A DNA stretch of 64,000 bases from Myceligenerans pegani (GTDB taxonomy: Bacteria > Actinomycetota > Actinomycetes > Actinomycetales > Cellulomonadaceae): assembly GCF_014892515.1 (NCBI RefSeq), contig NZ_JADBGR010000088.1, forward strand, positions 62,001 through 126,000, in the 5' to 3' direction. Position numbers and translations under genes: made by a program. Numbering within the stretch: the first letter of the stretch is position 1; each line of letters starts with the position of its first letter. Under the pieces are notes generated by a model that saw only the letters and a program-made list of their open reading frames with translations, was not told where the DNA came from and did not search any database. Shown here piece by piece: positions 1 through 64,000 of the stretch.

Positions 1-591
1 CGGGTCCTCGACGTCCGCCCACACGTGCTCGGGGACGATGAACCGGTGCAGGACCTTGTCCTGCTTGGCGTACATCGAGCCGGCGAACGCGATCGTCACC
101 TGGTCGCCGTCGGTGGTGACCTCCTCGATGCCCAGGGCGGCGGTGTCCAGCTCCGGCGTGTCCTGGAGGAGCCCGAACGTGAACGCGATGTCGTCCGCGC
201 CGAACTCCTCGCCGTCGTTCCACGTCACGCCCTCGCGCGCGGTGACGGTGAGGGCGGTGTAGTCCTCGTTCCACTCGAGCTCGGACGCGAGCCACGGGCG
301 GACGTCGTCGGACGGGTCCACCATGTTGACGAACGCGAGGGGTTCGAGGATCGCGTTGACGTACCCGAGCGTGAGCGCCGACGAGTCGCCCACCCAGGGG
401 TTGTTGGATTCGGTCGTGATCGCGCCGTCGGGCTTCGCGATCGTGAGCGAGCCGTCGCCGGGGGCGACCGACTCGTCGTCGCCGCCGGCGCCGCCCGCGC
501 AGGCGCTGAGCAGCAGTGTTGCGGCAAGAGTCGCGGCTGCTGCCGCGATGGAGCGTGAGGCACTACGCCTCGGACGGGACGTCGGTGTCAC
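1..591 (-). CDS. ABC transporter family-5 substrate-binding lipoprotein (N-terminal part, cut by window edge)
   Basis: This is the N-terminal 197 residues of an extracellular solute-binding protein of the peptide/oligosaccharide (SBP_bac_5) family. The start is GTG at 591, preceded by GAGGAG about seven bases upstream. A basic, Ala-rich signal peptide ends in the lipobox LLSAC, so the mature protein should be anchored by a lipidated Cys on the outer face of the membrane. The mature part carries family hallmarks such as NNPWVGDSSALTLGYVNAIL, ILEPLAF and VTWNDGEEFGADDIAFTF. It should bind an oligopeptide or oligosaccharide for an ABC importer whose permease genes would lie left of the window. 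The divergent TetR gene and the next-door glucanase genes make an oligosaccharide ligand plausible, but this cannot be shown here. Confidence 0.88.
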   Translation of the reverse strand, partial: MTPTSRPRRSASRSIAAAAATLAATLLLSACAGGAGGDDESVAPGDGSLTIAKPDGAITTESNNPWVGDSSALTLGYVNAILEPLAFVNMVDPSDDVRPWLASELEWNEDYTALTVTAREGVTWNDGEEFGADDIAFTFGLLQDTPELDTAALGIEEVTTDGDQVTIAFAGSMYAKQDKVLHRFIVPEHVWADVEDP

Positions 592-629
592 CTTCGTACT
601 CCTCGTCGTCGAGTGGCTGTCGAGCACAA

Positions 630-647
630 CTTACTACTCTGTAAGTA
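630..647. promoter_or_regulatory. Inverted repeat TTACT-N8-AGTAA, candidate TetR operator
   Basis: A perfect 5-bp inverted repeat with an 8-bp spacer lies in the only AT-rich patch of the 257-bp gap between the binding-protein gene (minus) and the TetR gene (plus). It sits about 40 bp upstream of the binding-protein start, where its promoter would be. Location and symmetry suit the operator of the divergent TetR regulator. The rest of the gap holds short imperfect GGCAGGAC direct repeats (about 778–825) and no gene. Confidence 0.45.
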
Positions 648-848
648 ACTTTGTGAAATGCTGGGGCCCACGGCGCCGTCACCACGGCCGACGGCGCCGC
701 ACCGCTTACACTCGGGACACCGCGACGACACCGGACGGACCACGCCCGACGGACGACGCCGGCGGGCGAGGCGGTCCGGGCAGGACCGGCCGGGCAGGAC
801 AGACCAGGCAGGACAGACGATGCGCGACAAAGGTGTGAACGACCCGCG

Positions 849-1478
849 ATGAACTCGACCACGCGACAGCCCCGACGCTCCCGGCCGGAGACCCTCGCCC
901 GACGCGAGCGGATCCTCGAGGCCGCCATGACGACCTTCGGGGCGCGCGGATACAACAAGGGCCCGCTGACGGAGATCGCGGAACAGGTCGGCATGACCCA
1001 CGCCGGAGTGCTGCACCACTTCGGGTCGAAGGACCAGCTCCTGCTCGAGGTGCTCCGCTACCGCGACGAGAGCGACGTCAAGGACCTCGAGGGCCAGCAC
1101 ATCCCCGGCGGCATCGAGCTGTTCCGGCACCTCGTGCGCACCGCCCTGCTCAACGCCCGGCGCGCCGGGCTCGTGCAGGCGTACGTCGTGCTCTCGGCCG
1201 AGTCCGTCACCGAGGGACACCCCGCCCGGGACTGGTTCGTGGAGCGCTACCGCACGCTGCGCCGCGAGGTCGGCGAGGCGTTCCGCGCCGTCTGCGCCGA
1301 GCGGGGCATCGACGAGCCGGCCACCGTCGACCGGGCCGCCGCCTCGATCCTCGCCGTGATGGACGGCCTGCAGGTCCAGTGGCTCCTCGACCCCGAGCAG
1401 GTCGACCTCGCCGAGTCGAGCGCCTTCGCCATCGAGGCGATCGTGGCCCAGGTGCTGGATCCCCGCGAGGCCCTCTGA
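849..1478 (+). CDS. TetR/AcrR-family transcriptional regulator
   Basis: This 209-residue protein has the typical TetR size. The N-terminal helix-turn-helix is clear: ILEAAMTTFGARGYNKGPLT, then IAEQVGMTHAGVLHHFGSKD with the canonical tyrosine position replaced by His. The C-terminal half is an all-alpha ligand/dimer domain that includes VRTALLNARRAGLVQAYVVL and resembles the BetI-like C-terminal type. It is divergent from the binding-protein gene, which is the usual arrangement for a local repressor of an uptake operon. The ATG start at 849 has only a weak ribosome-binding site. The inducer is unknown. Confidence 0.9.
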   Translation: MNSTTRQPRRSRPETLARRERILEAAMTTFGARGYNKGPLTEIAEQVGMTHAGVLHHFGSKDQLLLEVLRYRDESDVKDLEGQHIPGGIELFRHLVRTALLNARRAGLVQAYVVLSAESVTEGHPARDWFVERYRTLRREVGEAFRAVCAERGIDEPATVDRAAASILAVMDGLQVQWLLDPEQVDLAESSAFAIEAIVAQVLDPREAL

Positions 1479-1534
1479 GGCCCGGCGCGGCGGGACCGAC
1501 CCCCGATGGGTGGTCCCGCCGCGCCGTCGGCCCG

Positions 1535-2878
1535 TCACGGATCGATCAGCTCGTAGTCCTCGTCCATGACCGCACCCCGGTGCGGCTTGTACAGGTCGTA
1601 GCCCCGCGGGTCGCACTGGAGACCGCCGTTGATGCAGTGCTCCACCAGCCGGCGCAGCACCTCCGGGTCCCAGGCGTTCACGAAGTCGTAGTGCCACGAC
1701 TGATCCGAGCCGCTCACCAGCGCCACGTCGGTCATGTCACCGTCCACCGGCCACGCGATCTTGAACTCCAGCATCGGCACCGCCACCGGGTGACTCATCG
1801 GGCACTGCCCCGCCACCGGGTACGCCATGTGCGCCGATCCCTGCGCGTAGAGGCGCTCGCCGTCCCAGCAGCTCGGCGCCTGGTACCTGATGTTCAGCTG
1901 CGTGCCCGGAGCGCAGTGGTCGGGGATCGACCAGTTGTGGGCGCTGTCGCCGCACTCCCAGCCCTCGACCGCGCCCGGCGCGTCCCGGAACTCGTCGGGC
2001 GTCGCCATCATGTCGCCCGCCACGAACCGCAGTCCCTCGGGGAACGGCACCACCCGCGTGTAGTCGTCGATCCCGGACTTGTAGTACACCGTCATGGGGA
2101 TGTCCGGCGCGACGGGTTCACCGCCCTCGGTGAGGGCCGGGTACCAGTACGCGGACCGGTCGTGCGGCACGGTGCACGAGGTGGCCGGGTTCGCGTTCAG
2201 GCTGTCGGGCGTGGTGAACGCGTCCGTGGAGCGGTTCCCGATGAACGTGTGCAGGTGGGACGCGCCGGGCTGTCCGGGGAACACGATCGGGTCGTCCGGG
2301 CCGAAGCGCGAGAAGGTGCAGTTGGCCTGGAACTCGTGGTGCGTGACCTCGTCGTCGGGATACTCCGGCGGGTCGCCGGGATCGGTCGGCTCGCCGTCGC
2401 CGAAGACCTGGAACTCCCACAGCGAGTAGCCGTAGTGTGTCGCGCGCTCGCTCGCGGCGAGCTGGACGTAGCGGCCCGTGACGGTGACGGGGAACGACTG
2501 ATCGCCGCCGGCGCCGTCCGTGACGTCGGCGACGGTCGTCCACGTGGTGCCGTCCTCGGACACCTGCAGCGTGAACGCGGTCGCGTACGCGGCCTCCCAG
2601 TCCAGGTCGATCCGGTCCAGCGCGTAGGACGCGCCGAGGTCGACCCGCAGCCACTCGTCGTCCGACGGGTTGCTCGCCCAGCGCGTGGCGGGGTCGCCGT
2701 CGACGGCGAAGCGCGGACCCAGGTTGGCGGCCTCCGAGCTGGACGCGGCGGTGAGGCCGCCCTGCGAGAGCAGGGTGCCCGGCTCGGCGGACGCGCCGGT
2801 GCCGACCGCCGTGACGGCGGCGGCGATCAGGGAGCCGACGGCGGCCCCGGCGAGGGTTCTTCTGACACGTGATCTCAT
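1535..2878 (-). CDS. Secreted DUF1996 protein with an N-terminal F5/8C (CBM32-like) module
   Basis: This 447-residue exported protein has an ATG at 2878 with a strong GGAGGAGAG site. A signal peptide ends near ASA (about residue 31). Residues about 37–160 form a discoidin/F5-8C carbohydrate-binding fold with VDGDPATRWASNPSDDEWLR and GYSLWEFQVFG. Residues about 175–445 match DUF1996, with HHEFQANCTFSRFGPDDPIV, SHLHTFIGN, paired cysteines and HMAYPV. DUF1996 is known mostly from fungal secreted and wall-associated proteins, and its biochemical role is not established. The same binding module occurs in the two neighbouring glycoside hydrolases, which points to a role on the same polysaccharide. 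It lies downstream of the GH2-like gene on the same strand with a 76-bp gap, so co-transcription is possible. Confidence 0.85.
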   Translation of the reverse strand: MRSRVRRTLAGAAVGSLIAAAVTAVGTGASAEPGTLLSQGGLTAASSSEAANLGPRFAVDGDPATRWASNPSDDEWLRVDLGASYALDRIDLDWEAAYATAFTLQVSEDGTTWTTVADVTDGAGGDQSFPVTVTGRYVQLAASERATHYGYSLWEFQVFGDGEPTDPGDPPEYPDDEVTHHEFQANCTFSRFGPDDPIVFPGQPGASHLHTFIGNRSTDAFTTPDSLNANPATSCTVPHDRSAYWYPALTEGGEPVAPDIPMTVYYKSGIDDYTRVVPFPEGLRFVAGDMMATPDEFRDAPGAVEGWECGDSAHNWSIPDHCAPGTQLNIRYQAPSCWDGERLYAQGSAHMAYPVAGQCPMSHPVAVPMLEFKIAWPVDGDMTDVALVSGSDQSWHYDFVNAWDPEVLRRLVEHCINGGLQCDPRGYDLYKPHRGAVMDEDYELIDP

Positions 2879-2954
2879 GGTTCTCTCCTCCGTGCGTCGT
2901 TGCGATGGAGTGGTGGTGGAGTGGTGCTTCGGGCCGTTCCGGGCCGGGCGGCAC

Positions 2955-5201
2955 TCAGTTCTGGTAGACCCCGAGCTCGTACAGGGAGTAGCCCCACTCG
3001 GTGCCGCGTTCGGTGAGGTTCAGGCGCACGTACCGGCCCGTGCCGGAGACGTCCAGGTCGTCCACTCCCCCGTCGCCCCCGGTGACCGAGCGGATCGTGG
3101 TCCATGAGGCGCTGTCGTCGGACACCTGCACGTCGTAGGCCTTGCCGTACGCCGTCTCCCAGACGAGCTGGAGGTGCTGGAACGAGCGCACCGACCCCAG
3201 GTCCACCTGGAACCAGGCGGACGGGCCCCACTCGCTCGCCCAGCGCGTGGTCGTGTCGCCGTCGACGGCCTGACCGGGCGTGAAGTTCCCGTTGTACGGG
3301 TCGAACGACGACGCCGACGCCTCGGCGCCGAGCGCGATGTTCTCGCCGTCGACGTGCGGCGCCACCACCCGGAACGACCGCGTCTCCACACCGACGTTGC
3401 CCCGGCCGTCCTCGGCGAAGACGTAGACCTTCCAGACGCCCAGCGTGTCCGGCGCCGTCACCCGGTAGGTGCCGGGAGCGGTCTCGGTGAACTCCGCGGC
3501 CGCGATCCCGCCGGCGCCGTTGACGTACTTGCTGTTCAGCATGACCACGGGCGTGATGTCGTCCCCGTCGGGATCGGTCATGTCGACGGACACCGTGAAC
3601 TCGCCGCCCGCCTCGACCGAGGCGGCGTCCGGCACGTCCATCGCGGTGATCTCCGGCGGCGTGTTCAGCACCGACGTGTCCACGCCCCAGGTTCGCGCGA
3701 TCGAGTAGTAACCCAGCCGCTTGTTGTCGCCGGGGATGACGTTGAACCACACGCCGCCGAAGTCGCCCTCGATCCCGAAGTGGAAGAACGTGGCCCCCAG
3801 GGCGACGCCGTCGTGCTCGCGCAGGCACCGCCAGGAGTTCACGTAGGCGGCCGCCTTCTCCAGGTCCGAGGGCTCGGCCGGCACGCCGTGGGCGTCGTCG
3901 GGCACCTCCCACTCCCCGGCCGCGCCGCCCTCCGTGAGCAGGTACGGCCGGTCGTGACCGCCGGACTCCCAGGCGGCGCGGATGTTGCAGACGTCGCCGT
4001 ACGAGTTCACCGACAGCAGGTCCAGGTCGGGCGCGCTCCGCTCGATGTACGGCCAGGCGCCGGTCCAGGCGTCCGTGCTGGTGGTGGGGTGATGCGGGTC
4101 CGCGGCGTGGACGGCGACGCTGACGTCGTTCACGAAGGCCGCGTACGCGTGCCGGACCTCCTCCAGGTCGGTCCCGGAGAAGCAGTCCTGCAGCCCGAGG
4201 ATCGACTCGTTGCCGATGTTCCACATGAGGACGGCCGGATGCTCCTTGTAGACGTCGACCCAGTGCAGGATGTCGGCCCTGGCCTCGGACTTGTAGGCGT
4301 CGTCGGTGCGGTAGTCGATGCACCCGCCGGAGCCCGGGCCACCGCCCGGGAGCAGCCAGAAGCCCATCACGACGCGCACGTCGTGCGCCGCCGCGGAGTC
4401 GAGCAGCGTGCGCGTGTCGGCGCCCGTGCCCCACGTGCGCACGGTGTTGGCGTTGGTGGCCGTGAGCATCGGCAGGTAGTGGTCCGCCGTGTGGAACGAC
4501 GGGCCCCAGGTGAACCCGCGCACCGTGTACGGCTGCCCGTCCACGGTCAGGTCCCAGCTCCCGTTCCCGCCGGTCACCTCGACGTGGCTCGGTCCCGTCC
4601 CCGGGACGGGGACGTTCGGGTGGCCGGGGTCGACGACGTCGGGGTCACCCGGGTCGCCAGGGTCTCCCGGGTCGGCCACGCCGAACACCCGCATCTCCCA
4701 CAGCGAGACGCCGTAGCCGCCGCTCCGCGCGGTCGAGTGCATCCGCACGTAGCGGCCGGATCCCTGGAGGGCGATCACGTCGTTGCCGCCGTCGCCCGCG
4801 TCGGTCGAGGTGAGGGTCCGCCAGGTGGTCCCGTCGTCGGAGACCTGGATCGAGTACGACGTCGAGTACGCCGCCTCCCAGTCGAGCTCGACCCGGTCCA
4901 GGGTCACGACGCTGCCCAGGTCGACCCGCAGCCACTGGGGGTCACTGAACTCGCTCGACCAGCGGGTGCCCGGGTCGCCGTCGACGGCGGCGGCCGCGGG
5001 CGTGTAGTCGGGGTTCTCCTCCGACGACGCCGTGGCGGGCATGCCCTGGGACAGCAGCTCCGGGGCGGCCTGAGCAGGGCCCGCCGGGGTGAGGAACGCC
5101 GCCGCGACGAGGGCCGTCGTCACCGCGGCGAGGCGGCCCGCGCGGATCCTGTGCCGGCCGGTGCGCGTTCCGGCGCGGGTGCCGGCGCGTGGGATGGTCA
5201 T
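2955..5201 (-). CDS. Secreted GH2-like (clan GH-A) glycoside hydrolase flanked by two F5/8C modules
   Basis: The ATG at 5201 was chosen because it follows GGAG and starts a twin-Arg-free but basic signal peptide (MTIPRAGTRAGTRTGRHRIR, then a hydrophobic core ending PAQAA). The upstream in-frame extension does not look coding. The 748-residue product has an F5/8C module (about 50–175), a Pro/Gly/Asp linker, and a TIM-barrel catalytic domain (about 205–515). That domain carries FTWGPSF, NTVRTWG, the acid/base signature WNIGNES and the probable nucleophile in LLTEGG. A short Ig-like segment and a second C-terminal F5/8C module follow. The barrel resembles the GH2 catalytic domain and also GH72/GH5-like clan-A enzymes; the exact family and substrate cannot be fixed by eye. 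A beta-glucan substrate is inferred from the adjacent GH16. Confidence 0.82.
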   Translation of the reverse strand: MTIPRAGTRAGTRTGRHRIRAGRLAAVTTALVAAAFLTPAGPAQAAPELLSQGMPATASSEENPDYTPAAAAVDGDPGTRWSSEFSDPQWLRVDLGSVVTLDRVELDWEAAYSTSYSIQVSDDGTTWRTLTSTDAGDGGNDVIALQGSGRYVRMHSTARSGGYGVSLWEMRVFGVADPGDPGDPGDPDVVDPGHPNVPVPGTGPSHVEVTGGNGSWDLTVDGQPYTVRGFTWGPSFHTADHYLPMLTATNANTVRTWGTGADTRTLLDSAAAHDVRVVMGFWLLPGGGPGSGGCIDYRTDDAYKSEARADILHWVDVYKEHPAVLMWNIGNESILGLQDCFSGTDLEEVRHAYAAFVNDVSVAVHAADPHHPTTSTDAWTGAWPYIERSAPDLDLLSVNSYGDVCNIRAAWESGGHDRPYLLTEGGAAGEWEVPDDAHGVPAEPSDLEKAAAYVNSWRCLREHDGVALGATFFHFGIEGDFGGVWFNVIPGDNKRLGYYSIARTWGVDTSVLNTPPEITAMDVPDAASVEAGGEFTVSVDMTDPDGDDITPVVMLNSKYVNGAGGIAAAEFTETAPGTYRVTAPDTLGVWKVYVFAEDGRGNVGVETRSFRVVAPHVDGENIALGAEASASSFDPYNGNFTPGQAVDGDTTTRWASEWGPSAWFQVDLGSVRSFQHLQLVWETAYGKAYDVQVSDDSASWTTIRSVTGGDGGVDDLDVSGTGRYVRLNLTERGTEWGYSLYELGVYQN

Positions 5202-5290
5202 GGTTGCTCCGTCTCCGTCGCCCCGCGATGCGCGGGGATCCTGGTTCGTCGTCGAGCCGTCGCCCGGCCGCCACGATGCGACCGGATACG

Positions 5291-5310
5291 ATTGGGAGAG
5301 CGCTCTTACC
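5291..5310. promoter_or_regulatory. LacI-type operator O1 (core AGAGCGCTCT)
   Basis: The sequence ATTGGGAGAGCGCTCTTACC contains a perfect 10-bp palindrome AGAGCGCTCT (5297–5306). It lies about 90 bp upstream of the GH2-like gene and about 200 bp upstream of the divergent LacI gene. The central CG with symmetrical flanks is the usual form of a LacI/GalR-family site and resembles the CebR box of streptomycetes (GAGCGCTC core). A near copy lies exactly 180 bp away at 5471–5490. Confidence 0.65.
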
Positions 5311-5376
5311 GATGTCGAGTCTGGACGGGGATACTGGCGGGCGTCAAGAGGTTCGGGCGCCGACATGCCCTCGGCT

Positions 5377-5404
5377 TTGCTGTCGTAAGATGATTGAAGA
5401 TAAT
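5377..5404 (+). promoter_or_regulatory. Candidate promoter of the first LacI gene
   Basis: TTGCTG (5377–5382) and GATAAT (5399–5404) are separated by 16 bp in an AT-rich island. The overlapping dyad GATAA-N4-TTATC (5399–5412) could also serve the opposite strand. Transcription would begin near 5411, upstream of operator O2, so repressor bound at O2 could act as a roadblock. Confidence 0.4.
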
Positions 5405-5470
5405 CGTTTATCCTTTCTCGCGAACCACGACCTGCCGGCGGGCCGGGATGCGATACGCCGGCGCGGCGAT

Positions 5471-5490
5471 CTTGGGCAAACGCTCTCACC
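5471..5490. promoter_or_regulatory. LacI-type operator O2, autoregulatory position
   Basis: CTTGGGCAAACGCTCTCACC matches O1 in the TTGGG and CGCTCT(T/C)ACC blocks with identical spacing, but its left half-site is degenerate. It ends 16 bp before the GTG start of the LacI gene, a standard place for autorepression. Confidence 0.55.
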
Positions 5491-5506
5491 CTGTTATCGT
5501 CAAGCC

Positions 5507-6553
5507 GTGACGGAGGACCTGCGGCAGTCGGTACCCACGCTGGAGGACGTCGCCCGGGTGGCGGGCGTCTCCCGCGCGACCGTCTCGCGCGTCATCAACG
5601 GCAAGCGCAAGGTCGCGGCGACGGTCCAGGAGACCGTGCTGGCGGCGATCGCCGAGACGGGGTACGTGCCCAACCGCGCGGCGCGCTCGCTGGTGACCCG
5701 CCGGACCGGGATGGCGGCCGTCGTGGTGTCCGGGTCCGCCGCCGGCCCGGGCGAGGAGGCGGACCCGTCGCGCGCTCTCTCGGACCCGTTCTTCGGGCGG
5801 GTCGTGGGTGGGTTCGTGCGGGCGCTGCGGCGCCACGACGTGCACCCGGTCCTCCTGTTCGCCGACACGCCGGAGGCCGAGGACCAGGCCGTGAACTACC
5901 TGCGCCTCGGAAACGCCGACGGCACGCTCCTCGTCTCGACGCACGGCGACGATCCGCTGCCGGGACGCCTGGCCGAGGCGGGCCGGCCGGTCGTGATGTT
6001 CTCCCGCCCGGCACGGCCGGTCCCGGTGAGCTACGTCGACCTCGCGAACGCCGACGGCGGCCGCCTGGCCGCGGAACACCTGATCGCGCGCGGATGCCGG
6101 TCGCCGGGCCTGGTCACCGGCCCGCTCGGCGTTCCGGCCGCGCGTGACCGAGCCGACGGCTTCCGCGACCGCGCGGCCCGCCACGGCCACGCGTACGTGC
6201 CGGGCGCCGCCGATGACTTCACCTTCGCCGGGGGCGAGGCCGCGACCGAACGGCTCCTGGCCGAGTGCCCCGAGGTCGACGGGATCTTCGCCGGGAACGA
6301 CCTCATGGCCCAGGGCGCGCTCCACGCGTTGCGCACGCACGGCAGGCGGGTGCCCGACGACGTCGCCGTCGTGGGCTTCGACGACAGCCCGGTCGCCACG
6401 CAGACGCGGCCGCTGCTGACCACGGTGCGACAGCCGGCCGAGGAGATGGCCGCGACGATGGCGGACCTGCTCGTCGAGCGGATCGAGGATCCGGGGCTGC
6501 CCCACCGCTCGGTGATCTTCGACCCCGAACTGGTGATCCGCGACTCGACCTGA
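5507..6553 (+). CDS. LacI/GalR-family transcriptional regulator
   Basis: The GTG at 5507 gives a 348-residue protein with the LacI DNA-binding headpiece right after the start (TLEDVARVAGVSRATVSRVI), including the hinge helix region AARSLVTRR. The periplasmic-binding-protein-like sugar domain follows, with the family signatures VDGIFAGNDLMAQGALHAL and VAVVGFDDSP. Longer in-frame starts would add a non-LacI extension. The gene is divergent from the GH2-like gene and has operator-like sites on both sides of the gap, so it probably represses that gene and itself. The effector is likely a glucan-derived oligosaccharide (inference). It converges with a second LacI gene, leaving 34 bp between stops. 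Confidence 0.93.
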   Translation: MTEDLRQSVPTLEDVARVAGVSRATVSRVINGKRKVAATVQETVLAAIAETGYVPNRAARSLVTRRTGMAAVVVSGSAAGPGEEADPSRALSDPFFGRVVGGFVRALRRHDVHPVLLFADTPEAEDQAVNYLRLGNADGTLLVSTHGDDPLPGRLAEAGRPVVMFSRPARPVPVSYVDLANADGGRLAAEHLIARGCRSPGLVTGPLGVPAARDRADGFRDRAARHGHAYVPGAADDFTFAGGEAATERLLAECPEVDGIFAGNDLMAQGALHALRTHGRRVPDDVAVVGFDDSPVATQTRPLLTTVRQPAEEMAATMADLLVERIEDPGLPHRSVIFDPELVIRDST

Positions 6554-6587
6554 GGGGCTCCATCCCCGCCCTGGCCGCGTGCGGCGG

Positions 6588-7679
6588 TCACGCCGAGCTA
6601 CGGATCACCAGTTCCGGGGCGAAGGTCACCACGCGGCCCGGCCGCGCCGCGTCGTCCGGCGCGTCCGCTCCGGGGTCCGTGCCGGGCTCCCGGACGCCCA
6701 TGCCCTCCAGGAGGAGCTCGGCCATCCTCCGGGCCATGTCCTCCACCGGCTGGCGGACGGTGGTCAGCGGCGGATGTGCCTGCGCGGCGGCGCTCGAGTC
6801 GTCGAAACCCACCACGGCGACGTCGTCGGGCACGCGGCGGCCCGCCGACTGCAGCGCGGTGCTCACGCCGTCGGCCATGAGGTCGTTCCCGGCGAAGATC
6901 CCGTCGACCCCGGGGAACCCGGCCAGGAGCCTACGCGCGGCAGCCTCTCCGCCGGGGCGGGTGAAGTCGGCATCGGCCACGGCAGGGCGGCCGAGTCCCG
7001 CAGCGGTGACGGCGGCGACGAACGCGTCGAGGCGGGCGCGCATGAACGGTGCGTCGGTCGGGCCCGTCACCACGGCGAGCCTCCTCCGGCCCGTCGCCAG
7101 CAGGTGCTCCGCGGCCAGCCGCCCGCCCGCCGCCTGGTCGAGATCCACCGCGGGCACGCCGCCGGGCATCGCGCCGCCCGTGATCCGCGCGGACAGCACG
7201 ACGGGCACCCCGAGCCCGACCAGCCGCGCGGGCAGCGGGTCGTCCGCGCTGGAGGTGATGAGCAGGACGCCGTCCACGTGCCCCTGCCGTACGTACCGGA
7301 CCACCTGGTCGTGCGCGGGCGGGTCGGCGGGCATGATCGCAAGGTGGACGTCGCGCGGACGCAACGCCTCCTGCGCCCCGGCCGTGACGCGACCGAGGTA
7401 CGGGTCGGTGAAGATGCGCTCCAGGAAGGGCAGCGGCGACCGGTGCCCCGGTGGCTCCGAGACGACGAGCGCGACCGAGCCGGTGCGGCGCGTCACGAGC
7501 GACCGCGCGGCGAGGTTGGGAACGTATCCGGTGTCCTCGATCGCCCGCCGAACGACGTCGACGATCGCCGGGTCGACCGTCGGCACGCCGTTGATCACCC
7601 GGGACACCGTCGCCCGGGACACGCCGGCCACGGACGCCACGGCCTCCAGCGTGGGCCGGCCGGAACTCGCTGACGCCAT
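6588..7679 (-). CDS. Second LacI/GalR-family transcriptional regulator
   Basis: This 363-residue paralogue of the neighbouring LacI protein has a nearly identical headpiece core (TLEAVASVAGVSRATVSRVI) and sugar-binding signatures (VDGIFAGNDLMADGVSTAL, VAVVGFDDSS). The ATG at 7679 is preceded by TATAAC (plus coordinates 7686–7691), which would place the transcription start at or near the ATG, so the mRNA may be leaderless. It lies between the other LacI gene and the GH16 gene and may control the latter. The very similar reading heads suggest the two regulators could share or compete for operators. Confidence 0.93.
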   Translation of the reverse strand: MASASSGRPTLEAVASVAGVSRATVSRVINGVPTVDPAIVDVVRRAIEDTGYVPNLAARSLVTRRTGSVALVVSEPPGHRSPLPFLERIFTDPYLGRVTAGAQEALRPRDVHLAIMPADPPAHDQVVRYVRQGHVDGVLLITSSADDPLPARLVGLGVPVVLSARITGGAMPGGVPAVDLDQAAGGRLAAEHLLATGRRRLAVVTGPTDAPFMRARLDAFVAAVTAAGLGRPAVADADFTRPGGEAAARRLLAGFPGVDGIFAGNDLMADGVSTALQSAGRRVPDDVAVVGFDDSSAAAQAHPPLTTVRQPVEDMARRMAELLLEGMGVREPGTDPGADAPDDAARPGRVVTFAPELVIRSSA

Positions 7680-7717
7680 GCGCCAGTTATACCGGCCGGC
7701 CCTCGCCGGGGTGCGGC

Positions 7718-7739
7718 GATGCCGACAGATGTCGGCATC
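7718..7739. terminator. Perfect 10-bp dyad downstream of the GH16 gene (terminator or operator)
   Basis: GATGCCGACA and TGTCGGCATC flank a 2-bp centre. The dyad starts 20 bp after the GH16 stop and lies 39 bp upstream of the second LacI start. As RNA it forms a tight hairpin without a T-run, as many actinobacterial terminators do. As DNA its symmetry would also suit a repressor site. Both roles are possible. Confidence 0.45.
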
Positions 7740-7758
7740 CCGGCTGTCTCGCGGGTGG

Positions 7759-9444
7759 CTACTGGTAGACGCGGACGTAGTCGATCACGTACCGCGACGG
7801 GAACGGCGTCGTCCCGTCGGGCGGCCCGGGCCAGTCACCGCCCACGGCGAGGTTGAGGATCATGTAGAACTCGTGGTCGTAGATCCAGGGACCGCGGGTC
7901 GCCTCCACCGTCGCCTTGTCCGCGTAGAAGACCTCCTGGCCATCGAGGAAGTACCGGATTCCGTGGCTGTCCCACTCCGCCGCGAACGTGTGGAACCCGT
8001 CGGAGATCTTCCCGCCGCCGGGCAGGCCGTAGCTGCCGCCGTACCCTCCGGCACCGTTGTAGGCGGGCGCGTGCAGGGTGGAGTGCGCCTCGTGCGGCTC
8101 CTGGCCGATGAACTCCATGATGTCCACCTCGCCGTTGTACGGCCAGGGGCGGCCCTCCAGGAAGTCGGTGCCCATCATCCAGAACGCCGGCCACAGCCCG
8201 CGCCCCTCGGGAACCTTGACGCGCGCCTCGAACCGCCCGTACTGCGCGTGGAACCTGTTCGACGTGTTCATCCGGTGTGACGTGTACTCGCGGCCCTCGT
8301 AGGCCTCGCGGCGCGCCTCGATGACGAAGTTGCCCTGGCCGTCGTGGAAGCCGTTGCCCTCGGGGGTGTAGTACTGCTGCTCGTTGTTGTTGGGCAGGCC
8401 GGGATCGACCGTCCACCTCGACGGGTCGGCGGGCGTTCCGGCGGCGCCGTCGAACTCGTCGCTCCACACGAGCTCGAGGTCGTCGAAGTCGGGATCGGCA
8501 GGCTCGGCGGGCGGTTGCTGCGGTGCCCCGCCGGTGCCGTACACCTGGAACTCCCACAGGGAGTAGCCGTACGGCCCGCTGCGGTCGGTCATGTGCACGC
8601 GCACGTGCCGGCCGTCGGCGTCGAGCGGGATCGTCTCCTTGAAGCCTGAACCGCTCGTCGTGGAGTGGACGGTGATCCAGGTCGCCCCGTCGGCGGACAC
8701 GTCGACGCTGTACGACGTCGCGTACGCCGGGTCCCACTGCAGGACGACGCTCGTCACGTGCGCCGTGGCCCCCAGATCGACGGCGATCCAGCCCTCGTCG
8801 GTCCAGCCGGTGTCCGCGTCGGTGGCCCAGCGGCTGGCCGGGTCAAGGTCGAAGGCCTTGTCCGGGGAGCACTCCCAGCAACTGGAGTCGTGCTGCTGGG
8901 AGGAGGCGGAGCCGGGCCTGCCGTACGACAGGAGGGTCTCGTCGGACGGGTCGGGTGGCGTGCCGTCCCCGGGGCCGAAGACCTGGAACTCCCACAGGGA
9001 GATGCCGTACGGCGTGGCGCGCTCGGTGGCCACGAGGCGCACGAACCGGCCGCTCCCGGAGATGGCGAGGGTCTCGTCACCACCGGTCGAGTCGGCGGTC
9101 GAGTAGATCGGGGACCAGCCGGCGCCGTCGTCGGACACCTCGATCCGGTATCCGGACGCGTAGGCGGCCTCCCAGTCAAGGGTGACGCCATCGATCTCCT
9201 GGACGCTGCCGAGGTCGACGCTGATCCACTGGCCGTCGGACCATGCGCTGGACCATCGGGTGCCGGGGTCGCCGTCGACGGCGTTCTCCCCGGTGCTCCA
9301 GTCGAACTCGGCGCTGGACGTGGTCACGGGCCGCCCCTGCGAGAGGGGCTCGGGCGCCGCGAGCGCGGGTGTCACGGTGATCGCCCCCGTGACCAGGGCC
9401 GCGGCCGCGACTACGGCCGCGAACAGGCGGGATGTTCGCCGCAT
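7759..9444 (-). CDS. Secreted GH16 beta-glucanase (laminarinase-like) with two F5/8C modules
   Basis: This 561-residue exported enzyme has an ATG at 9444 with AAGGAG seven bases upstream and a signal peptide ending PALAA. F5/8C modules lie at about 35–165 and 175–305, followed by the GH16 jelly-roll catalytic domain (about 325–561). The catalytic signature is GEVDIMEF, the ExDxxE form with the beta-bulge Met typical of bacterial endo-beta-1,3-(1,4)-glucanases. Further GH16 signatures are STLHAP, FHTFAAEWD and NLAVGGDWPG near the C-terminus. It should cut beta-1,3-glucans outside the cell. A 20-bp perfect palindrome lies 36 bp upstream of the start, pointing to LacI control. Confidence 0.93.
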   Translation of the reverse strand: MRRTSRLFAAVVAAAALVTGAITVTPALAAPEPLSQGRPVTTSSAEFDWSTGENAVDGDPGTRWSSAWSDGQWISVDLGSVQEIDGVTLDWEAAYASGYRIEVSDDGAGWSPIYSTADSTGGDETLAISGSGRFVRLVATERATPYGISLWEFQVFGPGDGTPPDPSDETLLSYGRPGSASSQQHDSSCWECSPDKAFDLDPASRWATDADTGWTDEGWIAVDLGATAHVTSVVLQWDPAYATSYSVDVSADGATWITVHSTTSGSGFKETIPLDADGRHVRVHMTDRSGPYGYSLWEFQVYGTGGAPQQPPAEPADPDFDDLELVWSDEFDGAAGTPADPSRWTVDPGLPNNNEQQYYTPEGNGFHDGQGNFVIEARREAYEGREYTSHRMNTSNRFHAQYGRFEARVKVPEGRGLWPAFWMMGTDFLEGRPWPYNGEVDIMEFIGQEPHEAHSTLHAPAYNGAGGYGGSYGLPGGGKISDGFHTFAAEWDSHGIRYFLDGQEVFYADKATVEATRGPWIYDHEFYMILNLAVGGDWPGPPDGTTPFPSRYVIDYVRVYQ

Positions 9445-9479
9445 GACGTGCTCCTTCGAACGTCGGACTCGTGCGGGTC

Positions 9480-9499
9480 GTGAGAGAGCGCTCTCTCAC
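9480..9499. promoter_or_regulatory. 20-bp perfect palindrome, LacI-type operator O3
   Basis: GTGAGAGAGCGCTCTCTCAC is a perfect palindrome that contains the same AGAGCGCTCT core as O1. It sits just upstream of the GH16 gene. The remaining gap to 9673 holds a dyad ACTGA-CAGT-TCAGT (9552–9565) and the next gene's promoter. Confidence 0.75.
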
Positions 9500-9638
9500 T
9501 CGCAACCCTGGCGGACGGGAGGCGCGGGCGTCAAGGGTTTCGCGGAAAGTCACTGACAGTTCAGTTAGCATTCTGGAGCGCGGGCCGGCGGCACGTGTGG
9601 TGCCGCTCGGTGGCGCGTGTTGTGCCGCTCACAGTTCG

Positions 9639-9667
9639 TTGACCTGTGCCGACGCGGTGCATAGCGT
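9639..9667 (+). promoter_or_regulatory. Promoter of the DoxX-like gene, leaderless
   Basis: TTGACC (9639–9644) and TAGCGT (9662–9667) are separated by exactly 17 bp. The -10 box ends six bases before the ATG at 9674, so transcription should start at or within a base or two of the start codon. No Shine-Dalgarno sequence is present, in keeping with a leaderless mRNA. Confidence 0.65.
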
Positions 9668-9673
9668 CGCAGT

Positions 9674-10033
9674 ATGGATCTCTTGCCCGATCCGGTGTGG
9701 CCCATGGTCCTCCTGGCCGTCGTCCAGGCCGTCGATGCCGCGCTCTGCGTCAAGCCCGTCGACTGGCCCGTGGGCCAGTGCCTGCGTGGCGTGAACTTCC
9801 CGGAGCGCTGGTGGTGGGTGTTCCCGTGGATCAAGGCGGCCGCGGCGCTGGGTCTGGTCGCCGGGATCTGGGTGCCCGCGCTGGGGACCGTGACCGCCGT
9901 GGCACTGGTGGTGTACTTCGCGCTCGCCCTCGGCTATCACGTCAGGGCCCGCAACCTCGGGATCTTCTTCGTGAGCGCCCTGGCGATGTTCGCGCTCTGC
10001 TCGGGCGTGCTGTGGTGGTCGTTCGTCGCCTGA
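9674..10033 (+). CDS. Small DoxX-like membrane protein
   Basis: This 119-residue protein has four hydrophobic stretches (about 10–26, 50–66, 68–88 and 96–117) and resembles the DoxX-like family of small integral membrane proteins. Its function is not established. It stands alone, converging with the radical-SAM gene with 10 bp between stops. The absence of a ribosome-binding site and the well-placed promoter suggest leaderless translation. Confidence 0.7.
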   Translation: MDLLPDPVWPMVLLAVVQAVDAALCVKPVDWPVGQCLRGVNFPERWWWVFPWIKAAAALGLVAGIWVPALGTVTAVALVVYFALALGYHVRARNLGIFFVSALAMFALCSGVLWWSFVA

Positions 10034-10043
10034 GACACCGGTG

Positions 10044-11825
10044 TCAGAAGAGGGCGTCCTGGCCTGGGGCGTCCGGCGCGGCCGGTGCACCTCGCGACGG
10101 CTCGGCCGATGCGGGCATCGCCCCCTCGGGATAGGCACCCTCGTCGCCGCGGGCCGGTCCGGGACCACCCGAACCAGAACTGCCCGGCCCGGGACCGCCC
10201 GGTCCGGAGGAGCCGGATCCGCCGCGGGTGCCGCCGTCGTCGTCGACGGCCTTGTCGGGGCCGCTGTCGAACCGGGAGGCGGCGCGGCCCAGGCCGCGCT
10301 CCGCGAGGAGCGGCTCGGCCCGCTCCCACAGCCAGTCCTGGTAGCGGCGATCGACGTAGGCGCGATCGCCGAAAATGCGCCGGTATCCCGCCGCGTGCTG
10401 CGGGAATTCGCGTCGCAGCCACTCCAGGTACCACTCCCTGGCGCCCGGCCGCAGATGCAGCGGGAGCACCGTCGCCCCTGTGGCGCCCGCCTCGGAGACG
10501 GCGTCGAGGAGGCGCGCGAGGTGGTCGCGGGAGTCGGTGAGCCACGGGAGCACGGGTGCGACCATGACCCCGCACGGCAGGCCGGCCTCCCGGATGGCGC
10601 GGATCAGCGCGAGCCGGGCGCGTGGCGTCGGCGTGCCGGGTTCGACCCTCTGCTGGAGTTCCTCGTCCGCGAAGGCGAGGGAGACGCCCAGTCCGACCTC
10701 GACCCGCTCCGCGGCCTCCGTGAGCAGCGGGAGGTCGCGGCGCAGCAGTGTGCCCTTGGTGAGGATCGAGAACGGGGTACCGGAGTCGGCCAGCGCCGAG
10801 ATGATCCCGGGCATCAGGCGGTACCGGCCCTCCGCACGCTGGTACGGGTCGGTGTTGGTGCCGAGCGCGACGGACTCGTGACCCCAGGAGGGCCTGGCCA
10901 GCTCCGCCCGGAGGACCTCGTCCACATTGACCTTGACCACCACCTGGGAATCGAAGTCCGCCCCGGCGTCGAGGTCCAGGTAGGTGTGGGAGCCGCGGGC
11001 GTAGCAGTTGTGACTGATCACGCCGTCGGCGACGAAGTCCCCGGTGCCCGTGGTGATGTCGACCAGGTCGGTCTCGTGGCCCAGGTCCTCGACCGACACC
11101 ACCGTTCGGCCGGGGGAGGTCCGCACGAGCCGGCCGACGACGTCGACGGGAGACGGAGCACCGGAACCCGGGAGACCGGGCCCGCCGACGGGATCGATTC
11201 CCGCGAGACCGTCGCCCGGGCGCAGCACCGGGCGCTCGGCACGCGCGGTGCCCGGATCGACCGAATCGGCCGACGGGTGGCCGTGCGGCACGCGTCCCGC
11301 GGACGGCGCGAGGCGGGCATCCGCCTCGTCGGCGGAGGCTCCCGCCACGTACCGCCAGCCGTCGCCGGTGAGGAACCGGTGGTCGCCGCTGGCGACGAGG
11401 GTGGTGCCGTCGGCGGTCGTCACGCGATATGCGCGCTTGACCGTACGCCACGCGTCCCGGACGTCGGTCTCGACCAGGACGCGGCGGCCGCCGTCGGGCA
11501 GCGTGCCGATGACGCGGTCGCCCGGGACGAGGTCGCCGATGGGACGCCACGTGCCGTCGCCGAGCAGTACCGGCGTGTCCGGCGCCAGGCAGTAGCGACA
11601 GGCATGACTGCAGCCGCGGTAGGGGTTCACGGTCCAGCGGAACGGCATCCGGGACGCGGCCGGAACCTTCGACAGCGCGCTCCGGGCGACGACCTCGTGG
11701 AACGTGACGCCGTCGAACTCCGGGCTGCGGACGGCACGGATCAGCCCGGCCGTGCGCAGCGCGGGGAGCTCGAGTCCCGGCAGCGCGCCGTCGTCCGTGG
11801 TGAGTTGCTGGCCTGCCCATCGCAC
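10044..11825 (-). CDS. Rv2578c-type radical SAM protein containing an intein
   Basis: The start was set at GTG 11825 because the family begins at the (V/M)RWxGQ motif and a -10 like TCGAAT ends seven bases upstream; an ATG at 11843 would add six residues. The 593-residue precursor starts with DDGALPGLELPALR and FDGVTFHEVVARSAL, followed by the cluster motif. In the spliced product, GCSHACRY joins CYARGSHTYLDLD to give CX3CX2C. A 195-residue intein (residues about 79–273) sits exactly before the third cysteine. After it come TNTDPYQ, the barrel segments FSILTKGTLL and MVAPVLP, and a Gly/Ser/Pro-rich tail. The mature protein should bind a 4Fe-4S cluster and S-adenosylmethionine; its substrate is unknown. 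The gene lies near hisS and rel, as in mycobacteria. Confidence 0.92.
   Translation of the reverse strand: MRWAGQQLTTDDGALPGLELPALRTAGLIRAVRSPEFDGVTFHEVVARSALSKVPAASRMPFRWTVNPYRGCSHACRYCLAPDTPVLLGDGTWRPIGDLVPGDRVIGTLPDGGRRVLVETDVRDAWRTVKRAYRVTTADGTTLVASGDHRFLTGDGWRYVAGASADEADARLAPSAGRVPHGHPSADSVDPGTARAERPVLRPGDGLAGIDPVGGPGLPGSGAPSPVDVVGRLVRTSPGRTVVSVEDLGHETDLVDITTGTGDFVADGVISHNCYARGSHTYLDLDAGADFDSQVVVKVNVDEVLRAELARPSWGHESVALGTNTDPYQRAEGRYRLMPGIISALADSGTPFSILTKGTLLRRDLPLLTEAAERVEVGLGVSLAFADEELQQRVEPGTPTPRARLALIRAIREAGLPCGVMVAPVLPWLTDSRDHLARLLDAVSEAGATGATVLPLHLRPGAREWYLEWLRREFPQHAAGYRRIFGDRAYVDRRYQDWLWERAEPLLAERGLGRAASRFDSGPDKAVDDDGGTRGGSGSSGPGGPGPGSSGSGGPGPARGDEGAYPEGAMPASAEPSRGAPAAPDAPGQDALF
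11007..11591 (-). other. Intein coding segment (mini-intein, no homing endonuclease)
   Basis: The segment encodes 195 residues. Block A is CLAPDTPVLLGDGTW with Cys1. Block B is LVASGDHRFLT with its His. Block F is LVDITTGTGDFVADG. Block G ends in ISHN, followed by +1 Cys of the host. All residues needed for protein splicing are visible: Cys1, the block-B His, the penultimate His, the terminal Asn and the +1 Cys. The middle (about 85 residues) is Pro/Gly-rich without LAGLIDADG motifs, so no endonuclease remains. The +1 Cys is itself the third Fe-S ligand of the host enzyme. Confidence 0.95.
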
Positions 11826-11833
11826 ACAGAGAT

Positions 11834-11849
11834 TCGAACACATGTTCCC
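11834..11849. promoter_or_regulatory. LexA (SOS)-box-like dyad overlapping the radical-SAM promoter
   Basis: TCGAACACATGTTCCC has the GAAC-N4-GTTC dyad of actinobacterial LexA boxes (consensus TCGAAC-N4-GTTCGA) with an imperfect right end. It overlaps the candidate -10 of the radical-SAM gene, just upstream of GTG 11825. A -35-like TTGCGA lies 17 bp upstream of that -10. DNA-damage control is therefore possible but needs testing. Confidence 0.5.
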
Positions 11850-12093
11850 ATGGTTCGCAACTCTTCGGCCGCGATATGCGTGATATGTGCGCAATGTGAT
11901 GGGGCGGAGCGGCGGCGCAGGACCCGGTAGGGCATCGCGCCGCCGTGTCCTGACGCGCGTGGTCGGGCGTCACATGCCGCGGACGTTCAGCAGGACGTTC
12001 GGCGACCCGCGCCGCGCGTCCGAGGCGACGCCCGTTGTGCCGCCGGTCACGAGCGCGGAAGCCTCGGGGTGAAAACGTACCGACGGGCGCTCG

Positions 12094-12130
12094 GGGCATA
12101 CCAGATTTTCATCACTGTTGATGTATGCCC
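12094..12130 (-). terminator. Nested dyads downstream of hisS, probable terminator
   Basis: GGGCATAC (12094–12101) pairs with GTATGCCC (12123–12130), and inside it CATCA pairs with TGATG around a 4-nt loop. It lies 28–64 bases after the hisS stop in an AT-rich patch. Apart from this and the LexA-like box, the 332-bp gap 11826–12157 shows no gene. Confidence 0.45.
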
Positions 12131-12157
12131 TCGGCGAGGCGGGCTCGCCTGGCCTGG

Positions 12158-13756
12158 CTACTTCCCGGACTCGGCGCCGGGCACCGCGCGGGGGTGCAGG
12201 TCCTCGGCCGGGGGTTCCCATGTCGTCGCGTCGGCGTCGACCTGCTCGCCCGAGCGGATGTCCTTGACCGAGCCGGTCAGGCGGCCCGCGAGAGCAGGCG
12301 CGCCGGCGTCCTCGGGGGCGGGGACCGCTGTGGCGGGGGCTGCGTCGGCGGGGGCACTGTCGGCGGGGACTGCGTCGGCGGGAGTGGAGTCCGCGGCGGC
12401 GGCGTCCGCGGCGGCGGTGCCCGCGGCGGCGTCCGCCGGCGCGGACGGCTCGGGCGCGGACGGCTCGGGCGCGGACGGCTCCGGTGTGGAGGCCTCCCCG
12501 CCTGGCTCGCCCGGGAACCAGACGAACGGGATCCCGCGGCGATCCGCGTACCTGATCTGCTTGCCGAACTTCGCGGCGGTCGGGGCCACCTCGCACGGGA
12601 TGCCCCGGCCGCGCAGGGCGGAGGCGACGGCGTCGGACACCGGCCGCGTCTCCTCCGTCGTGACCGCGACGAGCACGGCGGCGGGCACACCACGGGTGGC
12701 GGTCACGAGGCCGCCGGAGAGCAACCGGGACACGAGCCGGCTGACCCCGACCGACAGGCCGACACCCGGGTAGGTGTTCTTCCCGTCCGACGCCAGCGTG
12801 TCGTACCGGCCGCCGGAGCAGACCGAGCCGAGCTGCTCGTGCCCCACCAGCACCGTCTCGTAGACCGAGCCGGTGTAGTAGTCCAGCCCGCGGGCGATCT
12901 TCAGGTCCGCGACGACGACGCCGGGCACCCTCTCCCCCGCCGCCACGACGAGCGCCTCGAGCTCGGCGAGCCCGGTGGTGAGGAGCTCCGTCACGGCGCC
13001 GTACGACTCCGCGAGCGTCCGCACGTCGGCGATCACCGACACGTCGGAGCCGCTGATGCCCGCGAGCGCGAGGCACGCCTTGGCCTGGTCCTCGCTCGCC
13101 CCGCACTCCTCGACGAGGAGCGCGGCGACCTTCTCCGGGCCGATCTTGTCGAGCTTGTCGATCTGCCGCAGCGCGCCCTCGACGTCCGACAGGCCGATGC
13201 CGCGGTAGAACCCTTCGGCGACCTTGCGGTTGTTGACGAGGATGCGTACTGGCGGCAGGCCGACCTCGCGCAGGGCACCGAACGCCTCGGCCATGACGAG
13301 GGGGACCTCGACCTCGTAGTGGTACGGGAGGTCCCCGGAGCCGACGACGTCGATGTCGGCCTGTGTGAACTCACGGAACCGGCCCTCCTGAGGGCGCTCA
13401 CCGCGCCAGACCTTCTGGATCTGGTACCGCTTGAAGGGAAAGGAGAGCCTGCCGGCGTTCTCCAGCACGTAGCGGGCGAACGGAACGGTGAGGTCGAAGT
13501 GGAGTCCGAGCTGCTTGTCGCCGCGCTCCCGCTGACCGGGCTCGTCGAGCTCCTGGAGCCTCGAGAGCACGTAGACCTCCTTGGAGGTCTCGCCTTTGCG
13601 CAGCAACTGCTCGAGCGGTTCGACGGCCCGGGTCTCGATCCCGGCGTACCCGTGCAGCTCGAACGTACGACGCAGCACGTCGAGCACGTGCTGCTCGACG
13701 ACGCGGTCCTGCGGGAGCCATTCGGGGAAACCGGAGAGTGGAGCGATACGGGCCAT
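12158..13756 (-). CDS. hisS: Histidyl-tRNA synthetase with a repetitive insertion
   Basis: This 532-residue class II aminoacyl-tRNA synthetase attaches histidine to tRNA-His. Motif 1 (SGFPEWLP and following), FDLTVPFARYV, motif 2 (YQIQKVWRGERPQEGRFREF), the histidine-binding LDYYTG and SVCSGGRYDTL, and motif 3 (GVGLSVGVSRL) are all present. The anticodon-binding domain is interrupted at about residues 419–494 (12275–12502) by an Ala/Pro/Asp/Ser segment that begins with tandem PEPSA repeats. The conserved GSVKDIRSGEQV then resumes. The enzyme core is intact, so the insertion is probably a tolerated surface loop. The protein is about 70–80 residues longer than usual for this reason. Confidence 0.97.
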   Translation of the reverse strand: MARIAPLSGFPEWLPQDRVVEQHVLDVLRRTFELHGYAGIETRAVEPLEQLLRKGETSKEVYVLSRLQELDEPGQRERGDKQLGLHFDLTVPFARYVLENAGRLSFPFKRYQIQKVWRGERPQEGRFREFTQADIDVVGSGDLPYHYEVEVPLVMAEAFGALREVGLPPVRILVNNRKVAEGFYRGIGLSDVEGALRQIDKLDKIGPEKVAALLVEECGASEDQAKACLALAGISGSDVSVIADVRTLAESYGAVTELLTTGLAELEALVVAAGERVPGVVVADLKIARGLDYYTGSVYETVLVGHEQLGSVCSGGRYDTLASDGKNTYPGVGLSVGVSRLVSRLLSGGLVTATRGVPAAVLVAVTTEETRPVSDAVASALRGRGIPCEVAPTAAKFGKQIRYADRRGIPFVWFPGEPGGEASTPEPSAPEPSAPEPSAPADAAAGTAAADAAAADSTPADAVPADSAPADAAPATAVPAPEDAGAPALAGRLTGSVKDIRSGEQVDADATTWEPPAEDLHPRAVPGAESGK

Positions 13757-13995
13757 GCGTCAGATCCTCCCACGGGAGGGGGACATCGAGCCCGGGCTTT
13801 CCACAGGGCAGGCGCCGCTCACGGCGTGGACAAATGCAGTTCACCCCTGCCCGGCGCGGCACAGGCAGAATGTCCTGGCCCGCGATGCCTACACTGTCCC
13901 CGCACGGACTGCAACGGCCCAGGGTCCCACGATGACCCGCCCGGCGCGGGACGCGTGCCCCGGATGAGCAGCGAGCGGAGAGGAGCCCGGCGACG

Positions 13996-14763
13996 GTGTC
14001 GACCAGCAAGCAGCGTCAGCGCGCCCAGCAGGCCAGGAAGCAGCAGGCGAAGCAGGAGCAGCGCAGGGCCGCCCAGCGGGCTCGCCGACGGCGCCTGACG
14101 GCGCTGATCGCCGGTGTGGCGGCGTTGGCACTGGTGGCGACATTCGTGGTCGCCGCGCTGGTGAACACGGGCCCGGCCGAGGCGGTCGAGTGCGATCCGG
14201 GCACCACCGACGCCCGTGCGGATCACGAGCTGCCCGATCCCGGCGTCGCCGAGGACCGTACCTGGACCGTCACGCTGCACACGTGCGCGACGGGTACCGA
14301 GCAGGACATCACGCTCGAGCTCGACGGTGCGGCGGCTCCGCAGGCGGTGGCCAGCTTCGTGACGCTCGCCGGCGAGGGCTACTTCGACGGCACCGGCTGC
14401 CACCGGCTCACCACGTCCGGAATCTACGTGCTGCAGTGCGGCGATCCGACCTTCACCGGCACGGGCGGCCCGGGCTACGAGTTCGGGCCCATCGAGAACG
14501 CCCCGGAGGACGACGTCTACCCCGCCGGCACCGTCGCGATGGCGCGCCAGGGCGGTAACGGCGAGTCCATGGGCTCCCAGTTCTTCCTCGTGTACGAGGA
14601 CTCCCAGATCCCGTCGGACGAAGCCGGCGGATACACGGTCTTCGGGGAGATCACATCCGGCCTGGACGTCGTCCGGGCAGTCGCGGACGAGGGCGTGGCC
14701 GATGGCGCCACGGACGGCGAACCTGCCGGCCCCGTCACCATCGAAGGAGTTGAGACCCAGTGA
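13996..14763 (+). CDS. Membrane-anchored cyclophilin-type peptidyl-prolyl isomerase
   Basis: This 255-residue protein starts at GTG 13996 behind GAGAGGAG. A long basic Gln/Arg cytoplasmic head (1–32) is followed by one membrane segment (about 33–56), and then an extracytoplasmic cyclophilin domain with ASFVTLAGEGYFDGTGCHRL, GNGESMGSQFFLVYEDS and YTVFGEITSGLDVV. It should assist proline isomerisation in exported proteins. The usual FHR of the active site reads CHR here, which may lower activity. The gene is divergent from hisS and overlaps the next gene by GTGA, as expected for an operon. The 239-bp gap to hisS contains no gene. Confidence 0.92.
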   Translation: MSTSKQRQRAQQARKQQAKQEQRRAAQRARRRRLTALIAGVAALALVATFVVAALVNTGPAEAVECDPGTTDARADHELPDPGVAEDRTWTVTLHTCATGTEQDITLELDGAAAPQAVASFVTLAGEGYFDGTGCHRLTTSGIYVLQCGDPTFTGTGGPGYEFGPIENAPEDDVYPAGTVAMARQGGNGESMGSQFFLVYEDSQIPSDEAGGYTVFGEITSGLDVVRAVADEGVADGATDGEPAGPVTIEGVETQ

Positions 14764-16790
14764 GCGAGAGCACCGAGCAGGGAAGCGGACCCGTCGAGGA
14801 CGGGGCCGCCACCGAGCCCGTGGCCGAAACTCCCGAGACACCCGCGGACCAGGAAACCGCGACGCCGGAGCCGGCCCCCGAGGCCGCGGAGGAGAGCACG
14901 GCGGAGCCCGCTACCGAGGCCGCGGCCGAGCCGGCAGCGACCGACGAGCCGGCACAGGCCGACGAACCGACGACGACGGATCAGCCGGCAGCGACCGACG
15001 AGCCGACGACGCCGACCGGTGAGCCGGCAGCGACCGACGAGCCGACCCCGACGGGCGAGCCGGCAGCGACCGACGAGCCGGCTGCCGAGGCACCGGCGGT
15101 GCCCGCAGCCGAGGCCGCCGCTGCCGAGCCTGCCGAGCAACCCTCGGCGGAGACGGCTCGGACGGACGAGCCGGACAACGACGCAGAGCCCGAGAGCCAG
15201 GCAGAGTCGACGAGCGAGGCGGTGCCCGAGAACGAGGCAGAGCCGGAGAGCCGGACGGAGCCCGAGAACGAGGCGGAGCCGGAGAGCCGGACGGAGCCGT
15301 CGGGTGCGGCGCCGGAGAAGCCGGAAGCGAAGCCGGCCGAGCCGGCGCCGGCCCCCAAGCCCTCCGTCCCGAAGCCGTCGGAGGTTCCCTCGCCGGCGGC
15401 GCTGGCCAAGCCGCGGCCGCCCAAGTCCGGCGTACCGCGCCCGGCGACCCCGGCCGCGCGCCCTGCGGCCGCCGCGGCCCAGTCCACGCCCGCGGCGCCG
15501 GCGCCCGTGCCCGTGGTCGACGACGCCGCTGCGACGGCCGAGGCCGAGAAGCACGGCCGCGTCGCCGAGGACGGCACCGTCTACGTCGTCGAGAAGTCCG
15601 GTGAGCGCGCCGTCGGCCAGTTCCCCGGGGTCGGCACGTCGGAGGCGCTGAGCCTCTACGTCCGGCGCTACCTCGACCTCGTCGCGAAGGTGTCGCTGTT
15701 CGAGACCCGCCTCGACAGCGCTGACCTGTCGGTCAAGGAGATCGACCAGACCCTCGCCAAGCTCGCGGAGGAGACGGCCGAGCCGGCCGCCGTCGGCGAC
15801 CTCGACGGCCTCCGTTCCCGAGTCGAGGGCCTCAAGGGCCGGGCCGCCGAGCGCCGGGCCGCGCTGGAGACAGAGCGCGCGGCCGCCAAGGCGGAGGCCG
15901 TCAGGGCGCGCGAGGCCATCGTCGAGGCGGCCGAGAAGATCGCGGGCACCGATCCGAGCAAGATGCAGTGGCGCCCGGCGGGCGAGGAACTCCGCGCGCT
16001 CCTGGACCGCTGGAAGGCGGCCCAGCGCGGAGGCCCGCGCATCGACCGCGGCACGGAGGAGTCGCTCTGGAAGCGGTTCAGCCACGCCCGGACCGCGTTC
16101 GACCGCGAGCGCCGGCACTTCTTCGCGGATCTGGAGCAGCGGAACAAGGAGGCCAAGGCCGCCAAGGAGCTGCTGGTCTCGGAGGCCGAGGCGCTCTCGG
16201 ACAGCACGGACTGGGGCTACACGGCCGGGGCCTACCGCGACCTGATGTCCCGCTGGAAGGCTGCCGGCCGTGCGTCCCGCAAGGACGACGACGCGCTGTG
16301 GGCGCGGTTCCGCGCGGCTCAGGACAGGTTCTTCCAGGCGCGTGATGCCGCCAACGCGGCGATCGACGCCGAGTACGGGGAGAACCTGAAGGTCAAGGAG
16401 GAGCTGCTCGTCGAGGCGGAGAAGCTGGTCCCGGTGAAGGACCTCGCGGCGGCCAAGCGGGCGCTGCGCGGTATCCAGGACCGCTGGGACGCGGCCGGCA
16501 AGGTGCCGCGGCGGGACATCCAGCGCGTCGAGAACCGGATGCGGGCCGTGGAGAACGCGATCCGCGACGCGGAGCAGGAGCAGTGGCGCCGCAGCAATCC
16601 GGAGACGAAGGCCCGGGCGGAGGGGGCGGCCGCGCAGCTGGAGTCCGCGATCGCCGAGCTGGAGTCCGACCTCGAGTCCGCGCGCGCCAAGGGCGACGAT
16701 CGCAAGGTCTCGGAGCTGGAGTCCTCCCTGGCCGCGCGCAGGTCCTGGCTGGAGCAGGTCGTCCGGGCCGCCGAGGACAGCACGGCCTGA
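14760..16790 (+). CDS. DUF349 protein with a long acidic Pro/Ala/Glu N-terminal region
   Basis: This 676-residue protein starts at GTG 14760, overlapping the cyclophilin stop. Residues 1 to about 245 are low-complexity: imperfect repeats of EPAATDEPT and NEAEPESRTEP types, then Pro/Ala/Lys-rich. From about 255 the sequence is helical and charged, with at least three DUF349 units marked by W-x-A or W-x-x-A signatures (MQWRPAGEELRALLDRWKAA, YRDLMSRWKAAGR and IQDRWDAAGKVP). It ends in coiled coil. DUF349 proteins are widespread in actinobacteria; their function is not settled. The repeat-rich DNA at 14850–15340 may vary in length between strains. Confidence 0.85.
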   Translation: MSESTEQGSGPVEDGAATEPVAETPETPADQETATPEPAPEAAEESTAEPATEAAAEPAATDEPAQADEPTTTDQPAATDEPTTPTGEPAATDEPTPTGEPAATDEPAAEAPAVPAAEAAAAEPAEQPSAETARTDEPDNDAEPESQAESTSEAVPENEAEPESRTEPENEAEPESRTEPSGAAPEKPEAKPAEPAPAPKPSVPKPSEVPSPAALAKPRPPKSGVPRPATPAARPAAAAAQSTPAAPAPVPVVDDAAATAEAEKHGRVAEDGTVYVVEKSGERAVGQFPGVGTSEALSLYVRRYLDLVAKVSLFETRLDSADLSVKEIDQTLAKLAEETAEPAAVGDLDGLRSRVEGLKGRAAERRAALETERAAAKAEAVRAREAIVEAAEKIAGTDPSKMQWRPAGEELRALLDRWKAAQRGGPRIDRGTEESLWKRFSHARTAFDRERRHFFADLEQRNKEAKAAKELLVSEAEALSDSTDWGYTAGAYRDLMSRWKAAGRASRKDDDALWARFRAAQDRFFQARDAANAAIDAEYGENLKVKEELLVEAEKLVPVKDLAAAKRALRGIQDRWDAAGKVPRRDIQRVENRMRAVENAIRDAEQEQWRRSNPETKARAEGAAAQLESAIAELESDLESARAKGDDRKVSELESSLAARRSWLEQVVRAAEDSTA

Positions 16791-16927
16791 TCTCTCCGGC
16801 CTGCTCGCCGTCCGCGGCCGGCGGACACCATCGGCGGGCGACTCGGCAGGCGTGGCACCCCGTGTGGCCCCGGCACCTGTGGACAGCGGGTGCCGGGGCT
16901 GCGCCGTCCCCTGCATAGGCTGGGACG

Positions 16928-17614
16928 GTGCGACTCGCCCAGCTTCTCGACCCGCGGCCCGCGCCGGTCCCGCCGGTGGTGACGCCGGCCCGGGTGGGCG
17001 GCCCGGCCGCATGGCAGGACCTGTTGCGGTCCGGTGCGCTCACACCGCTCCGTGATGCGCCCCTGGACACCACCGGTGCGGTGGCCGTCCCGGCGGGTGT
17101 CCGAGTCACGCCCACGCACCGGGCGCTCGTCCTCGCCGAGTCGTGCGGCGGCGTGCTCCCGGCACGTGCGGTCCTGGCGGGAGCGTCGGCGGCGTGGGTG
17201 CACAGCGGCCTGCGCGGCGGCATCCACGTCCCGCGCCTTCCCACCGACGCCGGCTTCCCCGAGCTCGCCCATGACGCCGCGGTCCGCCGCCCGGACGTCC
17301 CCGCCGGAGTGCTCGTGCGCTGCGCCGCCGGCCTCGTGCGCGACACGATGCTGCTCGCCGGCGTTCCCGTCACGACGCCGGCCCGCACCGCGGCGGACGT
17401 GGCTTGTCGCCTGCCGTTCGAGCAGGCCGTGCCGGTTCTGACCGCGCTCGCGGCGGGAAGCGCGGATCTCGACCCGGTCGACCTCGACGCGGTCGAGCGG
17501 GCGCTGGAGGCACGCCGCCGCGTCGTCGGGCGCCCGGCGGCCCGCCGCGCGCTCGCCGCGGCCCGCGGACAACGGCCAGGCGCACCGTCGCCCCGGCGAT
17601 CCCTGGTCGAGTAG
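16928..17614 (+). CDS. Hypothetical protein resembling AbiEi/DUF559-type N-terminal regions
   Basis: This 228-residue protein starts at GTG 16928. The segments RVTPTHRALVLAE, VLAGASAAWVHSGL and GVPVTTPARTAADVA resemble the middle part of actinobacterial proteins annotated as type IV antitoxin AbiEi-like or DUF559 proteins. In those, the segment ends with the promoter-like phrase TPARTAxDVA. No C-terminal endonuclease-like domain and no partner nucleotidyltransferase toxin gene are present, so a toxin–antitoxin role is not supported. It has no clear operon partner; the next gene converges after about 200 bp. Confidence 0.7.
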   Translation: MRLAQLLDPRPAPVPPVVTPARVGGPAAWQDLLRSGALTPLRDAPLDTTGAVAVPAGVRVTPTHRALVLAESCGGVLPARAVLAGASAAWVHSGLRGGIHVPRLPTDAGFPELAHDAAVRRPDVPAGVLVRCAAGLVRDTMLLAGVPVTTPARTAADVACRLPFEQAVPVLTALAAGSADLDPVDLDAVERALEARRRVVGRPAARRALAAARGQRPGAPSPRRSLVE

Positions 17615-17790
17615 TCGGGCCCTTGCCCGTGCGGTCGGTCGGATGTCGGATGATCGGTCGCCCGAGGGGCCGGCCACGCGACATCCGGCCGACCACGCGA
17701 CGTCGTACCGGCTGTCGGTCTTCAGATCGCCGAGGCCGGCTTGTCAGACCGGCACGGTCCAGCTCTGGTATACGTCGGCGTCGGACCCAC

Positions 17791-17807
17791 CGGCCGGCAA
17801 CCGGCCG
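17791..17807 (-). terminator. Hairpin downstream of the Prim-Pol gene
   Basis: CGGCCGG and CCGGCCG flank a 3-nt loop, 11 bases after the Prim-Pol stop on the minus strand. There is no T-run, but the position suits a terminator between two convergent genes. Confidence 0.45.
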
Positions 17808-17817
17808 ACGGCAGCGT

Positions 17818-18918
17818 TCAGCGAGCGCGGTCCTTGTCGCGGCTGGGCTGGACGCGCTTGGGCTCGCCTGGCTGCTTCGGATACTCCGGCGGGTAGGGGA
17901 GGTCGCCCAGCCCTTCCGCTTCGTCCTGGTCGGCGAGGTCCAGCGCGGGGCGCAGGTCGCAGTCGAGCGCGGGGTCTCGATCGGCCCGTAGCGGCGCGTA
18001 CAGGTCTCCGACGTCGGCGAGCCGGCTCGGGGCCGTGCGCACGTCGAAGTCGTCGGGGTGCACCCGGGCGATCTCGTCCCAGGCGAGCGGCATGGAGACG
18101 GTCGCGCGCGCGTTGGCACGGATGGACCAGGCCGACGCGATCGTCCGGTCACGAGCCATCTGGTTGTAGTCCACGAAGATCTTCCGGCCGCGCTCCTCCT
18201 TCCACCACTTGGTGGTGACCTGGTCCGGCAGGCGCCGCTCCAGCTCGCGACCGACGGCGATCGTGGCGCGGCGCGCCTGGGTGAACGTCCACTCGGGGGC
18301 GAGCGGCACGAAGACGTGCAGGCCCCGTCCGCCCGAGGTCTTGGGATACCCGGTCATGCCGAGCTCGCCCAGCAGATCGCGCAGGTGCGGTGCGACGACG
18401 GCGGCGTCGTCGTAGTCCGTGCCGGGCTGGGGGTCGAGATCGATCCGGAGCTGGTCGACGCGTTCGGTCGCGTCGTCGCCCGGTCCACGCCGGACCGGCC
18501 ACGGGTGGAAGGTGAGCGTGCCGATCTGTGCCGCCCACACGGCGACGGCGGGCTCGGTGGGACAGACCTCGTCCGCGGTGCGGCCGGACGGGAATGCGAT
18601 CCGCGCGGTCTCCACCCATTCCGGGGCGCCCTTCGGGATGCGCTTCTGGTAGAACGCGTCCCCATGGCTGTCGGACCGCGTGGCCATCACCGCGTCCGGG
18701 GACCAGCCCTTCGGCCAGCGCTCCAGCGTCGTGGGCCGGTGCAGCAGGGCGCCGGTGATGCCCTCGGCGACGTCGGCGAAGTACCGCACGACGTCGAGCT
18801 TGGTCAGCGCCGGCCCGGCGGCCGATTCGGGGAACACGACCCGGTCCGGCGACGACACACGTACGGTGCGCCCGGCGATGTCGATCTCGACCGGCTTGGC
18901 CTTCTGTGCTGGAGCCAT
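17818..18918 (-). CDS. LigD-type primase-polymerase (PolDom / Prim-PolC-like)
   Basis: This 366-residue archaeo-eukaryotic primase-fold polymerase works in DNA end joining or gap filling. The ATG at 18918 opens MAPAQKAKPVEIDIAGR; upstream in-frame sequence is non-conserved. Hallmarks are VDQLRIDLDPQPGTD (the catalytic metal-binding DxD), KTSGGRGLHVFVPL, IFVDYNQMARDRTIASAWS and ANARATVSMPLAWDE. The ligase and nuclease domains of full LigD are absent. It is divergent from a stand-alone ATP-dependent DNA ligase, 86 bp between starts. That is the arrangement of mycobacterial Prim-PolC and LigC1, which act together in excision-repair gap filling (known for those homologues). Confidence 0.93.
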   Translation of the reverse strand: MAPAQKAKPVEIDIAGRTVRVSSPDRVVFPESAAGPALTKLDVVRYFADVAEGITGALLHRPTTLERWPKGWSPDAVMATRSDSHGDAFYQKRIPKGAPEWVETARIAFPSGRTADEVCPTEPAVAVWAAQIGTLTFHPWPVRRGPGDDATERVDQLRIDLDPQPGTDYDDAAVVAPHLRDLLGELGMTGYPKTSGGRGLHVFVPLAPEWTFTQARRATIAVGRELERRLPDQVTTKWWKEERGRKIFVDYNQMARDRTIASAWSIRANARATVSMPLAWDEIARVHPDDFDVRTAPSRLADVGDLYAPLRADRDPALDCDLRPALDLADQDEAEGLGDLPYPPEYPKQPGEPKRVQPSRDKDRAR

Positions 18919-19004
18919 GGCCCCAACGTACGCCGGGTGACCGACATCCGGCTCGCGGGCGGTATCGGCTGGCCTCCCGGACCCGGAGAAGGGATGCTCG
19001 GACC

Positions 19005-20207
19005 ATGACGCCCGCCATGCCACTCGACCTTCCCGTCACTCCCCCGGTCAAGCCGATGCTCGCGAAGTCCGTCCCGAGCGTGCCGGACCAGCCCGGCCCC
19101 GGCGCGGCGTCGAGCTCCGGTTACGTCTACGAGCCGAAGTGGGACGGATTCCGCGCGATCGTGTACCGCGACGGGGAGGACGTCCACATCGGCTCCCGCA
19201 CGGGCAAGCCGATGGAGCGGTACTTCCCGGACGTCGTCGCGGCGGTGCGCGACGCGCTCCCGGAGCGCTGCGTCGTCGACGGCGAGATCGTCATCGCGCA
19301 GGTGCCCGCCGACGACGCCGGCGCGCGGTCCCACCTGAACTTCGAGCTGCTGTCCCAGCGGATCCACCCGGCGGAGTCGCGCGTGAACATGCTCGCCGAG
19401 ACGACCCCCGCCGCGCTGGTCGTGTTCGACGTCCTCGCCGTCGGCGACGACTCCCTGATGGACCGGCCGCTCGCGGACCGCCTGGAGGCCCTGGACGCCC
19501 TCGGCCTGACGGGTCCGCTCGTCTTCGCCACGCCCCGTACCCGCGACACCGCGGTCGCGAACGAGTGGTTCGAGGCCTTCGAGGGCGCCGGACTCGACGG
19601 GGTGATCGCCAAGCCGCTGGACGGCGTCTACGAGCCGAACAAGCGCGCGATGGTGAAGGTCAAGCACGCCCGCACGGCCGACGTCGTCCTCGCCGGATAC
19701 CGCCTCCACAAGACCTCGACCCCCGAGCGCCCGCTGCTCGGCTCCCTCCTGCTCGGCCTGTACGACGACGACCGTGGCGAGGGCGGCGCGTACCTGCAGT
19801 TCGTCGGGGTGTCGGCGTCGTTTTCGGAGGCGCGTCGAGCGGAGCTGGTCACGGAGCTGGCCGACCTCGTGGTCGTGCCGGGCACGCCGGAGGCGGACGA
19901 GCATCCGTGGAGCGGCTGGGCCGACCCGGCGAAGGCGCTGCCCGCCGCCGAGGCCGGCGACAGGCTGCCGGGCGCGGTGTCCCGCTGGAGCGGCGGCAAG
20001 GACCTGTCGTTCACACCGCTGCGCCCCGAGCGCGTGCTGGAGGTGGGCTACGACCACATGGAGGGCACCCGGTTCCGGCACACGACGCAGTTCAAGCGCT
20101 GGCGCCCGGACCGGGATCCGGAGTCGTGCACCTACGAACAGCTGGCCGAGCCGGTCAGGTTCGACCTGACCGAGCTGCTGCCCGGCGCCCCGGGTACGGC
20201 GCGCTGA
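19005..20207 (+). CDS. ATP-dependent DNA ligase, LigC-type
   Basis: The ATG at 19005 gives a 400-residue ligase with a nucleotidyltransferase domain and an OB-fold. The adenylation lysine lies in motif I, EPKWDGFRA. Motif Ia/III is represented by SRTGKPMERYFP and DGEIVI, motif IIIa by LVVFDVLAV, motif IV by DGVIAKPLDG and motif V by AMVKVKHAR. The C-terminal OB part includes VGYDHMEGTRFRHTTQFKRW. It seals nicks using ATP, distinct from the NAD-dependent replicative LigA. The divergent Prim-Pol gene makes a joint short-patch repair role likely. It converges with rel, leaving 24 bp. Confidence 0.94.
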   Translation: MTPAMPLDLPVTPPVKPMLAKSVPSVPDQPGPGAASSSGYVYEPKWDGFRAIVYRDGEDVHIGSRTGKPMERYFPDVVAAVRDALPERCVVDGEIVIAQVPADDAGARSHLNFELLSQRIHPAESRVNMLAETTPAALVVFDVLAVGDDSLMDRPLADRLEALDALGLTGPLVFATPRTRDTAVANEWFEAFEGAGLDGVIAKPLDGVYEPNKRAMVKVKHARTADVVLAGYRLHKTSTPERPLLGSLLLGLYDDDRGEGGAYLQFVGVSASFSEARRAELVTELADLVVVPGTPEADEHPWSGWADPAKALPAAEAGDRLPGAVSRWSGGKDLSFTPLRPERVLEVGYDHMEGTRFRHTTQFKRWRPDRDPESCTYEQLAEPVRFDLTELLPGAPGTAR

Positions 20208-20231
20208 GCACGGGCACCGCGCGCAGGGCCG

Positions 20232-22565
20232 TCAGACGGGCAGCTGAGGGCGTTCCACCGGCTTGGTGCCGGTGATGCGGTGGACGTCGAAGACGCCCTC
20301 GACCTTGCGGACCGCCGCCAGGACCTGGGTCAGGTGGCCCGGCTCGGCCATCTCGAAGATGAAGCGGGAGACGGCCAGGCGGTCGCTCGAGGTGGAGACG
20401 AAGGCGGAGAGGATGTTGACGTGGTAGTCGGACAGGACGCGCGTCACGTCCGACAGGAGCCGTGACCTGTCCAGCGCCTCCACCTGGATCTGGACCAGGA
20501 ACATCGTGTTCGCGCCGGCGGTCCACTCCACCTCGACCAGCCGTTCGGGCTGCTTGCGCAGCCCTTCCAGGTTCACGCAGTCCACCCGGTGCACGCTCAC
20601 GCCCTGGCCCCGGGTCACGAACCCGATGATCTCGTCGCCCGGCACCGGGGTACAGCACTTCGCGAGCTTGACCCACACGTCCGCGCTGTCGGAACCCTTC
20701 AGCACGACTCCGGGGTCGCCGGTGCGCACCCGCCGCGGCGCGCGGCTCCCCGCGCCGGGCCGGGCCGCCTCAGCGACGTCCTCGGTCGCGCCCTCGTCCC
20801 CGCCCAGGGCCTTGACCAGCTTCTCCACGACGTGCGCCGCGGACACATGCCCCTCGCCCACCGCCGCGTAGAGGGCCGACACGTCGGGATACCGCATCTC
20901 GTCCGCGAGGCCCACGAGCGTCTCGTGCGACATGAGCCGCTGGATCGGCAGGCCCTGCTTGCGCATCGCCTTCGCGATCGATTCCTTGCCGGTCTCGATC
21001 GCCTCCTCCCGGCGTTCCTTCGTGAACCACGCGCGGATCTTGTTGCGGGCACGCGGGGACTTCACGAATGCCAGCCAGTCGTGGCTGGGACCGGCCGTCT
21101 CGGACTTCGAGGTGAGGATCGCGACGACGTCGCCGTTCTCCAGCGTGGAGTCCAGCGGGACGAGGCGGCCGTTCACCCGGGCGCCCATGGTCCGGTGCCC
21201 CACCTCGGTGTGCACGGCGTAGGCGAAGTCGACGGGCGTGGCGCCCGCCGGGAGCGGCATCACGTCGCCCTTCGGCGTGAAGACGTAGACCTCGTCGCCG
21301 CCGATCTCGAAGCGCAGCGAGTCGAGGAACTCCGACGGGTCCGCCGTCTCCTTCTGCCAGTCCACGAGCTGACGCAGCCACGCCATGTCCTGGGCGTGGG
21401 TGTCCTCCTTGGCCTGCGGGCCGCCGCCGTTGCGGTCCTTGTACTTCCAGTGGGCGGCGACGCCGTACTCCGCGCGACGGTGCATGTCGTGGGTGCGGAT
21501 CTGGATCTCGACGGGCTTGCCGCCCGGGCCGATCACCGTGGTGTGCAGCGACTGGTACATGTTGAACTTCGGCATCGCGATGTAATCCTTGAACCGGCCG
21601 GGAACCGGGTTCCATCGCGCGTGCATGGCGCCGAGCGCCGCGTAGCAGTCGCGCACCGTGTCCACCAGGATGCGCGTGCCCACCAGGTCGTAGATCTCCG
21701 TGAAGTCGTGGCCGCGCACGATCATCTTCTGGTAGATCGAGTAGTAGTGCTTCGGCCGGCCCATCACCGACGCCTTGATCTTCGCCGAGCGCAGGTCCGA
21801 CTCGATCTGGCCCTTGACGACGCTCAGGTACTCCTCGCGGGCCGGGGCGCGCTCGGAGACCAGGTGCACGATCTCGTCGTACACCTTGGGGTACAAGTTC
21901 TGGAAGGACAGATCCTCCAGCTCCCACTTGATCGTGTTCATCCCGAGCCGGTGTGCCAGCGGGGCGTAGATCTCGAGGGTCTCGCGGGCCTTCTTCTCCG
22001 CCTTGTGCGGCGGCACGTACTTCCAGGTGCGCGCGTTGTGCAGGCGGTCCGACAGCTTGATGACCAGCACGCGGATGTCCTTGGCCATGGCCACGACCAT
22101 CTTGCGCACGGTCTCCGCCTGCGCGGCGTCGCCGTACTTCACCTTGTCGAGCTTGGTCACCCCGTCCACGAGCAGCGCGACGTCGTCCCCGAAATCGGCG
22201 CGGAGCTGGTCGAGCGCGTAGTCCGTGTCCTCGACCGTGTCGTGCAGCAGCGCGGCGGCGATCGTGGTGCCCTCGAAACCGAGCTCCGCCAGAATCGTGG
22301 AGACGGCCACCGGGTGCGTGATGTAGGGATCACCGCTCTTGCGCATCTGCCCGCGGTGCGCCTTCTCGGCGGTCACGTACGCGCGCTCCACGAGCGCCAG
22401 GTCCGAACGCGGGTGGTTGCTGCGGATCACCTGCAGCAGCGGCTCGATGGCGGCGGGCGTGGAGGAACCGGCCCGCGCGCCGAACCGGGCCAGCCGGTGG
22501 CGCAGGCCGGGCACCGGGGTCGGCGCTGAGGCGGGCGCGGGCCGCGAGGCTTCGTTCTCGGCCAT
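20232..22565 (-). CDS. rel: Bifunctional (p)ppGpp synthetase/hydrolase (RelA/SpoT homologue)
   Basis: This 777-residue protein makes and degrades the stringent-response alarmone. The second ATG (22565) is preferred because AAGGAGG lies seven bases before it; the first ATG at 22571 is only one base from the site. The HD hydrolase motif is LLHDTVEDT. The synthetase domain contains [20 protein letters not shown] and VEIQIRT, so both activities look intact. TGS ([20 protein letters not shown]), a zinc-finger/helical region with [17 protein letters not shown], and a C-terminal ACT domain follow. It lies in the conserved secDF–apt–rel order. Confidence 0.97.
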
Positions 22566-22634
22566 GTGCATGCCTCCTTCGCGCCGGTGGATGGCTCAGT
22601 CTAACGGCCGTGCGGCCTGACCCGGCCCTTCACC

Positions 22635-23219
22635 TCATTCCTGTGCGGGCCCGACCTGCAGGAGAGTAGTCACCTCGTGACCGCCGAGCCTCTCGCGGCC
22701 GTGAAGCGCGACGAGTTCGAGGAGGAAGGCCAGTCCGGCGACCACACCGCCGCTGCGCCGCACGAGATCCGCCGCAGCGGCGGCGGTGCCGCCGGTGGCC
22801 AGGACGTCGTCTACCAGAAGAACGCGGGAACCCGGCTGAAGTGTTCCCGCACGCAACTCGATCGACGCCGAACCGTACTCCAGGTCGTAGTCGACCCGTT
22901 CGACCGGCGGCGGGAGCTTGCCCGCCTTGCGCAACGGCAGGAAGCCGACGCCGAGTTTCGTGGCGAGCGGCGCCCCGAAGAGGAAGCCGCGGGCCTCCAT
23001 CCCGGCCACCATGTCGATCTCCCCCAGGTCCGCCACCGCCGTGGCGAACCCGTCGAGGACGTCGGCCAGCCCCGCCGCGTCCGCCAGCAACGGCGTGATG
23101 TCGCGGAAGAGAATGCCCTCGGCCGGATAGTCGGGAACGTCGCGGATCAGGGAGCGCACGCGCGCCGCGCGCTCCGGCTCGAGGCCGGAGAGGGCGGAGA
23201 GGGCGATGTCGTCGGTCAC
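22635..23219 (-). CDS. apt: Adenine phosphoribosyltransferase
   Basis: GTG 23219 starts a 194-residue enzyme that salvages adenine to AMP with PRPP. The PRPP-binding signature VLLVDDVLATGGTA is present, along with VAGMEARGFLFGAPLATKLG and FRDITPLLAD near the N-terminus. Longer in-frame readings run back into secF antisense sequence and are rejected. No good Shine-Dalgarno precedes the GTG. The gene sits between secF and rel on the same strand. Confidence 0.95.
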   Translation of the reverse strand: MTDDIALSALSGLEPERAARVRSLIRDVPDYPAEGILFRDITPLLADAAGLADVLDGFATAVADLGEIDMVAGMEARGFLFGAPLATKLGVGFLPLRKAGKLPPPVERVDYDLEYGSASIELRAGTLQPGSRVLLVDDVLATGGTAAAAADLVRRSGGVVAGLAFLLELVALHGRERLGGHEVTTLLQVGPAQE

Positions 23220-23248
23220 GGGAGGTGAGCCTACCCGGGAAACGACCG

Positions 23249-23280
23249 GGCCCCCGAGGGAGCAGCGTCCATCGGGGGCC
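23249..23280 (-). terminator. Hairpin between secF and apt
   Basis: GGCCCCCGA pairs with TCGGGGGCC across a 14-nt loop, starting 22 bases downstream of the secF stop. It should terminate, or at least attenuate, the yajC-secD-secF transcript before apt. Confidence 0.6.
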
Positions 23281-23302
23281 GGGCGGCGTGTCGAGAGCGT
23301 CG

Positions 23303-24400
23303 TCAGCGCCCCTTCTTCCGACGGGGTTGCGCCTGCTGTCCCTGATGGCTCCCGGGGATGAGTTGAGCAGTGCCGGCGGCGGCTGCGGCGAGGGCCGCAT
23401 CCGAAGCGCCCTCGCCCATCAGCTCCTGACGAGCGGCCAGCACCTTGGCCGTGTGCTGCTTGATCTTCGCGTCGCTCTGCCGGAACGTGACGTCGAGCGG
23501 CGGGGCAAGGAAGATCGACGACGCGGCGCCCACCGCGATCCCGACGAACAGCGACAGCGACAGGTCCTTCAGCGTGCCGGCACCCAGCAGGAACGCGCCG
23601 ACGAAGAGGATGCCCGCCACCGGCAGGAGCGCCACGACCGAGGTGTTGATCGAACGCACGAACGTCTGGTTCACCGCGAGGTTGGCCCGCTCGGCGTACG
23701 TGCTGCGTGTCTGCTCCAGCACCGTGGCGGTGTTCTCCCGGACCTTGTCGAACACCACGACCTTGTCGTAGAGCGAGAAGCCGAGGATCGTCAGGAAGCC
23801 GATGATGGTCGACGGCGTGACCTCCCAGCCGACCGCGGCGTACACGCCCGCCGAGACGAGCAGGTCCAGGAGGACCGCGACGATACCGGCCAGAGCCATC
23901 CGCCACGCCCGGAAGTACAGCGCCATGAAGGCCGCGGCCGCGGCGACGAACACCAGCGTGCCGTACAGCGCCTTCTGGGAGACGCTCTCGCCCCAGGTGG
24001 GCCCGATGAAGCCGGAGGTCACCTCACCGGCCGGGACACCGTAGGCCTCGGCGAGGGCGTCCCGGACGCCGTTGAGCTCGGCGTCGTCGGTGAGCTCCGC
24101 GGTCTGCACGCGCACCGCGCCGTCGCCGACCTGGGAGACCAGAACTTCCTGGTTGGGTGCCACCGAGTGCACCGCGTCGATCGCCGTGTCCTCGTCGGTG
24201 CTGGTCACACCGGAAACGGTGAACTCCGAGCCCCCGCGGAAGTCGATGCCGAGGTTGAGCCCCTGCATCGCGATGATCGCGATCGACACCGCCGAGAACA
24301 GCGCGACGATCGAGAACCAGATCCGGCGCTTCTGCATGATCGGGTAGGACCGCTGGCCCGTGTACAGGTCGTTGCCCCACTGGGCGAAGTTGAACGCCAT
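23303..24400 (-). CDS. secF: Protein translocase subunit SecF
   Basis: This 365-residue inner-membrane protein partners with SecD to drive protein export with the proton-motive force. The first membrane segment follows MQKRRIWFSIVALFSAVSIA, then comes the SecF signature GIDFRGGSEFTVSG. A periplasmic P4 domain and five further membrane segments follow, including GFLTILGFSLYDKVVVFDKV and SINTSVVALLPVAGI. Its ATG overlaps the secD stop by one base, so the two are translationally coupled. Confidence 0.97.
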   Translation of the reverse strand: MAFNFAQWGNDLYTGQRSYPIMQKRRIWFSIVALFSAVSIAIIAMQGLNLGIDFRGGSEFTVSGVTSTDEDTAIDAVHSVAPNQEVLVSQVGDGAVRVQTAELTDDAELNGVRDALAEAYGVPAGEVTSGFIGPTWGESVSQKALYGTLVFVAAAAAFMALYFRAWRMALAGIVAVLLDLLVSAGVYAAVGWEVTPSTIIGFLTILGFSLYDKVVVFDKVRENTATVLEQTRSTYAERANLAVNQTFVRSINTSVVALLPVAGILFVGAFLLGAGTLKDLSLSLFVGIAVGAASSIFLAPPLDVTFRQSDAKIKQHTAKVLAARQELMGEGASDAALAAAAAGTAQLIPGSHQGQQAQPRRKKGR

Positions 24401-26400
24401 CAGAGCTGCTCCTCGTTCTTCGCGGCCTCAGCGGCGGCCTTGCGCTCCGCGGCGCGCCGCTCGGCGATCGTCATCCTGCGGCCGTCGGGCGCCCCGCCGG
24501 GCACGGCCGCGCCGGCGCCGGTCGGGAGGCTCTGCGCCTGCGCGCCCGCGTAGGCCGGAGTCCGCTCGGCCTCCTCGCGCGCCCCCTCGAGGTCGTCCGA
24601 CGGCGCCTGCGGGGTGGCGGGCTCCCACTCGACCCGTCCCGCGCCCTTGTAGCGCGGACCGGAGGAGATGCGCAGCCGGTCCGGCGACAGGCCGGACCAC
24701 TTGTGTCCGTCGCGGAAGAACGGCACCTTCGCGAGGAGCTCCATCACCGGGTGGGTGAACCAGATGACGACGAGGATGTCGATCACCGTGGTCAGACCCA
24801 ACGTGAACGCGAAGCCGCGCACGCCGCCGACGGTCATGAAGTACAGGATGATCGCCGAGAGCAGGTTCACGGACTTCGCCGCGTAGATCGTGCGCCGGGC
24901 GCGCACCCAGCCGCGCTGCACCGCAAGGCGCAGGGAGCGCCCGTCACGGAGCTCGTCCCTGATGCGTTCGAAGTACACGATGAACGAGTCCGCCGTGAAG
25001 CCGATGGCGACGATCAGACCGGCGACACCGGGCAGCGACAGGCGGTAGCCCATCCCCCACGACAGCAGGGCGATCACGACGTAGGTCATGACACCGGCCA
25101 CGACCAGGGAGGCGACGGTCAGCATGCCGAGCGTGCGGTACTGGAACAGCGAGTAGACGACCACCAGGATCAGGCCGATGAGCCCGGCGAACAGGCCGCG
25201 CTGCAGCTGCTCCGTACCCAGCGTCGCCGAGACCGTGTTCTGCGACTGGACCTCGAAGGTGAGCGGCAGCGAGCCGAAGCTGAGCTGGTTCGCCAGGGTG
25301 GCGGCCGAATCACGCGTGAAGGTGCCGGAGATCTCCGCCTGGCCGTTCGTGATGATGACGCCCGGGCTCAGCGAGGGGGCCGAGACCACGAGGCCGTCGA
25401 GCGTGATCGCGAACTGGTTCCGCGGCGACTCGAGGCCCTGCAGGCGCTCGGTGGTCTCGCGGAACGCCGCGGTGCCCTCGTCGTTGAACGTCAGGTTCAC
25501 GACCCACTCGTTCGTCTGCACACCGTTCGCGCCGACCCCCAGACCGGACGAGGCGGACGTCAGCTCGGTGCCGGCGACCTCGACGGGCCCGAGGATGTAC
25601 TTGGCGACCCCCGTCTGGTCGCAGGTGACCAGCGGCAGGTCCGGGTCGTCGCCGCCCCCGCCCTGGAGGTTCGCCGGGTCGGTGCAGTCCGTCCGGTCGG
25701 CGAGTTCCTGGACGGCGGGGGTGATCTGGGCCAGGTCGCTCGGGTCGGTCGGGTCCAGCTCCGCCTGCTCGTCCGCGATCTGCTGCAGCAGTTCCTCGTC
25801 CGAGGAGGCCGCATTGCCGTCCTCGCCCTCGGTCCCCGAGTTCTCGCCGTTCCCGTTCTCGCCGTTCTCGTTGCCGGGGTCCGCGTTCTCGGAGTCGCCG
25901 TTGTTCCCGGAGTCCGCGTTCCCGGAGTCGGCGTCGTCGCCGGACTCCCCTTCCGCGTCCTGGCCGGCCGTCGCGACCGGAGACCCCACCGTCAGCACCG
26001 GCCGGAACTTCATCTGCGCGGCCTTGGAGATCAGCGCGATCGTCTCGTCGTCCACCTTGCCGGGGATCTCGACGATGATCTGCTCCTGGCCCTGGACCGC
26101 GATCTCCGCCTCCGTGACGCCGTTCGCGTCCACGCGCTGGCGGATCACACCGACGGCCTCTTCCATGGCCTCGGGCGTGATCTCCGAACCGTCGGTCGTG
26201 ACGGCCTGGAGCACGATCTGGGTGCCGCCCTGCAGGTCGAGGGCGAGGGCCGGAGCGAAGCTCGCCCCGTCGGGATTCTCTTCAGAGCGCGCGTCGAGCT
26301 GCGATCCGGCCACGAGCACCGCGAGGGGCAGCAGCATCGTGAAGATCGTCATCAGGACGATCGTCCGGACCGGCCGTGAGCGCCGGTTGTCAGTCGCCAA
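24400..26400 (-). CDS. secD: Protein translocase subunit SecD
   Basis: This 666-residue SecD starts at TTG 26400, giving MATDNRRSRPVRTIV; a weak GAGACG site precedes it and no other start is available in frame. LALDLQGGTQIVL is the SecD signature. GYRLSLPGVAGLIVAIGFTA and DSFIVYFERIRDEL belong to the C-terminal membrane domain. A highly acidic, Gly/Asn/Ser-rich repetitive insert (residues about 147–203; GDDADSGNADSGNNGDSEN and similar) lies in the extracytoplasmic P1 region and is not part of the family core. The C-terminus extends as a charged cytoplasmic tail. Confidence 0.96.
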   Translation of the reverse strand: MATDNRRSRPVRTIVLMTIFTMLLPLAVLVAGSQLDARSEENPDGASFAPALALDLQGGTQIVLQAVTTDGSEITPEAMEEAVGVIRQRVDANGVTEAEIAVQGQEQIIVEIPGKVDDETIALISKAAQMKFRPVLTVGSPVATAGQDAEGESGDDADSGNADSGNNGDSENADPGNENGENGNGENSGTEGEDGNAASSDEELLQQIADEQAELDPTDPSDLAQITPAVQELADRTDCTDPANLQGGGGDDPDLPLVTCDQTGVAKYILGPVEVAGTELTSASSGLGVGANGVQTNEWVVNLTFNDEGTAAFRETTERLQGLESPRNQFAITLDGLVVSAPSLSPGVIITNGQAEISGTFTRDSAATLANQLSFGSLPLTFEVQSQNTVSATLGTEQLQRGLFAGLIGLILVVVYSLFQYRTLGMLTVASLVVAGVMTYVVIALLSWGMGYRLSLPGVAGLIVAIGFTADSFIVYFERIRDELRDGRSLRLAVQRGWVRARRTIYAAKSVNLLSAIILYFMTVGGVRGFAFTLGLTTVIDILVVIWFTHPVMELLAKVPFFRDGHKWSGLSPDRLRISSGPRYKGAGRVEWEPATPQAPSDDLEGAREEAERTPAYAGAQAQSLPTGAGAAVPGGAPDGRRMTIAERRAAERKAAAEAAKNEEQL

Positions 26401-26484
26401 CTTGTCGTCTCTTCTCGGTTGCGCGCCGCCGGGGCGGCACGGGTTCGACGTCGCCGCGGGCTCACGCCCCCGGCGACGCGGTCG

Positions 26485-26931
26485 TCACTTGCCGTCGGTG
26501 TCGTCGTCCTTGCGCGCCTGCTGGTCACGGTACTCACGCTGGGCGGAGTCCAGACCGGAGATGTCGTCCGGGACGTCGATCACGTCGGGCCCGATGGTAC
26601 TGCCCGAACCTTCCTGCTCGGTGACCTCGGACTCGTCCGTGTCGTCCGGGTCCTCCGGGACCGGTGTCGCGAACTGCGCCGGGACCTCCTTGACCGCGGG
26701 CATGACCCAGTCGGTCACGTGGCCGTCCGACGACTCGATGCGCACGATCTGCCGGTCCGTGTCGACGGCCACGACGACGCCGACCATGCCGGACTGGGTC
26801 ATGACCTCGACCCCGGGCTGCAGGCTCTCGCGGAACTGGGCGGCGGCGCGCTGCTGCTTGCGGCTTCGGCTCGTGGTGAAGAAGAGCATCGCCGCGAGCG
26901 CGATGATGAGAATGAGGAAGGTGATGTCCAC
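26485..26931 (-). CDS. yajC: Preprotein translocase accessory subunit YajC
   Basis: This 148-residue protein has a single N-terminal membrane helix (FLILIIALAAMLFFTTSRSR) and the YajC core LQPGVEVMTQSGMVGVVVAV. An acidic tail follows that is typical of actinobacterial versions. It associates with SecDF. It lies 84 bp upstream of secD on the same strand and downstream of ruvB. Confidence 0.95.
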   Translation of the reverse strand: MDITFLILIIALAAMLFFTTSRSRKQQRAAAQFRESLQPGVEVMTQSGMVGVVVAVDTDRQIVRIESSDGHVTDWVMPAVKEVPAQFATPVPEDPDDTDESEVTEQEGSGSTIGPDVIDVPDDISGLDSAQREYRDQQARKDDDTDGK

Positions 26932-26973
26932 GATGGTCCAGTCGAGTTCGGGAGTATGGGGTGCCGGCCCAGT

Positions 26974-28107
26974 CTATGCGTCGAAGAGGGTGTCCGTCGT
27001 CGCCCCTGTGGACAGCGCCTCGCCGCCCGGCCGGGTCGGGGCTCCCGAGTCCTGCGGGGGCGTCAGTCCGAGGTGCTCCCAGGCCGCGAGCGTGGCCACG
27101 CGGCCCCGGGGGGTGCGGGCGATGAGGCCCTCGCGCACCAGGTAGGGCTCCGCGACGGTCTCGACCGTGTCCGACTCCTCGCCCACGGTCGCCGCGAGCG
27201 TGGTGAGCCCGACCGGACCGCCGCCGAACCGCGTGCACAGCGCGGTGAGCACCGACCGGTCGAGCCGGTCCAGCCCGATCGCGTCGACCTCGTACACCCG
27301 CAGCGCCGCCTGCGCGGCGTGCAGGTCGAGCGTGCCGTCGCCGCGCACCTGGGCCCAGTCGCGCACCCGGCGCAGCAGGCGGTTCGCGACGCGGGGGGTG
27401 CCGCGGGAGCGCCCGGCGATCTCCGCCGCGGCGTCGTGCCCGACGTCGGTCCCGAGCAGGTTCGACGAACGCAGGATGACCTGCTCGAGCTCGGCCGCCG
27501 AGTAGAAGTCCATGTGGCCGGTGAAGCCGAACCGGTCGCGCAGCGGCGCGGGCAGCAGGCCGGACCGCGTGGTGGCGCCGACCACCGTGAACGGTGGCAG
27601 CGCCAGCGGGATCGCCGACGCGCCCGGGCCCTTGCCGACGACGATGTCGACGCGGAAGTCCTCCATCGCGGAGTACAGCAGTTCCTCGGCCGGACGGGCG
27701 AGGCGGTGGATCTCGTCGATGAACAGCACCTCGCCCTCCTCCAGCGAGGAGAGGACGGCGGCGAGGTCTCCCGCGTGCTGGATCGCCGGGCCCGAGGTGA
27801 TGCGGAGGTTGGAGCCGATCTCGGCCGCGATGATCATCGCCAGGGTCGTCTTGCCCAGCCCGGGCGGGCCGGACAGCAGCACGTGGTCCGGCGCGCTCCC
27901 CCGCGCCACGGCGGCCCGCAGCATGAGCGAGAGCTGCTCGCGCACCACGGGCTGGCCCACGAACTCCTCCAGCCGCTTGGGCCGCAGCGCCGCCTCGGCC
28001 GCCCGCTCGACGTCGTCGGACGCGGTGCCGACCAGGCGCGTGGCGCCGCCCTCCGCGGCAGGCGATCCCGCCGTACCGCCGATCGACCCCTCAAACCCCT
28101 CAGCCAC
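26974..28107 (-). CDS. ruvB: Holliday junction ATP-dependent helicase RuvB
   Basis: GTG 28107 was chosen because GGAGG lies five bases upstream and it overlaps the ruvA stop by eight bases; a longer reading only covers ruvA antisense. The 377-residue AAA+ motor has Walker [10 protein letters not shown], Walker [10 protein letters not shown], sensor/arginine signatures [18 protein letters not shown] and the winged-helix tail. With RuvA it drives branch migration, and RuvC then cuts the junction. Confidence 0.97.
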
Positions 28108-28738
28108 GAGCGCCTCCGAGCACGCGCAGCGCCGCCCGCAGCGTGGTGGCGACCTCCGCCGGCGCGACGACGTCGGCCCCCGCCTCGGCGAGCACCTTCG
28201 CCACGGCGTCCTCGGCCGCCTTCGCGGGCCAGCCCAGTCCGGTGAGCGCCTCGACGACCTGCGCGGACCCGGCATCGGGCACGGACCCGCCCGCGGCCAC
28301 CGGGCCGTCGTCGGGCGCGATCACCGTCGCACCGGACGGCGGGCCGAGCCGGTCACCGAGTTCCAGGAGGATGCGCTGCGCGCCCTTCTTGCCGATACCC
28401 GGCACGCGCGTCAGTGCCGCGGTGTCCTCGGCGGCCACGGCACGCCGCAGGCCCTCGGGCGTGTGCACGGCGAGCATCGCGAGCGCCAGGCGCGGCCCGA
28501 CGCCGCTGACCGTCTGGACGATCTCGAAAGCGTCCCGCTCGTCGGCGTCGGCGAAGCCGTACAGGGTCATGGAGTCCTCGCGCACCACCATGCTGGTGGC
28601 GACCCGCGCCTCCTCGCCCACGCGCAGCCCGGCGAGCGTGCCGGGGGTGGCGTGCACCAGGTACCCGACGCCTCCGACGTCGACCACGGCGCGGTCCAGG
28701 GTCACGTGCTGCACGACTCCCGTCAGCGATGCGATCAC
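28100..28738 (-). CDS. ruvA: Holliday junction DNA-binding protein RuvA
   Basis: This 212-residue protein has the N-terminal OB-fold ([20 protein letters not shown]), two helix-hairpin-helix motifs ([15 protein letters not shown] and [20 protein letters not shown]) and a C-terminal RuvB-contacting domain ending in a UBA-like helix bundle. It forms tetramers on four-way junctions. It is translationally overlapped with ruvB. Confidence 0.97.
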
Positions 28739-28901
28739 GCCCTGTCCCTTCCGTCGGCTCCGATGATCGAACCCGCCGAGGCCACCGCCTCGAACGTCCG
28801 TGCGATCCTAACGTGACCGCCGGCGCGGGCGAAGGCGACGCGCAGGGTACGGGCGGAAACCGGGTACGGGAGGAACGGGGCGCGCGGGGCCGAGCACGGG
28901 A

Positions 28902-29462
28902 TCAGCCCTTGCGGCGCGCCGCCGTCTCCGCGGCCGCCCAGGCGCGCTGAGCGGGGGTCAGCTCGTGCCGTTCCCCGCCCTGCAGCGCGCCCGCAGGGCG
29001 CCACAGGTGGCAGACCGCGAGCGCGAGCGCGTCGGCGGCGTCGGCCGGTCTCGGGGGGTCGTCGAGCCGCAGGATGCGGCTGATCATCTTCGTGACCTGC
29101 GCCTTGTCCGCACGGCCGGAGCCGGTCACGGCGGCCTTGACCTCGCTCGGCGTGTGCAGGGCGACGGGGATGCCGCGGCGGGCGGCGGCAAGCATTGCGA
29201 TGCCGGCCACCTGGGCGGTGCCCGTCACCGACGCGACGTTGTGCTGCGCGAAGACGCGTTCCACGGCGACGACGTCGGGCACGTGCGCGTCGATCCATTC
29301 GTCGAGCCCCTCGGCGATGCGCAGGAGCCGGAGATCCACCGACAGGTCGGCGTCGGACCGGATCACGCCCACGCCGGCGAGCTGGGCCCGACGACCCGGC
29401 AGGGAGTCGACGACTCCGACACCACACCTGGTCAGGCCGGGATCGACCCCGAGAACGCGCAC
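28902..29462 (-). CDS. ruvC: Holliday junction resolvase RuvC
   Basis: This 186-residue endonuclease opens with [19 protein letters not shown], which holds the first catalytic Asp. [11 protein letters not shown] supplies the Glu, and the C-terminal [12 protein letters not shown] the paired acidic residues. A 163-bp gap to ruvA contains no gene and may hold a secondary promoter. Confidence 0.97.
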
Positions 29463-29537
29463 GCCCCCACCCTCTCACGGGGCAGGGGCGCGGCGGTCGA
29501 ACCCACGCCGGGCGTCACGCCGGGCGGAACCGGCGGC

Positions 29538-30299
29538 TCAGTCCTCGGCGTCGAGGGCTTCCATGACCTCGTCGCTCGCGTCGAAGTTCGCGTAGACGTT
29601 CTGCACGTCGTCGCTGTCCTCGAGGGCGTCGATGAGGCGGGTGATCTTGCGGGCGCCCTCGACGTCGACCTCGACCTGCATCGACGGGTGCCAGACGACG
29701 TCGGCGGAGTCGTAGTCGATCCCGGCGTCCTGGATCGCCTTGCGCACGGGGACCAGGTCCGTGGCCTCGGTCATGACCTCGATGACCTCGCCGAGGTCGG
29801 TGACCTCCTCGGCACCCGCGTCGAGCGCGGCCAGCATGACCTCGTCCTCGCCCACGCCGTCGGACTTGGGCACGACGACGAGGCCCTTGCGCGAGAACAG
29901 GTACGACACCGAGCCCGGGTCGGCGAGCGAGCCGCCGTTGCGGTTGAACGCGGTGCGGACCTCGGCGGCGGCGCGGTTCTTGTTGTCGGTCAGGCACTCG
30001 ACCAGGACGGCGATGCCGTTGTTGCCGTACCCCTCGTACATGATCGTCTGGTAGTCGACGGCGTCGGCGCCCTCGCCGGAGCCGCGCTTGACCGCGCGAT
30101 CGATGTTGTCGTTGGGGACCGACGACTTCTTCGCCTTCTGGATGGCATCGAACAGCGTCGGGTTGCCGGCGGGGTCACCGCCGCCGGTGCGGGCCGCGAC
30201 CTCGATGTTCTTGATGAGCTTCGCGAAGAGCTTGCCACGCTTGGCGTCGATCGCCGCCTTCTTGTGCTTGGTCGTGGCCCACTTGGAGTGACCTGACAT
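29538..30299 (-). CDS. YebC/PmpR-family protein
   Basis: This 253-residue protein starts [20 protein letters not shown], the family hallmark, and contains [25 protein letters not shown]. YebC-type proteins are described as transcriptional regulators, and some members as translation factors for proline stretches; which applies here is unknown. It lies eight bases downstream of pdxT in the conserved pdxT–yebC–ruvC order. Confidence 0.95.
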
Positions 30300-30306
30300 G
30301 TACCCG

Positions 30307-30942
30307 TTAACTCCTTCGCGAATCTTCGATGATGCGGGCGAACAGGCCGTGCACGCGCGCGTCCCCCGTGATCTCCGGGTGGAAGGCGGTGGCGAGCAGA
30401 GGGCCCTGCCGTGCTGCGACGATCTTACCGGCGGCCGCCACCGGACGGCCCGAGGTGTCGGTGGCGGGGATCCGGGCGAGCACCTCGACGTCGGCCCCGG
30501 CCTCCTCGATCCACGGCGCGCGGATGAACGCGGTGCGCACGGGTCCGCCGGAGATCCCGGCCAGTTCGAGGTCCGTCTCGAACGAGTCGACCTGTCGCCC
30601 GAACGCGTTGCGCCGCACGACGACGTCCATGCCGCCGAGCGTCCGCTGGTCCGCCGTGCCCGCGGTGATGCGATCCGCGAGCAGGATCATCCCCGCGCAC
30701 GAGCCGTACACGGGCAGGCCCTCCTTGATCCTGGCGCGGAACGGCTCGGCCAGGCCGAACACGTGCAGCAGCTTGTCGATCGTGGTGGACTCCCCGCCCG
30801 GGATCACCAGGCCGTCCACCGTCTCCAGCTCGGTGGTCCGGCGTACGGGGATCGCGCGGGCTCCCACGGTGGCGAGCGCCGCGGCATGCTCCCGGACATC
30901 GCCCTGCAGGGCGAGGACTCCGACGGTCAGTGTGCGTGTCAC
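30307..30942 (-). CDS. pdxT: Pyridoxal 5'-phosphate synthase glutaminase subunit
   Basis: This 211-residue class I glutaminase supplies ammonia to PdxS for PLP synthesis. [13 protein letters not shown] opens the protein. [10 protein letters not shown] forms the oxyanion region, [12 protein letters not shown] holds the catalytic Cys, and the His-Glu pair lies in [11 protein letters not shown]. It is usually next to pdxS, but here 10 kb of accessory genes separates them. The preceding STAND–TPR gene ends only 11 bases before its ATG, so pdxT may now be read from that unit. Confidence 0.97.
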
Positions 30943-30953
30943 GGGAATCGATC

Positions 30954-33494
30954 CTATGACGACGTCGGCGCCCCGCCCTCCTCGATGTCCACGAGCACGT
31001 CCACGGCCCGGTCCGGCGACGCGCGTCTGCCCCGCTCCCGCGCGACGAGCTCGACGCTCTCGTCACGCAGGGCGAAGGCCTCCTGCACGGCGGCGGTGGC
31101 CGCCTCGGCGCGGCCCAGGCTGCGCAGCACGGTCGCGAGGTTGGTGAGCGCCACGGCGAGGCTGTCCTGGTGGTGCGGCTGTTTCGAGCGTGCTAGGTCG
31201 CGCAGCATGCTCACCGCCTCCGTCGCCGGCGCCACGGCGTCGAGCGGCCGCGCGACCTCCGTCAACCGCACACCCAGGCGCGACAGCGACCGGGCCAGGT
31301 CCTCCTCGTACCGGCCGGGCACGCGGCCCGCCAGTTCCCGCCGGATGCCGACGGCCTCCTCCTCGAGCGGCAGCGCCTCGGCGAACCTGCCGAGCCGCGC
31401 GTAGGTGACCGCGAGGTTGGAGCACGACGTCGCCAGCATGTCGCGGTACCGCTGCGGTGTCTCCTGGGCCAGCTCGCGGCGGATCCGGACGGCCTCCTCC
31501 TCCAGCCCGGCCGCCTCGGCCGCGCGGCCCTGCTCGGACAGCAGCGACCCGAGCCCCGCCAGCGACCACGCGACCAGCCAGCGCATGCCGACCGGGTCCT
31601 GCTCCGCGAACCGGCGCCGGATCGCGAGCGCCTCCCGCGCGGCGGCGACCGCCTCGGCCGGCCGGTCGAGCTGCGCCGCCGCGTCGCTGAGGTTCGACAG
31701 CGCGAAGGCGAGGTACTGCTCGTGCTCACCGGGTCGACGCAGCGTGAGCCGCCGGCGGATCTCCACGGACTCGCGCAGCCCGTCGATCACGTCCGCGGCG
31801 CGGCCGAGCTCGACCTGTCCCACGGTGTTCGCCAGCACGAGCGCGAGCGTCGCCTCGTGCGCGGCGGGGTCGCGGGCCACGAGGCGGCGCAGCGTCGCGA
31901 CGGACGCCGTGTGGCACACCTCCACCTGTTCGGGACGGCCGAGGAAGTCGTACGCGACCGCCATGCCGTTCAGGGCGGTCGCCAGGACGGGGTCCGTCCA
32001 CACCCGCTCCTCGGCGGGCGCCGCCCGGCAGGCGGCCGCGACCTCGTCCGAGATCTGGAGCGACTCGGTGTACCGGCCTTTGCCGAACAGCACGGCCGCC
32101 ATCACGGTGCGCGCCCCCAGCAGCGCGGACCGGTACCGGCCGGGGTCCTGCCGCGCCAGCTCCCGCCACGCGGTGACGGCTCCCTGCGCCGACGGCGGCA
32201 CCTCGTCGTACGTCTCGGGCGCCCCCAGCGCCCGCGCGAGCGTCGCGGTGGCGTCGGCCCGTTCCGGTGTCGCGGGCCGCCCGTCGGCACGGTGCTCGCC
32301 GACGACGGCGACGAGCCGCTCCGCCAGGCCCAGCGCCACGTCGCGCGGCAGCGGGCGGCGGCCGAAAAGCCGCAGCACGTGCGCGAGCGCCTCCGCGTCG
32401 TCGGGCAGCGCGTCCGCGACCCGCTCCAGCAGCACCGTGGCGAGACGTGCGGCCTCGGGCACGCCCGGGTCGTCGACGTCGAGCCGGTGCGCGAAGACGG
32501 CGAGATGGAACGCCTGCGATGCGTCCAGGCCCGCGGTGCAGGCCCGGACCCGGGCGGGATCGGCGGCCAGCGTCCGCGCGACGTGCAGCTCGGCGAGCCG
32601 GTTCGGCAGGCCCCCGGGCCCGCTCATGAGGCGCGGACGGGTGGCGGACCGGCCCGGGGCGTGACTCGCCGGCCCGAACTCCTCGCCGCGCAGCATCGCT
32701 CCGGCGATCTCCTCGTCGGGTGCGGACCACCGCTCACGCTCCACGTCGAGCAGTGCCCCGACCCCGCGTGAGACGTCGGCGACGCCACCACGCAGGAGCG
32801 CTGCCAGGGCCGCGGCGTGCACGTCCAGCACCGGCGCGGGCTCGGGGCCCTCGCGCACCTCGGGAACGGCGGGCGCGGCCGCGGCGATCTTCCGCCGCAC
32901 CCCGGCACGCCGGGCGAAGGCCCGCACGGCCGTGGACACCATGGCCGGCGCGGGCACCCGGGGCGGCGCGAGGTGCACCTGCGACGTCGGCACGATCTCC
33001 GGGCCGGCCCACAGATCGCAGGCCCACCGCAGCCGCGTCCACCACTCCCGGCCCGTGCGGCCGAGCAGGATGACGCGCAGCCGGCTCTCTCCCGCGCCCG
33101 CGAGCGCGCCGAGCTGCTCGGCCAGCCGGGGGTGCGCGGCGGCGTCGTCGACCACGACGAGGACGCGCCCGCCGCGGCACGCGGCGGCGACCTCGGCCGG
33201 GGAGTCGTCCGGTTCCGGCCACACGCACGTCCACCCGCGGCGGCGCAGCCGCGCGGCGAACTCGAGGGCGAGCCGCGACTTGCCCACCCCGCCGGCCCCG
33301 GTCACGAAGCGGACCTGGACCCTTGCCCGTTCCCGGCACCAGGAGTGGAGTTCGTCGAGCTCGGCGTCGCGCCCCGTGAACGGAACGATCCGCAGCGCCG
33401 GATCCAGCAACCCGGCTGCGGAGACCTTCGCGCGCTGAGCACGCAGGCGGCTGTCGGGATGAGGGGGACGCCACATAGGCATATTCAAACTCAT
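30954..33494 (-). CDS. STAND-like P-loop NTPase with C-terminal TPR array (second of a tandem pair)
   Basis: This 846-residue protein starts at ATG 33494, overlapping the upstream gene's stop by ATGA. Residues about 30–200 are a P-loop ATPase introduced by [11 protein letters not shown]. Walker A is GAGGVGKS (66–73), Walker B is VLVVVDD (111–117), and [18 protein letters not shown] is a sensor-like segment. A helical middle domain follows (about 220–430). From about 450 there are repeated tetratricopeptide units of the LxEEAVxIRRELA and [18 protein letters not shown] type. This architecture fits STAND signalling ATPases, but no N-terminal effector domain is visible. It is clearly paralogous to the next gene (shared DPALRxVPFxGRD, [14 protein letters not shown] and others). 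The role is unknown. Confidence 0.85.
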
Positions 33495-36160
33495 GCACGC
33501 TCCGATCGCGCAGCAAGGAAGGGACCTTTGCGTGATCCGTCCGTGGGCAAGGCGGCCTCGATGTCGGCAAGCACGCGCACCGATCGCGCAAGGTCGTCAC
33601 CGAACCGCCGCTGGTCCGTGGCGGCGAGCCGGTCGCGGATCCGGACCGCCTCCCGGGCGGACGCGGCCGCCGAGACGTAGCGACGCTGCTCGCCGAGGGC
33701 GACGGCCAGGGCGGTCAGCGCCGACGCGAGGCCCGGCAGGTGCTTCTCCGGATGTTCCCTGCTCAGGTCGCGCAGCGCCCCGACCGCCTCGTGCAGCGGG
33801 CCGACGGCGTCCTGGGCGCGGGAGAGGTCCGTGTACGTGGCCCCCAGGTTGGCCAGCGCCGTCGCGAGATCCGGGAGGTGCTGCCACCGGTCGTCGCGGG
33901 CCGCCTGCCGCATGAGGCTCACGGCCTCCTGCGTGGGCTCGACGGCGTCCTCGGTGCGCCCCATGTCCGAGTAGCGCACGCCCAGGTTCGACAGGGACCG
34001 GGCGAGATGCTGGCGGTGCCGGCTCGAGGAGGAACGCCGGAGGAGATCACGCCGGATCTCCACCGCCTCCTGCTCCAGGCGCAGCGCGTCGCCGAACCTC
34101 CCGAGGCGCGAGTACGTCACGCCGAGGTTCGAGCACGACGTGGCGAGCTCCTCGCGGTAGCGGTCGGGAGCGTCGCCGGCGAGATCGCGGCGGATCGACA
34201 ACGCCTCCTCCTCGAGCGAGAGCGCCTCGTGCGGCCGCCCTTGCTCGGACAGCAGGACGCCGACGCCGGACAGCGACCACGCCAGCTCGAACCGCAGCTT
34301 GGGTGCACCGCCGCGGGCCGACGACGACGCCTTCCGCAGGGCCCGCCGACGCAGCGCCAGTGCCTCCTGCCCCGCGGCGAGGGCCTCTGCCACATCTCCC
34401 AGTGCGGCGAGCGCATGGCTGAGATTCGACAGGCTGTACGCCAGCTTTCGCTCGAACGCCTCCGGCCGGTCGCGGGCGAGCCTGCGCCTGATCGCCACGG
34501 ACTCGCGCAGGCCCTCCAGCGCCTCGGCGGGTCTCCCCCGGTTCACCAGGAGCAGCAGATTGGCCTGGACCATCGCGAGCATCTCCGCGTACGCCACGGG
34601 ATCACGGGCGACCAGGCCGCGCAGGAGCGCGACGGCCCGATCGTGGTACCAGCGCGCCGCGTCCACGCTCCCCGGGGCGCTCGTCGCCTCCAGCGAGTGC
34701 ATCGCCCACGCGAGCTCCGGTTCCGTCCACACCGCCTCGACGTCGGGGACCGAGCTCCACGCGGACACGGCCTCGTCCACCAGCGTCGCGAACTCCTTGT
34801 CGCGTCCGGTCCCGAAGCACATGACCGCGAGGTCGTGCATCGCGTACCAGAGAGCGATCCGGTAGCGCAGCGGGTCGGCCCGGGTGATCCGCCGCCACAT
34901 CGCCTCCGCCCTCTCCGCCGGGCCGTACGCCTCGTCGGGTCGCCCCGTCTCGTCGAGCGCGCGCGCCAGTGCGCCGAGTGCCTCGGCGTGGCTGACCGAG
35001 TCCCCGGCCTCGTCCGCCGCGAGCACCGTCACGAGCCGCGATGCCAGATCTGCGGCCTGCGCCGCGGGCGCGGGCCGCCGGGGGAACAGCCGCAGGACCC
35101 GTTCCAGGTGCCCCCGGTCGTCGGGCAGTTGGTTGGCGACCTGCTCCAGCAGCGCGCCCGTGAGGCGGCCCGCCCCGGTCACCGCCGGGGTGTCGACGTC
35201 GAGACGGAACGCGAACATGGCGACCTCGAACGCCTCGTCGGGCGTGATCCGGGCGGTGCAGACCTCCGTCATCCCGGGGGCGGCGGTCAGCGTCCGTGCC
35301 ACGTGCAGTTCGGCGAGCCGGTCGGGCAGGTCGCGCCGGTCACCGCAGAGCAGGGCGCGCGCCACGACGGCGTCCGTGTCCTCCCACCGATCCCGCTCGT
35401 GGTCCAGCAGCGCTCCGGGCCCGCGCGCGACATCGACCACCGCGTCGGCGTCGCCGGCCTCCCGCCCGGCCAGGACCGCCAGCACCGCGGCGTGCACGTC
35501 GCCGAATCGCGGCGGGTCCGCGTCGGCGGGCAGGTCGGCCACCACGAGGTCCGGGGTCTGGGTCCCGAGTCGCGCCGCGAACGCCGACGCCGCCGCCCGG
35601 ACCATCCGGGCCAGGCTCTGCGCCGGCGGCCCGACATGGGACATCGAGGTCGGCACGGCTCTGGGGCCCGTCCACAGGGTGCTCGCCCAGCGCAGCCGCG
35701 TCCACCAGTGCCGGCCCGTCCGTGCGAGCAGCAGCACCCGGATCCGGCCGGCCTCCGCGTCCCGGAGCGCACCGAGCTGGTCGTCCAGGCGGGGGAAGGA
35801 CGCGGCGTCGTCCACGACGACGAGGACGCGCGGACCGCGGCACGCCGCCGCCACGTCCCGGGGTTCGTCGGCGGGGTCGAGCCAGACCGACCGCCAGCGA
35901 CGACGGCCGAGCCGCGCGCTCAGCTCCACCGCGAGCCGCGACTTCCCGCAGCCACCGAGCCCGGTCAGCAGCCGCACACGGACCGGCTCCGCGCCGCCCG
36001 CCCAGCTCGTCAGGTCCCCCATCTCGGTGTCGCGCCCGGAGAACGGCACGGCCCGCAACGCGGGATCGAGCAGGCGCACGAGACCGCCGTCAGGCAGCGA
36101 CGCCGCCCCGCGACGGTTCCAGCCCTCACGCCCACGCAACACGGGCCAAGTCAACCGCAA
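33491..36160 (-). CDS. STAND-like P-loop NTPase with C-terminal TPR array (first of a tandem pair)
   Basis: The 889-residue open frame begins at TTG 36160; GTG 36142 is an alternative start. The order of parts matches its downstream paralogue: FSGRDTEMGDL, Walker A GLGGCGKS (67–74), Walker B RVLVVVDD (111–118) and [18 protein letters not shown], then a helical domain and about eight TPR-like units. The TPR units include SNLSHALAALGDVAEALA and SNLGVTYSRLGRFGDALR. The long array suggests a protein-binding or sensing solenoid. No nuclease, TIR, protease or membrane effector is seen in either protein or in the immediate neighbours. The overlap and divergence between the pair indicate an old duplication that stays translationally coupled. 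Confidence 0.83.
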   Translation of the reverse strand: MRLTWPVLRGREGWNRRGAASLPDGGLVRLLDPALRAVPFSGRDTEMGDLTSWAGGAEPVRVRLLTGLGGCGKSRLAVELSARLGRRRWRSVWLDPADEPRDVAAACRGPRVLVVVDDAASFPRLDDQLGALRDAEAGRIRVLLLARTGRHWWTRLRWASTLWTGPRAVPTSMSHVGPPAQSLARMVRAAASAFAARLGTQTPDLVVADLPADADPPRFGDVHAAVLAVLAGREAGDADAVVDVARGPGALLDHERDRWEDTDAVVARALLCGDRRDLPDRLAELHVARTLTAAPGMTEVCTARITPDEAFEVAMFAFRLDVDTPAVTGAGRLTGALLEQVANQLPDDRGHLERVLRLFPRRPAPAAQAADLASRLVTVLAADEAGDSVSHAEALGALARALDETGRPDEAYGPAERAEAMWRRITRADPLRYRIALWYAMHDLAVMCFGTGRDKEFATLVDEAVSAWSSVPDVEAVWTEPELAWAMHSLEATSAPGSVDAARWYHDRAVALLRGLVARDPVAYAEMLAMVQANLLLLVNRGRPAEALEGLRESVAIRRRLARDRPEAFERKLAYSLSNLSHALAALGDVAEALAAGQEALALRRRALRKASSSARGGAPKLRFELAWSLSGVGVLLSEQGRPHEALSLEEEALSIRRDLAGDAPDRYREELATSCSNLGVTYSRLGRFGDALRLEQEAVEIRRDLLRRSSSSRHRQHLARSLSNLGVRYSDMGRTEDAVEPTQEAVSLMRQAARDDRWQHLPDLATALANLGATYTDLSRAQDAVGPLHEAVGALRDLSREHPEKHLPGLASALTALAVALGEQRRYVSAAASAREAVRIRDRLAATDQRRFGDDLARSVRVLADIEAALPTDGSRKGPFLAARSERA

Positions 36161-36270
36161 CCGGACACCTGAACACCAGGACGCGCGCCGAACGATCGGC
36201 CGATGCGTACTTCGTGACCCTCGAGACGCCCGACCGGCGGTCCGGCTGCCGCCCGGGAGTCATGCACCGA

Positions 36271-36897
36271 TCAGTCGTCGTTCTGCGTCCCCAGGTGGCG
36301 GACCGTGCCGTCCCAGCCCGCGACGAGGGCGTCGACGACGTCGGGCAGCTCGTGCGGGAACACCTCCAGCGGCTGGGCGCGCAGTTCGTCGGCCGACAGC
36401 CACGCCATGTCGTCCAGCACCTCCCGCTCGATCTCCGTCCAGCCCGAGCGATCCGGCGTGTGCCCACCGGGCAGACGGGCGAGGAAGAACACCTCGTGCT
36501 GCCGGCACGTCTCGGCGTAGAAGTCGAAGATGCCGGTGCGGGTGAGCACCGGCCCCTCCAGGTCCTCCGGGGACAGGATCAGGCCCGCCTCCTCACGGAC
36601 CTCGCGCAGCGCGGCCTCGAGGGCGGTCTCCCCCGCGTCGATCCCTCCGCCCAGCGTGAACCACCACGAGCGGCCCGGCTCGTCCAGATCGTGTCCCCGC
36701 ACGAGCAGCACGCGGCCCGCGTCGTCGAGCAGCACGACGCGGGCCGCGTCGCGCTCGCGGATCCCGTCCGGCGCGAGGCGCCAGTCGGGTCCCAGGGAGC
36801 GTGCGACGCCCTCGGAGGTCGCCAGGCCCGCTCGGCCGGGTGGACGCGTTACGGCTCCTTCTCGACGGTGATCATCGTGGTCGCTGCGCCAGGTCAT
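36271..36897 (-). CDS. Nudix hydrolase
   Basis: The ATG at 36897 gives 208 residues; it starts about 50 bp from the divergent WD40-like gene. The Nudix box is complete: GGGIDAGETALEAALREVRE followed by EAGL. AARVVLLDDAGRVLLVRG marks the first strand. It should hydrolyse a nucleoside diphosphate linked to another group, but the substrate is unknown. The first 45 residues are poorly conserved in appearance and the start is uncertain. Confidence 0.9.
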   Translation of the reverse strand: MTWRSDHDDHRREGAVTRPPGRAGLATSEGVARSLGPDWRLAPDGIRERDAARVVLLDDAGRVLLVRGHDLDEPGRSWWFTLGGGIDAGETALEAALREVREEAGLILSPEDLEGPVLTRTGIFDFYAETCRQHEVFFLARLPGGHTPDRSGWTEIEREVLDDMAWLSADELRAQPLEVFPHELPDVVDALVAGWDGTVRHLGTQNDD

Positions 36898-36947
36898 GCC
36901 GAAGACGATACGGAATGGTGGGTGTGGTGGGTCTAGGGTCTCGTGCC

Positions 36948-38150
36948 GTGACGACGATCGAGCCTCTGGCCGGCGCGACGCTTCCCGACGGCGTCGTGGT
37001 GGAACGTCTGGTGCCGCATCCGCGGCTGCCGTGGGTCGCGGGACTGGACGCGGCGCGGACGACGGTGCACGTGTGGGGATGGGAGTCCGGAGACCTGACT
37101 TGTGTCGCGACGGTCGGCGAGGACGCGTACGGCGACGCGCCCGGGTGGGACCGGATGCGGCTCGTGCCGTCGGCGGCGTGGCATCCGGAGAGGGCGCTGC
37201 TCGTGGTGAACGGCTCGGACGGCTTGGCGTGGTGGGCCCCGGACGGCGCCACGACGCCGGGCTGGGCACCACCCGTCGCGGATGACGACGGCGCCGGTGG
37301 AGACGTGGCGTTCACGCCCGACGGTGCCACGCTCCTGGTCAGCGGCTACGAGCGGTCGACGACGATCCGCCTGGCGACCGGCGACGTCGGGTCCTCGCCG
37401 GGGTGGGACACGGGGTTCTCGGTCTGGCCCGGCGGGCGCCTGGCCCTCTCGTACGTCAGCGACCAGAGCGCGACGCACGGCCTGTTCACCCGGATCGACC
37501 CCGCCACCGGCAGGAGGAGCGTCGTGGACCGGGCGCTGCTGCTGGATGTCGACGGGTACGAGACGCCGGTGGTGAGCCCCGACGGGCGGTACGTCGCGAT
37601 CCGCGGGAACGCCTACGGCCAGACGTTGCAGGTGTTCGAGATGCCGAGCCTGCGGCTCGTGCTGTCCACCACGCTCATGGACGAGAGCCCGGGCTTTCCG
37701 TACCCGCCGGAGTGGCTTGCCGAGCTCCACTCGTGGTCCCGGCACGACATCGCGTTCGGCGATCCCGGCACGGTGTGGGTCGGGACCCCGCACGGCACCC
37801 TCGTCGCTCTCGACGTCGCCCGTGCCGAGGCCGTCGCCCACGAGCTGCCCGACGGCGCCCCGGTCACCGCCCTCGCCGGTGGTGCGGGTGGTGTGCTGGT
37901 CGTCGCGACCGGCGGCGGAAGCCTGCGCCTGTTCCCCGACGGCTCCGACCGGACCGCCGCGCCGTCATGGGAGGCGACCGCGACCGGCGTCGTCCAGGAC
38001 TTCCTTGCCACCACTGCCGAGGTGCCCGACGACGCGGCCGGCGACGACGGCGACCTGGACGAGTTCCTGGAGCGATTGACGACCACCGACGGGCGTGAAG
38101 GTCTGGCGGCCCGGGGAACGGCGCAACTCTGCTACTCGATCAGGCCGTGA
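36948..38150 (+). CDS. Hypothetical WD40/beta-propeller-like protein
   Basis: GTG 36948 starts a 400-residue protein without signal peptide or membrane segments. Repeating strand-turn patterns such as GDVAFTPDGATLLVSGYERS, ETPVVSPDGRYVAIRGNAYG, RHDIAFGDPGTVWVGTPHGT and PVTALAGGAGGVLVVATGGG fit a beta-propeller of the WD40/YVTN type. The last 40 residues are acidic. It lies divergent from the Nudix gene. Its 3' end overlaps a LuxR-type remnant on the other strand. No specific family is recognised. Confidence 0.72.
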   Translation: MTTIEPLAGATLPDGVVVERLVPHPRLPWVAGLDAARTTVHVWGWESGDLTCVATVGEDAYGDAPGWDRMRLVPSAAWHPERALLVVNGSDGLAWWAPDGATTPGWAPPVADDDGAGGDVAFTPDGATLLVSGYERSTTIRLATGDVGSSPGWDTGFSVWPGGRLALSYVSDQSATHGLFTRIDPATGRRSVVDRALLLDVDGYETPVVSPDGRYVAIRGNAYGQTLQVFEMPSLRLVLSTTLMDESPGFPYPPEWLAELHSWSRHDIAFGDPGTVWVGTPHGTLVALDVARAEAVAHELPDGAPVTALAGGAGGVLVVATGGGSLRLFPDGSDRTAAPSWEATATGVVQDFLATTAEVPDDAAGDDGDLDEFLERLTTTDGREGLAARGTAQLCYSIRP

Positions 38151-38221
38151 CGGTAGGCGTGGGCCACGGCCTGCACCCGGTCGCACAGCTGGAGCTTGGT
38201 GAGGATCCGGGAGACGTGATG
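38132..38221 (-). pseudogene. Remnant of a LuxR-type response regulator (C-terminal helix)
   Basis: The minus strand reads HHVSRILTKLQLCDRVQAVA then HAYRHGLIE and a stop. That is the C-terminal end of a NarL/LuxR DNA-binding domain (normally KTHVSRILAKL..DRVQAVVFAY). It is truncated at the N-terminal side, where the frame runs into unrelated hydrophobic sequence (LGLSLFGLVIACIAALGG) and then a stop. It overlaps the 3' end of the WD40-like gene by 19 bp. The rest of 38151–38414 holds no gene. Confidence 0.75.
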
Positions 38222-38414
38222 GCCGCCGAGGGCGGCGATGCAGGCGATCACCAGCCCGAACAGGCTCAGCCCGAGGTCATGCCGTGGACCCTACGAACGC
38301 GCCACCGGCACGCACATCACCCTGTGGAGCACACTTGACGATCCCCCGGACGGGGGATCCTCGGCGGGCGCTCGGCGAGGCGCACCGGCCGCGAGGTGTG
38401 ACTCGTCGAGAGCC

Positions 38415-39176
38415 TCAGGGCAGTGGTCCTTCGACGCCGCGGCGTGTTCGCCCGAGCGCGTCGAACGCCGTGCGGCCGAAGGTCCCCAGCGCGCGCCACC
38501 AGTAACGCGCCGGGCTCAGGCCGCACGCACGGAGTGCGTCGCCGTGGTCGACGACCAGCACAGTGACGGCACCGATCGCGACGATGCTCCAGCCGAACCC
38601 CACCAGCGCCCGCAGCACAGCGGGTGTACCCACGAAGCCGACGCGAAGCCGGTCGACCTGGAACCGCAGATGGTGACGTTCGTCGTGCGCGATGCGGCGC
38701 CCGATGCCACGCAGCACGGCGTCGGGCGCGGCGGTGGCGAGCGCTGTGAACCAGCCCATCGCCACGGATTCGGCGACGAGGAAGAGCGCGAGCTCGGTAC
38801 GCAGGCCGAACGAACGGCGCAGGACGGTGAAGGCGGCGTCCGACCAATGGGACCTCATCACCGGCGCACCCAGATGTTCCAGCCCGCGTCGGAACAGGGC
38901 GGAGTGCCGCTGCTCCTCTGCGACCAGGAGGGACAGCGCACGATGGTAGACGGGGTCGCCGGCTGCCTTCGCGTGGGCAAGGAGCCTTTCGCCGTCCCCG
39001 TTCTCACCCAGTTCGAATCGCTGGAACGAACGGACGAAGGCCCGCCGCACCGGGTCGGGCAGGCTGCACGGGGCATCCCAGTCGACGTCGCGCTCCATCG
39101 CGACCTGGACGGCGACGTTGGCCTCGAAGTGCTCGACCCAGGCGGTAAAGTGCGGGTTCGTTGCGCCGTTCGTCAT
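38415..39176 (-). CDS. Ferritin-like diiron-fold protein
   Basis: The ATG at 39176 gives 253 residues (MTNGATNPHFTAWVEHFEAN). Carboxylate/histidine pairs in a four-helix bundle pattern are visible: ERDVDW near 38, LLVAEEQRHSALF (ExxRH), LFLVAESVAMGW and RRIAHDERHHLRF (DExxHH). These fit the ferritin-like or acyl-desaturase-type diiron families. A hydrophobic segment (LVGFGWSIVAIGAVTVLVV) follows near the C-terminus. The substrate is unknown. Neighbours give no hint; it lies in the island between pdxS and pdxT. Confidence 0.72.
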   Translation of the reverse strand: MTNGATNPHFTAWVEHFEANVAVQVAMERDVDWDAPCSLPDPVRRAFVRSFQRFELGENGDGERLLAHAKAAGDPVYHRALSLLVAEEQRHSALFRRGLEHLGAPVMRSHWSDAAFTVLRRSFGLRTELALFLVAESVAMGWFTALATAAPDAVLRGIGRRIAHDERHHLRFQVDRLRVGFVGTPAVLRALVGFGWSIVAIGAVTVLVVDHGDALRACGLSPARYWWRALGTFGRTAFDALGRTRRGVEGPLP

Positions 39177-39350
39177 GGGTGGAACCTGGCACGTGCCGGA
39201 AACGAGTTCCAGCCGGTCCACTGCCCTTCCATCACCTGCCCGCCGAAGATGCCCTGGTCGCACACACACCGCCACGAGGCTCGAATCCAAGCCCGAGACC
39301 CCTACCCAACCGGGCCGGGCAGGAGTAGCGTAGAAGTTGGCCTGCGAGAC

Positions 39351-39453
39351 AGGCGAGGGAGCCGAGAGGCTGAGAGGCCAGAAGGTTGAAAAGGCCGGCT
39401 GGCGACCCCCACTACCTGATCCGGACAATGCCGGCGAAGGGAAATCGCCTCGC
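39351..39453 (+). ncRNA. TPP (thiamine pyrophosphate) riboswitch aptamer, orphan
   Basis: The conserved THI-box elements are present in order on the plus strand: P1 strand GCGAGG (39353–39358), GAGCC...GGCTGAGA with CTGAGA at 39370–39375, and ACCC. The diagnostic block follows (39414–39442: ACCTGATCCGG then ACAATGCCGGCGAAGGGA). The P1 closing strand CCTCGC is at 39448–39453. Known TPP riboswitches precede thiamine synthesis or uptake genes. Here no plus-strand gene follows; pdxS debris on the opposite strand begins 87 bp later, so its target gene appears lost. Confidence 0.92.
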
Positions 39454-39540
39454 AGGTCCCTTCATGCTCTGACAGGAAGAGGACGTCGAGCCCCCGCGGA
39501 CGTGACGTCGGCAGGGCCGCGGCGCGTTGGTCAGGACCTG

Positions 39541-39610
39541 ATCACCAGCCGCGCTCGGCCAGGTGCACCGGCTCCGGGTCCTCCTCGACGTCGATGCCGT
39601 GGTCCACGAT
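39541..39610 (-). repeat. pdxS 3'-end copy A
   Basis: The minus strand encodes GIDVEEDPEPVHLAERGW and a stop, matching the last residues of PdxS ([18 protein letters not shown]) with point changes. Upstream of Gly the sequence departs from pdxS and reads VDH, shared with copy B (LDH). It is therefore a detached gene end, probably displaced by insertions. Confidence 0.85.
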
Positions 39611-39652
39611 TGGCGCGCTCCCCGGGCAACTCCGGATCGACGGGTGACCCGG

Positions 39653-40020
39653 TCAGAGGTCCCACAGAGATGCGATGGGCAGCCCGATGAGGTTCTCGCC
39701 GAACCGCACCTCTGATCCGCCGTGCCCAGCACGACACCGCCCAGGAACCTGTCGCCCAAACGCTCGGCAAGGCGCTGCAGACCACGGAAGTGCTCGGGCT
39801 TGTAGGTCTGCTTCGCTTTCACCTCGAGGCCGAGGACCCGGCCGTCGTCGAGTTCGAGGAGGATGTCCACCTCGACGCCCGACGTCTCGCGGTAGTGAAA
39901 GACGGAGTAGCGGGTGTCGCTCCAGGTCTGCTGCTTGCGCAACTCGGAGACCACAAGGCCCTCCAGCAGCGGCCCCAGCAGTTCGCCACCACCGACGAGT
40001 GCAGCGGCACGGGCAACATG
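39653..40020 (-). pseudogene. Decayed DUF4143-domain ATPase (C-terminal fragment, frameshifted)
   Basis: LLGPLLEGLVVSELRKQQTW, then TRYSVFHYRETSGVEVDILL and VLGLEVKAKQTYKPEHFRGL, are the C-terminal DUF4143 portion of an AAA-type ATPase of the kind often carried by mobile or defence-like loci. The N-terminal ATPase is missing. The frame shifts near 39712–39722, after which RFGENLIGLPIASLW resumes in another frame before the stop. The fragment lies between pdxS-end copies A and B. Confidence 0.8.
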
Positions 40021-40030
40021 ACACCCTGCA

Positions 40031-40090
40031 GTCGCTGCTCTGCAAACCGAAAGTCGCTGTTCTGCACCACCGAAGTCGCTGATTCCGCAA
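40031..40090. repeat. Tandem 22-bp repeats beside pdxS-end copy B
   Basis: The units GTCGCTGCTCTGCAAACCGA+AA, GTCGCTGTTCTGCACCACCG+AA and a partial GTCGCTGATTCCGCAA follow one another. One full and one degenerate unit recur at 40886–40920 next to true pdxS. They mark the outer limit of the sequence shared by B and C. Confidence 0.75.
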
Positions 40091-40228
40091 CTAGAGAGGC
40101 CCCGCACATACTCGGTCCGCGGGGCCTCTCGCTCAGTTCCCGGACGGGCCGGCCGGGCTCACCAGCCGCGCTCGGCCAGGCGCACAGGCTCCGGGTCCTC
40201 CTCGACGTTGATGCCGTGGTCCAAGATC
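40053..40228 (-). repeat. Direct repeat B: pdxS 3' end plus its downstream flank
   Basis: This block contains, in minus-strand order, [20 protein letters not shown]+W with a stop (40158–40228), the GC-rich spacer, a terminator hairpin and the 22-bp repeat unit. The same order occurs at the genuine pdxS end (C, 40886–41050), 833 bp away. The terminator loops differ, so this is not a recent perfect duplication. Confidence 0.82.
40094..40130 (-). terminator. Terminator hairpin of pdxS-end copy B
   Basis: GAGAGGCCCCGC pairs perfectly with GCGGGGCCTCTC around a 13-nt loop, after the stop of the copy-B fragment. It now lies downstream of the toxin gene and probably ends the toxin–antitoxin transcript. 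Confidence 0.75.
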
Positions 40229-40233
40229 GTGCG

Positions 40234-40575
40234 TCACAGATCGACAACTCGCCGCAGGCCCGCATCGACGGCATCCATCAGATTCTCTGGCAGAACGCTG
40301 CCGGTCTGGTCGATGTCCGCGCGGTCCACCGTCATCGGCTGGGATACATTCACCACCGAGTCCTTCGGCAGTCCGGAGGCCGGCGCCGGCAGGAACACGT
40401 TACCTGGGTGCCTGGCAAGGGCGGTGTTGGACGTGATCGGCAGAACGACGACGGTCGCGATGCGGGACTTGTTGTACTGGTCGGACTGCACGACCACGGC
40501 TGGACGCCGCTTGGCAGGTGCACTCCCCTTGGGCTCTCCGAAGTCGACCCAGCACACCTCCGCGCGCCGGATCAC
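40234..40575 (-). CDS. MazF/PemK-family toxin (endoribonuclease)
   Basis: GTG 40575 overlaps the antitoxin stop (GTGA) and gives 113 residues, the normal MazF length; GTG 40578 is also possible. RRAEVCWVDFGEPKGSAPAK, RRPAVVVQSDQYN, ATVVVLPITSNTALARHPGN and PSxVNVSQPMTVDRADI-like segments cover the family core. The final region is NLMDAVDAGLRRVVDL. MazF toxins cut single-stranded RNA at short motifs. The gene lies directly upstream of pdxS-end copy B (stop five bases before it). Confidence 0.93.
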   Translation of the reverse strand: MIRRAEVCWVDFGEPKGSAPAKRRPAVVVQSDQYNKSRIATVVVLPITSNTALARHPGNVFLPAPASGLPKDSVVNVSQPMTVDRADIDQTGSVLPENLMDAVDAGLRRVVDL

Positions 40576-40820
40576 CACTCGTCCGGCTCCTCCACCAGGC
40601 GGGCGTTCGCAGCCCGGCGGAACTCGGCGGCGTCGTCGCCAGGCTGCCCTATGGCGTCGATCGCATCGTCGATCTGAGCTGTCAGGTCTGCACCGGTCAG
40701 CTCGTCGGCGTAGTGCTCGGCGGCACGTCGATAGAACTCCGACCGGGTCATTCCGTGCTTCTGGGCGATGTGGTCGAAGCGCTCGGCCGCGTGGTCCGGG
40801 AGGCTGATCGCTGTCTTCAT
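40572..40820 (-). CDS. Ribbon-helix-helix antitoxin partner of MazF
   Basis: This 82-residue protein begins MKTAISLPDHAAERFDHIAQ, a CopG/RHH DNA-binding motif with its initial beta strand. HGMTRSEFYRRAAEHYADEL follows, and then an acidic toxin-binding tail (TAQIDDAIDAIGQPGDDAAE). The gene order antitoxin–toxin with a 4-bp overlap is standard. It should repress its own promoter and neutralise the toxin. Confidence 0.93.
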   Translation of the reverse strand: MKTAISLPDHAAERFDHIAQKHGMTRSEFYRRAAEHYADELTGADLTAQIDDAIDAIGQPGDDAAEFRRAANARLVEEPDEW

Positions 40821-40828
40821 GAACCAAT

Positions 40829-40856
40829 GGTATAACTTTTTCTACCCAGATGCCAA
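40829..40856 (-). promoter_or_regulatory. Promoter of the toxin–antitoxin pair
   Basis: On the minus strand TTGGCA (40856–40851) and TATACC (40834–40829) are 16 bp apart. The -10 box ends eight bases before the antitoxin ATG, so the mRNA is probably leaderless. The region is unusually AT-rich (GGTAGAAAAAGTTATACC). Confidence 0.6.
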
Positions 40857-40885
40857 GGCAAGTCGCCCGCCTGCCGACCCTGCAC

Positions 40886-41050
40886 GTCGCTGTTCTGCAC
40901 CACTGAAGTCCCAGATTCCGCTGATCGAGAGGCCCTGCAGACGCTCACGTCTGCAGGGCCTCTCGATCGGCTCCCGGGTCGGCCGGCCTGGCTTACCAGC
41001 CCCGCTCGGCCAGGCGCACCGGTTCCGGGTCGTCCTCGACGTTGATGCCG
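40886..41050 (-). repeat. Direct repeat C: native pdxS 3' end plus flank
   Basis: This is the counterpart of repeat B. The 22-bp unit GTCGCTGTTCTGCACCACTG+AA (40886–40907) is followed by GATTCCGC, the terminator, and the final codons of intact pdxS (40993–41050). Sequence identity with A and B stops at the GATGCCG preceding the conserved tail. Confidence 0.82.
40923..40968 (-). terminator. Strong terminator hairpin after pdxS
   Basis: A perfect 21-bp stem (left arm starts GATCGAGAGGCCCTGCAGAC, right arm ends in GGCCTCTCGATC) closes a CTCA tetraloop, 25 bases after the pdxS stop. It is among the strongest hairpins in the window and isolates pdxS from everything downstream. Confidence 0.88.
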
Positions 41051-41916
41051 ACCATCGCCTCGCCCAGGCCGCGGGAGACCTTGGAGATCACGTCGGCGTC
41101 GTCGTAGAACGTCGTGGCCTGCACGATCGCCTTGGCGCGCGTCACCGGGTCGCCGGACTTGAAGATGCCCGAGCCCACGAACACGCCCTCGGCGCCGAGC
41201 TGCATCATCATCGCGGCGTCGGCCGGCGTGGCGATGCCGCCCGCGGTGAACAGCACGACGGGCAGCTTGCCCTCCCGCGCCACCTCCGCGACCAGCTCGT
41301 ACGGTGCCTGGAGCTCCTTGGCGGCGACGTACAGCTCGTCCTCCGGGAGCGAGGAGAGCTTGCGGATCTGCTGGCGGATCTGCCGCATGTGCGTGGTCGC
41401 GTTCGACACGTCGCCCGTGCCCGCCTCGCCCTTGGAGCGGATCATCGCGGCGCCCTCGGTGATGCGGCGGAGCGCCTCGCCCAGGTTGGTCGCACCGCAC
41501 ACGAAGGGCACGGTGAAGCCCCACTTGTCGATGTGGTTCGTGTAGTCGGCGGGCGTGAGCACCTCGGACTCGTCGATGTAGTCGACCCCGAGCGACTGCA
41601 GCACCTGCGCCTCGACGAAGTGCCCGATGCGCGCCTTCGCCATCACCGGGATGGAGACGGCGTCGATGATGCCGTCGATCATGTCCGGGTCGCTCATACG
41701 GCTCACGCCGCCCTGCGCCCGGATGTCCGCCGGGACACGCTCCAGGGCCATCACGGCCACCGCGCCGGCGTCCTCGGCGATCTTCGCCTGCTCGGGCGTG
41801 ACGACGTCCATGATCACGCCGCCCTTGAGCATCTCGGCCATGCCGCGCTTCACGCGCGCGGTGCCGACAGTGCCCGCACTCCCCGTGCCAGCGCCCGTCG
41901 TCGTCTCGTCAGCCAC
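40993..41916 (-). CDS. pdxS: Pyridoxal 5'-phosphate synthase lyase subunit
   Basis: This TIM-barrel enzyme of about 307 residues makes PLP from ribose 5-phosphate, glyceraldehyde 3-phosphate and ammonia. The start is GTG 41916 (or 41919), a few bases after GAGG. Hallmarks are [57 protein letters not shown] with a catalytic Lys, and [20 protein letters not shown]. Its 3' end matches two detached copies downstream. The partner gene pdxT lies 10 kb away. Confidence 0.97.
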
Positions 41917-41975
41917 CACTACCTCGCTCGTTCCGGTCCGTACCGGACGCCGGTCCGGCGCCCTCACCAACGATC

Positions 41976-42578
41976 CTACGCGCCGGGTCCGACACCCCGG
42001 TCCAACCCTTCCGGCATCCGGTCGTCCAGTTCCACGGTGTGCGGCATCGGCGCACGTCCGGGAAGGTGGGCGGCGCGCACGTACCAGCGCCGCCGCACCC
42101 GCCGGGCCTGGGTCACGGCCTCGTTGTGGAACCTGCGCGCGAGCGTCGCCCGGTACCAGGCCGCGGCCAGGGCGGCCGCCTGCTCGCCGGCCGGCCCGGC
42201 ACGCAGCCCGGCGATCTCCTCCGCGTCGCCGAGTGCCTCGCGCAGGGCCGCGCTCAGGTTGCTCTCGGCGTCCTCGCGCGCCGTCGGCAGGCCGTCGATC
42301 GCGAGCACGTGCTCGCCGGTCTCGGGATCGGCGGCGTCCAGCACCACGTAGGCCGCGTCGACCACGACCAGGGCGGAGGCCGGGTCCATCCCGCCCGACG
42401 ACGCCAGGTCCACCGCCGCCCACGCCCGGCGCACCAGCTGCGCGTCGAGCGCGCCGCGGGATCCGGCGACCTTGCGGTGCAGCCCGTCCAGGCGCGACGC
42501 CACCCGCCACGCCGCCCACAGCACCACGAGGGCGACGACCAGGGACCAGAACGCGATCTCCGACCAGCTCATCGCCAT
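41976..42578 (-). CDS. Hypothetical membrane-anchored protein of the PIM locus
   Basis: This 200-residue protein has one N-terminal membrane helix ([17 protein letters not shown]). A helical cytoplasmic domain follows with [33 protein letters not shown] and [20 protein letters not shown]. It overlaps the pimA stop by 10 bp. Similar proteins lie between pimA and pdxS in many actinobacteria. The function is not established. Confidence 0.8.
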
Positions 42579-43855
42579 CCCCTGCGAGCCCGGCCGAGCA
42601 CCTCGCGCACGCCGTCGGCCAGGCCGGGAAGGCGGCCGCGGGGACCGAGGACGTCACCGGCGGACAGGACGGTCTCGTAGACGGCCAGCACCTGTCCGGT
42701 GACCACCGACCAGTCGTAGGCGCGTACCGCCTCCCGCGCGCGGTTCCGGTAGCGCTCGCGCCGTTCCGGATCCCCCGCCAGCGCGACGACCTCGGCCGCG
42801 AGCGCCTCCGGGTCGCCGGTGGCGAAGAGCGCGCCCGCCGCGCCGTCGTCCAGGACGCGCCGGAACGCCCCGAGCTCGCTGGCGACGACGACGGCCCCGG
42901 CACTCATCGCCTCGACCAGCACGATGCCGAACGACTCGCCACCGGTCTGCGGCGCGACATAGAGGTCGGCGGAGACGAGGAGGGACGCCTTCTCCTCGTC
43001 GGTCACCCGCCCGAGGAGTTCGACGGCGTGAGCGTGTTCACCGAGGGCGGCGCGGACGCGCGCGGGGACGTCGGTGCCGGATCCGGCCACGAGGAACCGG
43101 GCGCCCGGCAGCCGGTCGAGGATCGTGGCGGCGGCCGCGAGGAGGACGTCAAGGCCCTTGCGTGGTTCGTCGAGCCTGCCGAGGAAGGCTATCGTCGGCG
43201 CGCCGGACGCTCCCTGCCACTCGGGGCGCGGCCGTGCGTGGGCGAAGTCCTGCGTGAACACGCCGTTGGGGATGACGACGGCGTCGCCCCCGAGGTGGTC
43301 GACGACGGTGCGGCGGGCGTCCTCGGAGACGGCGATGCGCCCTGCGATCTTCTCGACGAACGGGCCCGTGAGCGGGAAGGCGGCCCGCAGCGCGCGCGAG
43401 CGCGGCATCGAGCTGTGGCAGGTGGCCACGAGCGGCACCTCGGCGTACCGGAGCGCGAGCAGGGAGACCGACGGCGTCATCGGTTCGTGCAGGTGGACCA
43501 CGTCGAACTCCCCCTCCGCGAGCCAGCGCCGGACCCGGCGGGCGGTGACGGGCCCGAACGTGAGGCGAGCGACGGAGCCGTTGTAGCGGATGGGGACGGC
43601 CCGGCCGGCGGGTACGACGAACTCCGGTACCGGCGTGTCCTCGGACGCCGGCGCGAGGACCGACACGTCGTGCCCCGCCGCGCGCAGCGCCCGGGCGAGG
43701 TCGCGCACGTGGAACTGCACGCCGCCGGGAGCGTCGAACGAGTAGGGGCACACGATGCCGATGCGCAGCGGGCGCGCCGGGCCGGAGCGGCCGCCGCGCC
43801 GGTGTGCGACGCGTGGACGACGATGCGGGTCGGGACGGCGGCGCCGGTCAGGCAC
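42569..43855 (-). CDS. pimA: Phosphatidylinositol alpha-mannosyltransferase (PimA-type GT4)
   Basis: GTG 43855 has GGAG five bases upstream and overlaps the patA stop by eight bases. It gives 428 residues with a basic 27-residue head before the family start [23 protein letters not shown] signatures are [41 protein letters not shown] and the nucleotide/donor motif [14 protein letters not shown]. It transfers mannose from GDP-mannose to phosphatidylinositol, the first step of PIM synthesis. No ATG or GTG lies closer to the conserved start, so the extension seems real. Confidence 0.95.
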
Positions 43856-44846
43856 GCGAGCTCCGCCGGCCGAGGTCGTCGGTGAAGACGCGTTGCAGCA
43901 TGTGCCAGTCGGCGGTGTGCTCGGCGACGGAGCGTCCGAGGGCGTCGACCCAGCCCTGGGTGAGGCGCCGCACGCGTTCGGCACGCGGCAGGGTGTGCTC
44001 GGGGACGATGACGGGCTCGTGGAACGTGATGACGATGCCCCACGGGCTGCCGGCGGCCCGACGGCGGGCGCCACGGAGGCGTTCGTAGTGGATGCCGGCG
44101 GGGACGAGCGGCACGTCGGCGTCGAGCGCGAGGGCGGCGGGGCCGGCGGCGACCCGGGCCCGGTGCCCGAGCAGGTCGACCTCGACGCCGCGGGCGGTGA
44201 GGTCGCGGTCGGCCAGGAGCGGCACGATGCGGTTGCCGTCCTTGGCTCCGGCGACCAGGGCCGCGAAGACGCCGTCGTCCCCCAGGCCGAGCGCGGTGAT
44301 GCCGATCGACCGGCGGAACTCCACGAACCGGTTGAAGAGCTCGGTGGGCCGCAGGCGCTCCGCGACGGTCAGGACGGGCGCGATGTGCAGGGCGCCCCAC
44401 GCCCCCGCGAGGTCCCAGTTGCCCGTGTGACCGAGCACCAGTGCGGCGGCACCGCGCCGGTCGGGCGGGGTCCCGGGGCCGTCGAGGTCGAGGTACGGGC
44501 GCAGGTTCTCCTCGTACCCCTCGGTGCGGACGCGGGCGTCCACCTGGTGGGGGCGCAGCGCGTGCAGCGTGAACGCCTCACGGAAGTACCGCATGTAGGA
44601 ACGCATCCCGGCGCGGGACAGGCGGCGTATCCCGGCCTCGTCCAGGTCCGGCCGCACGCGCGCGTAGTTGGCCTCGAGGCGCCGCACGCCCGTGGTCCGG
44701 CGCAGCCAGGTGAGGTCGGCGATCACCGAGAAGAGGGCCCGCAGCAGCGGCTCGGGGACCATCGGGGCGAGCTTCCAGGCGAGCACGTAGGCACGCGTGG
44801 CGAGGTGCGACTCGGGCGCGGCGGGCTGCGCGGCGGCGTTCTTCAC
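43848..44846 (-). CDS. patA: PIM acyltransferase (PatA-type LpxL/HtrB family)
   Basis: This 332-residue membrane-associated acyltransferase starts at GTG 44846, which overlaps the pgsA stop. VLGHTGNWDLAGAWG carries the acyltransferase HxxxxD-type motif. FxGITALGLGDDGVFAALVA-like and DGNRIVPLLADRDLTARGVEV segments follow. It acylates the mannose of PIM1/PIM2 in known homologues. It is tightly coupled between pgsA and pimA. Confidence 0.93.
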   Translation of the reverse strand: MKNAAAQPAAPESHLATRAYVLAWKLAPMVPEPLLRALFSVIADLTWLRRTTGVRRLEANYARVRPDLDEAGIRRLSRAGMRSYMRYFREAFTLHALRPHQVDARVRTEGYEENLRPYLDLDGPGTPPDRRGAAALVLGHTGNWDLAGAWGALHIAPVLTVAERLRPTELFNRFVEFRRSIGITALGLGDDGVFAALVAGAKDGNRIVPLLADRDLTARGVEVDLLGHRARVAAGPAALALDADVPLVPAGIHYERLRGARRRAAGSPWGIVITFHEPVIVPEHTLPRAERVRRLTQGWVDALGRSVAEHTADWHMLQRVFTDDLGRRSSRA

Positions 44847-45463
44847 TGAGGGACCTTCGCGAGCTGTCGGTGGACGGTGGTCACACGCTGCCCGACCGTG
44901 ACGGCGCTCGCCACCGCGAGCACCGTGAGTGCGGTGGTGGCGGCCACCATCGGAAGGCCGATGTCGGTGAACGCGACGGGTGCGAGGCCGATCACGAGGC
45001 GGTCGGTGCGCTCCGCGATGCCGTTCTTCGCCGTGGCGCCCACGGCCTCGGCGCGGGCCCGGGCATAGGGGACGATGCCGCCGAGCGCCAGGCACGCGAG
45101 CGCCGCGACCGCGCCCCAGGTCGCGTGGGGAACGTCCGGGTGGAGCACGAAGTAGAGGGTGATGCCCGCGAACACGGCGCCGTCGGACACCCTGTCCAGC
45201 GTGGAGTCCAGGAACGCTCCCCACCGGCTGGTGTGGCCCGAGAGCCGTGCGAGCACGCCGTCCAGCGAGTCCAGGAGCGCGAAGAAGCCGATCAGGAGCC
45301 CGCCGAGCAGCAGGTGTCCCAGTGGCAGGAGCGTGAGTGCGAGCGCCGTGACGGCGATGGCGCCCGCGACGGTCACCGCGTCGGGCGTGACGCCGAGGCG
45401 CAGCAGCCAGCGGGCCACCGGGGTCAGCACGGTGGTCATCAGGCTGCGAAGCCGACCGAACAT
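44843..45463 (-). CDS. pgsA: Phosphatidylinositol phosphate synthase (CDP-alcohol phosphatidyltransferase)
   Basis: The ATG at 45463, behind GGAGGCGGAG, gives 206 residues with about six membrane segments. The CDP-alcohol signature D-x2-DG-x2-AR-x8-G-x3-D-x3-D is complete in LLDSLDGVLARLSGHTSRWG plus AFLDSTLDR. It joins CDP-diacylglycerol to inositol phosphate, supplying the lipid for pimA and patA. The order pgsA–patA–pimA is conserved in actinobacteria. Confidence 0.95.
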   Translation of the reverse strand: MFGRLRSLMTTVLTPVARWLLRLGVTPDAVTVAGAIAVTALALTLLPLGHLLLGGLLIGFFALLDSLDGVLARLSGHTSRWGAFLDSTLDRVSDGAVFAGITLYFVLHPDVPHATWGAVAALACLALGGIVPYARARAEAVGATAKNGIAERTDRLVIGLAPVAFTDIGLPMVAATTALTVLAVASAVTVGQRVTTVHRQLAKVPQ

Positions 45464-45498
45464 CTCCGCCTCCGATCGCTGCGATGCCCCTTTGCCGG

Positions 45499-46152
45499 TC
45501 AAGTATGCCGGTGGGCGGTCCTCGGATCCGGTCCGGGCCATGCCTCGGCGAGTCGGCGCCGGGTGTCGGCGAGCAGTTCGGGCAGCGACTTGGTCTGCGC
45601 GACCACGGGCAGGAAGTTGGAGTCGCCGGGCCAGCGTGGCACCACGTGCTGGTGCAGGTGGGCCGCGATGCCCGCGCCGGCCACCTCGCCCTGGTTGATG
45701 CCGAGGTTGAACCCGGCGGGGGCGTACGCGGCGCGCGTGGTACGCATCGCCGTCTGTGTCATGGCGGCCAGCTCCGCGGTCTCGGCGTCGTCGAGGTCGG
45801 TGTAGTCCGAGACGTGCCGGTAGGGCAGCACCATCATGTGCCCCGAGTTGTACGGATACAGGTTGAGCACCACGTAGCAGCGTTCGCCGCGGGCGACGAC
45901 GAGGCCCTGCTCGTCGTCGCCCTGCGGGATGCGGCAGAACGGGCACCGGAGTTCCGAACCGTCGGCGGGCTTGCCCTGCCCGCCGACGTACACCATGCGG
46001 TGCGGGTTCCAGAGGCGCTGGTAGTGGTCCTGGGCCGGGCCGAAGGCGCTCGCGTCGTCGGCGCTCTCCGGCTGGTCCTGATCCGCCGACGACGGGCCGG
46101 GGGCCGATCCGGTCGGTGCCCCCGGACCCGGCGTCGTACCGTTCACGTCCAT
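45499..46152 (-). CDS. HIT-family nucleotide hydrolase/phosphorylase
   Basis: This 217-residue protein has the histidine triad HLHQHVVPRW. ELRCPFCRIPQGDDEQGLVV contains a CxxC zinc-type pair near the start, and VLNLYPYNSGHMMVLPYRHV is the family core. Homologues act on diadenosine polyphosphates or nucleotide conjugates. A disordered Gly/Pro/Ser/Asp head covers residues 1–35. It lies 13 bp after thrS in the conserved order. Confidence 0.93.
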   Translation of the reverse strand: MDVNGTTPGPGAPTGSAPGPSSADQDQPESADDASAFGPAQDHYQRLWNPHRMVYVGGQGKPADGSELRCPFCRIPQGDDEQGLVVARGERCYVVLNLYPYNSGHMMVLPYRHVSDYTDLDDAETAELAAMTQTAMRTTRAAYAPAGFNLGINQGEVAGAGIAAHLHQHVVPRWPGDSNFLPVVAQTKSLPELLADTRRRLAEAWPGPDPRTAHRHT

Positions 46153-46165
46153 GCCTCGGGCCGGG

Positions 46166-48196
46166 TCAGACCTGGGCCCGGTCCCGGACCGCCGCGACGA
46201 TCTTCTCGACCGCCTCGGCGACGAGCACCCCGTTCTCCTGGGTGCCGTCCCGGAACCGGAAGGAGACCGCCCCGGCCTCGGCGTCCTCGCCGCCCGCGAT
46301 GAGCGTGAACGGCACCTTCTGCTTGGAGGCGTTGCGGATCTTCTTGGCGAAGCGGTCGTCGGACAGATCGATCTCGGCGCGGATGCCCTGGGCCTTGAGC
46401 TGCGCGACGACGTCCTTCAGGTAGTCGTCGAACGCCTCGGCCACCGGGACCGCGAGAACCTGCACGGGCGCGAGCCAGACGGGGAACTGGCCGGCGTAGT
46501 GCTCGATGAGCACGCCCATGAACCGCTCGATGGAGCCGAACTTCGCCGAGTGGATCATGACCGGGCGCTGCTTGGTGCCGTCCGGCGCGGTGTACTCCAG
46601 GCCGAAGCCCTCGGGCTGGTTGAAGTCGTACTGCACGGTGCCGAGCTGCCAGGTGCGTCCGATCGCGTCCTTCGCCTGGACGGAGATCTTCGGGCCGTAG
46701 AACGCGGCGCCGCCGGGGTCCGGAACCAGTTCGAGGCCGGTCTCCGTGGCGACGTCCTGGAGCACCTTGGTCGCCGCGGCCCAGTCCTCGTCCGAGCCGA
46801 CGAACTTGCCCGGCTTGGCGTGGTCGCGCGTGGAGATCTCCAGGTAGAAGTCGTTCAGGCCGAAGTCCTTGAGCAGGCTGAGCATGAAGTTCAGCAGGTG
46901 CTTCACCTCGGCGGGCGCCTGGTCGGGCGTCACGTACGAGTGCGAGTCGTCCTGGGTCAGGCCGCGCACCCGGGTGAGGCCCTGCACGACGCCGGACTTC
47001 TCGTACCGGTAGACCGACCCGAACTCGAACAGGCGCAGCGGCAGTTCACGGTAGGAGCGGCCGCGGGACCGGAAGATCAGGTTGTGCATCGGGCAGTTCA
47101 TCGCCTTGAGGCGGTACTCCGACCCCTCGAGGTCCATGGGCGGGAACATCGTGTCGGCGTAGTAGGGCAGATGGCCCGAGGTGTGGAACAGGCCCTCCTT
47201 GCTGATGTGCGGGGTGCCGACGTAGTCGAAGCCCTCCTCGATGTGCCGCTGGCGGACGTAGTCCTCCATGACCCGCTTGATGACACCACCCTTGGGGTGG
47301 AACACGGGCAGGCCGGAACCGATCTCGTCCGGGAAGCTGAACAGGTCCATCTCGGTGCCCAGCCGGCGGTGGTCCCGGCGCTCGGCCTCCGCGAGGCGCT
47401 CCTGGTACGCCTTGAGCTCGTCCTTGCTGGGCCAGGCGGTGCCGTAGACGCGCTGCAGCATCGGGTTCTTCTCGCTGCCGCGCCAGTAGGCGGCGGCGGA
47501 GCGCATCAGCTTCACGCCCTGGCCGAGGATCTTCGTGTTCGGCAGGTGCGGGCCGCGGCACAGGTCCTTCCACACCACGGTCTCGCTCTCGCGCCCGGCT
47601 CCGCGCACGTTCTCGTAGATGGTCAGCTCACCGGCGCCCACCTCGACGCTCGCGCCGTCGGCCGCCTCCTCGGCGTCGTCGCCCGACCCCTTGATCCCGA
47701 TGAGCTCGAGCTTGTACGGCTCACCGGCGAGCTCCGCGCGGGCCTCCTCCTCGGTCACGACGCGCCGGCGGAAGGTCTGCCCCTCCTTGATGATGCGGGC
47801 CATCGCCTTGTCCAGGGCCTTGAGATCGTCCGGCGTGAACGGCTCGGCGACGTCGAAGTCGTAGTAGAAGCCGTCCTTGACGGGCGGCCCGATGCCGAGC
47901 TTCGCCTCGGGGTTGATCTGCTGCACGGCCTGGGCGAGCACGTGCGCCGCGGAGTGCCGCAGGACGTCGAGCCCGTCCGGCTCGTCGATCGTCACGGGCT
48001 CCACGACCGCGCCGCCGGGAATCTCGCGATCCAGGTCCCACAACGTGCCGTCGACCCGTACGACGACGACGTCCTTGCGGTCGCCGTACAGATCGGCACC
48101 GGTGGTGGGCACCGTGGTCGTCGTCGTCGCCTCCGTCTCGGTGACGTCACCGGGGGTGAGGTCCTGGCGGGTGGGCGGCGATGCGACGTCGGACAC
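46166..48196 (-). CDS. thrS: Threonyl-tRNA synthetase
   Basis: GTG 48196, behind AAGGAG, starts a 676-residue class II synthetase. It has a TGS region ([20 protein letters not shown]), an editing domain with [20 protein letters not shown] and GFYYDFDV, a catalytic core and an anticodon domain. Core motifs include [52 protein letters not shown] and [18 protein letters not shown]. The anticodon domain is marked by [17 protein letters not shown]. The 5' region contains overlapping hairpins that may act as a leader control element. Confidence 0.97.
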
Positions 48197-48223
48197 GGAC
48201 GGTCTCCTTCAGCAAGCTGACGA

Positions 48224-48270
48224 CCCTCGCGCGCGCGAGGGGCGTCGTCCCAGATGGACGACGCCCCTCG
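48224..48270 (-). promoter_or_regulatory. Overlapping alternative hairpins upstream of thrS
   Basis: On the minus strand a perfect 15-bp stem with a 5-nt loop (48270–48236) is followed by an 18-bp perfect palindrome CCCTCGCGCGCGCGAGGG (48241–48224). They share bases 48236–48241 and so cannot both form. The pair ends 28 bases before the thrS start. It may be a terminator for the upstream gene or a leader switch for thrS. No T-box signature was found. Confidence 0.55.
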
Positions 48271-48325
48271 ATCGTACCGATCCGAGTGCCCAGGGCGAAC
48301 TCGATACCGGCCTCGGCTCCGTGCC

Positions 48326-48670
48326 TCATGCGGGGCGCGGACCCTCACCCTCCGACGCCACGGCCGGCTTCTCGTCGCCCTTCGGGTTCTCCTCCTCTTC
48401 CGGCTGCTCGTCGCCCTCCGGCGGCGCGGCCTCCTCCGGCGTCGCGGCCGGCCGCTCACTGCCCTCCACCGCCGGCTTCTCGTCCTCGGGGCCGCCCCAC
48501 TCCTTGGCCTTCTCCGCGAGGCCGTCGACCGCGCCCCTGGCCTGCTCGGGGGCGAGTTCCCTGAGCTTGGCGGCAGCGGCGTCGACGTTCTCGTCGGTCA
48601 GCAGCTGCTTCGCCCTGGCGATGTTCTCCGGGTCGGTGACGAAGTTCTTGGCCGCCTCGAAAAGTCCCAT
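48326..48670 (-). CDS. MT0933-like small protein with acidic tail
   Basis: The ATG at 48670, with GGAGGA upstream, gives 114 residues. MGLFEAAKNFVTDPENIARA, KQLLTDENVDAAAAKLRELA and PEQARGAVDGLAEKAKEWGG form the same short helical domain as the next gene, classed with the MT0933-like (putative antitoxin) family. An extra Glu/Pro-rich tail of about 50 residues follows. No toxin gene is adjacent, so an antitoxin role is doubtful. Confidence 0.8.
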   Translation of the reverse strand: MGLFEAAKNFVTDPENIARAKQLLTDENVDAAAAKLRELAPEQARGAVDGLAEKAKEWGGPEDEKPAVEGSERPAATPEEAAPPEGDEQPEEEENPKGDEKPAVASEGEGPRPA

Positions 48671-48769
48671 ATCCAGTTCCTCCTGCTGCTCGCAGGCACG
48701 TCGTCCGTGATCCCCTGCCGGCGACGGCACCTCCGCCGCCGCCGTGAAGTTACCCAAGACGGACGAAAA

Positions 48770-48806
48770 CCGCATCCCTGAGCGACGGAATCGCTCCGGG
48801 ATGCGG
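48770..48806 (-). terminator. Terminator of the upstream small gene
   Basis: CCGCATCCC pairs with GGGATGCGG, and inside it GAGCGA pairs with TCGCTC around a CGGAA loop. The hairpin begins about 45 bases after the stop of the 48852–49037 gene. Confidence 0.7.
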
Positions 48807-48851
48807 CTTCGCGGGCGGCCGCGCGGTGCCTCCCCGCGCGACCTCGCCGGG

Positions 48852-49037
48852 TCAGTTCCCGCCGAACTCCTTGGCCTTGTCTGCGAGACCGTCGATCGCA
48901 CCGTCCGCCTGGTCCGGCGCGACCTCCTTGAGCTTGTCGGCGGCCGCGTCCACGTTCTCGTCGGTGAGCAGCTCCTTCGCCTTCTCGACGTTCTCGGGAT
49001 CCGTCGCCATCTCCCTGGCCTTGTCGAAGAGTCCCAT
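48852..49037 (-). CDS. MT0933-like small protein (61 residues)
   Basis: MGLFDKAREMATDPENVEKA and the rest of the 61 residues (ELLTDENVDAAADKLKEVAP, GAIDGLADKAKEFGGN) form an amphipathic helical protein. The ATG at 49037 follows AAGGAGG. It is a tandem paralogue of the 48326–48670 gene, which adds a tail. The strong ribosome-binding sites suggest abundant expression. The function is unknown. Confidence 0.82.
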   Translation of the reverse strand: MGLFDKAREMATDPENVEKAKELLTDENVDAAADKLKEVAPDQADGAIDGLADKAKEFGGN

Positions 49038-49223
49038 GTCTGCCTCCTTGTGCCCATGGCACAGGCGGGTATCCACGCCCCCTGTGGGCGGCGGATCGTC
49101 CGCCGCCGGTCCCGAAGGTAGCCCCGTAGGACAAGGCCCGCCACCGCACGAGGCCCCGCCCCGGACTCTCGTCCCGATGGCCCCGGACTCCCGCCCGACA
49201 CCGCCGACCGGGCCACGCGGAGG

Positions 49224-50081
49224 TCACGCCTCGACGCGAATCCGCTTCACCAGCGCGTCCCGCTGGCCGTGGCTCAACCCGCCACGCGCGAGGTAGTCCG
49301 CGACCGAACCGTGCTCCGCCCGCAGGCTCGCCAGGGTCTCGAGCATGACGTCCCGCGTGGCAGCCGTGCGCCGCGTCGGGTGCAACCAGCCCGGCAGCAC
49401 GCCGTCGTCCACCTCCTCGCCCGGAACCCGCCCCGCCGACCTCCGCGCCTCGTGGGCGGCACGCGCACGCTCCAGCTCCACGACGTGCCGTTCCCAGCGC
49501 GGGGCGAGCCGCGAATTCGTCAGTTCGTAGTCGTCGGCGATCAGGTCGTCGTCCGCACCCGCCAGGGACAGCACGAACGCGACCACCAGCCCCGTGCGGT
49601 CCTTGCCGGCCGCACAGTGCACCAGCACCGGCCCCTCGGGCGCGTCCGCCACCGCGCCCACCGCCCGGGCGAACAGCCCAGGCCGGCGCTTCAGCATGCC
49701 GGCGTACAGATGGGCCCACGGCCCCTCCTCCGGGTCTTCCGGCTCCTGGACGGGCAGGTTCAGGTACTCCGGGTCGCCGCCCGCCAGCCCGGCGTCGGAG
49801 CCGCCACCGCCCGACGCACCACTCAACGGATGCGGGTACTCCACCGTCTCCGCCGGGCGCCGCAGATCGATCACCCGCGACATCCCGTAGGCGCGCACCG
49901 CGCGAACGCCGCCCGGCTCGAGCCAGCTCAGCGACTCCGAGCGGATCAGGGCGCGCTCGGCCACGACGGCACCGCCCGCGAGCGGCATCCCGCCCAGGTC
50001 ACGCGCATTGAGCAGACCGGGCCAGTCCAGGTGCAAGGGGGTGTAGGTCACGACGCCGAGCGTAGACCGGGTCACGGACAT
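49224..50081 (-). CDS. Tyrosine-protein phosphatase (dual-specificity-like)
   Basis: This 285-residue cytoplasmic protein opens with NARDLGGMPLAGGAVVAERA and RSESLSWLEPGG. VIDLRRPAETVEYPHPL follows, and the C(X)5R phosphate loop is HCAAGKDRTG. This fits the actinobacterial PtpB/tyrosine-phosphatase family that contains a lid insertion. The ATG at 50081 was chosen; GTG 50051 would shorten it by 10 residues. It stands alone, divergent from the copper module. Confidence 0.93.
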   Translation of the reverse strand: MSVTRSTLGVVTYTPLHLDWPGLLNARDLGGMPLAGGAVVAERALIRSESLSWLEPGGVRAVRAYGMSRVIDLRRPAETVEYPHPLSGASGGGGSDAGLAGGDPEYLNLPVQEPEDPEEGPWAHLYAGMLKRRPGLFARAVGAVADAPEGPVLVHCAAGKDRTGLVVAFVLSLAGADDDLIADDYELTNSRLAPRWERHVVELERARAAHEARRSAGRVPGEEVDDGVLPGWLHPTRRTAATRDVMLETLASLRAEHGSVADYLARGGLSHGQRDALVKRIRVEA

Positions 50082-50180
50082 CGCCGCCGGACACCCGGCG
50101 AACCCATAGCACACCCCACGGCCCGAGCCTGTGGACGACGGTGGTCCGGCGGTCCGCCCTTCCGCGTAGAGTCTTCTGCC

Positions 50181-50816
50181 ATGGGTGAGCTCGGACAGGT
50201 GATGCGCGTGGTGCGCACGATCCTGCTCGCGTCCACCTCGCTGAGTCTCGCGACGCTCGCCCACAGCCTCGGCGGCGGCGAGCTCCCCGGAACCGGCCCG
50301 ATGGTCGTGCTCGGCATCCTGACGGTGTCGGCCAGCTGCGTCGTCGCCGGAGTCCGGCCGCGCGTGTGGGTGCTCGCGCCGTTCCTCGGCGCCCTGCAGT
50401 TCCTCCTGCACCAGACCCTGAGCTGGTCCACTCTCGCGAGCGCCGCGGCCACCCCCGGCACCGTCCAGTCGCTCGGGCACGCCGGCCACCACGCCGGCAC
50501 GGCCACCACGCCCGCCACCGCGCAGATCGCGGCCGACGCGGCGCACAGTCACCTGTCCAGCCCGCGGATGACGGCGCTGCACGTCGCGGCGATCCTGGCC
50601 ACCGCCGCCCTCATGGCGGCGGGCGAGGGCACCGCACGGGTCGCCCTGCAGGTGTTCGGGCACGTGCTGCCCGCGCTGACCGCGCCCCGTGTTCCCGCGC
50701 CCGTCCGGCCGGCGTTCCATCCGCGTCCGGCCCTCACGCCGACACCGTCGTCCGTGCTCGTGGCCAGGAGCACTCCCCGCCGCGGCCCGCCGGCGGCGCT
50801 CGCGGTCCTCGCCTGA
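50181..50816 (+). CDS. Membrane protein with a His-rich loop (probable copper-module component)
   Basis: This 211-residue protein has an ATG at 50181 and about four hydrophobic segments (about 12–30, 37–55, 62–80 and 133–155). Between the third and fourth lies a loop with HAGHHAGTATTPATAQIAAD and AAHSHL, suited to metal binding. The C-terminus is Pro/Arg-rich. It precedes a PCu(A)C copper chaperone and a DyP peroxidase on the same strand, so a role in extracytoplasmic copper handling is inferred. Confidence 0.65.
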   Translation: MGELGQVMRVVRTILLASTSLSLATLAHSLGGGELPGTGPMVVLGILTVSASCVVAGVRPRVWVLAPFLGALQFLLHQTLSWSTLASAAATPGTVQSLGHAGHHAGTATTPATAQIAADAAHSHLSSPRMTALHVAAILATAALMAAGEGTARVALQVFGHVLPALTAPRVPAPVRPAFHPRPALTPTPSSVLVARSTPRRGPPAALAVLA

Positions 50817-51014
50817 GCCGGTCCCCACGCCGCGCCGTCGCGCGGACGTGCGATGGCGCGCGCCTCGGGTGAGTGCCACGCCACCGCTCGCGCGGCCCTC
50901 GCCGCGCGCCAGCACCTGGACCTCCCACACACATTCCCGCACGCCACGGCCCGCTGCCGCGTACACCGCCGGCGCCGGGCGTCTCGGCGTGCTGCGCAGA
51001 AAGCAGAGGAAACC

Positions 51015-51635
51015 ATGAACCGCACCATCATCTCCCGCCCCCGTCCCCGCGTCCTGGCAGCGGCGGCCGTCGCCGGGCTGGCGCTGCTCCCCGCGGCGTG
51101 CACCTCCGGGTCGCAGGCCGCCCCGGAGGACACGGCAGCGGCGGACACCGAGGCGGCGGCGCTGACCGTCGAGGACCCCTGGGCCAAGGCGGTGGACGAA
51201 GGCATGACCGCCGTCTTCGGCACGCTCACGAACGCCTCGGGCCACGACGTGCGGCTCGTGTCGGCCGAGTCGGAGGCCGCGGAGTCGACGGAGCTGCACG
51301 TGTTCGTCGACGACGGTGGGACGCCCGTCATGCAGGAGGCCGACGGCGGTCTCGTGATCCCCGCCGGGGAACCGTTCGACCTGGAGCCGGGCGGGCCGCA
51401 CCTGATGCTGCTCGGCGTCACCGACCCGCTGGAGCCGGGTGAGGAGGTCACCGTCGTCGTGGCCGCGGAAGACGGGTCGGAGCTGGAGATCAACGCGCCC
51501 GTGCGGTCCTTCGACGGGGCGAACGAGAGCTACGAGCCGGAGGGTGCCGAGCACGCGGAGTCCGAGCACGGGGAGTCGACGGACCACGCCGCACACTCCG
51601 ACGACGAGCACTCCGGGCACGAGGAGGACAAGTGA
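51015..51635 (+). CDS. PCu(A)C-family copper chaperone lipoprotein
   Basis: The ATG at 51015 gives 206 residues with a lipoprotein signal ending LLPAAC. The PCu(A)C core starts at VEDPWAKAVDEGMTAVFGTL. Copper ligands fit ELHVFVDDGGTPVMQEADGG and GPHLMLLGV (H/M...HxM). The tail (EHAESEHGESTDHAAHSDDE) is His/Asp/Glu-rich and probably adds a metal-binding end. It overlaps the DyP gene (GTGA), so the two are co-translated. Confidence 0.9.
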   Translation: MNRTIISRPRPRVLAAAAVAGLALLPAACTSGSQAAPEDTAAADTEAAALTVEDPWAKAVDEGMTAVFGTLTNASGHDVRLVSAESEAAESTELHVFVDDGGTPVMQEADGGLVIPAGEPFDLEPGGPHLMLLGVTDPLEPGEEVTVVVAAEDGSELEINAPVRSFDGANESYEPEGAEHAESEHGESTDHAAHSDDEHSGHEEDK

Positions 51636-52897
51636 CCGGCGGAGCGGCCCGCTCCGGCGGGACGGCGGAGGACGAGCCCGCGGGACCGCCCGCGCCGTCG
51701 CGCCGAGGATTCCTGCGGGGCGGCGCGACCTTCCTGGGCGGTGCTCTCGGCGGAGCGGCGGTCACGCTGGGCGGTACCGCCGCCCGGAGCGCGGCGGACA
51801 CCCCGCGGGACGCCGCCGGAACGGCGCCGGACCACGCGGGGCGGGCGACCGTCCCGTTCCGCGGGCCGCGTCAGCCCGGTGTCGGCACCACGCCGCAGGG
51901 ATTCGCGACACTCGTCGCGCTCGACCTGGTCCGGGGGACGGACCGCGAGGCCCTCATACGCCTCATGCGGATCTGGACGGATGACGCGGAACGACTCATG
52001 GCCGGGCGCCCGGGGCTGACGGACACCGAACCCGAGCTCGCGGCGGTCCCGGCGCGGCTCACCGTGACCGTGGGCTACGGGCCCGGGGTGTTCGCCGCCG
52101 CGGACCTGGCGGGTCGCACGCCGCCGTGGCTGCGTCCTCTCCCCTCGTTCGGCATGGACAGGCTCGAGGACGCCTGGTCCGGCGGTGATCTGCTGCTGCA
52201 GGTCTGCGCGGACGACCCGGTCGCGGTCTCCCACGCCGTGCGCGTGCTGGTGAAGCAGGCGCGGACGTTCGCCGTCGGGCGCTGGCTCCAGCGTGGCTTC
52301 CGGAACAGCCCGGGCACCACCGCGCCGGGCACCACCTGGCGCAACCCCATGGGCCAGGTGGACGGCACGGGGAACATCGACCCCGCGACCGAACCGCACC
52401 TGGTCTGGCACGCCGACGACACCGCCGGCTGGCTGGCCGGAGGGACGTCCGTCGTCGTGCGGCGCATCGCCATGGACCTGGACGGCTGGGACGAGGTGGA
52501 CCGGGCCGGGCGTGAGAACGTCATCGGCCGGAGGCTGGCCGACGGCGCTCCCCTGACCGGCAATCGCGAGCACGACGAGCCTGACCTGGAGGCCACGGGG
52601 CCGAACGGCTTCGGCGTCATCGACTTCGCCGCCCACATCCGCCGGTCGCGCACCGATGACCCGGCGGAGCGGTTCCTGCGCCGCCCGTACGGCTACGACG
52701 ACGGGCCGGGCGACACCGGCCTGCTGTTCGTCAGCTACCAGGCGGACGTCGACCGGCAGTTCGTCCCGGTCCAGCGCCGGCTGGACGAGCTGGACCTGCT
52801 CAACGAGTGGACGACGCCGGTCGGCTCGGCAATCTTCGCCGTGCCGCCGGGCGCCGGTCCGGGTGAGTACCTCGGCCAGGCGCTGCTGGAGGGCTGA
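51632..52897 (+). CDS. Tat-secreted DyP-type haem peroxidase
   Basis: GTG 51632 starts a 421-residue protein with a twin-arginine signal (APSRRGFLRGGATFLGGALG). The DyP signature GxxDG is GQVDGTGN. A distal Arg and the proximal His region lie in VRRIAMDLDGWDEVDRAGRE and FGVIDFAAHIRRSR. FRRPYGYDDGxxDTGLLFVS-like sequence follows. It oxidises substrates with hydrogen peroxide outside the cell. In streptomycetes a DyP (DtpA) works with a PCu(A)C protein in copper delivery, and the same pairing is seen here. Confidence 0.94.
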   Translation: MTGGAARSGGTAEDEPAGPPAPSRRGFLRGGATFLGGALGGAAVTLGGTAARSAADTPRDAAGTAPDHAGRATVPFRGPRQPGVGTTPQGFATLVALDLVRGTDREALIRLMRIWTDDAERLMAGRPGLTDTEPELAAVPARLTVTVGYGPGVFAAADLAGRTPPWLRPLPSFGMDRLEDAWSGGDLLLQVCADDPVAVSHAVRVLVKQARTFAVGRWLQRGFRNSPGTTAPGTTWRNPMGQVDGTGNIDPATEPHLVWHADDTAGWLAGGTSVVVRRIAMDLDGWDEVDRAGRENVIGRRLADGAPLTGNREHDEPDLEATGPNGFGVIDFAAHIRRSRTDDPAERFLRRPYGYDDGPGDTGLLFVSYQADVDRQFVPVQRRLDELDLLNEWTTPVGSAIFAVPPGAGPGEYLGQALLEG

Positions 52898-53116
52898 CGC
52901 CGACCGGCTCGTCACCAGGGACGGTCGCCGCCGTGCACGCCGCGGTGGCGACCGTTCCGCCTCCGACGCCGGCCAGGCCACGACGATCCTGACAGTCAGG
53001 CCGCGACGACCGGTCAGACCACGACTGAGGGTCAGGTCGCGGCCGCCGGAACGTGCCGGCTCCGGCGCGGGCTCGATCCGGGAGTCCCTCCGCGGCACCA
53101 CCGTCTCGCACCCGTC

Positions 53117-53148
53117 TCGACCGCGATCGATTCTCTGACTAAGGTCAG
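53117..53148 (+). promoter_or_regulatory. Promoter and dyad operator of the MarR–GNAT gene
   Basis: TCGACC (53117–53122) and TAAGGT (53140–53145) are 17 bp apart and the ATG is seven bases beyond, so a leaderless transcript is likely. CTGAC-TAAG-GTCAG (53135–53148) is a perfect dyad over the -10 box, suited to autorepression. A second pair of the same half-sites, CTGAC-A-GTCAG, lies at 52989–52999 in the otherwise gene-free 52898–53152 gap. Confidence 0.6.
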
Positions 53149-53152
53149 CTAT

Positions 53153-54034
53153 ATGTCGATCGACTCGCAGACCGCCGTCGTGCGCCGCTTCAACCGCAGC
53201 TACACCCAGCGCATCGGAGTCCTGGAGGACTCCTTCCTCGGCATGGGGGCACCGCTCGGCACGATGCGGCTCCTGTTCGAGATCGGCACCCATGCGGGGA
53301 CGGTCGCGGACCTGCGGGACCGCACCGGTCTCGACTCCGGCTACGTGAGCAGGCAGCTGAGGCGCCTCACCGAGGACGGCCTCGTCTCCCTCACGTCCGA
53401 CCCGGCCGACCGGCGACGACGTCTCGTCGAACTCACTCCTCTCGGCCGGGCGCGCTGGGACGAGCTCGAGGCCCGTTCCGCCGAGCGCGCCCGGGCTCTG
53501 CTGGATCCGCTGACCGAGCGACAGCGGGACCGGCTCGCGCGCGCCCTCGCCGAGGCCGACCTGCTCGTGCGCTCGGCCCTGGTGACCTTCGAGACGGTGG
53601 ATCCGCTGTCGGACGGCGCGAGGGCCGCCGTCGAGCAGTACGTGGCCGAACTGGCGACCTTCTTCCCGTTCGACCCGGGCGAGCCCTCGGAGGAGGACGC
53701 GGCCGAGTTCCGCCCGCCGTCGGGCAGGTTCGTGCTGGCGGTCGACGACGGCGCCCCGGTCGCGTGCGGCGGCCTGCGCGACCTCGGGGACGGCGTGGCC
53801 GAGATCAAGCGTATGTGGGTACACCCCGGCTGGCGCGGCGCCGGGCTGGCATCACGGCTGCTACGGCACCTGGAGAGGACCGCGGCCGACACCGGCCACA
53901 CGGCCGTCCGCCTCGACACGAACGAGAACCTGAAGTCCGCGATCGCCATGTACGACCACGCCGGCTACCACCGCATCGCCCGGTACAACGACAACCCGGA
54001 CGCGACCCACTTCTTCGAGAAGCCACTCACCTGA
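53153..54034 (+). CDS. MarR-type regulator fused to a GNAT acetyltransferase
   Basis: This 293-residue protein joins two domains. Residues about 1–145 are a MarR winged helix (TVADLRDRTGLDSGYVSRQL then RRLTEDGLVSLTSDPADRRR). Residues about 155–293 are a GNAT fold with EIKRMWVHPGWRGAGLASRL (acetyl-CoA loop) and VRLDTNENLKSAIAMYDHAG. Such fusions occur widely and may couple ligand acetylation with DNA binding. The target is unknown; a dyad overlapping its own promoter suggests autoregulation. Confidence 0.93.
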   Translation: MSIDSQTAVVRRFNRSYTQRIGVLEDSFLGMGAPLGTMRLLFEIGTHAGTVADLRDRTGLDSGYVSRQLRRLTEDGLVSLTSDPADRRRRLVELTPLGRARWDELEARSAERARALLDPLTERQRDRLARALAEADLLVRSALVTFETVDPLSDGARAAVEQYVAELATFFPFDPGEPSEEDAAEFRPPSGRFVLAVDDGAPVACGGLRDLGDGVAEIKRMWVHPGWRGAGLASRLLRHLERTAADTGHTAVRLDTNENLKSAIAMYDHAGYHRIARYNDNPDATHFFEKPLT

Positions 54035-54071
54035 CATCCCGGCCGGACGCTCCGCCCCGCACGGCGCATAC

Positions 54072-54157
54072 CTGCCCGCTGCACCACTGCGGGGGCTCCG
54101 GGGGCGTGCCCCCGGGGCGGGGCGTGGGGGCTCCGCCCCCACAAGAAACAACGAGAC
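54072..54157 (-). repeat. GC-rich post-terminator repeat, copy 1 (inverted orientation)
   Basis: The sequence after the tRNA-Val terminator reads GTCTCGTTGTTTCTTGTGGG then alternating G and C runs ending GCAGTGGTGCAGCGGGCA. Copy 2 at 57468–57554 is nearly identical in the opposite orientation, and a partial copy 3 is at 58168–58229. Confidence 0.8.
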
Positions 54158-54188
54158 GGCCCGGCCTACGTCGTAGACACGGGCCGTC
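54155..54188 (-). terminator. Terminator of the minus-strand tRNA-Val
   Basis: GACGGCCCG pairs with CGGGCCGTC and is followed on the minus strand by TCGTTGTTTCTT. It starts 11 bases after the tRNA 3' end. Confidence 0.75.
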
Positions 54189-54198
54189 CACCGTCGAG

Positions 54199-54272
54199 TG
54201 GGCGATACAGGACTCGAACCTGTGACCTCTTCGGTGTGAACGAAGCGCGCTAACCATCTGCGCCAATCGCCC
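54199..54272 (-). tRNA. tRNA-Val (anticodon CAC)
   Basis: This 74-nt cloverleaf has acceptor GGGCGAT/ATCGCCC with discriminator A. The anticodon stem CTTCG/CGAAG has loop TTCACAC, giving anticodon CAC for GUG codons. The T-arm contains GGTTCGAGTCC. CCA is not encoded. It is identical to the copy at 57349–57422. Confidence 0.95.
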
Positions 54273-54326
54273 TGGTCGTGCGGAGCGATCCTAGCATTCA
54301 CCGGACCGTCCGCGACGATCATCTGT

Positions 54327-55181
54327 TCAGGGGTCGATCCGCTCGCGCCGCATCTTCTCGAAGACGTCGCGCGCGGCCACGGACAGCTCTCCGGCCAGCA
54401 GGTCGACGCCGTCGAGCCAGGTCGTGGGCTGGACGTTCCGCACGGACCCGGTCAGGAGCAGGTGCGAACGCCCGGCGGTGACGTCGTCGAGCACGTCGAA
54501 AGCCAGTTCTCCCTCGCGCGCCTCGCGCACCGGCAGGCCGGCCTCGCCGCCCCACTCCAGCAGCAGCTCGCGCGTGATCCCCGCGAGGCAGCCCACCGAC
54601 AGCGGCGGGGTCACCAGTTCGCCGTCGCGCTCCACGAACACGTTGGACCCGGTTCCCTCGCACAGGTCGCCGCGCGTGTTCGCGAGCACGGCCTCGTCGC
54701 CGCCCTTGGCGACGGCGTCGGCCAGGGCCACGACGTTCTCGGCGTACGACGTCGTCTTCAGCCCTGCCACGGCCGATCGCTCGTTGCGGGTCCACGGAGA
54801 GCGCACGACGCGTCCCTCGGTCCGGATGGTCGCGGGGCCGGCGGCGACGACGACGGTCTGCGGCCCGCCGGTCCGGCCGGACGCGAGCGGACCGACGCCG
54901 TCGGTCACGGTGATCCGCAGGCGCCCGGCCCCGGGTCCTGCGGCGAGGACCGCGGCCACGCCGTCGCGCACCTGCTGCTCGTCGGGCTCGGCGAGACCGA
55001 GTCCCGCGGCGGACCGTGCGAGGCGCTTCAGGTGCCGCGTGAGGGCGAACGCCTGGCCGTCGAACACCGCACACGTCTCGAACACGCCGTCGCCCACCGT
55101 GATGCCGTGGTCGACGGCACTGATCACGCCCTCGTCGGGCGTCACGAGGCGCCCGCCCGTCCAGATCACCGTCTGCGTCAT
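54327..55181 (-). CDS. pabC: Aminodeoxychorismate lyase-type class IV aminotransferase
   Basis: This 284-residue PLP enzyme starts at ATG 55181 (MTQTVIWTGGRLVTPDEGVI). DHGITVGDGVFETCAVFDGQ, the PLP lysine in AGLKTTSYAENV, and EGTGSNVFVERDGEL are class IV hallmarks. Two genes upstream on the same strand lies a pabB-type gene, so production of 4-aminobenzoate for folate is the most likely role. A D-amino-acid or branched-chain transaminase role is less likely. Confidence 0.85.
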   Translation of the reverse strand: MTQTVIWTGGRLVTPDEGVISAVDHGITVGDGVFETCAVFDGQAFALTRHLKRLARSAAGLGLAEPDEQQVRDGVAAVLAAGPGAGRLRITVTDGVGPLASGRTGGPQTVVVAAGPATIRTEGRVVRSPWTRNERSAVAGLKTTSYAENVVALADAVAKGGDEAVLANTRGDLCEGTGSNVFVERDGELVTPPLSVGCLAGITRELLLEWGGEAGLPVREAREGELAFDVLDDVTAGRSHLLLTGSVRNVQPTTWLDGVDLLAGELSVAARDVFEKMRRERIDP

Positions 55182-55240
55182 GGGGTCAGTCTGCCTCACG
55201 CCGGGCGACGGCGTCCGGCCCGGCGTCGTGCCCGCCCCCG

Positions 55241-55627
55241 TCACTCCGGCCGGTACGACCCGAAGCTCCACAGGTTGCCCTCGGGGTCGCGGACCGCGCA
55301 CTCCCGGCCGCCGTAGTCGCGTTCGGCGGGTTCGGTCAGCGCGGTCCCGCCGGCGTCGACCGCCGCGCGAAAGGTGTCGTCGACGTCATCCGTCACGGCG
55401 TACGCGGAGCCCGTGCCGGGCTCGTCAGGCCATTCGGCGCGGGACTCGCGATGCGTCCCGAGCATGACACCCCCGCCGGCCGGCCAGTCCAACTCGGCAT
55501 GGTGGACCACGGCGGGATCGGCGTCGTCACGGTAGACAGCGCGCTCCGTGAAACCCACCGCCTTGAGCCAGGCGAGACCCTGCTCGGCATCGCGGTACTT
55601 CAGGGTGACCCACAGTCTGGTGCCCAT
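55241..55627 (-). CDS. VOC-superfamily (glyoxalase/bleomycin-resistance-like) protein
   Basis: The ATG at 55627 with GAGGAGGAG upstream gives 128 residues. The paired beta-alpha-beta-beta-beta modules (TLKYRDAEQGLAWLKAVGFT, ELDWPAGGGVMLG, YAVTDDVDDTFRAAVDAG, CAVRDPEGNLWSFGSY) match the VOC fold. The substrate is unknown. It sits between pabB and pabC on the same strand with short gaps. Confidence 0.88.
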   Translation of the reverse strand: MGTRLWVTLKYRDAEQGLAWLKAVGFTERAVYRDDADPAVVHHAELDWPAGGGVMLGTHRESRAEWPDEPGTGSAYAVTDDVDDTFRAAVDAGGTALTEPAERDYGGRECAVRDPEGNLWSFGSYRPE

Positions 55628-55656
55628 GGTTCTCCTCCTCTGCGGTGAGGCTTCCG

Positions 55657-56967
55657 TCACACCGTACGCGAGGACACCGACAGTCCACCCGACGCGAGCC
55701 CGACCAACCGCTCTGCCTTGAGTTCCGTCTCCTGCCACTCGGCTGCCGGGTCGCTGCCCCAGGTGATCCCGGCGCCGGTACCGAAGCGCAGGATCCCGGC
55801 CGGGGCGTCGCCGGGTCCCCGCTCCCACCAGAAGGTCCGGATGCCGACCGCGAGCGACGCCGTGCCCGCGTCGCCGTCGATCCAGCCGATCGCACCGCAG
55901 TACGGCCCGCGGGGGACGGTCTCGAGCTGCTCGATGATCCGCAGTGCCGAGGACTTCGGCGCGCCCGAGACGGACCCCGGCGGGAACGTGCCGTCGAACA
56001 GACGACGCCACAGATCCGGGGCGTGCATGACATCGTCGGCCAGGACGCCCCGCACGCGGGAGACGAGGTGCACCAGGCCCGGATGGTGCTCGACGGCGAG
56101 CAGGTCCGTGACCTCGACGGTCCCGGGGCGGCAGACATGCTGCAGATCGTTGCGGACCAGGTCGGTGATCATGATGTTCTCCGCCCGGTCCTTGTCCGTG
56201 AGACCGGCCGGGGTGCGGGCGGTGCCCTTGATAGGGCCGGACGTGATCACCGGCGCCGCCGCGGACGCGGTGCCTCCCGGGCCGCCGGGGCCACGCCCCC
56301 CGATGTCCTCGGCGTCGCCCGGTCCGAGTGACAGGTACAGCTCGGGCGACGCGCTGACGACCCAGACCGGGTCAACCGGCTCGCCGGCGGAACCGGGTGT
56401 GCCGGACGGGACATGGATCGCCGCCGCGTGCGGAGCGGGATTGCCGACCGCAAGACGGGCGGCGAGGCCGCGGGCATCGGGCTCCGCACCGTCCGGCGCC
56501 ACGGACAGGGGCGCGGACAGCACGCGGCAGAGGTTCGCCTGGTAGACGTCCCCCTCGCGCACGTGCTCGCGGATCCTGCGTACGGCCGCCTCGTAGCCGA
56601 CGCGGTCCATCGAACTGGTCCAGGTCGTGGGGTCCGGCCCTGTCCAGGCGTCCGGGGCCGGTTCCGGTCCCACGGCGCCGATCGTGTCCGACGACGCCGG
56701 GGAGGGCGCCGCGGCCGGGTCCGCCGCGGTCACCTCCCGGAACTGCCACGCACGGGCCCTGCCCTCGAAGTCCGCGACCACGAACCACGTGCCCTCGGCC
56801 AGGGCTTCGGGCTCGGCCCGGAGGTCGATGCCGCGGGCGACGCGCGTGGCGACGCGCCCGCCGAAGGCGGCCCAGCCGGTGTTCCCGGTCACGTCGCTGG
56901 TGGGCGCGACCGTAGTGGTGGTGCGGGTTCTCGCCGGTCGGCGCAGGGTCGGTGACACGTCGTCCAC
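55657..56967 (-). CDS. pabB: Aminodeoxychorismate/anthranilate synthase component I (PabB-type)
   Basis: This chorismate-binding enzyme has about 436 residues. The start is uncertain; GTG 56967 (VDDVSPTL) was taken, with GTG 56958 as an alternative. Catalytic-domain signatures are VRRIREHVREGDVYQANLCR, PELYLSLGPGD, GPIKGTARTPAGLTDKDRAE, NIMITDLVRNDLQHVCRPGT and SGAPKSSALRIIEQLE. The N-terminal domain is short. With the pabC-type gene two places downstream, 4-aminobenzoate synthesis is favoured over tryptophan synthesis. No glutaminase partner is in view. Confidence 0.9.
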   Translation of the reverse strand: MDDVSPTLRRPARTRTTTTVAPTSDVTGNTGWAAFGGRVATRVARGIDLRAEPEALAEGTWFVVADFEGRARAWQFREVTAADPAAAPSPASSDTIGAVGPEPAPDAWTGPDPTTWTSSMDRVGYEAAVRRIREHVREGDVYQANLCRVLSAPLSVAPDGAEPDARGLAARLAVGNPAPHAAAIHVPSGTPGSAGEPVDPVWVVSASPELYLSLGPGDAEDIGGRGPGGPGGTASAAAPVITSGPIKGTARTPAGLTDKDRAENIMITDLVRNDLQHVCRPGTVEVTDLLAVEHHPGLVHLVSRVRGVLADDVMHAPDLWRRLFDGTFPPGSVSGAPKSSALRIIEQLETVPRGPYCGAIGWIDGDAGTASLAVGIRTFWWERGPGDAPAGILRFGTGAGITWGSDPAAEWQETELKAERLVGLASGGLSVSSRTV

Positions 56968-56986
56968 GCTAACGCCGCTCAATCGA

Positions 56987-57015
56987 TTGGACGGCCACAC
57001 CGAAGTTCGATTAAT
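56987..57015 (+). promoter_or_regulatory. Promoter of tRNA array 1
   Basis: TTGGAC (56987–56992) and ATTAAT (57010–57015) are 17 bp apart; the tRNA-Gly starts 50 bases beyond. The second array has the same CGATTGGAC context at 57812–57820, which supports the -35 assignment. Confidence 0.5.
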
Positions 57016-57064
57016 GTTCAGACCACGCCGGAGCACACGGGGGAAACCCGCCAGGTCCGGCTGT

Positions 57065-57137
57065 GCGGACGTAGCTCAGTTGGTAGAGCATCACCTTGCC
57101 ATGGTGAGGGTCGCGAGTTCGAGTCTCGTCGTCCGCT
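57065..57137 (+). tRNA. tRNA-Gly (anticodon GCC), copy 1
   Basis: This 73-nt cloverleaf has acceptor GCGGACG/CGTCCGC. The anticodon arm is TCACC-TTGCCAT-GGTGA with anticodon GCC. T-arm GAGTTCGAGTCTC differs from copy 2 by one base (GAGTTCGAATCTC). Confidence 0.96.
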
Positions 57138-57179
57138 CGGAGGCCCGCTCCCGTGCTCGTCTCGCAGGAGCATCCTCAC

Positions 57180-57250
57180 GGTGGGTTGGCCGAGAGGCGA
57201 GGCAGCGGCCTGCAAAGCCGTATACACGGGTTCGAATCCCGTACCCACCT
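57180..57250 (+). tRNA. tRNA-Cys (anticodon GCA), copy 1
   Basis: This 71-nt tRNA has acceptor GGTGGGT/ACCCACC, discriminator T, and anticodon loop CTGCAAA with GCA. The extra loop differs from copy 2 by one base (TATACA here, TACACA there). Confidence 0.95.
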
Positions 57251-57261
57251 CGCACGAACTC

Positions 57262-57333
57262 GAGCGATTGGCGCAGCGGTAGCGCGCTTCCCTGACACGG
57301 AAGAGGTCACTGGTTCGATCCCAGTATCGCTCA
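57262..57333 (+). tRNA. tRNA-Val (anticodon GAC), copy 1
   Basis: This 72-nt tRNA has acceptor GAGCGAT/ATCGCTC. Anticodon arm CTTCC-CTGACAC-GGAAG gives GAC. Copy 2 has a compensated change in the acceptor (GCGCGAT/ATCGCGC), evidence that both copies are under selection. Confidence 0.95.
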
Positions 57334-57348
57334 CCACCACCCCACCAG

Positions 57349-57422
57349 GGGCGATTGGCGCAGATGGTTAGCGCGCTTCGTTCACACCGAAGAGGTCACA
57401 GGTTCGAGTCCTGTATCGCCCA
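57349..57422 (+). tRNA. tRNA-Val (anticodon CAC), plus-strand copy
   Basis: This 74-nt tRNA is identical to the minus-strand copy at 54199–54272, including discriminator A. It lies 15 bp after tRNA-Val(GAC), completing array 1. Confidence 0.95.
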
Positions 57423-57435
57423 CTCGACGGACAGG

Positions 57436-57480
57436 CGGAGTGCGCCCAACAAGGTTGGGCACACTCCGTCTCGTTGTTTC
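57436..57480 (+). terminator. Intrinsic terminator of tRNA array 1
   Basis: CGGAGTG pairs with CACTCCG, and inside it GCCCAAC pairs with GTTGGGC over AAG. TCGTTGTTTC follows. The 459-bp stretch 57423–57881 holds this terminator, repeat copy 2 and the array-2 promoter, and no gene. Confidence 0.88.
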
Positions 57481-57554
57481 TTGTGGGGGCGGAGCCCCCC
57501 ACACCCCGCCCCGGGGGGCACGCCCCCGGAACCCCCGCAGTGGTGCAGCGGGCA
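57468..57554 (+). repeat. GC-rich post-terminator repeat, copy 2
   Basis: It is nearly identical to copy 1 (54072–54157) but inverted relative to it. Together with the identical tRNA-Val(CAC) genes, the two copies form inverted repeats that flank about 3 kb carrying pabC, the VOC gene, pabB and three tRNAs. Confidence 0.82.
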
Positions 57555-57813
57555 CGGATCTGCCCTGGGGCCGGGGCTGCCCGCGTGGGCGGGCCTGGCA
57601 GTCGTCTGCGCCTACCTCGCGGTGGCCTGGTGGGCAGCAGGCCGCCGGCTGCCGGTCGGTGCCACCGACCGGCACCGACCGCCTACGGCGTCGATATCCG
57701 ACCGACGGCGTCCCGTTCGACCTCGCACGACGCACCACCACGGAGCGTGCGGCCGCGGAATCCCGGCCGCACGACCCGTGTGACGCACGCCCGTCCGCGA
57801 ACCGCCCGTTCGA

Positions 57814-57844
57814 TTGGACCTTTGGCCGGTGCGTCCCGTAATCT
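57814..57844 (+). promoter_or_regulatory. Promoter of tRNA array 2
   Basis: TTGGAC (57814–57819) and TAATCT (57839–57844) are 19 bp apart, upstream of the second tRNA-Gly. The -35 context matches that of array 1. Confidence 0.45.
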
Positions 57845-57881
57845 TCTGGAGCGCCGGTTCGCGTGAGCGAGCCGGAATCGT

Positions 57882-57954
57882 GCGGACGTAGCTCAGTTGG
57901 TAGAGCATCACCTTGCCATGGTGAGGGTCGCGAGTTCGAATCTCGTCGTCCGCT
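57882..57954 (+). tRNA. tRNA-Gly (anticodon GCC), copy 2
   Basis: This 73-nt tRNA equals copy 1 except for one T-loop base. It leads array 2. Confidence 0.96.
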
Positions 57955-57977
57955 CGGACGTGGGTGAGAACCCTCGC

Positions 57978-58048
57978 GGTGGGTTGGCCGAGAGGCGAGG
58001 CAGCGGCCTGCAAAGCCGTACACACGGGTTCGAATCCCGTACCCACCT
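57978..58048 (+). tRNA. tRNA-Cys (anticodon GCA), copy 2
   Basis: This 71-nt tRNA has the same acceptor and anticodon arms as copy 1, with one base difference in the variable region. Confidence 0.95.
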
Positions 58049-58049
58049 C

Positions 58050-58121
58050 GCGCGATTGGCGCAGCGGTAGCGCGCTTCCCTGACACGGAAGAGGTCACTG
58101 GTTCGATCCCAGTATCGCGCA
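58050..58121 (+). tRNA. tRNA-Val (anticodon GAC), copy 2
   Basis: This 72-nt tRNA has acceptor GCGCGAT/ATCGCGC. It begins one base after the tRNA-Cys discriminator, so tight 3' processing is needed. Confidence 0.95.
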
Positions 58122-58134
58122 CGAGACGGATGGG

Positions 58135-58182
58135 CGGAGTGTGTTCGGCGGGGCCGAACCCACTCCGTCTCGTCATTTTTTG
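58135..58182 (+). terminator. Intrinsic terminator of tRNA array 2
   Basis: CGGAGTG pairs with CACTCCG, and inside it TTCGGC pairs with GCCGAA. TCTCGTCATTTTTT with a true T-run follows. Repeat copy 3 comes directly after. Confidence 0.9.
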
Positions 58183-58229
58183 TGGGGGCGAAGCCCCCAC
58201 ACCCCACCCCGGGGGGCACGCCCCCGGAC
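58168..58229 (+). repeat. GC-rich post-terminator repeat, copy 3 (partial)
   Basis: GTCTCGTCATTTTTTGTGGG is followed by GCGAAGCCCCCAC, CCCCACCCCGGGGGGCACG and CCCCCGG as in copies 1 and 2. It then diverges (CCCCCTTTGGGGCTTCGCCC). The remaining gap to 58380 shows no gene. Confidence 0.75.
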
Positions 58230-58380
58230 CCCCTTTGGGGCTTCGCCCCTTGCCCCCCGTGGCTGAGTCTCCGGAGTTCGTGTCCTCTCGGGGCTCCTGT
58301 CCTGGTAGCGGTGGCGGAGGGGCCTGGGTGTCCCGGGCCGGGCCTGTCGCCCTTGGCGGGCGGGGCGTACCGTCGGGGAC

Positions 58381-58704
58381 ATGTGCCGCAACATCACGAC
58401 CCTGCGAGGGCTCGAGCCTCCTGCTACCGATGAGGAGATCAGCGCCGCGGCGCTGCAGTTCGTTCGCAAGGTGACCGGAGTGACCAAGGTCAGCGACGCG
58501 ACCCGGGAGCCCGTCGAGCGGGCCACGGACGAGATCGCCGCGATCGTCGAGCGGTTGCTCGACGATCTGCCCGCGCGGCGGCAGCCGCCCAAGTCCGTCC
58601 CTCCCCTGCGCCGCGCCGAGGTGCAGGCCCGCATCGCCGAACGGCAGCGGGCCCGCGAGGAGCACGAACGCATGCACGAGCTCGGCATCGCCCATGAGCA
58701 CTGA
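58381..58704 (+). CDS. DUF2277 family protein
   Basis: This 107-residue protein starts MCRNITTLRGLEPPATDEEI, the family signature, and continues AAALQFVRKVTGVTKVS. A charged helical C-terminus follows (RRAEVQARIAERQRAREEHE). The family is found across actinobacteria and has no known function. It has no operon partner; the ALDH gene converges with it. Confidence 0.88.
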   Translation: MCRNITTLRGLEPPATDEEISAAALQFVRKVTGVTKVSDATREPVERATDEIAAIVERLLDDLPARRQPPKSVPPLRRAEVQARIAERQRAREEHERMHELGIAHEH

Positions 58705-58788
58705 GTCCATGAGTCACTGAGTCACCCGGTCTCCGGCCGTCGCCGGACACCGCCTGCCACGACCGCCGTCGTCCGCGCGAGCGGGCGC

Positions 58789-60261
58789 TCAGGCGAACGG
58801 ATCGGGCGTCAGCGTGTACTTGGTCTGCAGATACTCGTGGATTCCCTCGGCACCGCCCTCACGGCCCAGGCCCGACATCTTCCAGCCGCCGAACGGCGCC
58901 GCCGCGTTCGAGACGACGCCGATGTTGAGCCCCATCATCCCCGTGGCCAGTCGCTCGATCATCCGCTGGCCGCGAGCGAGGTTCTCGGTGTAGACGTACG
59001 AGACCAGCCCGTACTCCGTGTCGTTCGCGAGCCGCACCGCCTCGTCCTCGTCGTCGAACGGGACGACGGCGAGCACCGGTCCGAAGATCTCCTCCCGGAG
59101 GATCTCGCTCCCTGCCCGGACGCCGCTGAGGATGGTGGCCCGGTAGAAGGACCCCGGCCCGTCGATCGCGGCGCCGCCCGTGTGCAGCGTGGCGCCGCGG
59201 CGGACGGCGTCCTGCACGAGCTCGTCCGCCTTGGCGACCGCGCGGTCGTCGATGAGCGGGCCGATCACGACGCCGTCCTCGGTCCCCCGGCCCACGCGGA
59301 ACGACTCGACGCGCCGCGTGACGCGCCGGGTGAACTCGTCCGCCAGCGAGCGCTGCACGATGAAGCGGTTGGCCGCGGTGCATGCCTGGCCGATGTTGCG
59401 GAACTTCGCCGCGACCGCGCCGTCGACCGCCTTGTCCAGGTCGGCGTCGTCGAACACCACGAAGGGCGCGTTCCCGCCGAGCTCCATCGAGGTGCGCAGC
59501 ACGCCGCCCGCCGCCTGGGCGAGCAACTGTTGACCGACCGGCGTCGACCCCGTGAAGGAGAGCTTGCGCAGGCGCGGGTCGCGGAGGATCGCCTCCGACA
59601 CCGGCCCGGACGCGCGCGTGGTGACCACGTTCACCACGCCGTCGGGCACGCCGGCGTCGGCGAGCAGCTGGGCGAGGTACAGCGTGGTCAGCGGCGTGAG
59701 TGCGGCCGGCTTGATCACCACCGTGCAGCCCGCGGCGAGGGCGGGCGCGATCTTCCGGGTGGCCATGGCGAGCGGGAAGTTCCACGGGGTGATGAGGTAG
59801 CACGGGCCCACGGGATGCTGGGTCACGATCATCCGGCCGGTGCCCTCCGGGTTCGCGCCGTACCGGCCCTGCACGCGTGCGGCCTCCTCGCCGAACCAAC
59901 GCAGGAACTCGCCGCCGTAGGCCACCTCGCCGCGCGCCTCGGTCAGCGGCTTGCCCATCTCCAGGGTCATCAGGAGCGCGAACTGCTCCTTGCGCTGTGT
60001 GAGCAGGTCGAACGCCCGGCGCAGGATCTCGGCGCGGTCGCGCGCGGGCGTCGCGGCCCATCCTGGGAACGCGGCGTCGGCCGCGTCGAGCGCCGCGAGG
60101 CCGTCGTCCACGGACGCGTCGGCGACCTCCTTGAGCACCTCGCCCGTGGCGGGGTCGTGGACGGCGAGCGACGCACCGGCCGCCGCCGGGCGCCACCGGC
60201 CGCCGATGTGGAGCCCGTCCGGGACGTCGGCCAACAGGTCGTGCTCGCCCTGCGAAATCAT
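58789..60261 (-). CDS. NAD(P)-dependent aldehyde dehydrogenase, succinate-semialdehyde type
   Basis: ATG 60261, behind GGAG, gives 490 residues. The start overlaps the hydroxylase stop (ATGA). The catalytic Cys lies in RNIGQACTAANRF and the general base Glu in MELGGNAPFVVFDDADLDKA. The cofactor loop FTGSTPVGQQL and the motif NFPLAMATRKIAPALAAGCT fit succinate-semialdehyde dehydrogenases. In this catabolic cluster it may oxidise an aldehyde product of ring degradation. Confidence 0.93.
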   Translation of the reverse strand: MISQGEHDLLADVPDGLHIGGRWRPAAAGASLAVHDPATGEVLKEVADASVDDGLAALDAADAAFPGWAATPARDRAEILRRAFDLLTQRKEQFALLMTLEMGKPLTEARGEVAYGGEFLRWFGEEAARVQGRYGANPEGTGRMIVTQHPVGPCYLITPWNFPLAMATRKIAPALAAGCTVVIKPAALTPLTTLYLAQLLADAGVPDGVVNVVTTRASGPVSEAILRDPRLRKLSFTGSTPVGQQLLAQAAGGVLRTSMELGGNAPFVVFDDADLDKAVDGAVAAKFRNIGQACTAANRFIVQRSLADEFTRRVTRRVESFRVGRGTEDGVVIGPLIDDRAVAKADELVQDAVRRGATLHTGGAAIDGPGSFYRATILSGVRAGSEILREEIFGPVLAVVPFDDEDEAVRLANDTEYGLVSYVYTENLARGQRMIERLATGMMGLNIGVVSNAAAPFGGWKMSGLGREGGAEGIHEYLQTKYTLTPDPFA

Positions 60262-62182
60262 GAGTTCTCCATTCTCGGTTCCTGCATGTTCCCGGCGAAG
60301 AAGCCGGCCAGCTCGCCGGTCGCCGACAGCGGCAGCACGGCCGCCACGTACTGATCGGGGCGGACGACGACGACCGCGCCGGACCGGTCGATGCCGCGCT
60401 CGGCGAAGATGTCGGTGCCGCACCAGGCGGACGGGCCGGCCGCGTACACCTTCTCCCAGTCGGTGAGCCCGAGCGGCCCGGTCTCGGGCCGGAAGACGCC
60501 GGGCACGCGGGCGAGGTCGACGTCCTCGTAGGCCTGCTGGTAGACGACCTTCACGTCGAACACCGCGTCGGCGTCGGCACCCCGTGGCGTGAAGCGCGCG
60601 ACCGGCGAGGCCGGCGACGCGAGCCAGTCCGCCCACGAGGCCAGCGCCGAGCGCTCCCCCGGCGCCGCGGCGTCGGCGAACGCGTAGATCCGCCAGCGCC
60701 CGTCGGCCCGCGCATGGTGGCCGAGATGCACCACGTTTCCGTCGCAGACGCGCACCACCTCGGCCGACTTGAAGCGCATGCCGACCGGGAAGCCCTCCGC
60801 GAGCGCCGCGTCCGGCGCCTCGGCGACGATCGCCGAGGGCCCGTATCGCGTCATGAACCCGGAGGGGAACTCGGCCGTGCCGAGGTAGTAGTTGGCGAGT
60901 TCCTGTGGGTCGGAGATCTCCTCGGGCTTGCGGGCCATGAGGGAGGACCACTCGCGGTCGAAGTCGATGAGCTGCTGCGCCACGGGACGGCGCTCGGCCG
61001 AGTAGGTCGCGAGCAGCGAAGCGGGGCTCAGGCCGGTGAGGACGTGGCCGAGCTTCCAGCCGAGGTTGAAGCCGTCCTGCAGGGACACGTTCATGCCCTG
61101 GCCGGCCTTGGCGCTGTGGGTGTGGCAGGCGTCGCCGGCAAGGAAGACGCGCGGCGGGCGGCCGGATCCGCCGGGGGCGGCGTCGTCGCCGGGCGCGTCG
61201 TCGAACTTGTCGGTGACCCGGTGGCCCACCTCGTAGATGCTGTGCCACGCGACCTGACGCACGTCGATCGAGTAGGGGTGCAGGATCTGGTTGGCCCGGC
61301 GGATGACCTCGTCGAGGGGCGTGTCGCGAACGGCGTGGTCGTCGCCGTCGGGCACCTCGCCGAGGTCGACGTACATACGGCTGAGGTAACCGCCCTCGCG
61401 CGGGATGTGCAGGATGTTGCCGGCCGCGGAATTGATGGCGCACTTGGTGCGCCAGTCGGGGAAGTCGGTGTGCACGAGCACGTCCATCACGCCCCAGGCG
61501 TGCGCGGCGAAGCGGCCGACGTGTCGCCGGCCGATCGCCTCGCGCACGCCGCTGCGCGCCCCGTCGCAGCCCGCGACGTACCTGGCGCGCACGGTGCGTT
61601 CCTGGCCGGCGCGCTCGCCGGTGGTGTACCGCACGCGCACCTCGACGGGGTACTCGCCGTCGGCGTGCACGGTGAGGCCGGTGAACTCGACGCCGTAGTC
61701 GGGGACGACGCGGCCGGGGCCGCGGGCCGCGGCCTCGGCGAAGTAGTCGAGGACGCGCGCCTGGTTGACGATGAGGTGGGGGAACTCGCTGATCTGGAGG
61801 GCGTAGTCCGCGGTGCGTGCCGTGCGGACGATGTGGCTCGGGTTGTCGGGGGGTCGGGGCCCCAGAAGTTCATGCAGGCGATGTTGTAGGCCTCGGCGAC
61901 GATCCGCTCCGCGAACCCGAACGCCTGGAACGTCTCGACGCTGCGCGGCTGGATGCCGTCGGCCTGCCCGAGGACGAGCCGCCCCTCGCGGCGCTCGATG
62001 ATGCGGGTGGTGACCTGCGGGAACTGGGACATCTGCGCGGCGAGCAGCATGCCCGCCGGCCCGGAGCCGACGATGAGGACGTCGGTCTCGTCGGGCAGGT
62101 CGCCGGGGCGGTCGACGCCGGTGCCGGCGGCATCGTGCACGCGCGGATCGCCCGAGACGTAGCCGTGGTGGTGGAACTGCAT
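60258..62182 (-). pseudogene. FAD-dependent aromatic hydroxylase (phenol 2-monooxygenase-like), frameshifted
   Basis: The N-terminal part starts at ATG 62182 with a GAGGAGG site. It has the FAD motif DVLIVGSGPAGMLLAAQMSQ, IIERREGRLVLGQADGIQPR and CMNFWGPDP. At a run of six C on the minus strand (plus 61848–61853) the frame breaks. The remaining protein, from DNPSHIVRTARTADYALQIS through VAGCDGARSGVREAIG and VFLAGDACHTHSAKAGQGMN to ENS and stop, is in another frame. One extra C would restore an uninterrupted protein of about 641 residues. The C-terminal part has the thioredoxin-like domain of the phenol hydroxylase family. It may be a true pseudogene, a phase-variable tract or a sequencing error. 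Confidence 0.88.
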
Positions 62183-62198
62183 GGTGCGGGCTTCCTCC

Positions 62199-63581
62199 TC
62201 AGCGCTTCGAGAGGCCGTAGACGGGGCTGACCGCCTGCTCGGCCTCATGGTCAGGACCGAGCGGGATGCCGGTGCGATCCCGCAGCAGCAGGGTGGCGGC
62301 GAGCCCGATGACGGTCATGCCCGCCAGGTAGAGGGCGACCGACCAGGTGGTGTGTGTGGACTGGACCAGGGCGGTGGCGATGGTCGGGGCGAAGGCGCCG
62401 CCGAGGATGGCGCCGAGCGCGTAGGAGATCGAGACACCGGAGAACCGGATCGAGGCCGGGAAGAGCTCGGCGTAGTACGCGGACTGCTGGCCGTAGGTGA
62501 AGCCGAGGCCGATCGCGAGGATCGAGATGCCGGCGAACAGCAGCTCGATCTGACCGGTGTCGACGAGCGGGAACAGCGCGAACACGCCCGCGAGCTGGAG
62601 CAGCCAGCCGAGCACGTAGGTCCGGCGCCGGCCGAGCCTGTCGCTGACCCAGCCGGCCGTCCACGTGGACGCGAGCCAGAACACAGCGGATCCCGTGACG
62701 GCGAGCAGCACCGAGCTGCGTTCGAGGGCGAGCGGGCCGGCGGGGTCGCTCGCGTAGTTCTGGATGTAGCCGCCGGTGGTCATGTAGCCGACGGCGTTGT
62801 TGCCCGCGAACACGAGCGCGGCGATGATCACGAGCGGCGCGTGCCGGCGGAAGAGGGCGACGACGGGTGTGCGGGTGCGTACCTTGCGGTCGGCGACCTC
62901 GAGGAAGACGGGGCTCTCCTCGACGCGGCGGCGCACGTAGTGGCCCACGAGGATGAGGACGAAGGACAGCAGGAACGGCACACGCCAGCCCCACTCGAGG
63001 AAGGCGTCGCCGGGCGCGACGATCGCCATCAGCGTCATCGTGCCCGAGGCGAGCAGCAGGCCGATCGGGACGCCGATCTGGGGCGACGCCCCGAACAGGC
63101 CGCGCCGGTCGGTCGGGGCGTGCTCGACAGCCATGAGCGCCGCGCCGCCCCATTCGCCGCCGGCCGAGACGCCCTGCAGCACGCGCAGCAGGATCAGGAG
63201 GACCGGCGCCGTGACGCCGATCGCGGCGTAGGTGGGCAGGAGGCCGACCAGGGTCGTGGCGACCCCCATCAGGACCAGCGTCAGGACCAGCACCACGCGG
63301 CGGCCGTACTTGTCGCCGAAGTGGCCGGCGAGCAGCGCGCCGAGCGGGCGGAACAGGAAGCTGATGCCGACGGTCAGGAACGACAGGAGCGTCGCGACCG
63401 CGGGCCCGGCGGGGGCGAAGAAGAGGCTCGCGAAGACGAGGCCGGCCGCCTGCGCGTAGATGAAGAAGTCGTACCACTCGACGGTGGTGCCGACGACGGT
63501 CGCGAACACGACCCGGCGCCGGTCGGTGCGCAGGTCGGCCGGTGCGGTGGTGCCGGGTTCCTCGAGCGTGCTGTCGCTCAT
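62199..63581 (-). CDS. MFS transporter of the metabolite:proton symporter (MHS/ShiA) type
   Basis: This 460-residue membrane protein has 12 predicted helices. MHS hallmarks are VVGTTVEWYDFFIYAQAAGL, FLFRPLGALLAGHFGDKYGR, LQGVSAGGEWGGAALMAVEH and AELFPASIRFSGVSISYALG. Members import organic or aromatic acids with protons. It is 16 bp upstream of the hydroxylase gene and divergent from the hydrolase gene, so uptake of the aromatic substrate of this cluster is likely. Confidence 0.94.
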   Translation of the reverse strand: MSDSTLEEPGTTAPADLRTDRRRVVFATVVGTTVEWYDFFIYAQAAGLVFASLFFAPAGPAVATLLSFLTVGISFLFRPLGALLAGHFGDKYGRRVVLVLTLVLMGVATTLVGLLPTYAAIGVTAPVLLILLRVLQGVSAGGEWGGAALMAVEHAPTDRRGLFGASPQIGVPIGLLLASGTMTLMAIVAPGDAFLEWGWRVPFLLSFVLILVGHYVRRRVEESPVFLEVADRKVRTRTPVVALFRRHAPLVIIAALVFAGNNAVGYMTTGGYIQNYASDPAGPLALERSSVLLAVTGSAVFWLASTWTAGWVSDRLGRRRTYVLGWLLQLAGVFALFPLVDTGQIELLFAGISILAIGLGFTYGQQSAYYAELFPASIRFSGVSISYALGAILGGAFAPTIATALVQSTHTTWSVALYLAGMTVIGLAATLLLRDRTGIPLGPDHEAEQAVSPVYGLSKR

Positions 63582-63650
63582 GTGTGACTCCTGGTGACGA
63601 CGTTGTCTCGGTCAGCCGATCCGACGATCGGTTGCCGCGGGAACCCCGAT

Positions 63651-63671
63651 GATATACGATATGAAATACGC
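63651..63671. promoter_or_regulatory. AT-rich dyad in the divergent transporter/hydrolase gap
   Basis: GATATACGATATGAAATACG includes ATAT-ACG-ATAT, a dyad of the ATATCGTATAT kind often bound by GntR- or IclR-type catabolic regulators. It sits between the divergent MFS and hydrolase genes, where the promoters should lie. Confidence 0.4.
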
Positions 63672-63691
63672 TGCAAAGAGCGAGGGAGCTC

Positions 63692-64000
63692 ATGACCACC
63701 GATCCACGTCAGACGGACGCCGTCGATCCGCGATTCGCCGCACTACCCGGCCGGCCGGGCAAGATCGTCGCGGTGCACCTGAGCTACGCCTCGCGCGCCG
63801 ATCAGCGCGGGCGTCGTCCGGAGCACCCGTCGTACTTCCTCAAGCCGTCGAGCTCGCTCGCCGCCTCGGGCGACGTCGTCGAACGGCCGGCCGGCACCGA
63901 ACTGCTCGCCTTCGAGGGCGAGATCGCCCTGGTCATCGGCACCGTCGCGCGAAACGTGCGGCCCGAGGACGCGTGGGCGCATGTGGGATGGGTGACCGCG
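63692..64000 (+). CDS. Fumarylacetoacetate-hydrolase-family protein (N-terminal part, cut by window edge)
   Basis: ATG 63692, with GAGGGAG upstream, opens 103 visible residues. KIVAVHLSYASRADQRGRRP and HPSYFLKPSSSLAASGDVVE, then GTELLAFEGEIALVIG with the metal-binding ExE pattern, match the fumarylacetoacetate hydrolase/2-oxo-hepta-3-ene-dioate hydratase family. It would act late in ring-cleavage pathways such as homoprotocatechuate or gentisate degradation. The rest lies beyond the window. Confidence 0.85.
   Translation, partial: MTTDPRQTDAVDPRFAALPGRPGKIVAVHLSYASRADQRGRRPEHPSYFLKPSSSLAASGDVVERPAGTELLAFEGEIALVIGTVARNVRPEDAWAHVGWVTA

Follow-up and report, generated by a model that had tools for sequence, protein, structure and literature searches.

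It is still debated whether inteins act as parasites or as regulators, and inteins in Fe-S cluster loops make a sharp test case because the same cysteines serve both the cluster and splicing. The 64,000-nucleotide stretch of Myceligenerans pegani DNA analysed here (the window) holds such a case, an intein at a cluster cysteine of a radical SAM enzyme, with a LexA-like box in front of the gene. The locus raises the question of whether this intein regulates its host or is merely carried by it.

The intein-containing precursor

The gene, its parts and its upstream neighbour are arranged as follows.

10044–11825, minus strand: intein-containing precursor of an Rv2578c-family radical SAM protein; 593 amino acids from a GTG start at 11825
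11592–11825, minus strand: N-extein, residues 1–78, ending ...GCSHACRY
11007–11591, minus strand: mini-intein, residues 79–273, from Cys1 to His272-Asn273; TIGR01445, HINT fold
10047–11006, minus strand: C-extein, residues 274–593, beginning CYARGSHTYL
11589–11612, minus strand: CX3CX2C of the precursor, formed by Cys72, Cys76 and intein Cys1 (79)
12158–13756, minus strand: hisS, the upstream neighbour on the same strand, outside the proposed mechanism

Against NF038136, which models Rv2578c family radical SAM proteins with an intein, the precursor scores 769.3 bits (cut-off 700); against the family model NF038135 it scores 511.2 bits (cut-off 430), in an alignment that starts at residue 1. 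The match to PF04055 (53.1 bits, cut-off 29.5) places it in the radical SAM superfamily, with its CX3CX2C motif spanning the splice junction. Residues 72–79 read CSHACRYC, with Cys72, Cys76 and Cys79 set out as C-SHA-C-RY-C, and Cys274, the third cysteine of the cluster, is also the +1 residue of splicing. The initial annotation had described a mini-intein that splits CX3CX2C just ahead of its third cysteine in an Rv2578c-family protein, with that cysteine as the +1 residue, and had taken such proteins to be a known kind. The 195-residue intein, the position of Cys274 and the existence of NF038136 bear this out; the precursor is a new member of a kind already modelled in NCBIfam. Of 110 loci searched, some of which have short flanks, 40 have hisS upstream with an identity of at least 59%.

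A mini-intein with the sequence features of class 1

The intein ends in VISHN, contains Cys1 as its sole cysteine and matches TIGR01445 with 37.3 bits (cut-off 24.5). Its sequence has the features of class 1: Cys1, a block B histidine, a terminal His-Asn and a +1 nucleophile. These residues, Cys1 (Cys79), His149, His272-Asn273 and Cys274, are invariant in all 29 proteins of an alignment that covers 29 of the 32 intein-bearing sequences (L015, L033 and L062 were left out); a second alignment is without 19 of the 49 intein-free proteins. The block B motif is named as TXXH in the available text of PMC10663303; here the position of the usual threonine is Ser146, again invariant in 29 of 29. A search of the window protein for LAGLIDADG gave no match at E values up to 0.1. 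The middle of the intein is a linker, and the endonuclease domain that defines a homing intein is absent. In the predicted structure of the precursor (mean pLDDT 69.9, pTM 0.58), a HINT domain is present, for which the best match is 6fre (Z 20.3, rmsd 2.1, 144 residues aligned).

In the comparison of the window with L002, dN/dS is 0.58 in the linker but 0.09 over the first 85 intein codons and 0.12 over the last 40. Among the six other pairs computed, the middle is likewise the least constrained part in window/L003, L008/L010 and L007/L011. L008 and L013 go against the trend, with 0.45 over the last 40 codons and 0.28 in the middle. In two pairs the middle holds an endonuclease region: in L019/L022 it has a value of 0.17 against 0.21 in the first part, and in L017/L018 it has the highest value of the intein, yet a low one (0.18). 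Across pairs, conservation of the splicing parts is thus the rule, though not without exceptions.

The splice junctions are uniform. In all 31 readable ones the −1 residue is Tyr, and positions +1/+2 are Cys followed by Phe or Tyr; L033, in which the frame is broken and the C-extein was not found, does not enter the junction counts or those of the intein and host trees. In these residues they resemble the junction of Npu DnaE, which is fast-splicing, and the likeness favours a neutral passenger that splices immediately and constitutively in every condition, free of physiological sensitivity. We lean towards that view, which is weighed further below.

Distribution and origin of the intein

Among the window and 80 further loci, the intein is present in 32 sequences, always at the identical site, and missing from 49. 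The 80 loci are the best 80 of 161 confirmed and so sample near relatives; the nearest named ones, Myceligenerans salitolerans and M. indicum, both have the intein at the same site. Of seven other intein-bearing members scanned, six have LAGLIDADG_3 at this site, above the Pfam cut-off in L016, L017 and L029 and below it in L019, L031 and L038; none was found in the seventh, L014, which has a mini-intein. The host-protein tree (80 rows, 31 with intein) is a quick one, flagged for long branches that meet; on it, presence and absence require at least 11 changes, of which starred branches force 6. In the intein tree, Nesterenkonia (Micrococcaceae) clusters with Promicromonosporaceae (SH-aLRT 91, not starred), the pattern expected from horizontal homing, and intein and host distances are only moderately correlated (Spearman 0.40 over 465 pairs). 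L009, titled Sphaerisporangium cinnabarinum, falls inside Cellulosimicrobium in both the host and the intein trees, and the strain may be mislabelled.

The Rv2578c family is matched in 177 of 394 genomes sampled across the class, in 158 of them above the family cut-off, which none of 14 control genomes passes. By hand count, at least 31 of the rows listed span more than 1,300 bases and therefore contain an insert, weaker split matches being uncounted. In one genus, coded g55, all 12 genomes listed with a match have an insert of the same size, about 150 residues (again a hand count), which is too short for an endonuclease. The promoter stretch of L116, from this genus, is identical to that of L014, Jiangella asiatica, so that g55 is probably Jiangella.

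Since its presence is sporadic and relatives at the same site bear an endonuclease, the intein is best read as a decayed selfish element. The same two observations, with the probable horizontal transfer, speak for constitutive splicing without a regulatory role. For the same-size inserts of g55, a pure decay account must invoke the difficulty of precise loss.

A phage donor was considered and rejected: 191 phage records match the intein, all below 60% identity, and the collection contains no close donor. Coverage of the query reaches 80% in just one match, a terminase at 24% identity; among the 20 rows listed, the remaining 19, in portal, exonuclease and terminase genes, have 39–50% coverage and 34–42% identity.

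Other inteins occur in the same genome. Its recA gene (G000:C25:11406-13283; L097, L098) is also interrupted by one: TIGR02012 matches with 548 bits in two stretches and TIGR01445 lies above its cut-off, while NF007072, for intein-containing RecA, reaches 620.7 bits, below its cut-off of 1024. The DnaB helicase (G000:C92:95648-95881, L130; NF005852 1239 bits, TIGR01445 above cut-off) carries one too, so that RecA, DnaB and the radical SAM protein are all intein-bearing. Co-inheritance with the RecA intein is rejected: among 40 of the 80 loci, RecA is split in two (L013 and L049), and it is intact in M. salitolerans and M. indicum. A fourth intein-like N-terminal match (29.1 bits; G000:C61:33016-33225, L133) lies in a 2767-residue open frame of repeat-like sequence and is probably a Hint domain of another kind.

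A predicted LexA operator within the core promoter

The predicted promoter elements lie on either side of the LexA-like box that had been noted upstream of the gene, the −10 element overlapping it.

11855–11860, minus strand: −35 element TTGCGA, 17 bp from the −10 element
11834–11849, minus strand: predicted LexA operator GGGAACATGTGTTCGA, −24 to −9 from the start codon
11832–11837, minus strand: −10 element TCGAAT, which runs into the operator's right arm

The window's box has two mismatches in 12 to TCGAACN4GTTCGA, and is among the weakest of 80 promoters compared, 10/12 being the score in 5 of them. LexA-box matches with up to two mismatches number 7 in the window against 2.76 expected, and at least 7 occurred in 2 of 100 shuffles, so the box alone is weak evidence. 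As judged from sequence, its conservation and placement in orthologues go far beyond chance. Among the window and the 79 loci with a readable start (the start of L062 lies outside its contig), the best 16-mer scores 12/12 in 46 sequences, 11 in 29 and 10 in 5, and hence 10/12 or better in 80 of 80. Its distance to the start codon is 7–9 nt in 79 of these and an overlap in one (L028). The lexA and recA genes of the window's genome each have a one-mismatch box upstream, from which it follows that the consensus holds there.

The core promoter is similarly constant: T occurs at −35 in 78 of 80, at −12 in 73 and at −7 in 72, and TTGA or TTGC starts at −36 to −34 in 73. The operator sits between a −35 element at −35 and a −10 element ending at −7. 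With a 17-bp spacer and both elements fixed, the start codon falls where +1 would be expected, and the layout suggests a leaderless promoter repressed by LexA.

The mean box score is 11.47 of 12 in 49 intein-free sequences and 11.58 in 31 intein-bearing ones. The score is independent of the intein, and SOS control therefore belongs to the host enzyme. The tie between intein and LexA box in the initial annotation is not upheld, and their origin as a single evolved unit is ruled out.

A spacing fixed everywhere is also ruled out. Among 30 class-wide loci (L099–L128), the gap is 7–9 nt in seven and 5 nt in L118; the other 22, from a clade that is probably Streptomyces, have a different layout, with a weaker box (9–10/12) 30–68 nt upstream of the start. 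The box in this clade is commonly GGGAACNNNNGTTCTA, mostly at about −46. An AGGAGG-type site precedes the start in all 19 of the 22 loci whose sequence was displayed, and this clade has perhaps switched from a leaderless to a leadered promoter. By our own estimate a 9/12 box arises somewhere in 200 nt with a chance of about 7% per locus, so that only the repeated spacing counts here.

PA0069 is a member of the Pseudomonas SOS regulon. Our literature search found no paper joining PA0069 with LexA, nor any joining Rv2578c with an intein or with LexA. Radical SAM genes under SOS control have already been published, going by the available text of the papers cited here. The LexA regulon of Streptomyces venezuelae includes the radical SAM gene vnz_31145, with an RNA-seq fold change of 19.97 with mitomycin C (PMC9380542); a comparative study counts a radical SAM protein among the core SOS genes of Gram-positive bacteria (PMC7739468); and the RecA-dependent genes of Mycobacterium tuberculosis include a 'DNA repair photolyase' (PMC8151990). 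All three genes are likened to the Rv2578c family by description, not by sequence, and the box of vnz_31145, reported at −61 (PMC9380542), disagrees with the position of about −46 that prevails in the probable Streptomyces clade.

The predicted structure of the intein-free protein L026 (pLDDT 73.8) is most similar to spore photoproduct lyase (Z 14.6, rmsd 4.3, 269 residues aligned, 12% identity). Such a fold, in a model, would be in keeping with a repair role without showing one, since fold shows no function; no known substrate of the Rv2578c family was found in our search.

Cluster motif, redox state and metals

The claim that the cluster cannot form until splicing has occurred is not supported as put. 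In 32 of 32 intein-bearing sequences the unspliced chain already reads CX3CX2C, Cys1 of the intein standing in for the third cysteine, and the absence of a cluster before splicing is thus an assumption rather than a consequence. For an intein that begins with Cys1 and lies directly before the third cysteine, completion of the motif and the geometry of Cys −3 and Cys1 follow automatically. None of the present computations points to conditional splicing, and the on-switch of the initial annotation is likewise not supported as put. Regulation through splicing would be possible, and it might take several forms.

In one of these, a disulfide between Cys76 (−3) and Cys79 (1) would block the first step of splicing, and the oxygen-sensitive enzyme would mature only in reducing cells, SOS providing the transcript and redox state licensing maturation. 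The geometry is present: a cysteine lies at −3, separated from Cys1 by two residues, and the junction is CXY/C (the slash marking the splice site) in all 31 readable cases. The CXX/C spacing equals that of the Pyrococcus abyssi MoaA intein and of an engineered DnaE intein, in both of which, according to the available text of PMC3922620 and PMC10663303, Cys −3 traps Cys1 through a disulfide. The engineered chain in PDB 3nzm reads FCPG/C, and the modelled precursor aligns with it (Z 17.1, rmsd 2.6, 151 residues); moreover, the window intein offers no cysteine beyond Cys1. A cysteine at −3 is thus a demonstrated liability in two other inteins, as reported there, and counts against splicing wholly free of sensitivity. 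However, Cys76 is required by the enzyme anyway, for its cluster, so that neither its conservation nor the geometry is proof of selection for a switch, and close relatives without an intein (for example, L023 and L027) imply that such a gate is dispensable. We consider it unlikely.

Alternatively, Cys72, Cys76 and Cys79 might bind zinc or an Fe-S cluster and sequester Cys1, leaving the chain unspliced until the metal is removed. Zinc does block the DnaBi1 intein of Mycobacterium smegmatis by binding the initiating nucleophile, as reported in the available text of PMC7360933, and Cys1 completes the motif in every precursor. Nevertheless, that completion is automatic, the loop after Cys1 is intein instead of the FAR or YAR of a genuine site, and residues 72–75 are of low confidence in the precursor model; judged from these sequence features, we think such a lock very improbable.

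A combined form would have LexA gate transcription at the leaderless promoter and the intein gate maturation, with Cys1 taking the place of the cluster's third cysteine; on the unspliced loop, the nucleophile would be withheld by a Cys76–Cys1 disulfide, a metal ion or a wrongly placed cluster. Were this so, an oxygen-sensitive enzyme would mature only in a reduced, metal-balanced cell, but we give the idea little credence.

A model for the locus

From the observed anatomy, family, promoter conservation and sporadic distribution, we conclude that the gene probably encodes a radical SAM enzyme under SOS control, similar in fold to spore photoproduct lyase, whose cluster loop is interrupted by a class 1 mini-intein that has decayed and does not home. 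LexA would occupy the core promoter, and its RecA-triggered cleavage would yield a leaderless mRNA with transcription starting at the initiation codon. In the precursor, Cys1 would attack after Tyr78, the chain would transfer to Cys274 and Asn273 would cyclise, restoring CSHACRYCYAR, whereupon the cluster could be built for catalysis, plausibly in DNA repair. Given a reducing cytosol, splicing is most likely rapid, and the intein would be kept as a selfish remnant because its precise loss is difficult. A latent sensitivity may persist, in that oxidation joining Cys76 (−3) to Cys1, or a metal on Cys72, Cys76 and Cys1, would stall splicing, and this built-in weakness to oxidants and metals may be of consequence in life or of none.

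Nature supplies pairs with and without the intein behind LexA promoters of one kind, so that what the intein does to SOS output is directly measurable. The conserved, apparently leaderless operator also provides a simple rule for finding the SOS radical SAM gene across many Actinomycetota.

Comparison with known systems

The best host-fold match, to spore photoproduct lyase (4fhf and 4fhc, with the L026 model), extends over 269 residues, yet at 12% identity. For the intein, the best solved fold matches are the DnaB mini-inteins 6fre, 1mi8 and 4o1r, and the best solved sequence match is the M. smegmatis DnaB intein 6bs8 (E 7e-5); these differ from the window intein in host protein and site, and 6bs8 is of class 3. 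MoaA, like the present host, is a radical SAM enzyme. In its P. abyssi intein, Cys −3 of the N-extein can trap Cys1, as reported by Callahan 2011 according to two reviews, and the position is shared with the window protein; that intein is archaeal and lies in another host protein, and is likened by this reported feature, not by sequence. The engineered Ssp DnaE redox-trap precursor (3nzm) has the cysteine at −3 and the HINT fold (Z 17.1) in common with the window protein, whereas it is a designed molecule with the junction CPG/C in place of CRY/C. The closest counterparts are the NF038136 proteins, which the window protein resembles in its whole-length match above the cut-off and in its insertion site; some of them have an endonuclease, in contrast to the version in the window.
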